This document shows, piece by piece, positions 1-32,849 of a stretch of 32,849 nucleotides of DNA. The stretch spans positions 1 through 32,849 of the forward strand of contig PKTT01000066.1 in the NCBI GenBank assembly GCA_002869015.1, read 5' to 3'. Source of the DNA: Deltaproteobacteria bacterium (GTDB lineage Bacteria > Desulfobacterota > Deferrisomatia > Deferrisomatales > BM512). The notes under the pieces are model-generated. The model was given only the letters and a program-made list of their open reading frames with translations, made no database searches and had not been told where the DNA came from. The translations under genes and the position numbers were made by a program. Every line of letters begins with the position of its first letter. The first letter of the stretch is position 1.

Positions 1-1112
1 AGCTCGCTCCAATAGTCACTTACTCGGACTATCTTGCCGCTTGGGTCGATGGAGTGGAGCATAGCGGGGGTCTGGTTGTAGAGTGTGCGAAAGCGCTCTT
101 CATTTTGCCGCAGCGCCGCCTCGGCGTTTCTGCGCTGCAACACCTCGGTTGAGGCCCGGCGGTAGAGTATCCCGACCGAGACACAAATTAAGAGTATGAG
201 CGGAAGCACAAGCGGGCGGTTCTCTGAATAGAGGGGCTTTAGATAATTAAGATAATCGTAATCCGACTCAAGGAGGATCTGCACGCTCCATCCGGGAAAA
301 CGCTCAACCTCCCTCCTGTAGACGAGATATTTCTTCCCCTCCCTGTCATAAGCGGTATCCGCCGCAGGAAAGGAGAAGCCGGACCACTGCCAGGGCCCTG
401 CCCCGAATTGCCTCGAAGCTGCCAACTCACTTTGGGTTTCAGGAGACATCTTTCTATCTGATGTGAGGATATATTTAGGGGATGACGAAGCGAAGATTAG
501 CCCACTGGGCGCGGTGAGGAATATAAGCTCCCCGCTTCCTGTCGAGAAGAGCTCTTCGAGCCGCTCCATTCTATCCTTGATTACTACAACGCCTATCGGC
601 TCAAGCCGCTTATCGCTGTGGACCGGATAGCTGAAGTAGACACCACGCTTTAGAGAAGTAGTACCAAGCGCAAGGTATGTGCGTGGCGTCGAGCGCATAG
701 CGAATTGGAAATAGGGCCTGAATTTGAAATTTTGCCCGACGAAGGAGTCAGCATCAAAACGGTTGGAGGATGCTATCGTCTTTCCCTTCGAGTCCATAAG
801 GTAGCAGACATCGACGCCAAGGGATGAATTGAAGTGGTCGAGCACCTTATTGGCGGCTTTTATCTCGGCCTCCCCCTGGTCGATTAGCGCCGCCTCCAAC
901 TGCTCCATACCCGCCAGAGCGCTAACCGGTTTTAACTGCTCTGAGAGAAAAGCGGAGAGCTTTATGCGCATCGCCTCCGCCTTAGACTCCCCCTCCTCCC
1001 GCGCTTGCGACAAAAAGCTGGCCTGAAGCGAGGTATAGTGGACATACACGCCTATCAGCGAGGAGATAAAAGCAAGCAGCGCTAGAAGGAAGAGTGTCGT
1101 TTTTAATCTCAT
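1..1112 (-). CDS. Membrane sensor protein with periplasmic Cache-like domain and PAS domain (5' part, cut by window edge)
   Basis: The open frame runs from an ATG at 1112 to the left edge without a stop, giving about 370 codons. A membrane segment lies at residues 4-22, and a long extracytoplasmic region follows. A second membrane segment around residues 293-312 (LVLPLILLICVSVGILY) leads into a short coiled-coil linker (EAALRQNEERFRTLYNQTP). A PAS domain then begins (MLHSIDPSGKIVRVSDYW) and is truncated by the window. The layout and the motifs in the extracytoplasmic part (SSNRFDADSFVGQNFKFRPYF) match dCache sensors of the DctB type. Those sense small organic ligands outside the membrane and signal through a kinase or diguanylate cyclase. 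The output domain is outside the window, so histidine kinase or GGDEF protein cannot be decided. It is divergent from the universal stress gene, with 82 bases between the two starts. Confidence 0.8.
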   Translation of the reverse strand, partial: MRLKTTLFLLALLAFISSLIGVYVHYTSLQASFLSQAREEGESKAEAMRIKLSAFLSEQLKPVSALAGMEQLEAALIDQGEAEIKAANKVLDHFNSSLGVDVCYLMDSKGKTIASSNRFDADSFVGQNFKFRPYFQFAMRSTPRTYLALGTTSLKRGVYFSYPVHSDKRLEPIGVVVIKDRMERLEELFSTGSGELIFLTAPSGLIFASSSPKYILTSDRKMSPETQSELAASRQFGAGPWQWSGFSFPAADTAYDREGKKYLVYRREVERFPGWSVQILLESDYDYLNYLKPLYSENRPLVLPLILLICVSVGILYRRASTEVLQRRNAEAALRQNEERFRTLYNQTPAMLHSIDPSGKIVRVSDYWSE

Positions 1113-1123
1113 CTCTTTATTCT

Positions 1124-1153
1124 TTTACATGGCGTTTAGCTCTGGCATATTTA
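1124..1153 (+). promoter_or_regulatory. Possible sigma-70 promoter of the universal stress protein gene
   Basis: TTTACA (1124-1129) and TATTTA (1148-1153) are separated by 18 bases in the short divergent gap. Both are moderate matches to the -35 and -10 consensus. A GGAGGG ribosome site follows before the ATG at 1195. Confidence 0.3.
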
Positions 1154-1194
1154 AATCTTAAGGGTCGCAACCGCTTCAAATTGGAGGGCTCCAA

Positions 1195-1707
1195 ATGTTG
1201 CCCAGCTTCAAGAATATCCTATATTGCACGATGATAGGTCCAAACTCACCCTATATCTTCAAACACGCGCTAGCCCTTTCGGAGCTTTCGGGGGGCAAAA
1301 TACATATAATTCACGTCATGGAGGCGCTTTCTCCAAGGCAGGAGGAGCTTGTTGAGCACTTCGTCTCCCGCTCTCTGATTGAACAACTTCATAAAAATGA
1401 TGTTGAAGAGGCAAAGGAGCGCTTAAAAAAACGACTCATCGCCCTATGCCCCTCCGAGGATGGCGACAACATTTCCGCGATGATAGCCTCTATCTCCATA
1501 GTCTCTGGAAAGCCCACCGAGGAGATACTAAAAAAAGCCGATGAAATTGAGGCGGATTTTATTGTAATGGGTGCCACCTCCACGCACTCCATATTTCAGA
1601 AGGTTATCGGCAATACAGCACAAAATATTGTCTCCCAGGCCAAGGTTCCCGTACTCACGGTGCAGGTACCCGAGGGATTCCAGCTAAAGGGAGTCTCCGA
1701 TATATGA
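1195..1707 (+). CDS. Universal stress protein (UspA family)
   Basis: This 170-residue single-domain protein has the Usp fold. The N-terminal strand (FKNILYCTMIGPNSPYIFKH) leads into the helix, and a C-terminal nucleotide-loop region follows (residues 123-155, ending in KVPVLTV). The ATP-binding Usp motif is G-x2-G-x9-G-[ST]; here it reads GATS-x9-GN at residues 126-140. The second Gly is Ser and the last S/T is Asn, so ATP binding is doubtful. The ATG at 1195 has a GGAGGG ribosome site about 9 bases upstream. Its stop overlaps the start of the HNH gene (ATGA at 1704-1707), so the two are probably translationally coupled. The specific stress function is unknown. Confidence 0.85.
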   Translation: MLPSFKNILYCTMIGPNSPYIFKHALALSELSGGKIHIIHVMEALSPRQEELVEHFVSRSLIEQLHKNDVEEAKERLKKRLIALCPSEDGDNISAMIASISIVSGKPTEEILKKADEIEADFIVMGATSTHSIFQKVIGNTAQNIVSQAKVPVLTVQVPEGFQLKGVSDI

Positions 1708-2096
1708 GCGCTGAAAAAGATAATCGGGCTGAGGAGGCGGTAAGAGCGTTAAAGGGTGAGAAACGCCCGGAGGGGTATAGGGAAAAATCACTCAGGATAC
1801 ATGGCAACGTATGCGCCAGATGCATGAGGGAGTTTACGGGCAAAAACCTAAAACTCCTTACGGTTCACCATAAAGATGGAGACCATGACAACAACCCGCA
1901 GGATGGCTCCAACTGGGAAAACCTTTGCATCTATTGCCATGAGGAGGAGCACTCAAGGGAGCTTCTCGGTGATTACGAAGATGGCACTTCAAGCGCCAAG
2001 AAGGATGAGCATAGGGTTGTGCACTCCTCTGGCGGGGAGGAAAGTGGTTCGATGGGAGCGCTTGGGGCGCTACTTAAAGAGGCGCTAAAAAAGTAG
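1704..2096 (+). CDS. Small HNH nuclease-like zinc protein (YajD type)
   Basis: This 130-residue protein carries a compact HNH/zinc module. It has a first Cys pair, C37-x2-C40 (NVCARC), then H55-H56 in TVHHKDGDHDNNP, N70 in GSNWENL, and a closing C75-x2-C78-H79. This is the arrangement of the E. coli YajD family of HNH proteins. The family fold is that of metal-dependent endonucleases, but the physiological substrate is not established. The C-terminal 40 residues are low-complexity (Gly, Ser, Glu) and end in LLKEALKK. The ATG overlaps the TGA of the preceding universal stress gene, which indicates a two-gene transcript. The gene converges with the downstream minus-strand gene across only 5 bases, and no terminator hairpin is visible there. 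Confidence 0.8.
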   Translation: MSAEKDNRAEEAVRALKGEKRPEGYREKSLRIHGNVCARCMREFTGKNLKLLTVHHKDGDHDNNPQDGSNWENLCIYCHEEEHSRELLGDYEDGTSSAKKDEHRVVHSSGGEESGSMGALGALLKEALKK

Positions 2097-2101
2097 GGGC
2101 G

Positions 2102-3178
2102 CTACTCAGAGGGGATACGCACTACCAGCCGAAGGCCATTATCGCTTGCGCGTGATATAGGGTCGGAGCCCTCTCTAGCAGTGGTCATCAGGGCGCCATA
2201 TCCCGTCGACCATGCGCCGCCTTTAATTACCCTGTATTTACGCTCCTCGGGATATTCCGGCTCTCCCGAACTCTTTGGCGAGTAAAGGTCTTTACACCAC
2301 TCCCAGACATTTCCGCTCATGTCATAAACACCAAGGCCGTTTGCGCGCTTGCTCCCTACTTTATGAGTTTTGTTCTCCGCGTTGCCAATACACCAGGAGA
2401 ATTCACATATATTTTCGCTGTCATTGGTCCCCGCCCACCTCCAGTTTCTCCCCCGTGAACGGGCTGCGTACTCCCATTGGTCCTCAGTTGGCAAGGCCGC
2501 CTTCAGCGAAGTGGCTTCATTGAAGCGCCTTACAAACTCCGAAGCCTCATTCCATGAGACATTCTCTACAGGATTATCAGGAGAGGCATCGAATTTGGAG
2601 GGGTTCGTCCCCATTATCTTTGACCACTCCCCCTGGGTAACCTCGTACTTACCTATGTAGAAGGAGTCGACCCAGACCTTCTTCCTGTATCCCTTATAGT
2701 TGACGGTAAAGGACCCTCCGGGGACAAAGATAAATTTCATACCGGTAACAGTGTCGAAGATTGCCCTTTTTCGTTCCGGTATCGGGGGCATGGCGATGGC
2801 ATCGGCGACAGCCATAGCGGATTTTTTGCAGGCACCTTCACCCTCCGGTATAAACGCATGCCGCCCATAAAGGGTCTGTCCCGTAACAGAGTCCAGGGCT
2901 GTAATCGTTGCAAATAAGTTCTCGCCGCTCTTCCAGTACTCCCCCTTTACCACAACGTCAGGGATAACATCATCGATGTCTCGCCTTACAACATCGCATC
3001 CTAAATTTTCAAGGGTCGTGGCAAGTACGTTCTCAACATCGCAGGGGCTTGTCAGATCCATCGAAGCGTCAAACTCTCCCACTAGTATAAGCTCGGCGTG
3101 AACACTTCCGGGAAACCAAAGGGCCAAAAAAATAAACAAGACCAAAAAGGTAGAGGTGGAAAGACGGACGATTCTCAT
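2102..3178 (-). CDS. Secreted formylglycine-generating-enzyme-like (SUMF1/FGE-sulfatase domain) protein
   Basis: A signal peptide (MRIVRLSTSTFLVLFIFLAL, then cleavage after VHA) precedes a roughly 95-residue N-terminal domain and then a C-terminal FGE-sulfatase domain. Typical landmarks of that domain are FVPGGSF, DSFYIGKYEVTQGEW, NPVENVSWNEA, LPTEDQWEYAAR, GLGVYDMSGNVWEWCKD and a final VIKGGAW...GLRLVVR. In true formylglycine-generating enzymes two Cys lie near the end of the domain, in the GGSW...C....C region. Here that stretch (GGAWSTGYGALMTTAREG) has none, so sulfatase activation is unlikely. A binding or lectin-like role, as in many bacterial family members, is more plausible. The start at 3178 has GGGG six bases upstream; the in-frame ATG at 3190 has no ribosome site. 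A promoter for it is not obvious. Confidence 0.8.
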   Translation of the reverse strand: MRIVRLSTSTFLVLFIFLALWFPGSVHAELILVGEFDASMDLTSPCDVENVLATTLENLGCDVVRRDIDDVIPDVVVKGEYWKSGENLFATITALDSVTGQTLYGRHAFIPEGEGACKKSAMAVADAIAMPPIPERKRAIFDTVTGMKFIFVPGGSFTVNYKGYRKKVWVDSFYIGKYEVTQGEWSKIMGTNPSKFDASPDNPVENVSWNEASEFVRRFNEATSLKAALPTEDQWEYAARSRGRNWRWAGTNDSENICEFSWCIGNAENKTHKVGSKRANGLGVYDMSGNVWEWCKDLYSPKSSGEPEYPEERKYRVIKGGAWSTGYGALMTTAREGSDPISRASDNGLRLVVRIPSE

Positions 3179-3259
3179 CAAAAACCCCATTGAATTACTA
3201 GAACTTAAGGTGCTTCCTCGATTTTTTGATCCTACAGTAAAGCCTCAAAGTGACGATCC

Positions 3260-3299
3260 GTCAAGGGCCGATCTTCGCAAGGAGCATCCCTCCCTTGAC
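3260..3299. repeat. Perfect 8-bp inverted repeat upstream of htpG, overlapping its -35 box
   Basis: GTCAAGGG (3260-3267) is repeated in inverse as CCCTTGAC (3292-3299). The spacing is 24 bases, and the right arm overlaps the TTGACA -35 hexamer of htpG. It does not resemble the CIRCE element. It could be an operator half-site pair or chance. Confidence 0.4.
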
Positions 3300-3322
3300 A
3301 GAGAGAGGTTGATGGTTATCTT
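3295..3322 (+). promoter_or_regulatory. Sigma-70-type promoter of htpG
   Basis: A consensus TTGACA (3295-3300) is followed after 16 bases by TATCTT (3317-3322), placing transcription start near 3330. No convincing heat-shock sigma (RpoH) promoter was seen in the 170-base gap. A GGAGAG ribosome site precedes the ATG at 3364. Confidence 0.5.
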
Positions 3323-3363
3323 GCCCTAAACCTGAACCACTGAAACAAATGGAGAGATGAGAG

Positions 3364-5289
3364 ATGGCAGCAAAGAAATCGACTAGAAAATTTCGCACAG
3401 AGGTGGCTGAGCTACTTGACCTAATCATCCATTCCCTTTACTCTAACAAGGATATTTTTCTTCGTGAGCTTATATCCAACGCCTCCGATGCGCTGGATAA
3501 ACTTACCTTCGAGGCGCAGACAAGGCCGGAGCTTTTTGCCGAGGGAGAAACTCTCAAAGACTTAGAGATTGAGCTCATCCCCGATGAAGAGGCCGGCACC
3601 CTTGAGGTCAGGGACAACGGTATTGGCATGAGCTTTGAGGAAGTCGTAGAAAATATCGGCACCATAGCAAAGAGCGGAACCGCGAGCTTTGCCGCTGCCA
3701 TAAAGGAAGCCAAGGAGAAATCAGCCCTTGCGCCGGAGCTCATCGGTCAGTTCGGCGTCGGCTTTTACTCAGCTTTCATGGTAGCGGATAGGATAACGCT
3801 CATTACCCGCGCCGCCGATGCCCCAAGCGGCGTAAAGTGGGAATCTGCGGGGGATGGCTCCTACACCATCGAGGAGGTGGAAAAGAGCGAGCGGGGCACC
3901 CGCGTCATCCTTAAGCTGCGCAAGCCGGAGGAGGGCGAGCCTGACTGGACCCGCGAATGGACTTTGCGCGACACCGTAAAGCGCCACTCGGATTTCGTCT
4001 CCTACCCAATCACGATGATGGTCACACGTCAAATGCCCCAACTGGACGAAGAGGGCAAGCCCATCGAGGGGAGCACCAAGGAAGAGCGCAAAAAAGATGT
4101 GCTGAACTCTATGAAGGCTATCTGGGCAAGGCCAAAGAGCGAGGTGACAGCGGAGGAGTACAACGATTTTTATAAGCACCTCTCCCACGACTGGTCCGAC
4201 CCCCTCACCCATCTGCACCTGAAGCTTGAGGGCGCTACGGAGTTTGACGCGCTGCTCTTTATACCCGAGCGCCGCCCGATGGACCTCTTCATGCCGGAGA
4301 TGAGGCACGGCGTCCAGCTCTACTGTAAACGGGTCTTTATCATGGATGAGCTAAAAGAGCTCCTGCCATCATACCTTCGTTTCGTGCGCGGGGTGGTGGA
4401 TTCCGCTGATCTAAGCCTCAATGTTTCAAGGGAGATATTACAAGAGGACCGGGTTGTCCGCGCCATCAGAAAGGCGCTGATAGGAAAGCTACTCTCCCAT
4501 ATTTCAGAGCTTGACGATGAGACCTTCCTCAAGTTCTACAAGGAATTCGGGATTGTACTAAAAGAGGGGATACACACTGACTTTGAGAACAGGCAAAAGA
4601 TCGCAAAGCTCATTCGCTTCAAAACTACGACCTCGGGTGAGGAGCTTAAGAGCCTTGATGATTATATAGCGGATATGGCCGATGGCGAGGATACCATCTA
4701 CTACCTGACCGGCGACAACCCGGCAACAATAGCAAAGAGCCCACACCTTGAGGCGCTTAAAAAACGAGGCGTCGAGGTGCTGTTGATGACAGACCCCGTA
4801 GACGAATTCGTTGTGGACGCTCTAGGTGAGTATGAGGGCAAGAAGTTACGCTCTGCGGAGAAGGGCGACCTCGGCGAGGAAACACCGGAGGAACAGCAGG
4901 CAGCTGAAAAAGAAGCTACCCCATTCATGGAGAGGCTAAAGGAAGCGCTCACTGAGAAGGTAACTGAGGTTAAAGCATCCCGCAGGCTAACCGACTCCGC
5001 CGCCTGTCTTGTCTCGGGGGAGGACCAGGCAAGCGCCCTGATGGCAAAGATGATGCGCGCATCGGGCCACACCTTTGGAGATGAGAAAAGAACCCTTGAG
5101 GTAAATCTGGGGCACCCGCTAATCACCTCGGTCAAGGAGCTTTATGAGAGTGACGCCGGTGACGAAAAGATAGGCGAATACGCTGAATTGATTTACGATC
5201 TTGCCCTCCTCGGAGAGGGGGGTCGCCTATCGGACCCGGCTGACTTTGCCCGGAAGGTAAGTGATTTGGCGGCAAAAGCCATTAAATAA
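3364..5289 (+). CDS. htpG: Chaperone protein HtpG (Hsp90)
   Basis: This cytosolic ATP-dependent chaperone has 641 residues, close to the usual bacterial length. The N-terminal GHKL ATPase domain is intact, with catalytic E35 and N39 in ELISNASDALDK. DNGIGM is at 84-89, and the lid glycine box GQFGVGFYSAFMVADR begins at 128. The middle domain contains LPSYLRFVRGVVDSADLSLNVSRE, which carries the conserved catalytic-loop Arg and the NVSRE motif of Hsp90. The C-terminal dimerisation domain is present (LEVNLGHPLI...LYDLALLGEGG). The N-terminus is led by a short basic stretch (MAAKKSTRKF). A GGAGAG ribosome site lies just upstream of the ATG. It is followed by a hairpin and then ptsP on the same strand. 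Confidence 0.97.
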   Translation: MAAKKSTRKFRTEVAELLDLIIHSLYSNKDIFLRELISNASDALDKLTFEAQTRPELFAEGETLKDLEIELIPDEEAGTLEVRDNGIGMSFEEVVENIGTIAKSGTASFAAAIKEAKEKSALAPELIGQFGVGFYSAFMVADRITLITRAADAPSGVKWESAGDGSYTIEEVEKSERGTRVILKLRKPEEGEPDWTREWTLRDTVKRHSDFVSYPITMMVTRQMPQLDEEGKPIEGSTKEERKKDVLNSMKAIWARPKSEVTAEEYNDFYKHLSHDWSDPLTHLHLKLEGATEFDALLFIPERRPMDLFMPEMRHGVQLYCKRVFIMDELKELLPSYLRFVRGVVDSADLSLNVSREILQEDRVVRAIRKALIGKLLSHISELDDETFLKFYKEFGIVLKEGIHTDFENRQKIAKLIRFKTTTSGEELKSLDDYIADMADGEDTIYYLTGDNPATIAKSPHLEALKKRGVEVLLMTDPVDEFVVDALGEYEGKKLRSAEKGDLGEETPEEQQAAEKEATPFMERLKEALTEKVTEVKASRRLTDSAACLVSGEDQASALMAKMMRASGHTFGDEKRTLEVNLGHPLITSVKELYESDAGDEKIGEYAELIYDLALLGEGGRLSDPADFARKVSDLAAKAIK

Positions 5290-5301
5290 AGCGTTAGCGT
5301 G

Positions 5302-5324
5302 AAGGGGAGCCAAAGGTTCCCCTT
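5302..5324 (+). terminator. Hairpin after htpG, probable weak terminator
   Basis: AAGGGGAGCC (5302-5311) pairs with GGTTCCCCTT (5315-5324) through one G-T wobble, leaving a 3-base loop 12 bases after the htpG stop. The following bases (CATTGCTTTATA) are only moderately T-rich, so termination may be partial. Confidence 0.45.
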
Positions 5325-5392
5325 CATTGCTTTATACCCTGCCCACCTCTCTGTTAAACTCGTTTCATATAAACCCCATCAAAGGCCCCAAC

Positions 5393-7651
5393 GTGACAGA
5401 GAACAAGGAACTTGTCCTCCTGGAGGATATATCAGCGATAATCGCAGGTTCCCATGAGGTCGAAAAAACCCTCGACCGTATAACGGAGCTTATTACCTCG
5501 CGCCTTGGCGTAGACGTATGCACCATCTACGCCCATGAGGGCGACGAGCTAATTTTAAAAGCTACGAGGGGTCTCTTGCCTGAAGCGGTGGGTAAGGTAT
5601 CAATGTCCGTGGGAGAAGGGCTGACGGGGGCGACCTTCCGCTCGGGCACACCCCTTAATGTTCAGGATGCCGATGAACATCCCGACTTTAAATTCTTCCC
5701 CGGCATAGGCGAGGACGCTCTTGGCAGTTACCTTGGCATTCCCCTTATACACCGGGGCAAGACAATCGGCGTGCTCTCTGTGCAGACTAAGGTTCACCGT
5801 ACCTTCAGCCCCAATGAAGTAAGGATGATGGTGGCGGCGGCGGGGCAACTCTCCGGGATTATTGAGGCGGTAATTCACAACAAGGAGGAGAAGCCAGGTG
5901 GCTCCGCTCGCAGGGATTCATTCCTGAGGGGGACCCCGGCTTCCGGCGGTTGTGGTCGCGGACAACTCCTTGTGATGACCGACGAAATGGACCTCGACGC
6001 ACTTGGAGAATGCCCCTGCGAATCCATGGAGGAGGCACTGGAGCACTTCGAGGAAGCCCTTTTGAAGGCGGAGGAAGAGGTCAAGGTGATACACGACCAT
6101 GTCTCCTCCGCCCTCGGCAAAGAGGAGGGGGCTATCTTCCACGCGCACCTTATGATGCTTAGAGACGAACACCTGCGCGATAAAGTAAGGATATTGATAA
6201 AAAACGGCGCGGGACCAGTCGCAGCTGTTGTGCGGGTGGCGCACGAATATATCGATGCCTTTCTCGCTATTGAGGATCCATATCTTAGAGAGAGGGCAAG
6301 CGATGTACGAGACATCGCCCATAGAGTTGTCTCCCACCTTAGGCCAGAGGGGGGCGACAGCGAAACAAACTTTGATAGCCCCGTTATTGTCGTAGCTGTA
6401 GACCTCACCCCGTCACAGGCGTCACAGATTATACAGCCCAACCTGAAGGGGGTAGTCCTCCTTAAAGGGGGAGTTAACTCCCACACCTCCATACTCTGCC
6501 GTTCAGCCGGGATTCCGGCTATCGCCGGAGCGGGGGGTGAAGTAGATGAGACCCTCACTGGCTCTGAGGGGATAATTGACGGAAATACCGGAATCCTCTA
6601 CATAGACCCGTCACCACACATCGTGGAGGAATACTCCAGGCTGGAGGATGACCTTCGAGAGCTGGATGAGGAGCTAAGGGCGCACCTTAACGAGGAGGTA
6701 AAGACCCTCGACGGAGAAAAGGTAAATCTTCAAGGAAACGCGGCGCTTTTGAGCGATGTGCCAAGAATTGTCGAGTTTGGGGCCGCAGGGATAGGGCTCT
6801 ATCGCACCGAGTTTCCCTTTCTAATACGAACGGATTTGCCTGACGAGGAGACTCAATACGAGATTTACTCGCGCGCTGTCAAAGGCATGGAGGGCCTCCC
6901 GATAACCTTCCGCACCCTTGATATCGGCGGAGACAAGCCCCTCCCCTACATGCCGATAACCCACGAGGAGAACCCCCAGCTGGGATGGCGCTCCATCAGA
7001 ATATCTTTTTCCATGGAGGAACTATTCAGGGTACAGGTGCGCGCCCTTTTGCGAGCATCCGAGCATGGTCCCATTAGGATTATGTTCCCCATGGTCACCG
7101 ACCCGGGAGAGCTAAAAAAGGCTCGCCTCATAGTCGAGGAGGAGCGCGAGAGGGCCGCCATACCAGAGGAAAGGGAGATTCCAATCGGGGCTATGATGGA
7201 GGTGCCCGCTGCGGTGGTACTCATAGATCAACTCGCGAAATACGCGGATTTTTTCTCCATCGGCTCAAACGATCTTGCGCAGTACATACTAGCGGTGGAT
7301 AGGGGCAATGCAATAATAGGGCACCTCTATGACACTATGCACCCGGCGGTTATGAGAACAATTTCAACTATTGCAGAGGCTTCCGCGAAGAGCGGCACCC
7401 ACCTCGGAATCTGCGGCGAGCTATCAGGCAAACCCCTTGGCGTAGCGGCGCTTATAGCTCTCGGTTTAAGAGATTTTTCCGCTACCCCCTCTGCGCTTAT
7501 GAAAATACGCCGTCTGCTTCAATGCATTGATGCGAAGAAGCTTTCTGATTTAAAACCCTTAATTCTCTCTGCCAGTTCGCCGGATGAAGTTCGTGGCGTT
7601 GTAAGAGACCTGCTTGAAAAGGGCGGCGTGCCGGAGATGTTGTGGCGCTGA
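5393..7651 (+). CDS. ptsP: Phosphoenolpyruvate-protein phosphotransferase PtsP (EI-Ntr, GAF + enzyme I)
   Basis: The product is the first phosphotransfer protein of the nitrogen-related PTS: it autophosphorylates from PEP and passes phosphate to an HPr-like protein. Residues 1-150 form a GAF domain (CTIYAHEG, GEGLTGATFRSG, YLGIPLIHRGKTIGVLSVQ). The enzyme I part follows, with the swivelling domain carrying the phospho-acceptor His364 in GGVNSHTSILCRSAGIP. The PEP-binding barrel has FRTLDIGGDKPLPYM, FFSIGSNDLAQYILAVDR and the active-site Cys674 in HLGICGELSGKP. I use GTG at 5393 (752 residues), which has AAAGG seven bases upstream. The frame is open back to a TTG at 5327, but that lies against the htpG hairpin. 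No NPr or EIIA partner is in the window. GAF sensing of nitrogen signals is known for the family. Confidence 0.93.
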   Translation: MTENKELVLLEDISAIIAGSHEVEKTLDRITELITSRLGVDVCTIYAHEGDELILKATRGLLPEAVGKVSMSVGEGLTGATFRSGTPLNVQDADEHPDFKFFPGIGEDALGSYLGIPLIHRGKTIGVLSVQTKVHRTFSPNEVRMMVAAAGQLSGIIEAVIHNKEEKPGGSARRDSFLRGTPASGGCGRGQLLVMTDEMDLDALGECPCESMEEALEHFEEALLKAEEEVKVIHDHVSSALGKEEGAIFHAHLMMLRDEHLRDKVRILIKNGAGPVAAVVRVAHEYIDAFLAIEDPYLRERASDVRDIAHRVVSHLRPEGGDSETNFDSPVIVVAVDLTPSQASQIIQPNLKGVVLLKGGVNSHTSILCRSAGIPAIAGAGGEVDETLTGSEGIIDGNTGILYIDPSPHIVEEYSRLEDDLRELDEELRAHLNEEVKTLDGEKVNLQGNAALLSDVPRIVEFGAAGIGLYRTEFPFLIRTDLPDEETQYEIYSRAVKGMEGLPITFRTLDIGGDKPLPYMPITHEENPQLGWRSIRISFSMEELFRVQVRALLRASEHGPIRIMFPMVTDPGELKKARLIVEEERERAAIPEEREIPIGAMMEVPAAVVLIDQLAKYADFFSIGSNDLAQYILAVDRGNAIIGHLYDTMHPAVMRTISTIAEASAKSGTHLGICGELSGKPLGVAALIALGLRDFSATPSALMKIRRLLQCIDAKKLSDLKPLILSASSPDEVRGVVRDLLEKGGVPEMLWR

Positions 7652-7664
7652 TTAGCCCCCTTCC

Positions 7665-7693
7665 TTGCACTTTTCAAAACCCCAACATAAAAT
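7665..7693 (+). promoter_or_regulatory. Sigma-70 promoter ahead of the isoprenoid-synthase-like gene
   Basis: TTGCAC (7665-7670) and TAAAAT (7688-7693) are separated by exactly 17 bases in the 98-base gap after ptsP. A small C5/G5 hairpin (7717-7721 with 7728-7732) lies in the leader. GGAG precedes the ATG at 7750 by 9 bases. Confidence 0.55.
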
Positions 7694-7749
7694 GAGCGGA
7701 CTTAAATACACACTCTCCCCCCTTAGCGGGGGTCACGGAGAATAATATA

Positions 7750-8814
7750 ATGACCCTTTCCCCCGTCTTCAAATACACCGAGAAGCTGGCGGCAGTTATA
7801 GAAGCCCTCGGCGAGAGAGGTTTCAATGAAGCCCTTGCAGTCCAGAAGAATGCTGTAAGCCGCCTCTTCTCCGACCTTAAAGAGATAATTGGCGACTCTT
7901 CACTGGACCCTTCGCTGGAGAGCGTTCTCGCCCCTGAAAGCGATGCCACCTTCGCGCAGCGTTACTTCTTCATCACGCTCTTCACCCTCATCTTCAAAAC
8001 CATGGGGATAGAGGGTGCGAGGCTGGATTTCTACGCCCGCATGAACTATTGCATCATGGGTACCACCGCCGCGGCCGACAACCTCTTCGACTCTGAAGAC
8101 AAGCTGTTCCTGCCCCTCAAAGCCGATGGCGGGGCGATATACCATTCCGTGCTACAACTCATGTGCTTTGAGCGGCTGGCGGCAAAGACGGGGCGATGCG
8201 CCATAGCCGACGGCGTTTTGGATGAGGGTCAATTCGCGGAGATACAAAAGGGCATCTTCGACACAATGGCTGACATAGGTTCACTTGAGGGCTCTGAGGA
8301 GGGCGGCGTCGACGATATCCCCTCCCCAAGTGAGATGGTGCGCGATGTCCACGGGGTAAGGGGCGGACTCCTCTTCTCGCTTGCGACAATTGCCCCCTCC
8401 CACCTTGAGGCAAGCGAAACGCTTAAGATGATTGGCAGCGCCGCTGAGGCTATTCGCTCTCTAGGTACGGCTTTTCAGATAGTAGATGATATAAGCGACT
8501 TTGAATTCGATCTATCGAGGAAGAGCCACAATATCCTCGTCTCGGAGATTCATCACAACGGAACAGCTGAGGAGCGCGCGGCATTGGAGAGTGTGTGGCA
8601 CGCCCATGAAGTGCCGGGAGAGTTCGTCGAAAATAATGCGATGTCCTCTGCGACGAGGGCGCTCTCAACTGCGGTAGAGCTCATCGCCGACTCCCTTGCG
8701 AGCCTTGATGCGCTTGGCTTCTCCATTGATGAGGAGATGTCCAAGGAGCTGGCCGTCGCCTTCGCTTCCACTAGGGGCACCCCGAGGCTTGAGGCTGTTT
8801 CCTCCCTGCTTTGA
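7750..8814 (+). CDS. Class 1 isoprenoid (polyprenyl) synthase-like protein
   Basis: This largely alpha-helical protein has 354 residues. The second Asp-rich motif of trans-prenyltransferases is clear: FQIVDDISD at 242-250, on a helix preceded by the usual Gly-Thr (SLGTAFQ). The first Asp-rich motif, DDxxD in chain-elongating prenyl synthases, appears as D110-N-L-F-D114, with a further E-D two residues later. It therefore belongs to the isoprenoid synthase superfamily. It lacks the classical first motif and the usual GKxxRP/GGKR start of polyprenyl diphosphate synthases. It may be a cyclase- or synthase-like enzyme with a changed reaction, or a non-catalytic relative. It stands alone between ptsP and a strong terminator. 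No other isoprenoid gene is nearby to suggest the substrate. Confidence 0.65.
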   Translation: MTLSPVFKYTEKLAAVIEALGERGFNEALAVQKNAVSRLFSDLKEIIGDSSLDPSLESVLAPESDATFAQRYFFITLFTLIFKTMGIEGARLDFYARMNYCIMGTTAAADNLFDSEDKLFLPLKADGGAIYHSVLQLMCFERLAAKTGRCAIADGVLDEGQFAEIQKGIFDTMADIGSLEGSEEGGVDDIPSPSEMVRDVHGVRGGLLFSLATIAPSHLEASETLKMIGSAAEAIRSLGTAFQIVDDISDFEFDLSRKSHNILVSEIHHNGTAEERAALESVWHAHEVPGEFVENNAMSSATRALSTAVELIADSLASLDALGFSIDEEMSKELAVAFASTRGTPRLEAVSSLL

Positions 8815-8845
8815 AAAGGCTCCCTCAAAACACTCCCACCAAATA

Positions 8846-8872
8846 AAAAAGGCCCTTACTAAGGGCCTTTTT
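8846..8872. terminator. Bidirectional intrinsic terminator between convergent genes
   Basis: A perfect 12-bp stem, AAAAAGGCCCTT (8846-8857) with AAGGGCCTTTTT (8861-8872), has a 3-base loop. A and T tracts on both sides let it serve the isoprenoid-synthase-like gene (plus) and the DAHP synthase gene (minus). Confidence 0.9.
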
Positions 8873-8898
8873 CTATATAGGGAAAAGGTACTTAATTA

Positions 8899-9939
8899 CT
8901 ACCCCCTCGCCTCCCATGCCTTCCTCAAGAGGCGCTCGGTTGTCTCCCAATCAATGCAGGCATCGGTGATGGAGAGGCCATATTTAAGCGCTGAAAGGTC
9001 ATCACCCAGCTTTTGGTTCCCACCCTCAATGAAAGACTCCAGCATAAAGCCGCATATATTGGACCCGGCGCGAATTTGATCAAGCACGCCGTCTAGGACC
9101 ATCTCCTGCTTCAGGTAATCTTTGCGTGAGTTGCCGTGGCTACAGTCTATGACAATCCCTGGCGGCAGCGAAGCTTCTGAAAGGATGCTGCTCGCTTCGT
9201 CAACATCCTCCTTAGAGTAGTTGGGGCGCTTGTCGCTACCTCTCAAAACCAGATGTACGTCACCATTACCGCCGGTCTCAATTACCGCAGCGCGACCATC
9301 ATGGCTAATGCCGAGGAAGGAGTGTGGTGAGCGCGCCGCCTTAATAGCGTCGATTGCAACCGCGAGCTCGCCGCTGGTGGGATTTTTTATCCCCACCGGA
9401 AAAGATAAGCCACTTACCATCTCACGATGAGTCTGGGACTGGCTTGTGCGCGCGCCGATGCCGCCATAGCTGATCAGGTCCGCAAGATACTGCGGGTTTA
9501 CAGGGCTCAACGTCTCGGTCGCTATTGGGAGGCCAAGCTCCGTGATCCCACAAAGCACCCTCCTGGCGATGCCAAGCCCTTTGGATATGCGATTTGTGCC
9601 GTTAAGGTCCGGGTCGCTGATGAGTCCCTTCCATCCAAGGGTGGTCCTCGGCTTCTCGAAGTAGACCCTCATGACTATGAGGAGGCGGTCTGAAAGCTCC
9701 TCCGCCAGCGCAGCGAGACGCTTGCCATAGTCAATGGCGGCGGCCGGATCGTGAATAGAGCAGGGTCCGACGACGGCGAGGAGGGTTTCATCCCTGCCGT
9801 TGATTATATCCGAAATCTTCGCGCGCGCGCTGGTGACAAGCTCCACCCCACCATCTGGTGAAGGGAAGACCTGTTTCAAAGAATCCGGCGCGATTATCGG
9901 CGTCAGTGACTTAACGTGTACATCTTCAGTTGGGCGCAT
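8899..9939 (-). CDS. 3-deoxy-7-phosphoheptulonate (DAHP) synthase, type I-alpha (AroFGH-like)
   Basis: This enzyme condenses phosphoenolpyruvate with erythrose 4-phosphate, the first step of the shikimate pathway. The 346-residue length matches E. coli AroG, AroF and AroH. Landmarks are GPCSIHD at 58-64 (C60 is the metal-ligand position), KPRTTLGWKGLISDPDLNGT from 96 and GARTSQSQTHREM from 162. Also present are VGIKNPTSGE, the conserved GGNGDVHLVLRG segment and IDCSHGNSRKD. The family motif is normally ARTTESQ-x-HRE, so ARTSQSQTHRE is a small departure. AAGGAG precedes the ATG at 9939. The 207-base upstream gap shows no leader peptide or attenuator of the kind seen for the second DAHP synthase at 18961. 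Feedback type (Phe, Tyr or Trp) cannot be told from the sequence. Confidence 0.93.
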   Translation of the reverse strand: MRPTEDVHVKSLTPIIAPDSLKQVFPSPDGGVELVTSARAKISDIINGRDETLLAVVGPCSIHDPAAAIDYGKRLAALAEELSDRLLIVMRVYFEKPRTTLGWKGLISDPDLNGTNRISKGLGIARRVLCGITELGLPIATETLSPVNPQYLADLISYGGIGARTSQSQTHREMVSGLSFPVGIKNPTSGELAVAIDAIKAARSPHSFLGISHDGRAAVIETGGNGDVHLVLRGSDKRPNYSKEDVDEASSILSEASLPPGIVIDCSHGNSRKDYLKQEMVLDGVLDQIRAGSNICGFMLESFIEGGNQKLGDDLSALKYGLSITDACIDWETTERLLRKAWEARG

Positions 9940-10146
9940 CTTTACTCCTTAGGGTTGAAGCCGGCAATTATTTCACCAAACCAGGGTTGGTTGCAAGCGA
10001 AAGTTCAAGTATTTATTGGTGTTTGACCTCACTAAACCCTAAGACACCTTTATTGCGTCGTTAAAACAACTCCCCCCTTTACATATAGGGGCGGTGACGT
10101 GAAAATAACACTACCGGCCATTTGGCAATAAATGGGAGCTTAGACG

Positions 10147-11952
10147 ATGAAATTATTCAATTTAACGGCGCTGGCGCTGGCCGCCTCTTTGATCGCCCCG
10201 CAGGCGTTCGCGGCAAAGAGCTATGCTATCGCGATGCATGGAAGCCCCAAATACGAAGAGGGTTTCAAGCACTTTGACTACGCCAACCCCAACGCCCCAA
10301 AGGGCGGCGAGTTAAAACTCTACGATATAGGAACCTTCGATTCGCTAAACCCATTTATCTTAAAAGGGATGTCCCCGACGGGTATGGGCAGGGTATTCGA
10401 CACACTGATGGTGAAGTCGGCCGATGAGCCCTTCACCATGTATGGCCTCATAGCAAAGAGAGTGGAGACCCCTCCAGACCGCTCCTGGGTTGCCTTCGAG
10501 ATTGACGAACGCGCTCGCTTTAACGATGGTACCCCTGTCACGCCGGAGGATGTCATCTGGTCATTTGAGATATTGAAAAGCAAGGGCCACCCCTTCTACA
10601 GGGCCTACTACGGCTCAGTTAAAGAGGCTTTGAAGGAGGGCGAAAACGGTGTGCGCTTCAACTTCTCAGAGGGAGACAACCGCGAACTTCCCCTCATAAT
10701 CACAGAGATGCCGGTATTCCCGAAGCACTACTGGGAGAGCCGCGATTTCTCCAAGACCACCCTTGAGCCCCCGCTTGGCTCAGGTCCTTATAGAGTAAAA
10801 ACGGTCGACCCCGGCCGCTCGATAACCTATGAGCGCGTTAGCGAGTACTGGGCGAAAGATTTACCCGTCAACAAAGGCCAGTATAACTTCGACACGATAA
10901 AGATAGATTATTATCGCGATCAAACCGTAGCGATGGAGGCCTTCAAAGCCGGGGAGTATACCTTCCGCCTGGAAAACACCGCAAAGGTATGGGCGACAGG
11001 GTATGACTTCCCTGCGGTTGAGGATGGGCGGGTGGTAAAGCTTAATGTCCCCCACGGGAACTCGACCGGCATGCAGGGATATGCCTTCAACACTCGCCGC
11101 AAACTCTTCTCCGACCCAAAAGTGCGCGAAGCGCTCTCCTACGCCTTTGACTTCGAGTCGGCCAACCGCCAGCTCTTCCACAGCGCTTACACTCGAACTG
11201 ACTCATACTTCGACAACTCGGAGCTAGCGGGTACGGGGCTCCCGGAGGGAGAGGAACTCAAGATTCTGGAGCGTTACAGGGGCAGGGTTCCAGAGGAGGT
11301 CTTCACCAAGGTTTACCACCCGCCGACATTCGAGGGCTCGAACCCCAAGGAGGTTAACGCTTCCCTAAGGCGTAACCTTATAAAGGCACGAGACCTTCTG
11401 ACAGAGGCCGGGTGGAAGGTAGAAAACGGCAAGTTGGTCAATAGCGAAGGGGAGCCTTTTTCCTTCGAGATAATGCTCTACGCACCCGCTTTTGAGAGGA
11501 TATCCCTGCCCTTCGCTAAGAACCTTGAGCGCCTGGGTATAGAGGCGCGGGTACGCACTGTTGATACGACCCAGTACCAGAACAGAGTCGAGAAGTTCGA
11601 CTTTGATATGATAGTGGTGGTAATCGGCCAGTCGCTCTCGCCGGGTAATGAGCAGCGCGACTTCTGGTCCTCCGAGGCTGCCGATGTGGAGGGTTCAAGG
11701 AATCTCATGGGGGTCCGGGACCCCGTCGTAGATGAGCTCGTTGAGCTAGTTATCTCCGCGCCCTCAAGAGAGGCTCTAGTGGCAAGGACCAAGGCGCTGG
11801 ACAGGGTGCTGCTTTGGAGCCACTACGTCATCCCTCATTTTCACATCGCCAGCTGGCGCATAGCATACTGGAATGAATTCGGCATACCCGAGGTCATCCC
11901 CCCGTATAATCTGCCGATTGATGCCTGGTGGTCTCTCAAAGCTGAGAAGTAG
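10147..11952 (+). CDS. yejA: Peptide ABC transporter substrate-binding protein, YejA type
   Basis: This periplasmic solute-binding protein of family 5 (DppA/OppA fold) has 601 residues. The signal peptide is MKLFNLTALALAASLIAPQA and is cleaved after AFA. The mature start (YAIAMHGSPKYEEGFKHFDY, then NPNAPKGGELKLYDIGTFDSLNPF) is diagnostic of YejA. That protein in enterobacteria delivers peptides, including microcin C, to YejBEF. Further family landmarks are RARFNDGTPVTPEDVIWSFE, PPLGSGPYRV, YYRDQTVAMEAFKAGEY and EALSYAFDFESANRQLF. GGGAG lies 9 bases before the ATG. The permease and ATPase genes follow with gaps of 15 and 0 bases, forming a yejABEF operon. The likely cargo is oligopeptides, inferred from family knowledge only. 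Confidence 0.93.
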   Translation: MKLFNLTALALAASLIAPQAFAAKSYAIAMHGSPKYEEGFKHFDYANPNAPKGGELKLYDIGTFDSLNPFILKGMSPTGMGRVFDTLMVKSADEPFTMYGLIAKRVETPPDRSWVAFEIDERARFNDGTPVTPEDVIWSFEILKSKGHPFYRAYYGSVKEALKEGENGVRFNFSEGDNRELPLIITEMPVFPKHYWESRDFSKTTLEPPLGSGPYRVKTVDPGRSITYERVSEYWAKDLPVNKGQYNFDTIKIDYYRDQTVAMEAFKAGEYTFRLENTAKVWATGYDFPAVEDGRVVKLNVPHGNSTGMQGYAFNTRRKLFSDPKVREALSYAFDFESANRQLFHSAYTRTDSYFDNSELAGTGLPEGEELKILERYRGRVPEEVFTKVYHPPTFEGSNPKEVNASLRRNLIKARDLLTEAGWKVENGKLVNSEGEPFSFEIMLYAPAFERISLPFAKNLERLGIEARVRTVDTTQYQNRVEKFDFDMIVVVIGQSLSPGNEQRDFWSSEAADVEGSRNLMGVRDPVVDELVELVISAPSREALVARTKALDRVLLWSHYVIPHFHIASWRIAYWNEFGIPEVIPPYNLPIDAWWSLKAEK

Positions 11953-11967
11953 AGGGGTAGCGAGACG

Positions 11968-13062
11968 TTGCTGAACTATGTCGCCAGAAGGTTGCTGCTG
12001 CTGGTGCCCACATTGTTGGGCATCATGCTGCTAAACTTCATAATTGTTCAGGCGGCCCCCGGTGGACCCGTTGACCAGCTAATCTGGCAGCTAAAACACA
12101 CCGGCGTCGGGGCCACTGCCCGTGTTGGAGGATCCTCGGCGATGGAGGCCTCCGGCTCCTCCGGAGGGAACGCAGCCGGGGAGTCAAAGGGGGCACGCGG
12201 CGTTGACCCGGTGCTCTTAAAGCAGCTTGAGGTCCAGTTCGGCCTGGACAAGCCGCTTCACGAGCGCTTCTTTAAGATGATGAAGAATTACATCCTCTTC
12301 GACTTCGGAGACAGTTTCTACCGCGACCGCACAGTTGTTGAGTTGGTAAAGGACAAGCTGCCCGTTTCAATCTCTTTGGGGCTCTGGTCGACCCTCTTCA
12401 TCTACCTGATCTCTATACCGCTGGGGATAAAAAAAGCTGTAAAAGACGGCAGCCGCTTCGACATCTGGTCCTCGCTGGCTGTAGTGATTGGCTACGCCGT
12501 GCCGGGCTTCCTCTTTGCAGTTTTACTGGTGGTGCTATTTGCCGGGGGGAGCTACTTCAATATCTTCCCCTTACGTGGAATTGTCTCCGACAACTGGGAG
12601 GAACTTTCTTATTTCGGGAAAGCCCTGGACTATCTCTGGCACATGGCGCTGCCCGTGACGGCGCTAGTCATAGGAGGCTTTGCCGGCCTCACGATGCTTA
12701 CCAAAAACTCCTTTATGGATGAGATACATAAGCAGTACATAGTGACCGCCCGCGCCAAGGGCCTTACGGAGAGGGCCATACTGATAAAGCACGCCTTCAG
12801 GAACGCGATGCTCATTGTAGTGGCCGGTTTCCCGCAGGCTTTCATCTCGATTTTCTTCACCGGATCCCTGCTCATCGAGGTCATATTTTCACTGGACGGG
12901 CTAGGGCTTCTCGGCTTCGAGGCGGCGCTCTCGAGAGATTATCCCGTCATGTTCGGCACCCTCTACTTCTATACGCTGTTGGGGCTTGTGATGAACATTG
13001 TCAGCGACGTAACGCTGATGTTCATTGACCCGCGTATAGACTTTGAGAAGCGGGAGGGGTAG
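11968..13062 (+). CDS. yejB: Peptide ABC transporter permease YejB
   Basis: This inner-membrane permease of the BPD_transp_1 family has 364 residues. The N-terminal membrane segment ([21 protein letters not shown]) is followed by APGGPVDQ and then a Gly/Ser/Ala-rich external stretch at about 50-75, as is usual in YejB. Several membrane segments come next, then the EAA loop that contacts the ATPase ([26 protein letters not shown]). The C-terminus, [11 protein letters not shown], matches the family ending. The start is TTG at 11968 with GAGGGG upstream. Its TAG is immediately followed by the GTG of yejE, so the two permeases are probably translationally coupled. Confidence 0.93.
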
Positions 13063-14145
13063 GTGGTGCCTGGCATCTTTAAAAACGTCTCCCCGCTGAC
13101 CAAGCGGCGCATAAGAAATTTTCGCGCCAATCGACGTGGTTGGTGGTCGCTTTGGCTTTTCCTCCTGCTCTTCACCCTAAGCCTCTTTGCCGAGTTCATA
13201 GCAAATGACAAGCCCCTACTAGTAAGCTATGCAGGCGATCTTTACACACCCATATTTAAAGAGTACCCGGAGACGACCTTCGGCGGAATCTTCGAAACGG
13301 AGGCGGATTACAGGGACCCCTTCGTAATAGATTCGATTGAGGAAGCCGGATGGATACTCTGGCCCCCGATCCCCTACAGCTACGACACCCCTAACACTGA
13401 CCTGAGCATCACCTTCCCCTCACCGCCAACCCTTGAGAATTGGCTTGGCACAGACGATCAGGGACGCGATGTAGCGGCTAGGCTGCTCTATGGATTTCGC
13501 ATATCGGTGCTCTTCGGCCTCACCCTCACGCTGGTAAGCTCTGTAGTGGGGGTAATCGCGGGGGGGATACAGGGGTACTTCGGCGGCAAGGTGGATCTGC
13601 TCTTTCAGCGCTTCATGGAGATCTGGTCGGGGCTGCCTATCCTCTACCTTCTTATAATCCTCTCGGCGCTCGTGGACCCGAACTTCTGGTGGCTTCTCGG
13701 GCTTATGCTCCTCTTCAGCTGGATGGGGCTCGTCGGAGTTGTGCGGGCTGAGTTTTTGCGTGCAAGAAACTTTGATTATGTTCGTGCTGCAAGGGCGCTC
13801 GGCGTATCCGACCCGATGATAATGTTCCGGCACGTTTTACCCAACGCTATGGTGGCTACGTTGACCTTTCTGCCCTTCATCCTGACTGCGTCGATAACCA
13901 CCCTCACCTCTCTGGATTTTCTAGGCTTCGGGATGCCACCGGGCTCACCCTCCCTTGGGGAACTCTTGAATCAGGGCAAATCGAATATCCAGGCTCCATG
14001 GCTAGGATTTACCGCCTTCGCGGTCCTGGCGCTCATGCTCTCGCTCCTCATCTTTATAGGTGAAGCGGCGAGGGACGCCTTCGATCCGAGGAAGGGCGCA
14101 CCCGCGCCTGTTGCCGAGAACAGCGCCGAAATCGAGGAGCTATAA
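13063..14145 (+). CDS. yejE: Peptide ABC transporter permease YejE
   Basis: This second inner-membrane subunit of the importer has 360 residues. A basic cytoplasmic N-terminus (SPLTKRRIRNFRANRRGWWS) precedes the first membrane segment. A large external loop follows (YTPIFKEYPETTFGGIF to PNTDLSITFPSPPTLENWLG) and then the OppC-like core beginning at GTDDQGRDVAARLLYGFRIS. The EAA loop is FDYVRAARALGVSDPMIMFR. FDPRK near the end is typical. The start is GTG at 13063, directly after the yejB stop; a GTG one codon later is equally possible. GGGAGGGG at the end of yejB acts as the ribosome site. It is followed without a gap by yejF. Confidence 0.93.
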   Translation: MVPGIFKNVSPLTKRRIRNFRANRRGWWSLWLFLLLFTLSLFAEFIANDKPLLVSYAGDLYTPIFKEYPETTFGGIFETEADYRDPFVIDSIEEAGWILWPPIPYSYDTPNTDLSITFPSPPTLENWLGTDDQGRDVAARLLYGFRISVLFGLTLTLVSSVVGVIAGGIQGYFGGKVDLLFQRFMEIWSGLPILYLLIILSALVDPNFWWLLGLMLLFSWMGLVGVVRAEFLRARNFDYVRAARALGVSDPMIMFRHVLPNAMVATLTFLPFILTASITTLTSLDFLGFGMPPGSPSLGELLNQGKSNIQAPWLGFTAFAVLALMLSLLIFIGEAARDAFDPRKGAPAPVAENSAEIEEL

Positions 14146-15756
14146 ATGGCCTCCCCGCTCCTTCGCGTTCGTGACCTCTCCGTCACCTTTACCACACCTT
14201 ACGGTGATGTGGAGGCGGTGAAGAAGGTATCTTTTGAGGTCAACGTTGGTGAGACTGCCGCGCTAGTCGGAGAGTCCGGGTCGGGCAAGTCCGTATGCGC
14301 GCTCTCCATCCTCCAACTTCTTCCCTAGCAACAGGCGCACCACCCATCAGGGTCGATACTTTTTGACGATACAGAACTTATGGCTGCGCCGGATGCCACC
14401 CTCCGGGAGGTTCGCGGCGGGCGGATAGGGATCGTCTTCCAGGAGCCCATGACCTCCCTCAACCCTCTTCACAGGGTTGGCAGGCAGGTTGCCGAGACCC
14501 TTATTTTGCATAAGGGGCTTAGTGCAGAGGCCGCAAGGAGCAGGGTCCTTGAGCTCTTTGAAATGGTAGGGATAAGAAACCCCGAGGAGAAGATTGATTC
14601 CTTCCCCCACGAGCTATCAGGTGGTCAACGACAGCGGGTGATGATAGCGATGGCGCTAGCCAACGAGCCCGATTTACTCATCGCCGATGAACCGACCACC
14701 GCCCTCGACGTTACCATACAGGCGCAGATACTCTCTCTCTTAAAAGAGCTCGGTCAACGCTTTAACATGGCGGTGCTCCTCATAACCCATGACCTCTCCA
14801 TAGTTAAAAAGTATGCGGATACAATTTGCGTAATGACGGAGGGTGAGATAGTTGAGAGGGGCCCAACGGAGGAGCTCTTTGCCCGGCCCCAACACCCCTA
14901 CACGAAAAAGCTCCTTGGCGCTGAGCCAAAGCCAAAGGAGGATACCGTTGATGCAGAGGCCGCGCCTTTAATTGAGGGGCAAGGAGTCAAGGTCTGGTTC
15001 CCTATAAAAAGGGGCCTCTTCAGAAGGGTATCCGGTTATGTCAAAGCCGTTGAAAGCGTTGACTTAAAGGTATCCAAGGGCCGCACCCTCGGGATAGTTG
15101 GAGAGTCAGGGTGCGGGAAGACGACCCTTGCGCTGGCGCTGGCCCGCCTTATCCCCTCCGAGGGTGAGATATGGCTGGGTAAAAGTGAAATATCTAGCCT
15201 CGGCAAAAGCGAACTGCGGCCTCTAAGACGTAGAATCCAGATCGTATTCCAGGACCCATACGGGAGCCTCAGCCCAAGGATGAGCGTGAGGCAGATTATC
15301 GAGGAGGGGCTCCTCGTCCACAAAGTTGGCAAGAGCGCCGAGGTGCGCGATGCGCTGGTGGTTGAAGCGCTCCGGGATGTGGGGATGGACCCCGAGAGCC
15401 GCTTCAGGTACCCCCACGAATTCTCAGGGGGGCAACGGCAGCGCATAGCAATAGCGAGGGCTCTGGTACTAAGGCCTGAGGTTCTGATACTTGATGAACC
15501 CACCTCCGCCCTTGACCGCTCTGTACAGACCCGCCTTATCGAGCTTTTAAGAAAGCTCCAGCTTGAGCATGCTCTCACCTATCTTTTTATCTCCCATGAC
15601 CTCAAGGTCGTCAGGGCGCTCTCCGACGAGATTATAGTGATGCGAGATGGGCGGATAATAGAGCGGGGCACCGCGAAGGCTGTTTTCGAACAACCCCAAG
15701 AGGAATATACAAAGGATCTTCTCGACGCCGCGCTCACACTCGGATCGCCTCGTTGA
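14146..15756 (+). CDS. yejF: Peptide ABC transporter ATP-binding protein YejF, interrupted by one in-frame TAG
   Basis: Read through codon 61, the gene encodes a 536-residue protein with two ATPase domains, matching E. coli YejF (529). NBD1 has Walker A GESGSGKS at 42-49, a Q-loop in [18 protein letters not shown] at 157-161 and Walker B D181-E182. NBD2 has Walker A GESGCGKT at 319-326, SGGQ at 427-430, D450-E451 and switch His484. The only defect is TAG at 14326-14328, between ILQLLP and [10 protein letters not shown]. Relatives commonly have LPYP-x-A-x-HPSGSI here, so the TAG sits at or near a Tyr codon, one base from TAC or TAT. If it terminates, the downstream start at 14380 yields an NBD1 without Walker A. 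No other decay is visible. A sequencing error, a fresh nonsense mutation or readthrough are all possible. TAG is an ordinary stop elsewhere here (yejA, yejB, the cytochrome gene). Confidence 0.85.
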
Positions 15757-15863
15757 TAAGGAAAAGTGTGCTATCACCTTTTTATATCGGGAAATAAGAT
15801 GGCGGACGTTTTTTTGATTTAAAACCATGATGGCAGGCAGGTATGCGGGGCTCTACCATTATG

Positions 15864-15890
15864 ATATAAGAGGGAAAACTCCTTTTATAT
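15864..15890 (+). other. Hairpin directly before the yedF ribosome site
   Basis: ATATAAGAGG (15864-15873) pairs with CCTTTTATAT (15881-15890) through one G-T wobble and leaves a 7-base loop. It ends one base before the AGG that serves yedF (ATG at 15900). It has no T tract, so it is more likely to affect translation or mRNA stability than to terminate. Confidence 0.4.
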
Positions 15891-15899
15891 AGGTTTGAC

Positions 15900-16499
15900 A
15901 TGACAATTATTGATTGCAACAACCTCGCCTGCCCCGAACCGGTTCTTAAGACAAAGAACGCCCTCGACTCAATTGAGGAGGGCGTGATAACCGTGATTGT
16001 AGATAACCTGGCGGCTAAGGAAAACGTCTCCCGCTTTGCCAAGGCCCAGGGCTGCACCGTCTCCGCAAAAGCCGCCGGAGAGGGGTGGGAGTTAACCATC
16101 GCAAAGGGATATAGCTGCGAGCTGCCGGAGATGATGCCTGAGGGCGCTCCCGGAGTCGCCAAGCTCCCCACAGCAATTCTCATCTTGTCGGACAAGATGG
16201 GGGCTGACCCCAAGCTTGGGGAGGTGCTCATGAGGGCTTTTCTCTCCACCCTTTCAAAGGCCTCTCTACCGCCTGCCAAAGTTCTCTTTATGAACTCGGG
16301 GGTGCTCTTGACGGCAGCGGGTTCCGAAGCCATTGAGGATATACAAGCACTGGTAGATCAGGGCGTGGAGGTGCTTAGCTGTGGCACTTGCCTCGACTTC
16401 TTCGACAAAAAAGATGCGCTGAAGGTGGGCACGGTCACCAACATGTTTGACACTGTGGAGACCTTGACCGACGGTTATCGCGTTACCACTATCAGATAA
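15900..16499 (+). CDS. yedF: Selenium-metabolism sulfurtransferase-like protein YedF
   Basis: This 199-residue two-domain protein has a TusA/SirA-like N-terminus, with the CPxP motif as C11-P12-E-P14 (NNLACPEPVLKTK). A DsrE/DsrF-like C-terminal domain follows (ILILSDKMG, VLFMNSGVLLTAAGSEAIE) with a C161-x2-C164 pair in LSCGTCLDFF. This architecture is the family annotated as YedF, which is found beside selD and thought to handle selenium for selenophosphate synthesis. selD follows 7 bases after its stop, which fits that role. The ribosome site is weak (AGG, six bases upstream) and a hairpin lies just before it. The biochemical role in selenium transfer is family inference. Confidence 0.9.
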   Translation: MTIIDCNNLACPEPVLKTKNALDSIEEGVITVIVDNLAAKENVSRFAKAQGCTVSAKAAGEGWELTIAKGYSCELPEMMPEGAPGVAKLPTAILILSDKMGADPKLGEVLMRAFLSTLSKASLPPAKVLFMNSGVLLTAAGSEAIEDIQALVDQGVEVLSCGTCLDFFDKKDALKVGTVTNMFDTVETLTDGYRVTTIR

Positions 16500-16506
16500 G
16501 GGCAAT

Positions 16507-17544
16507 ATGACTAAGAAGAGGCTTACCCAGCTCTCAGCCGCTTCGGGTTGAGGCGCTAAAACCGGGCCGGAGGTTCTGGCCGGGCTGCTCGCCAACCTTG
16601 ATATACCAGTCGACGAAAAGGTGCTAATCGGGCTCCATACCGGCGACGACGCGGGGGTGCGCCTTCTCGATAGCTCAAACGCGTTGGTACAGACGGTTGA
16701 TTTCATATCCCCGGTTGTGGATGACCCTTACGCCTTCGGCCAGATAGCCGCCGCCAATTCACTTTCCGATGTTTACGCTATGGGCGGAACCCCTATAACT
16801 GCCCTCAACGTGCTGGCTTTTCCCTGCAAGGAGCTTAGTCGGGATGAGATTACCGCGATACTACAGGGAGGGGCGGATAAAGTCGCTGAAGCAGGGGGGG
16901 CGCTCTTGGGGGGCCATACCGTTGAGTCTCCCGAACTTTTTTATGGTCTCTCGGTAACTGGGCTCGTAGACCCGGCAAAGCTAATCTCAAACGCCAACGC
17001 AAGGCCCGGCGACAACTTAATTCTCACCAAGCCCTTGGGCGCGGGCATGGTATCGACCGCGGTAAAGGGTGGGCTCGCCTCCCCGGCTCATACCGAGGCG
17101 ATGGTGAAATCAATGGCGACCCTCAATAAAAAGGCTGCCGAAGCGATGGTCTCGGCAGGCGTTAGGTGCGCCACGGATGTCACCGGCTTCGGCCTAATAG
17201 GCCACGCTGCGGGCATAGCGCGGGAGAGCAAGGTAAACTTGATTTTCGACTGGGAGCGCATCCCTCTCCTACCTGGAGCAAAAGAAGCCTATTCATTGGG
17301 AATGGTCGCTGCCGGTGCTTATGCCAACCGTGAAAAATGGCACGACATAGTTGAGGTAAGAGCCAAGGAGGGTGAGGAAGCCCTGCTCTATGCATCGGAC
17401 CCTCAGACCTCCGGGGGCCTCTTAATCTCGGTCTCACCGCATGAGTCGGAGCGTCTCCTCGAAGTGATAATATCCTCCGGAACCGCAGAGGCGGCAATTG
17501 TGGGAGAGGTCGCACCTGGCGATGGTTCCCTGATTATAAGGTGA
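16507..17544 (+). CDS. selD: Selenide, water dikinase SelD, itself a selenoprotein (in-frame UGA = Sec15)
   Basis: SelD makes selenophosphate from selenide and ATP for selenocysteine and selenouridine synthesis. The true start is ATG 16507 with AAGGG upstream. Codon 15 is TGA (16549-16551) in the context SG-U-GAK, aligned with the catalytic Cys17 and Lys20 of E. coli SelD (GAGCGCK). The catalytic Lys is K18. Many SelD proteins have Sec here, and a SECIS-like hairpin follows, so I read the UGA as Sec. The product is 345 residues. Downstream are the ATP-site aspartates (TGDDAGV), AAANSLSDVYAMGG, GGHTVESPELFYGL and the C-terminal CATDVTGFGLIGHA. A finder treating TGA as stop starts at GTG 16621 and loses the active site. 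It sits 7 bases after yedF and overlaps the next gene by 4 bases (GTGA). Confidence 0.93.
16549..16593 (+). promoter_or_regulatory. Sec codon and candidate bacterial SECIS hairpin in selD
   Basis: After TGA (16549-16551), GGCCGG (16565-16570) pairs with CTGGCC (16576-16581) around a 5-base loop AGGTT. The stem extends past a G-G mismatch by CC (16562-16563) with GG (16583-16584). An outer GGCG (16552-16555) can pair with CGCC (16590-16593). The loop lies about 19 bases after the UGA and contains GGU, as expected for a SelB-binding bacterial SECIS. Confidence 0.75.
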
Positions 17545-18473
17545 TAGACCGAGCACCATCACAAAGGATTACGCCGGTAATCCTCTGCGGAGGCGAGGGC
17601 ACAAGGCTTTCACCCCTCTCCTCTGCGGAGCGCCCCAAATACCTTTTAAAGGGCTGGAGCTCCAGAACTATCTTACAGGAGACAATCCTCAGAGTTTCCG
17701 ACAGCGCTATCTACAAAGAGCCAATACTCTTCACCTCCACTCGCACCGAAACAATCGTGAGAACCGATGCCGCAAAGGCAGCTGGTGCAGGCTTTACCCT
17801 AATAGCCGAACCAGCGCCCCGCTCAACATGCCCTCCACTAATCACCGCCGCAATCTTAGCCTCGAAAGAGGAGTCCGACGCGCTCCTCCTCGCGCTGCCA
17901 TCCGACCACTATATAGAAGATTTGGGCCATTTTACCGGGGCTGTGATAAAAGCAGCCGGTCAGACAGGGCAAGGCAAGATAGCGCTCTTCGGGGTTACGC
18001 CAAAGAGCGCCGAGACCGGCTATGGCTATATCGAGTGCGCTAATGAGGGCAAAGGGGGTGAGGTTTACAAGGTAATATCATTCCATGAAAAACCTTCGCG
18101 GGAGCGGGCCGAGGCTTATCTAAAAAGTGGGAATTATCTTATCAACTCGGGGATAGCTCTCTTCAAGGCCAGCACCCTTCTTGCCTATGCAAAGAAGTTT
18201 CTCCCTAAGCTGCTTGAGAGGGTAGAGGAATCAATCTGGGATGTAGATACCCCCTCTTTACAGAAGGGTTATGAGGCCTGCCAAAAGATATCATTTGACC
18301 ACGCTGTCCTAGAAGGACCTATAGAAAAGGTCTGCGTTGAGCTTCAAACAGGGTGGTCAGACCTCGGGACAATCGAGTCCATTCGGCAAGCGGCCCTTAA
18401 GTACCAATCCGAAAGAGGTAGCCTTTTTAACGCCATAAGGAGTGGCCTCCCGCTAACCCCATTTAAGTCTTAA
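17541..18473 (+). CDS. Mannose-1-phosphate guanylyltransferase-like nucleotidyltransferase
   Basis: This 310-residue sugar-phosphate nucleotidyltransferase has the GMP-type signature GGEGTRLSPLSSAERPKYLL (17-36). LPSDHYI, ETGYGYIE, FHEKPSRERAEAYL, NYLINSGIALF, SFDHAVLE and TGWSDLGTIESI are all collinear with ManC. The usual ManC motifs read PKQFL, LPADH and FVEKP, so it is a moderately divergent member. It lacks the C-terminal cupin isomerase domain of bifunctional ManC/AlgA. The expected role is GDP-mannose for surface polysaccharide. The start is GTG 17541, overlapping the selD stop as GTGA, which implies translational coupling. A functional link to selenium is not known. A strong terminator ends the operon just after its stop. 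Confidence 0.82.
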   Translation: MIDRAPSQRITPVILCGGEGTRLSPLSSAERPKYLLKGWSSRTILQETILRVSDSAIYKEPILFTSTRTETIVRTDAAKAAGAGFTLIAEPAPRSTCPPLITAAILASKEESDALLLALPSDHYIEDLGHFTGAVIKAAGQTGQGKIALFGVTPKSAETGYGYIECANEGKGGEVYKVISFHEKPSRERAEAYLKSGNYLINSGIALFKASTLLAYAKKFLPKLLERVEESIWDVDTPSLQKGYEACQKISFDHAVLEGPIEKVCVELQTGWSDLGTIESIRQAALKYQSERGSLFNAIRSGLPLTPFKS

Positions 18474-18478
18474 ACAAA

Positions 18479-18506
18479 AAAAGGCCTCCTTGTCCGGAGG
18501 CCTTTT
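18479..18506. terminator. Bidirectional intrinsic terminator
   Basis: AAAAGGCCTCC (18479-18489) pairs perfectly with GGAGGCCTTTT (18496-18506) around a 6-base loop. T-rich sequence follows on the plus strand and a T7 run on the minus strand. It closes the yedF-selD-manC-like operon and the convergent PilZ gene. Confidence 0.9.
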
Positions 18507-18522
18507 ATTTTCTTTTTTAAAT

Positions 18523-18873
18523 TTAATTGAGGGTGGCAGGCGTTCCTGAAACATGTTTATCGATAAATCCAGTCAGAACAGCCAAGTCCTCATCCTCTAC
18601 ATCCAGGAATTCGGCACCGGAACAAACCATCCCGTCCTCATTCACATAGTCATAAAGAATCTTAACTACCGCGCTGACCTCACGACCCGCGAGGTTCAGG
18701 TATAGCATAAACATCCGTCCCACACCGATCCTCTCCTCCGTATGGAAGAGACACCCGCCTAAACCAAGCTCACCTACTCTTGCTTTATCAGGCACGCCCC
18801 CCATTATCGGTGCGGAAATTTTAGCTTCCGCGTCTGTTCTTATCCGTTGGAAGCGCCTTTTGGCCTCGAACAT
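18523..18873 (-). CDS. Small PilZ-domain protein
   Basis: This 116-residue single-domain protein has the PilZ layout. An RxxxR-like basic segment near the N-terminus (KRRFQRIRTDAEAKI) is followed by the G-rich turn VGELGLGGCLFHTEE, where c-di-GMP-binding PilZ domains have [D/N]xSxxG. The terminal strand is CSGAEFLDVEDEDLAVLTGFI. The Asp/Asn and Ser of that motif are Glu and Gly here, so c-di-GMP binding is uncertain although the Arg pair is present. I choose ATG 18873, which has GGAGG 10 bases upstream; a TTG eight codons earlier (18897) has no such site. It converges with the manC-like gene across a shared terminator and lies 88 bases downstream of the I-beta DAHP synthase. Confidence 0.72.
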   Translation of the reverse strand: MFEAKRRFQRIRTDAEAKISAPIMGGVPDKARVGELGLGGCLFHTEERIGVGRMFMLYLNLAGREVSAVVKILYDYVNEDGMVCSGAEFLDVEDEDLAVLTGFIDKHVSGTPATLN

Positions 18874-18960
18874 GGGGCATAAACCTCCATCTAGCAAATT
18901 GCCGCAGTTGGATTATACCCCAGGTGTCAGGTCAAGACAAACCCTCAACGGAGACCCACT

Positions 18961-20085
18961 TTAACCTTGGGACTCAGCGAACCTCTTGGCCTCTTGCCGC
19001 CTCTTTAGATAAGCCTCTCTGGTAATAGCGATATCCTCCAGAAAGTGCTCAAGCTCACGCATTAAAAGGGCCTGGGGTCCATCACAAAGAGCCGCCTCCG
19101 GCTTGGGATGGAAGTCGGCGAGGATCATGTTGGCGCCTGCGATTATTCCCTGAGCGGCTGCATGCTGTATATCAAGTAGCCCATCCGGCGCCATCACCTT
19201 TTTACCTACTGAGTGTGAGGGGTCTATGCAGACAGGCAGGCGCGTCTGCCGCTTGACCACCGGCACATGCGCAAAATCAACTAGGTTTCTGTGGGGGTCG
19301 CCCAGGTTGGTTTTCATCCCCCTAAGGCAGAATATGATGTTGTGGTTGCCATTTGATGCTATGTACTCGCAGGCATTTAAGGACTCCTCTAGGGTTATGC
19401 CCATACCCCTCTTGAAGAGCACCGGGAACTCCTGCTGCGCTCCTACATGCTTTAGAAGCTCGAAATTCTGGGCGTTTCTCGTGCCGATCTGCACCATCAC
19501 CCCTGTGGGGTTGCCGGACTGCTCCAACGCGTATGATATCTCCGTCAGCTGGCTCTCATGGGTAATCTCCATGGCTATAACCTTGATGCCATACTTACCA
19601 GCGAGCTCGAAAACGTAGGGCAAACACTTTGCCCCGTGCCCCTGGAAATCATAGGGCGAGGTGCGGGGCTTGTATGCGCCCATCCTTGTCGTTTGTAGGC
19701 CGACCTCCTTTAGCCCTTTAAGCATCATCTCAACGTGTTCTCGTGTATCCACTGCGCAGAGCCCCGCGAAAACGTTAAGGTTGTCCTGGTCAAACCTTAC
19801 GCCATTGTAATCAAAGCCCCCTACCTCGGTTTGCCCCTCATGTCTTCCTATTATTTTGTACTTTGAATTTACGCGGAAGACCTTCTCGACAAAGGGCAGC
19901 TCGTCAAATGCCTCAAGGGGAACCTGCGTGGTCGGCCCGAAGACGTAAACCTCGCTTATAGTCTCAATAGCTCCCTTGACGTTATGGGGGCTTAGCTTAA
20001 GGTCGGGGTAACGCATGGCGACCTTCTCAAGCTGCTCCATCTCAGGCATTCCGGGCTTGAAGCCCTCTTTCAAAATGATAATCAC
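18961..20085 (-). CDS. 3-deoxy-7-phosphoheptulonate (DAHP) synthase, type I-beta, behind an aromatic-codon attenuator
   Basis: This 374-residue protein has a ferredoxin-like N-terminal domain (VIIILKEGF...) and a PEP/E4P-condensing barrel. Type I-beta landmarks are KPRTSPYDFQGHG from residue 139, GTRNAQNFELLKHVG, PVLFKRGMG, GNHNIIFCLRGMKT and LPVCIDPSHSVG. Some usual motifs are altered: GPCSVE reads GLCAVDT (C110 kept) and CERG reads CLRG, so it is a divergent branch. The start is GTG 20085, with AGAGGAG 6 bases upstream. A GTG at 20139 lies inside the upstream terminator stem and has no ribosome site. The leader holds a promoter, an aromatic-rich peptide ORF and an attenuator hairpin. That supports a true role in aromatic amino acid synthesis. 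It is the second DAHP synthase in the window. Confidence 0.85.
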   Translation of the reverse strand: MIIILKEGFKPGMPEMEQLEKVAMRYPDLKLSPHNVKGAIETISEVYVFGPTTQVPLEAFDELPFVEKVFRVNSKYKIIGRHEGQTEVGGFDYNGVRFDQDNLNVFAGLCAVDTREHVEMMLKGLKEVGLQTTRMGAYKPRTSPYDFQGHGAKCLPYVFELAGKYGIKVIAMEITHESQLTEISYALEQSGNPTGVMVQIGTRNAQNFELLKHVGAQQEFPVLFKRGMGITLEESLNACEYIASNGNHNIIFCLRGMKTNLGDPHRNLVDFAHVPVVKRQTRLPVCIDPSHSVGKKVMAPDGLLDIQHAAAQGIIAGANMILADFHPKPEAALCDGPQALLMRELEHFLEDIAITREAYLKRRQEAKRFAESQG

Positions 20086-20125
20086 CTTTTTCTCCTCTCT
20101 TGACGGTCGCGCCGGATGCAGGCAC

Positions 20126-20172
20126 AAAAAAACGGCCACTGCATCTGCTCTCGCGTCTGCCAGTGGCCGTTT
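20126..20172 (-). terminator. Attenuator terminator in the leader of the I-beta DAHP synthase gene
   Basis: On the minus strand AAACGGCCACTG (20172-20161) pairs perfectly with CAGTGGCCGTTT (20141-20130), a 12-bp stem with a 19-base loop. It ends in seven T (20132-20126). It lies 41 bases upstream of the DAHP synthase start and 35 bases after the leader-peptide stop, inside the transcript rather than after a gene. Confidence 0.9.
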
Positions 20173-20263
20173 AATGTTTTGGTTTGATGTATTTAACGCT
20201 TTTTGGCTACACCTCCACCGGCCTGGCAGACTTCATAAAGAAGCCCCAAAAATAAAACCGGCT
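20159..20263 (-). promoter_or_regulatory. Alternative leader RNA pairings (protector, antiterminator) of the attenuator
   Basis: Segment 1, GCCGG (20262-20258), covers leader codons 11-12. It can pair with segment 2, CCGGT (20221-20217), closing an inner GGCTTC/GAAGTC hairpin (20245-20240 with 20234-20229). Segment 2 extended, GCCGGTGG (20222-20215), can instead pair over 8 bp with segment 3, CCACTGGC (20166-20159). Segment 3 overlaps the 5' arm of the terminator. The pairings are mutually exclusive, as in amino-acid attenuators. Energies were not computed. Confidence 0.65.
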
Positions 20264-20293
20264 AAAAAAGGAGTAGCTGTTTGCGTTGGTCAT
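20207..20293 (-). CDS. Aromatic-rich leader peptide (28 aa) of the I-beta DAHP synthase attenuator
   Basis: A short ORF runs from ATG 20293 to TAG 20207, with AGGA (20302-20299) as ribosome site. Its 28 residues hold Phe at 9, 10, 13, 15, 18 and 19, Tyr at 7 and 14, and Trp at 16. That is 9 aromatics in the 13 residues from Tyr7 to Phe19 (YSFFSRFYFWGFF). The rest is ordinary and the end is RPVEV. The ribosome would stall in this run when aromatic aminoacyl-tRNA is scarce. It would then cover segment 1 (codons 11-12) while leaving segment 2 (codons 24-27) free. This parallels PheL and TrpL leaders of enterobacteria. The peptide itself probably has no function. It is too short for usual gene finders. 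Confidence 0.85.
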   Translation of the reverse strand: MTNANSYSFFSRFYFWGFFMKSARPVEV

Positions 20294-20320
20294 TTCAATC
20301 CTGAAAGTTGTCTATAAGCT

Positions 20321-20349
20321 CTTATATAACTCACATCTTTTAAAGGCAA
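20321..20349 (-). promoter_or_regulatory. Sigma-70 promoter of the leader-DAHP synthase transcript
   Basis: On the minus strand TTGCCT (20349-20344) and TATAAG (20326-20321) are exactly 17 bases apart. Transcription would start near 20314, about 21 bases before the leader-peptide ATG. The -35 box starts 13 bases after the end of the upstream DUF3795 gene. Confidence 0.6.
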
Positions 20350-20361
20350 GTTATTATCATC

Positions 20362-21201
20362 CTAATGCTTGGAAATAGTCTTCAAGTGGCTCTTCATCAT
20401 CTTGCGTGCGTGCCCATCTACGCCTAGCTCACGTATCTGGAGGATGCAAGCCGCCCTGTCGGAGTTTTGGAAAAACCCGTAGAGCTTCGAGAAGAAGTTG
20501 TTGAACTTTTTGCAATCACGGGGGTTTGTAAACTCCACGCATTCAGCGCAAGTTCTATAATCCAAGTTGCCGCAGCACTCCCTCACCTTGCACCATGTTG
20601 CCTTTATGTTATCTTTACAACCTTTGCACTTCTCATCCAGGAAGGAGCGGCAAGCCGAGCATACTAGGCCGCAGGCGGCGACTATGAAGTTTGTTGGCTG
20701 CTCGGCTAGAAATGCTCTGTGCCTGGGGTTTACTGCATCCTCACCCCAAATTTCCTCTATACGAACTTTTACTTTAAGGGCATGTGTTTTGGTAGCTGAG
20801 AGGAGCTCTTCTCGGACCTCGCCCCCCCTACCACTGTGTCTTAAGAAGAGGTTGAATATCTTTCCTTCAATCAACGAGGTCTCAAGGTTTAATGCAGCTT
20901 CCAACGCGCTGCGCAGAGAGAGGTCTCCCTCCTCGGCCAAACCCTTTAGCTCACTGAGCTTTTCCATGGTCTGTTTTATATGCTCAGGGTCAATACCAGC
21001 GGCATCAACCTTGACGTTCCCCTCCTCTACACCCTCTTTTAAGGCCAGAATCCACTGTTGGTGCTGGTCCTCCTCGTGGGCAAGGTCATCCCAGAAGCTC
21101 TCCTCTTCGGCGAACTGCCGGGCGAAAGTGCGGTAAAGGTCTCCGACGCAAAGTTCAAGGTCGGCAAAGAGCAACAGGGTTTCAATATCACCTGAACGCA
21201 T
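20362..21201 (-). CDS. Ferritin-like / Cys-rich DUF3795 fusion protein
   Basis: The product has 279 residues in two parts. Residues 1-155 are helical with rubrerythrin/ferritin-like traits: E16 in LFADLELCVGDLYRTF, EEDQH at 43-47 and ETSLIEGKIF at 107-116. The second metal ExxH of real rubrerythrins is not clear. Residues 170-260 match the Cys-rich DUF3795 type: ACGLVCSACRSFLDEKCKGC, then CKVRECC, CAECVEF and DCKKF, with 12 Cys from C177 to C252. The Cys pattern suggests Zn or Fe-S binding. The fusion hints at a metal- or redox-related role, but no function is established. GGAGG precedes the ATG by 4 bases. An extended -10 promoter lies about 75 bases upstream. Confidence 0.7.
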   Translation of the reverse strand: MRSGDIETLLLFADLELCVGDLYRTFARQFAEEESFWDDLAHEEDQHQQWILALKEGVEEGNVKVDAAGIDPEHIKQTMEKLSELKGLAEEGDLSLRSALEAALNLETSLIEGKIFNLFLRHSGRGGEVREELLSATKTHALKVKVRIEEIWGEDAVNPRHRAFLAEQPTNFIVAACGLVCSACRSFLDEKCKGCKDNIKATWCKVRECCGNLDYRTCAECVEFTNPRDCKKFNNFFSKLYGFFQNSDRAACILQIRELGVDGHARKMMKSHLKTISKH

Positions 21202-21273
21202 AAGGCCTCCGATAAATAAAGTGCTGCAATGAATAGCCCCCGCTAATACGGTCGCTTAATTTATACATACACT

Positions 21274-21282
21274 ATTATATCA
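21274..21282 (-). promoter_or_regulatory. Extended -10 promoter of the ferritin-like/DUF3795 gene
   Basis: The minus strand reads TGATATAAT (21282-21274), a perfect TGnTATAAT extended -10 element. The -35 region is T-rich but does not match the consensus. The gene starts at 21201. Confidence 0.5.
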
Positions 21283-21342
21283 AAAGCTAGTACATGAGAA
21301 AAAACTTCCCCGCAGACCGCCTGTACAAAATTTCAATTATCT

Positions 21343-21370
21343 TGTTTTTACGTGCAATACCGTTAACATA
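21343..21370 (+). promoter_or_regulatory. Possible promoter of the MshEN/GspE-like gene
   Basis: TTGTTT (21343-21348) and TAACAT (21365-21370) are 16 bases apart. Both are moderate matches in the divergent gap. GGAGG at 21422-21426 precedes the ATG at 21435. Confidence 0.35.
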
Positions 21371-21434
21371 GGAATGGTAATATGTGGCACTTATTTTAAG
21401 CTCTATCATTCTGTTTAATTCGGAGGCCGCAGTC

Positions 21435-23120
21435 ATGGGCAAAAAATTGGGAGAACTCTTACTTGAGCATGGGCTCCTGACCCCGGAGCAGCTCAAAGAG
21501 GCTATGGTGGAGCAGGAGCACACCGGCGCAAAAATCGGTGATGTTATCATCCGAAGGGGGCTCCTTAAGGTCGATGACATTGAGGAGGTGCTTTCGCGCC
21601 AGTTCGCGACTCCGTCAATAAACCTCGCCAATTATATGCCAAGCCCCCAGGTGCTATCGCTAATCCCGGAATGGTATGTTCGTGAAAATCTGGTGGTGCC
21701 CGTCTCGCTCAAAGAGAAGACCCTGACGGTGGCGGTAGCCGACCCTCGCGATTTCAGAATTATTGACGAACTCGGCTTTATGACAGGCAAGCGCATCTCC
21801 CCAGTGGTTGCAGCCATCTTCTCCCTTAAGGAGGCCATTAACGGCTTTTACGGCGAACCGACAGATGGCTTTGAAGAGGAGTCCTCAGGCACCGATGATT
21901 TCAAAATTCCCAGAAGCTATAAAAGTTATGCGGATATAAAGCTCCCTGAGATATTCTCCGGCATAGGGTCGTTACCTAAAAAAGACGCCATGAACGCCCT
22001 TCTAAAGGCCGCTGACTCAGGGCGATTCAGCCACCTCCATTTCTTCAGGGTCGGAAGCCAGGTAACCGTGAAAATAAGGAGAAGCGGGAGGCTGGAAGGC
22101 TCCTTCAAACCACCCGTACACCCCGCTATGGAGCTGCTTCAATTTATCAAATCACGGGCGGGTATTCTCACCCGCGAGGGAGACCCCTTCAAGGGAACTT
22201 TCAGAATTCAGCATGGTGAGTCATGGTTTAGCGTAAGCATCTCTGGCATGCCATTTGATGAGGGTGAACATATTGTTCTTGAACTTACAAAAGCTAAGAA
22301 CGGCCCTGCGCTGCACCTAAAAGATCTTGGCATGACTACCAAGATGCTCTCCACCTATAAGGGTGCGCTAAAGCGTGATTTCGGTTTGTTTCTATATGTA
22401 GCACCAATCCTCAGCGGCACAACCACAACAATGCACGCAACCCTAAGAGATATAAAATCACGCTTTGGCCTTTCGATGGCTTACGAGGCACCGGCTAAAG
22501 ACTTCATAGAGGGGGTGATTCACATTGACCCTTCTCAGACCCCGCATCTCGACCCCATTGACGGCTTGAGGGTGCTCCTCGCCCAGGACGCCGACCTGAT
22601 CCTAATAGGAGATATCTCTTCGCCTGAAGCAATGCGCGCCGCCATACAGGCATCCCTTGGAGGTGCCCTTGTACTGGCTCGCGCCAAAGATACGAGCCCC
22701 TTCAACTTCATTACCAGAATGGCCCGGGCCGGCATATCACCTACCCTTATGGCATCAGCTATTGTAGGTGTGATGGGCCAAAGGCTGCTAGACCGCCTTT
22801 GCCCCCATTGCAGCAGGGAGTATGTCCCAACTTCCAGGGTAAAAGAGGAGGTTGAGGAGATGACAGGCCTCGCCGCTCCCCAGCTTATGAGAGCTTCCGG
22901 CTGCAAAGAATGCGCGAAGACAGGTAAATTGGGGAAAATTGGAGCCTTCGAACTTATTACGAACGCGAAGCTACTCCAGAAGATAATTATGGAGGAGCTG
23001 GATGATTCCAAAGTTAGGGAGCTTGCAGCTAAGGAGGGGATAAACCTCATACACTACGACGCCGCCATTAAAGCTGTAGAGGGTCTCGTATCCTTTGAGC
23101 AGGTAAAGGGTACTCTCTGA
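21435..23120 (+). CDS. MshEN-domain protein with degenerate GspE/PilB-type ATPase domain
   Basis: Of 561 residues, 1-140 form an MshEN (GspE N-terminal) region: LGELLLEHGLLTPEQLKEAM, then KIGDVIIRRGLL and a LTVAVADPRDFRIIDEL domain. In some proteins of this type it binds c-di-GMP. The rest follows the secretion/pilus ATPase fold through to two CxxC pairs (C456-x2-C459 and GCKECAKTGKLG), yet its active site is lost. The P-loop GPTGSGKTTT reads APILSGTTTT at 323-332, so the Walker A lysine is Thr. Walker B GEIRD reads GDISS. The His box LSTLHTND reads LARAKDTS. It is probably a non-hydrolysing adaptor or c-di-GMP sensor. GGAGG precedes ATG 21435; an earlier GTG at 21384 is unlikely. Confidence 0.8.
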   Translation: MGKKLGELLLEHGLLTPEQLKEAMVEQEHTGAKIGDVIIRRGLLKVDDIEEVLSRQFATPSINLANYMPSPQVLSLIPEWYVRENLVVPVSLKEKTLTVAVADPRDFRIIDELGFMTGKRISPVVAAIFSLKEAINGFYGEPTDGFEEESSGTDDFKIPRSYKSYADIKLPEIFSGIGSLPKKDAMNALLKAADSGRFSHLHFFRVGSQVTVKIRRSGRLEGSFKPPVHPAMELLQFIKSRAGILTREGDPFKGTFRIQHGESWFSVSISGMPFDEGEHIVLELTKAKNGPALHLKDLGMTTKMLSTYKGALKRDFGLFLYVAPILSGTTTTMHATLRDIKSRFGLSMAYEAPAKDFIEGVIHIDPSQTPHLDPIDGLRVLLAQDADLILIGDISSPEAMRAAIQASLGGALVLARAKDTSPFNFITRMARAGISPTLMASAIVGVMGQRLLDRLCPHCSREYVPTSRVKEEVEEMTGLAAPQLMRASGCKECAKTGKLGKIGAFELITNAKLLQKIIMEELDDSKVRELAAKEGINLIHYDAAIKAVEGLVSFEQVKGTL

Positions 23121-23147
23121 ATATAATTAAACCTGAGATGACAATAA

Positions 23148-23180
23148 AAAAAGACCGGGCACAAAATGCCCGGTCTTTTT
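23148..23180. terminator. Strong bidirectional intrinsic terminator
   Basis: A perfect 14-bp stem, AAAAAGACCGGGCA (23148-23161) with TGCCCGGTCTTTTT (23167-23180), has a 5-base loop. It serves the MshEN/GspE-like gene (plus) and glnA (minus). Confidence 0.93.
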
Positions 23181-23199
23181 TAATGCTGGCTAAGCGTTC

Positions 23200-24534
23200 T
23201 TAGTAGACGCGCAGGTACTCATCAAGCTCCCAGTCGGTAACGGAGATCCTGTAAGCATCCCACTCTTTGTTCTTGGCTTCGACGTACTTGTCGAATATGT
23301 GGTCGCCAAGGGCCTCACGGCTGATCGGGTTCGCTACCAGCTCGTCGATAGCCTCACGGAGGCTTGCGGGCATGGAGGCGATGCCGGCGGCATCTTTCTC
23401 GTCAGGAGTCATCGCGAAGATGTTGGAGTCAGTTGAGGGCGGCGCCTCAAGCTTGTTGACGATACCGTCAAGACCTGACTTGAGCATCATCGCAAAAGCG
23501 AGGTAGGGGTTGCAGGTCGGGTCTGGACAGCGGACCTCGACGCGGGTGGACATGCCACGTGCTGCGGGAATACGGATTAGCGCGCTGCGGTTTGACGCGG
23601 ACCATGCGACGTAAACGGGCGCTTCGTAACCGGGGACGAGGCGCTTATAGGAGTTTACGAGGGGGTTGGTGACCGCTGCGAAGGAGCGGGCGTTCTTTAC
23701 GATACCGGCGATGTACTGACGTGCGGTCTCGGAAAGTTGTAGGTCGGCGCTCTCGTCGAAGAATGCGTTTGAGCCATCAGCCTTGAAGAGGGACTGGTTG
23801 GAGTGCATGCCGGAGCCGTTGATGCCGAAGACGGGCTTGGGCATGAAGGTCGCGTGCAGACCGTACTTGCGGGCGATGGTCTTGACAACCCACTTGAAGG
23901 TGACGGTGTTATCAGCGCAGGTAAGCGCGTCAGCGTACTTGAAGTTGATCTCGTGCTGTCCCTCGGCGACCTCGTGGTGGGAAGCCTCAATCTCGAAGCC
24001 CATCTTCTCAAGGGTCTCGATGATCTCGCGGCGGCAGGCGATGCCATTGTCTTCGGGGTCAACGCTGAAGTAACCAGCGACATCGTGGGTTATGGTCGTG
24101 GGCGCGCCGGCCTCATCCATCTCGAAGAGGAAGAACTCGCACTCGGGGCCTACGTTGAAGGAGGGGTAGCCGAGGTCGGATGCCTCTTTGAGAACCCTCT
24201 TCAAGTTGACGCGGGGGCAACCCTCGAAGGGGGTCTTGCCATCGGAGCGGTAAACGTCGCAGATGATGCGCGCTGCGGAGCGGCCATCTACGGAGCGCCA
24301 GGGGAGGACGGTGAAGGTGTCGTAGTCAGGCTTTAGGTACATGTCCGACTCGTTGATGCGCACAAAACCGTCAATGGAGGAGCCGTCGAACATCATTTCG
24401 CCGTCAAGGGCCTTGTTGATCTGGCTACGCGGAATTGCGACGTTCTTCATAAACCCGAAGATGTCTACAAACTGAAGGCGGAAGAAACAGACGTTATCCC
24501 GCTCAATGATTTCAAGAATTTGTTCCTTTGTCAT
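23200..24534 (-). CDS. glnA: Glutamine synthetase, type I-alpha
   Basis: The enzyme makes glutamine from glutamate, ammonia and ATP in the cytosol. Its 444 residues match the shorter I-alpha class. Landmarks are FDGSSIDGF at 50-58, then [23 protein letters not shown], the glutamate/ATP-site [14 protein letters not shown] and [19 protein letters not shown]59 aligns with the Arg62 that mediates glutamine feedback in Bacillus subtilis. The adenylylation site of I-beta enzymes (NLYDLPPEE) is replaced by [12 protein letters not shown], with no Tyr. Control by adenylylation is therefore not expected. AAGGAGAGAGG precedes the ATG at 24534. Upstream are two palindromes and a consensus sigma-54 promoter, which point to transcriptional nitrogen control. 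Confidence 0.96.
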
Positions 24535-24570
24535 TGCCTCTCTCCTTCTTGGTCAGTGACCGTTTTCGAG

Positions 24571-24590
24571 TAAATACATTTTTGTATTTA
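24571..24590. repeat. Palindrome in the glnA leader
   Basis: TAAATACA-TTTT-TGTATTTA is a perfect 8-bp inverted repeat with a 4-base centre, 37 bases upstream of the glnA start. It could be an operator or an RNA hairpin near the ribosome site. Confidence 0.6.
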
Positions 24591-24605
24591 CCGCAGAGTT
24601 TGAAC

Positions 24606-24617
24606 TACAATATTGTA
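24606..24617. repeat. Second palindrome in the glnA leader
   Basis: TACAATATTGTA is a perfect 12-bp palindrome 16 bases upstream (glnA sense) of the first one. It shares the TACA...TGTA ends with it, so both may be recognised by one regulator. Confidence 0.45.
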
Positions 24618-24743
24618 ACCTTTGACATTTTAGTTTAGCTTGGCGCTGTTGCGAGCAATCGGCATAAAACCCTATTCCTGCTTGGTAAAAACGCATTTTA
24701 AGAGTTAACGCAACAGCTGTGATGCAAAGTCTCAGCTTGTTTT

Positions 24744-24759
24744 TGCAACCTACGTGCCA
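24744..24759 (-). promoter_or_regulatory. Sigma-54 (RpoN) promoter of glnA
   Basis: The minus strand reads TGGCAC-GTAGG-TTGCA (24759-24744), a full match to the -24/-12 consensus TGGCAC-N5-TTGCW. Transcription should start near 24732, giving a leader of about 200 bases before glnA. A partial NtrC-like dyad, TGCAC-N7-GTTCA (24995-25011), lies about 240 bases upstream. Confidence 0.82.
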
Positions 24760-24895
24760 ATTTGTATGGTTCCAGGGCCGCAATAGGGTGTTATTGTGGC
24801 GCTAAATATAAAAATTCATCCTGAGACCGGGGCTGCCATTTAACTGCTCTACCATGAAAGGAAATCAGCTTATTTCTTACTTTTGCGGTGAACAT

Positions 24896-25096
24896 TGTGG
24901 ATAACTTCTCTCTGCTGCCAAGAAATCTCTTCCAAATTGAAATAGCTTCTCGCTAACCCACACAAGCCCTTGTAATTAAAGGTGTTTTTTGTTTTGCACA
25001 ATTTTTGTTCAAAAATAATGACTCCCCTTCTAAAGCCGATAGATATAGCTGAATCAGCGAGAAAACCACAGGTTATCCACAGGTCGTTGTGGAGTA
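24896..25096. other. Cluster of DnaA-box-like sites in the 606-base gap between the RND gene and glnA
   Basis: The gap 24535-25140 has no credible gene. It carries two perfect DnaA boxes (TTATCCACA): 24904-24896 on the minus strand and 25073-25081 on the plus strand. Weaker copies are TAACCCACA (24954-24962) and TGTGGAGTA (25088-25096). The direct repeat CCACAGG recurs at 25066 and 25077, 11 bases apart. An A+T-rich stretch (about 24970-25020) lies between. The remainder holds the glnA promoter and palindromes. Replication origin, DnaA-controlled promoter or chance cannot be separated here. Confidence 0.5.
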
Positions 25097-25140
25097 TTGA
25101 TGGGGTTTTTAAAAAGGGCTTTCAGGCGCTGGATTTTCTC

Positions 25141-28100
25141 TTACTCCAATGCGTCGAGCTCCTTTGTCGGCTCAACCATATATCTAGACGCGACCTTTGC
25201 CCTCAGCCTCTCATAGAGGTAATAGAGGGTTGGCACCACGCCAAGGGTAAGCGCGGTTGAAACCACTAGCCCGAATATTACCACCACCGCCATCGACTGC
25301 CAGTATTGCGATGATTGAGAGTCGTATTGGTATGTCATATTTGCAAAGTCGAGGCTGAACTTTAGAGCCATAGGCAGCAAGCCGAGCACCGTAGTTATAG
25401 CGGTTAGTAGGACAGGGCGCAGCCTAATCATAGACGCTGTAACAACCGCCTCGCGCACTGAGAGGCCCTTTCGCTGGAACTGGCGAATCGCATCCAGAAG
25501 CACTATCCCGTTATTTACGACTACTCCCGCAAGAGAGATAACACCTATCCCGCTCATGATTATCCCGAAGGGCTTTTGGAATATCAAAAGGCCTAGGAAT
25601 ACTCCGATGAAGCTAAGGATGACGGAGCACATGACGATGGTGGGCACAGCGATAGAATTGAACTGCACTACAAGCACAAGACATATTGCAAAGATAGCTA
25701 TCATAAAAGCGTTGGAAAGAAACTCTGTCGCCTTCTCCTCCTCCTCGGCGGCGCCGCTAAAGCGGTGTGTTACTCCCGGCGGGAAGGTGTATTCGGCGAC
25801 CTTCGCCTGAAAAGACCGCCTCACGTCAGCATCCGCGACTACCCACGGCTCGACGTCTGACTGGACCTTAAGGACACGCTTTCTATCCACATGCTTTATC
25901 TGCACCGGCCCTGGAACGAGGTTGGCTGTCGCAACCGATGTGATCGGCACGGAGCCACCCATGCCATTCGATATGGAGACTGATTTGATCTTGCGTGTAT
26001 CGAGCCGATACTCCTCGGGAAGGCGGACGATAATATCCTGCTCGTCGTCGCCATGGCCGAATGTTCCGCTCTTAAGACCGCCGACGACCATCTGCAAAGT
26101 GGATGACACTGTTGCCTGGTCAAGGCCAACCATGGCAGCCCTCGCCTTGTCTACATCCCACTCAATCGTCGGCTGGGCGGTGGCTGCGTCGTCAAAGGGT
26201 TTGACCACGCCGGAGGTCTCCTCCATCAGCTCCTTCATATCGCGCACAACCGCCGTCATCTCGCCGTAATCTTCACCGAAAATCTCGATAGCTACCGGTT
26301 TACCCGTAGGCGGTCCCTCCTCCGGTTGAATGACCTCGTACTCCGCTCCGAAAAGGGGATTCGCAACTCTCTTGCCGGAAGCGTCAAGTCCCTCAATTCT
26401 GTTTCTGACCTCAGTCATGGTAAGGTTGGATGATTCGGTTCGCTTATCCCGGCCCACAAACTCAATGCGCAATGAAGCCGGTCCGGTTTGCTGACCCGAA
26501 GTGAGTCCAATCGTAACTCCCACGTGCTTTAAATTTTTGACCGGGCCGCTAAAGGGCGAGTCGGGCGCGCCCAGGATGCGCTCCTCAGCCAGCTTTGCAA
26601 AATGGTCATTGGCGGCTAAGGATGTACCGTCAGGGGGAGTAATGGATACCACCAGCCGATCAGGCTCCAATGCGGGGAAGAACTCAACTCCTTTGCCATA
26701 GAGGCCCTGAGTAACTATCACCGCGATAAGCATCAAAAAGGCCGTCACCAGCGTCCACACAGGCCTTTTTAGAACTACGTCAAGGAAAACGCCGTAAATA
26801 CGTGCCAGGTGATAAGTGGGCTTCTCCGTCTCCGGGTCGGAGAACTCGCCCGCGCCCTTCTTAACCTTCATGAATAGCGAAGCAAGGGTCGGATTTATCA
26901 CTAGGCCTACAAAGAGAGAGCTTGTAAGTACAATGATAACGGTAATCGGCAGATAGCTCATGAATTCGCCGATAACGCCGGGCCAGAATGCAACTGGGGC
27001 AAACGCGGCGACAGTCGTTGCAGTAGAGGCGATAACGGCCCACGCCACCTCGCTGGTGCCCTGTAGCGCTGCCTTTGCCCTTGGCATACCCATGGCGTGA
27101 TGTCTATAGATATTCTCAATTATGACTATGGCGTTATCGACAAGCATCCCCAACGCCAGAATGAGCGAGTAGAGGATCATGTTGTTTAGGGTGTAGCCCA
27201 TCAAGTTGATAACGATGATGGAGATGAGCATCGAGAATGGGATAGCCATAGCCACTAACACAGCGTTCCTTACCCCAAGCCCCACAAATATAACCGCAAG
27301 GACAAGCAGCAAAGATGTACCAATCCCATTTTCCAAATCCGCAACAGTATCGCGAACCTCCTTTGAAAGGTCCTGGACAATAACCATATCTACGGAATCG
27401 GGAAGCTCAAAGGTATCTACAACTTTGTTGCAGCGCTCCACAAGGTCGAGGACATTTGCCCCCGTCTTCTTGGAGATCATTATCGAAATGGCGCGATTCG
27501 GCTCAACGTATCTGCCTAAGGATGAGCCGTCTTCAGCCTCGAAGTTGTAAAGACGCGCACGCGAGCCCTCATCCTCGAAGGAGTAACGTACAAGCGCAAC
27601 GTCCTTCATAAAAATGGGGGCGCCATCTCCTCCTACGCCTACAACCAAATTGAAGATATCGGCGACACTCTTGAACTCTCCCGGCGCTCGCATCACAAGC
27701 CGGTTTCCCGGCAGATCGGAGGCGCCAACGGAGACATTCTTGTTCGTCCCCCGGAGGATTCCCTTAACCTGCGCTAGGGTCAGGTTGTAGTAGTGGAGTC
27801 TTTCCGGGTCGACCTCTATAAGGATCTCACGCTCCCTGCCCCCGTGCACCTTAACATCCAGCACACCGGGAAGGGTCTCAAGCTCGTCCTGAATACGCTC
27901 GGCAAGGTCTTTTAGCTCAGAGAGCGCAAGGTCGTCGTCACCGGTAAGGTTGTAGATGAGGATCGGGAAGAGCTCTGCAAGTGACAGCTCCTCGACGATG
28001 GACTCCTCAGCCTCCTGCGGAAGGTCACCCTTAGCCGCGTCCACCGCATCCTTGACACGCCTTAGGGCATCCTCCATCTCCACCTCGGCGTCAAACTCCA

Positions 28101-28377
28101 TCATGACAACAGAGAGGGACTCGGAAGATGTCGAGCGCATCTCCTTTAGCCCCTCGACGCTTGAGAGTTCAGTCTCCAGCGGGATAGTGACTGAGGTTTC
28201 CACATCCTCGGGGTTCGCACCATCGAGAACCGTGGTCACCATTACATTTGGTATGGTGACTTCGGGGAAATCTTCCCTGGGGAGATTAATGTATGTGGAG
28301 GTGCCGATTAAGATGATCCCCAGACAGAGGACCAGCACCGCCATGAAGTGCTTTAAAGAGAAGCGCGTAATTATCAA
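25141..28377 (-). CDS. RND-family efflux transporter permease
   Basis: This inner-membrane proton-driven pump subunit has 1078 residues, the usual size. It has 12 predicted membrane segments in two halves with large periplasmic loops. The N-terminal FSLKHFMAVLVLCLGIILIG leads to INLPREDFPEVTIP, and the porter loop has GVLDVKVHGGREREILIEVD. The TM4 motif is GMLVDNAIVIIENI, with D414; the neighbouring Asp of AcrB is N415, so the proton relay keeps one Asp. The matching second-half motif is ISLAGVVVNNGIVLLDAI. The start is TTG 28377 with GAGG 7 bases upstream, 10 bases after the fusion-protein stop. No TolC gene is in the window. Substrates are unknown; the sequence is closer to hydrophobic/amphiphilic exporters than to metal (CusA) pumps. 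Confidence 0.92.
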   Translation of the reverse strand: MIITRFSLKHFMAVLVLCLGIILIGTSTYINLPREDFPEVTIPNVMVTTVLDGANPEDVETSVTIPLETELSSVEGLKEMRSTSSESLSVVMMEFDAEVEMEDALRRVKDAVDAAKGDLPQEAEESIVEELSLAELFPILIYNLTGDDDLALSELKDLAERIQDELETLPGVLDVKVHGGREREILIEVDPERLHYYNLTLAQVKGILRGTNKNVSVGASDLPGNRLVMRAPGEFKSVADIFNLVVGVGGDGAPIFMKDVALVRYSFEDEGSRARLYNFEAEDGSSLGRYVEPNRAISIMISKKTGANVLDLVERCNKVVDTFELPDSVDMVIVQDLSKEVRDTVADLENGIGTSLLLVLAVIFVGLGVRNAVLVAMAIPFSMLISIIVINLMGYTLNNMILYSLILALGMLVDNAIVIIENIYRHHAMGMPRAKAALQGTSEVAWAVIASTATTVAAFAPVAFWPGVIGEFMSYLPITVIIVLTSSLFVGLVINPTLASLFMKVKKGAGEFSDPETEKPTYHLARIYGVFLDVVLKRPVWTLVTAFLMLIAVIVTQGLYGKGVEFFPALEPDRLVVSITPPDGTSLAANDHFAKLAEERILGAPDSPFSGPVKNLKHVGVTIGLTSGQQTGPASLRIEFVGRDKRTESSNLTMTEVRNRIEGLDASGKRVANPLFGAEYEVIQPEEGPPTGKPVAIEIFGEDYGEMTAVVRDMKELMEETSGVVKPFDDAATAQPTIEWDVDKARAAMVGLDQATVSSTLQMVVGGLKSGTFGHGDDEQDIIVRLPEEYRLDTRKIKSVSISNGMGGSVPITSVATANLVPGPVQIKHVDRKRVLKVQSDVEPWVVADADVRRSFQAKVAEYTFPPGVTHRFSGAAEEEEKATEFLSNAFMIAIFAICLVLVVQFNSIAVPTIVMCSVILSFIGVFLGLLIFQKPFGIIMSGIGVISLAGVVVNNGIVLLDAIRQFQRKGLSVREAVVTASMIRLRPVLLTAITTVLGLLPMALKFSLDFANMTYQYDSQSSQYWQSMAVVVIFGLVVSTALTLGVVPTLYYLYERLRAKVASRYMVEPTKELDALE

Positions 28378-28387
28378 TTTCAGACCT

Positions 28388-29830
28388 CTATAAACTGCTG
28401 CCCAGGAGTTTTCCGTCTTTCACGACGACATTGACCTCTTCGCCGGAGACGACCCCCTTCCAGCCGCTTACTACGATTAAATCGCCCTCACCCAAACCTT
28501 CACCAACATGGAGCTCATCCTCCATCACGGAGATGGGCTCGATGGGCCTGGATATGGCAATATTTTCACCGTAACGCTCTTCAAGGACAAAAACCCGCGC
28601 GCCCTTGTCAGTCACCTGCACCGACGAAAGCGGGATAACGACCGCATCAGGATAATGGAGAAAAGAGATCTCCGCGCGCCCCACGATTCCATCCTTTAAT
28701 GAATTGGAGGGGTTCTCCGCCTCAAGCTCGACGGGAAAGGTGTGGGAGCCCTTATCCGCCGAGAGCGCTATGCGGACAATCTTTGCGTTAAGCTTTATGC
28801 CCTCGCCCTCTCCACCAGTTAATTTGGGCAGGCCGGGGATTACTAAAGAGACATTAGAGAGCGGCTTGGCTCCCAACGCCTTAGCCTCCGCGAGGTCGGT
28901 CCCACCTGCGTCTTTACCGAGAAAAGCAATATACCGGTCAGGCACATCAACAATTGCATGGACCTTGCTGAGGTCATAAATCCTGGCCACCACCTTCCCT
29001 GCCGGGACGAATTCTCCCGTTTCAAAGAGATGCTCCTCCAGCCTACCGGCCACTGGCGCGTAGAGGGTGTGGTTGTCAATGTTTATCTTTACAGTCTCAA
29101 TAGATGCGCCGATCTCTTTGACCCGGGCCTCCGCCAATGAGAGGTTCGCCTTTGCCTGTTCAACCACAGCCTCAGCAGCACGGGCACCGATAGTTGCGCG
29201 TTCACGACCATCTTCGGCGCTCTTGACAGCCAACGCCGCTCTTTTGGCCGCGTCACGGGCGCGGTCAAGGGAGGATTGATCCATCACCCCTTCATCATAG
29301 AGGTTTTCAATCCTTTTAAGCTCCGCCTCTGCAAGGTCGCGAGCTGATTTTGCCGAACTAATATCCAGCTCGATTGCAGAAGCGTCACGCCTGGCCTTCT
29401 CTAGCGAAGCCTCAGCTGCGTCAACTCCGCCCTTTGCGGCGGCAACGCTTGCCTCAGCCGATGCTTGCCGCGCCATGAGCTCGTCAAGGCTGGCCCTCAC
29501 CGAAGCTGAATCCAAAGCGGCCACTGGGGCACCTTTTTTAACGTATGACCCCTCAGAGACAAACCATTTATCTATGATGCCTCCGAACCTTGGAGATACC
29601 TCGCCTGAACGAATCGCCTCTATCCGCGCCGGGAGGGTGAGGCTATCATCATAGGGCCGGAGCTTTACCGTCATCGCCTCCACGTTGGCGAGCCGCTTCA
29701 CCTTTAGGGGAGGAGCTTCCGGCTGACGGGTAGCGCCTAGCATTATGAGATATGTGATTAAAATAACTAGCGCCAGCGGAAGCAACCATAAGAGGCCACC
29801 TTTGCGCCGTAATTTCTTTTCGTTATTCAT
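28388..29830 (-). CDS. RND efflux membrane fusion (periplasmic adaptor) protein
   Basis: This HlyD/AcrA-type adaptor links the RND pump to an outer-membrane channel. From ATG 29830 it has 480 residues. There is a basic N-terminus, one membrane segment at about 12-32 (GGLLWLLPLALVILITYLIM), and the first half-lipoyl strand (GGIIDKWFVSEGSYVKKGAPVAALD). A long coiled coil rich in Ala, Glu and Lys (about 110-230) leads to the second half-lipoyl (YAPVAGRLEEHLFETGEFV). Beta-barrel and membrane-proximal domains end in VSGWKGVVSGEEVNVVVKDG. The frame stays open upstream to 30070, overlapping crcB on the other strand. That extension is implausible, although the ribosome site at 29830 is weak and a nearby TTG is possible. 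It forms an operon with the RND gene. Confidence 0.88.
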   Translation of the reverse strand: MNNEKKLRRKGGLLWLLPLALVILITYLIMLGATRQPEAPPLKVKRLANVEAMTVKLRPYDDSLTLPARIEAIRSGEVSPRFGGIIDKWFVSEGSYVKKGAPVAALDSASVRASLDELMARQASAEASVAAAKGGVDAAEASLEKARRDASAIELDISSAKSARDLAEAELKRIENLYDEGVMDQSSLDRARDAAKRAALAVKSAEDGRERATIGARAAEAVVEQAKANLSLAEARVKEIGASIETVKINIDNHTLYAPVAGRLEEHLFETGEFVPAGKVVARIYDLSKVHAIVDVPDRYIAFLGKDAGGTDLAEAKALGAKPLSNVSLVIPGLPKLTGGEGEGIKLNAKIVRIALSADKGSHTFPVELEAENPSNSLKDGIVGRAEISFLHYPDAVVIPLSSVQVTDKGARVFVLEERYGENIAISRPIEPISVMEDELHVGEGLGEGDLIVVSGWKGVVSGEEVNVVVKDGKLLGSSL

Positions 29831-29986
29831 GATTTTGACCAAACCCTGAAGAATTTCACTTTGAGTGACGATAAGATAATTTGAGGCAAGGAGAATTCTA
29901 CCCTCCTTCGTGAGAACTTTGTAGGAAAAACTTGGACAACTTAATGCACTTAAAACGTCAAACCCAAAAAAGATAAACCCCTTGTG

Positions 29987-30030
29987 GCGCATGTTTTTGT
30001 GTTTCACAAAGTGCGCTACTTTGGCATAAT
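29987..30030 (+). promoter_or_regulatory. Imperfect palindrome and promoter immediately before crcB
   Basis: TTTGTG-TTT-CACAAA (29996-30010) is flanked by GCGCA (29987-29991) and TGCGC (30012-30016). Together they make an extended dyad. CATAAT (30025-30030) resembles a -10 box, with TTTCAC (30002-30007) 17 bases upstream. The crcB ATG at 30037 lies about where transcription would begin, and no ribosome site is visible. No fluoride riboswitch was recognised. Confidence 0.4.
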
Positions 30031-30036
30031 CATTAG

Positions 30037-30408
30037 ATGAAGTTGATAGCGATAATTTGCGGCGCTGCAATTGGGGCCTCAGGAAGATACCTTTTAAGCG
30101 GGTGGATTTCCTCCTCAGCGAAGGCTAACTTCCCCTGGGGGACTCTGGCCGTTAATCTTCTGGGCTGCCTGATAATAGGGATTTTGTGGGGAGTAGGCGA
30201 AAAAGCTGAATGGTCACCCATCGTCCGCACATTTCTCTTCATTGGCATATTGGGCTCATTCACCACCTTCAGCTCATTTGGCCTTGAGACAGCGCACCTT
30301 TTGATGGCTGATATGCCCGGCAGCGCATTAATCTATGTCGCAGCCTCCAACCTCGGGGGCTTTGCGATGGTTTGGGCGGGAATAGCCGCAGGCAGCGCAG
30401 GCAGCTAA
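30037..30408 (+). CDS. crcB: Fluoride channel CrcB/Fluc
   Basis: This small dimeric inner-membrane channel (123 residues) lets fluoride out of the cell. Family landmarks are GAAIGASGRYLL near the N-terminus, then WGTLAVNLLGCLIIGIL with the conserved Asn. GILGSFTTFSSFGLE has the Phe box and the TTFS Na-site motif. Four membrane segments are predicted. No Shine-Dalgarno sequence is seen before the ATG, and a possible -10 box lies only 6 bases upstream, so the mRNA may be leaderless. It is divergent from the RND operon and 30 bases ahead of the cytochrome gene, probably co-transcribed with it. Confidence 0.92.
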   Translation: MKLIAIICGAAIGASGRYLLSGWISSSAKANFPWGTLAVNLLGCLIIGILWGVGEKAEWSPIVRTFLFIGILGSFTTFSSFGLETAHLLMADMPGSALIYVAASNLGGFAMVWAGIAAGSAGS

Positions 30409-30438
30409 GCGCGTCTTTGAATTTGTGAGGGATATATT

Positions 30439-31533
30439 TTGAAACGCCTCTTCCTGATTTTTCTTTTATTATTGCCTCTAACCGCACTTGCTGCTGAAGA
30501 ACCCCTACCCCCGCTCTCCGACTACCTTGGCTCCGAGGGTTGCAAGGAGTGCCATGAGAAGATGTATGACGGGTGGAAGAGGACTTACCACTCAACGGCG
30601 GTTCAGGATGCCAAGAAAAATCCCGATGTCATCCTTGGGGATTTCACACAGAAGAACATAGGCTTTAAAAAAGAGGATATCGAATACACAATCGGCGCCC
30701 ATTGGAACCAGCGCTATATGAAAAAGATCGGTGACGACTATTATGTATTGCCCAAGTCCTGGTCCATCTCAAGCCGCCGATGGGAAGCTTACAATGTATG
30801 GGGTTGGCGTAAGATGCCCTACTCCAAATACTGCATCGGCTGCCATGTCACCCGCTATGACTCGAAGGATGGCTCCTTCGTCGAGCACACGATAGGTTGC
30901 GAATCATGCCACGGCCCGAGCCGCGCCCACGCCGAATCGGGCGGCGAGCTCCCCTCCATCAACCCCAACAAATTGGGCGCGGTGGATATGGAGATGATCT
31001 GCGCCTCCTGTCACGTAAGGGGTATGGACAATAGCGGCGAGTACCACTTCCCGGTTGGTTATGTCCCCGGAAGGAAGCTCTCTGATTACTATACTCCCCA
31101 GAAGATGGAGGAGGGCGAGAGCAAAGAAAAAGCTATTTTGAGAGAATTCAGGGCATGGTGGGGCAACGCGGGTGAGAATTCCACTGAATGCGAGGTTTGC
31201 GGCATCTATAACGACAGAGAAGATGAGAAGCCCAAATCTAAAAACGACTACTGCCTGAGCTGCCACAAATTCGGCGACGATTACTATAAACACAATAACC
31301 ACCTTAAAGAGACTGAGCTTGAGTGCTTTGACTGTCACAAAAAGGTCTCCGTGGATATTGAGGAGGATGATAGCGAAGACGTGCACTCAATCTCCTACTT
31401 CCTGGTGCATAAAAAGACCTGCTACGATAAAGACTATTCCAAAGCTTGCCTCAGCTGCCACGATACATGGACTGAAGATATAGCCAAAGATCATCTGTCG
31501 AAATGGCGCGGCAGGGAGACGATTCACGAGTAG
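30439..31533 (+). CDS. Periplasmic multiheme cytochrome c (cytochrome c554-like), 7 CXXCH sites
   Basis: The signal peptide MKRLFLIFLLLLPLTALA is followed by a 345-residue Cys/His-rich protein. Seven CXXCH heme sites are visible at Cys35, 132, 154, 188, 272, 296 and 337. An eighth site at Cys251 reads CEVCG, without the His ligand. The segment GCKECHEKMYDGWKRTYHS resembles the start of the cytochrome c554/c-prime family. It is therefore a periplasmic electron carrier or part of a reductase; the redox partner is not identifiable. The start is TTG 30439 with GAGG 9 bases upstream. A strong terminator follows 27 bases after the stop. A c-type cytochrome maturation system must exist elsewhere in the genome. 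Confidence 0.88.
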   Translation: MKRLFLIFLLLLPLTALAAEEPLPPLSDYLGSEGCKECHEKMYDGWKRTYHSTAVQDAKKNPDVILGDFTQKNIGFKKEDIEYTIGAHWNQRYMKKIGDDYYVLPKSWSISSRRWEAYNVWGWRKMPYSKYCIGCHVTRYDSKDGSFVEHTIGCESCHGPSRAHAESGGELPSINPNKLGAVDMEMICASCHVRGMDNSGEYHFPVGYVPGRKLSDYYTPQKMEEGESKEKAILREFRAWWGNAGENSTECEVCGIYNDREDEKPKSKNDYCLSCHKFGDDYYKHNNHLKETELECFDCHKKVSVDIEEDDSEDVHSISYFLVHKKTCYDKDYSKACLSCHDTWTEDIAKDHLSKWRGRETIHE

Positions 31534-31559
31534 GCTGCTGTCTAGCGTTGTAAAAATTT

Positions 31560-31592
31560 AAAGGGGGCCGGCGATGAGCCGGTCCCCTTTTT
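31560..31592 (+). terminator. Intrinsic terminator after the multiheme cytochrome gene
   Basis: AAAGGGGGCCGGC (31560-31572) pairs with GCCGGTCCCCTTT (31578-31590) with one G-T wobble and a 5-base loop, ending in five T (31588-31592). Confidence 0.88.
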
Positions 31593-31597
31593 CAGTT

Positions 31598-31623
31598 ATA
31601 ATCCGATAAGAGAACCGGATTAT
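31598..31623. repeat. 8-bp inverted repeat before the beta-propeller gene
   Basis: ATAATCCG (31598-31605) and CGGATTAT (31616-31623) are perfect inverted arms around 10 bases. The left arm overlaps TATAAT (31597-31602), a consensus -10 box without a clear -35. It could be an operator on this promoter. Confidence 0.45.
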
Positions 31624-31640
31624 GAATGGAGCGTAAAAGC

Positions 31641-32702
31641 ATGAAGAAAATTTCAGCCGCAATAATATCATCACTACTCTTCACCACGGCCATAGCAGCA
31701 GACTCCACCTCCCTCGACAACCCGAGGGAACGCCATATCAAAAAGGTAACTCAGCTCACCTTTGACGGAGACAACGGCGAGGCGTATTTCTCCTGGGATG
31801 GGTCGAAGTTGATATGGCAATCCAACCGCGGCGGTGAAGCATGCGACAAAATCTGGACCATGAATATCGACGGCTCGGAAAAAGAGATGGTCAGCCCCGC
31901 CTATGGAGCCCACACATGCTCCTTCTTCCTCCCCGGTGATGAAAAAATCGTTTTTTCATCAACTGCAGATATCTCGGAGAGTTGTCCTGATCGAGTAAAA
32001 ATCCCAGGCAAGCACTACGTTTGGGGGCTTTATCCCTACGATATAATGATTGCAAAGGCGGATGGCACCTCGCGCAAAAACCTGACCAGCGACAACCCCG
32101 AGTACGACGCTGAACCTGTCGTCTCCTCCGATGGCAAACGAATTGTTTTCGGCTCGAAACGCGAGGGCGACTTCAACGTCTACACTATGGATATAGACGG
32201 CGGCAACGTGAAGAAGCTAACCGAAACTTACGGGTATGACGGCGGTCCCTGGTGGTCACCTGATGGCACGATGATCGCGTGGAGGGGTTGGCACCCGGAG
32301 AGCGCCGAGGATAAAAAGCTTTGGGCAGATGCGATGGAGGGCAATTACATTGTCCCGGTTCCGTTGGACCTCTGGGTTATGAAGAGCGACGGTAGCGGAA
32401 AGAAGCGCCTTACGGACAATGGCGCAACCAACTGGGCCCCATCGTGGCATCCCGACGGGAAGCGGCTCATCTTCAGCTCCAACATGGACGACTGGCATGA
32501 TGACCTTGGCAGCTTCGGTCACAATTTCGAGCTATACATGATTAATATTGACGGAACCGGGCTAAAAAGGCTCACCTACAACGCCTCTTTCGACTCCTTT
32601 CCGATGTTCTCACCCGACGGAAAGAAATTGGCGTGGGGTGCTAACCGGAACCCTGAGAAGCCTAGGGCAACCGACATCTTTATAGCCGACTTCGTGGAGT
32701 AA
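31641..32702 (+). CDS. Secreted TolB/PD40-type beta-propeller protein
   Basis: The signal peptide MKKISAAIISSLLFTTAIAA precedes a six-bladed-type propeller of about 330 residues. Repeated blades share the pattern LT...DG...YFSWDGSKLIWQS or SPDGKKLAWGANR, and NIDG..KRLT ends, as in TolB and WD40-like PD40 proteins. Cys pairs (EACDKIW, HTCSFF, SCPDRV) may form disulfides. The lack of the TolB N-terminal domain argues against TolB itself. A periplasmic binding or protein-interaction role is likely. I choose ATG 31641, with GGAG 9 bases upstream; the ATG at 31626 overlaps that ribosome site. A TATAAT and an inverted repeat lie just upstream. It converges with the partial PDZ gene across 15 bases. 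Confidence 0.8.
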   Translation: MKKISAAIISSLLFTTAIAADSTSLDNPRERHIKKVTQLTFDGDNGEAYFSWDGSKLIWQSNRGGEACDKIWTMNIDGSEKEMVSPAYGAHTCSFFLPGDEKIVFSSTADISESCPDRVKIPGKHYVWGLYPYDIMIAKADGTSRKNLTSDNPEYDAEPVVSSDGKRIVFGSKREGDFNVYTMDIDGGNVKKLTETYGYDGGPWWSPDGTMIAWRGWHPESAEDKKLWADAMEGNYIVPVPLDLWVMKSDGSGKKRLTDNGATNWAPSWHPDGKRLIFSSNMDDWHDDLGSFGHNFELYMINIDGTGLKRLTYNASFDSFPMFSPDGKKLAWGANRNPEKPRATDIFIADFVE

Positions 32703-32717
32703 CTAAAAGGCTCTTCT

Positions 32718-32849
32718 TTAGCGGGCCATTGCCTTTATTGTAGATTTCATCTCGGCTTCACCGCGCAGCCATTTAATTGTGACCTCTTCATCCACGGAGA
32801 GAGCTTTCATCACCTCCGAGAGCGATTTAAGGTCGCTGACAGGCTTATC
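32718..32849 (-). CDS. C-terminal part of a PDZ-domain protein (cut by window edge)
   Basis: Reading back from a stop at 32718, 43 codons are open to the right edge. They include KPVSDLKSLSEVMKAL, then EEVTIKWLRGEAEMKSTIKA. This is the end of a PDZ domain (GKPV-x-D start, charged strand, and a final strand), as found at the C-terminus of secreted proteases and related proteins. The catalytic or other domains lie outside the window, so the product cannot be named. Confidence 0.65.
   Translation of the reverse strand, partial: DKPVSDLKSLSEVMKALSVDEEVTIKWLRGEAEMKSTIKAMAR

Follow-up and report, generated by a model that had tools for sequence, protein, structure and literature searches.

A ribosome-mediated leader-peptide transcription attenuator very probably controls the gene of a divergent DAHP synthase in the window, the whole stretch of 32,849 nucleotides that was analyzed here; we put the probability of this reading at about 0.9. 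The reading was based on the presence of all the parts, on their conservation, on mutually exclusive pairings maintained by compensatory changes, and on the match between leader codons and regulated genes across a wider family. The transcription start, the stalling of the ribosome and the efficiency of termination are inferred. An earlier note had proposed an aromatic leader-peptide attenuator before this gene from the letters of the window, and both conservation and compensatory changes supported that proposal strongly. The positions of the parts are collected in Table 1.

Table 1. Positions in the window of the predicted attenuator parts and of the gene that follows them
Feature	Position	Strand	Details
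Probable promoter, TTGCCT-17-TATAAG	20349-20321	minus	Sequence match
Ribosome site of the leader ORF, AGGA	20302-20299	minus	5 nt before the ATG
Leader ORF	20293-20207	minus	28 codons and TAG; peptide MTNANSYSFFSRFYFWGFFMKSARPVEV; kept in L006-L010 and L012
Aromatic control codons 7-19, YSFFSRFYFWGFF	20237-20275	minus	9 aromatics in 13 codons
Segment 1 core, GCCGG	20262-20258	minus	Pairs with 20221-20217 if ribosome-free (RNA fold)
Segment 2, TCTGCCAG, codons 22-24	20230-20223	minus	Antiterminator 5' half
Segment 3, CTGGCAGA	20163-20156	minus	Antiterminator 3' half; overlaps the terminator 5' arm
Intrinsic terminator	20172-20126	minus	12-bp stem and T7; 78/84 cells paired, 7 species
Divergent type I-beta-like DAHP synthase	20085-18961	minus	374 aa, GTG start

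The leader ORF with its ribosome site was found as the earlier note had described it, and the nine aromatic residues between codons 7 and 19 were Y7, F9, F10, F13, Y14, F15, W16, F18 and F19, that is, six Phe, two Tyr and one Trp. When the two strands of the window were scanned for ORFs with six or more aromatics in 10 codons and a terminator close by, this leader was the sole match, and its RNA folded more stably than every one of 200 shuffles (z = -4.0). The promoter was the weaker part. Its hexamers were present, with 9 of 12 positions matching the consensus, but under a stricter promoter-scan rule the site was not listed. In relatives, hexamers spaced exactly 17 nt apart were seen at comparable places upstream of the leaders.

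The divergent DAHP synthase gene was present in 8 of the 12 genomes of the window's order, and the comparison was made among the seven species, including the window, with enough upstream sequence. In all seven, a leader 25-29 codons long that encodes 7-10 aromatics lay ahead of a terminator, and an aromatic run was present in each of the seven predicted peptides. Between the window and the congeneric L006, 83 of 87 positions were identical in the ORF and 49 of 49 in the terminator, whereas the stretch immediately upstream matched at 22 of 33. The stem of the terminator, AAACGGCCACTG (20172-20161) with CAGTGGCCGTTT (20141-20130), was the perfect 12-bp hairpin that had been noted ahead of the synthase start, followed by T7 at 20132-20126, and its helix was conserved in 92.9% of cells (78/84, seven species). 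The antiterminator, formed by 20230-20223 with 20163-20156, was paired in 55 of 56 cells in the seven species and contained two doubly compensated pairs: the outer pair was seen as U-A, C-G and G-C, and another pair as A-U and C-G. Its covariation score was reached by none of 500 shuffles, nor by any sliding of the register. The two helices are mutually exclusive, and the antiterminator was conserved by compensation. Base 20162 belongs to both, and in five species it was G rather than T; a matching change was present in the antiterminator partner of each of the five and in the terminator partner of four of them. Orthologue alignment, which the earlier note had suggested as a check, thus recovered the ORF, the aromatic run, the terminator and the antiterminator compensation in all six informative orthologues. 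The competing pairings were revised in the process. The proposed pairing of segments 2 and 3 (20222-20215 with 20166-20159) is indeed found in the window, yet its register was unconserved, with 37 of 56 cells paired, and it was rejected in favor of the 55/56 register. The proposed pairing of segments 1 and 2 (20262-20258 with 20221-20217) was present in the fold but conserved only in part (27 of 35 cells).

The position of the hairpin between two same-strand genes, together with the weak promoter match, would also allow it to do no more than terminate the upstream gene (20362-21201), with an incidental ORF and a synthase promoter downstream of the hairpin. We considered this very unlikely, as the aromatic ORF and the terminator were kept in all informative orthologues despite a differing upstream region, compensatory changes tied the 3' part of the ORF to the terminator arm, and the strand control of the survey described below gave 61 regions with leader and terminator against 1.

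In the attenuation mechanism that we propose, RNA polymerase would start near 20313, and a ribosome would then translate the 28-codon leader. When charged Phe-, Tyr- or Trp-tRNA is scarce, the ribosome would stall at codons 7-16 and block the pairing of segment 1, so that segment 2 (20230-20223) could capture segment 3 (20163-20156); with that helix formed, no terminator would arise, and the DAHP synthase gene would be transcribed. When the tRNAs are charged, the ribosome would reach the stop codon (20209-20207), leaving segment 2 either covered or paired with segment 1, and with segment 2 unavailable, the terminator at 20172-20126 would halt transcription. Phe would be expected to weigh most, as it accounts for six of the nine control codons.

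The leader was also folded with a ribosome footprint. The earlier note had called for folding with and without segment 1 masked, and in the window the probability of the 2:3 helix rose from 0.03 with no ribosome to 0.89 with a ribosome stalled at codons 7-16. With the ribosome at F18 or F19, the probability was lower (0.44 and 0, respectively) because segment 2 was then covered, and with the ribosome waiting at the stop codon, where segment 2 was partly covered, it was 0.52. The ribosome-free probability was low in 5 of the 7 species. However, in the other two (L006 and L008) the antiterminator was predicted to be released without a ribosome, and in L012 most stalls gave little gain in the 2:3 helix, which makes the pairing of segments 1 and 2 the least secure part of the mechanism.

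The C-terminal part of the leader was fairly conserved (KSARPVEV, RKPARAAEV, HAARASEV), a feature that would fit a specific nascent-peptide arrest like that of TnaC, in which the free amino acid rather than tRNA charging is sensed. Yet that conservation was accounted for by segment 2, and elsewhere in the family the peptide varied while the aromatic run persisted and its composition tracked the gene. Such an arrest therefore seemed highly improbable, and tRNA charging remained our preferred signal.

The regulated enzyme had been called a type I-beta DAHP synthase, and the assignment held only in a broad sense. Its closest solved relatives were DAHP synthases (4grs and 1rzm), and Pfam gave PF00793 and PF18152, the latter (the ferredoxin-like N-terminal domain) at 24.9 bits against a cut-off of 27. 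Against TIGR01361, the NCBIfam model for type I-beta, it scored 218.2 bits, under the curated cut-off of 267.75. The KPRTSP motif was kept, along with the Cys, His and Asp positions that we take to be metal ligands, while the Glu of the EVH motif was replaced by Asp. Because of the sub-cut-off score and the changed EVH motif, the I-beta label denotes here a divergent sister group, whose members are predicted from their sequences to have DAHP synthase activity. The same genome encodes a canonical I-alpha DAHP synthase at 8899-9939 of the window and a canonical I-beta enzyme (C50). Two other genes of the window deserve mention in their own right. The selD gene (16507-17544, plus strand) appears to encode a selenoprotein: its frame runs upstream of the listed start (MTKKRLTQLSAASGUGAKTGPEV), and a TGA codon stands in frame where the active-site residue is expected. 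The gene upstream of the leader (20362-21201, minus strand) encodes a 279-aa protein whose C-terminal half is rich in cysteine and which had no Pfam or NCBIfam matches.

A survey across the phylum extended the finding to the canonical enzymes. A leader had to have six or more aromatics in 10 codons and a terminator no farther than 160 nt away, and leader starts were assigned mechanically. By this criterion, 58 of the 130 regions preceding canonical I-beta DAHP synthase genes had a leader and terminator, compared to a single one of the 130 when the reverse strand was read; with further paralogues included, the counts were 61/161 and 1/161. Because these regions were best-scoring matches, such rates do not represent an unbiased prevalence. 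By our own tally, the positives were spread over 24 families. All three aromatic residues occurred in the densest stretch of 44 of the 58 leaders, and many leaders had an antiterminator helix 8-14 bp long; in L300, for example, GGCGTCTGCCCG pairs with TGGGCAGACGCC.

The distribution among the enzyme groups was uneven. In the window's own order, the attenuator was on the divergent DAHP synthase, and no leader was found at the canonical I-beta paralogues examined there. Outside the order, no convincing aromatic leader preceded the orthologues of the divergent enzyme (L036-L114, most of them at 62-69% identity, and L133-L154, at 57-66%), nor did the second gene copies in several genomes have a convincing one in the right orientation. 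Canonical I-beta genes of two other phyla yielded three candidates, at least two of them plausible, in 41 loci, 30 of which were from the phylum of G302, and no leaders in 30 loci from the phylum of G303. Possible aromatic leaders, MNSRFYFYYFGAFTTGP and NWFWWSWRF, were seen before I-beta DAHP synthases at L323 and L343 in the phylum of G302.

A covariance model was built from the seven leaders and searched against 297 genomes, of which 59 had matches at E <= 0.01, many of the better ones upstream of I-beta DAHP synthases. Weak matches in the window's order (E > 1e-5) were left uncounted; for the most part they were ordinary terminators or palindromes matched on the reverse strand. Among 68 aligned family members, the 2:3 helix was paired in 436 of 481 cells, whereas 500 row swaps gave at most 424. 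Leaders of the family also preceded other genes. Mixed or Phe/Tyr leaders stood before the genes of ADH synthase and 3-dehydroquinate synthase II (L385, L395, L419 and L426). These two genes represent a DAHP-independent entry to the aromatic pathway. Leaders with 7-10 Phe and no Tyr or Trp preceded phenylacetate-CoA ligase genes (L386, L387, L403 and L423), the PaaK assignment of the ligase falling just short, with 641.9 bits where the cut-off is 646.3. An NYWWWQ leader preceded trpE (L422), and further model matches lay before an I-alpha DAHP synthase gene (L394) and an aminotransferase gene (L427). DAHP synthase genes with Trp-rich leaders, e.g., FWWCWWWC, were followed by trpE- and trpD-like genes in four cases (L243/L437, L253/L438, L272/L441 and L291/L440), where the I-beta DAHP synthase gene was the first of a trp operon; a trpG-like gene was also recognizable in L438 and L440. 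The names of these trp-like genes came from reading the sequences rather than from a family search. Two other DAHP synthase genes, L283 and L304, had Trp-rich leaders with no trp genes after them. One genome, G168, contained both a Phe-only and a Trp-rich leader. Across the family, the codon content of the leader follows the gene that is regulated.

The scores of the covariance model suggest that the attenuator core before different genes may be homologous, and convergence is possible. We see even odds that one ancestral core (GTCTGCCC ... GGCCRYGGGCAGAC ... terminator) has acted within the phylum as a mobile regulatory cassette, placed before non-homologous genes, with its codons rewritten for each product. 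This interpretation covers I-beta, I-alpha and divergent DAHP synthases, ADH synthase, trpE, phenylacetate-CoA ligase and the aminotransferase.

A T-box is predicted for leuA of Geobacter (PMC2700814), and a tRNA-binding T-box or another aptamer could in principle control the present terminator as well. This was the most improbable of the alternatives, as the conserved element was the coding aromatic run, the window matched nothing in Rfam, and the loci of 20 relatives had no hit above threshold to any leader or T-box family. The attenuators described here form a phylum-wide aromatic family that is absent from Rfam. An RNA element conserved 5' of a T. maritima-type DAHP synthase in Geobacter (Gmet_R0069/GSUR082) was reported as unexplained, with no mechanism proposed (PMC2700814); by description and position, that element and the present attenuator may be the same thing.

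The mechanism itself is of an already known kind. The enterobacterial pheL-pheA, pheM-pheST and trpL-trpE systems share with ours a leader ORF of cognate codons, 1:2, 2:3 and 3:4 pairings and an intrinsic terminator (PMC11802643 and general knowledge). Unlike those systems, the present one brings the three aromatics together, acts on the first enzyme of the common pathway, has no match in Rfam and shares a core resembling GGCCRYGGGCAGA. The earlier note knew of no established leader-peptide attenuator for an I-beta DAHP synthase. Our search of open-access papers likewise found no description of this attenuator family, but other DAHP synthases provide precedents, and the family is phylum-wide rather than a single case. 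In C. glutamicum, a Phe-Tyr-Phe leader peptide encoded by aroR controls the DAHP synthase gene aroF, with transcription enhanced by Phe limitation (PMC11802643, PMC4046766). That system belongs to another phylum, and the aromatic run of aroR is much shorter than those found here. The C. glutamicum AroF enzyme is not known to be of the I-beta type. In Acholeplasma, the uORFC-13-1 motif, a uORF with Phe codons followed by a terminator, was proposed before aroF (3-deoxy-7-phosphoheptulonate synthase) (PMC8632094); likened by its description, it is known from 24 representatives, found in Acholeplasma and in environmental sequences, and contains at least one Phe codon, compared to the mixed run here. 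For E. coli aroF, leader-peptide control is a hypothesis cited in PMC8632094. What is new is the presence of an all-aromatic leader before genes of the I-beta family, together with a shared core re-coded across non-homologous genes.

The attenuator is predicted to release a short, distinct RNA, about 185 nt long, with a strong terminator at its end, and by analogy with rnTrpL and peTrpL of Sinorhizobium, the terminated leader RNA or the peptide might also act in trans. A role in trans is reported for the leader peptide peTrpL (PMC7298713). We regard such an additional role here as unlikely.

Our finding that aromatic leaders precede DAHP synthase genes across this phylum points to a control of shikimate pathway entry that appears to have gone previously unnoticed. 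Since the codons of a leader show which amino acid an operon serves, the leaders also provide functional annotation. They set Trp-dedicated DAHP synthases apart from general ones, and they place the group of divergent DAHP synthases within aromatic biosynthesis. By the same principle, the Phe-only leaders suggest that the phenylacetate-CoA ligases which they precede serve the synthesis of Phe from phenylacetate rather than degradation.
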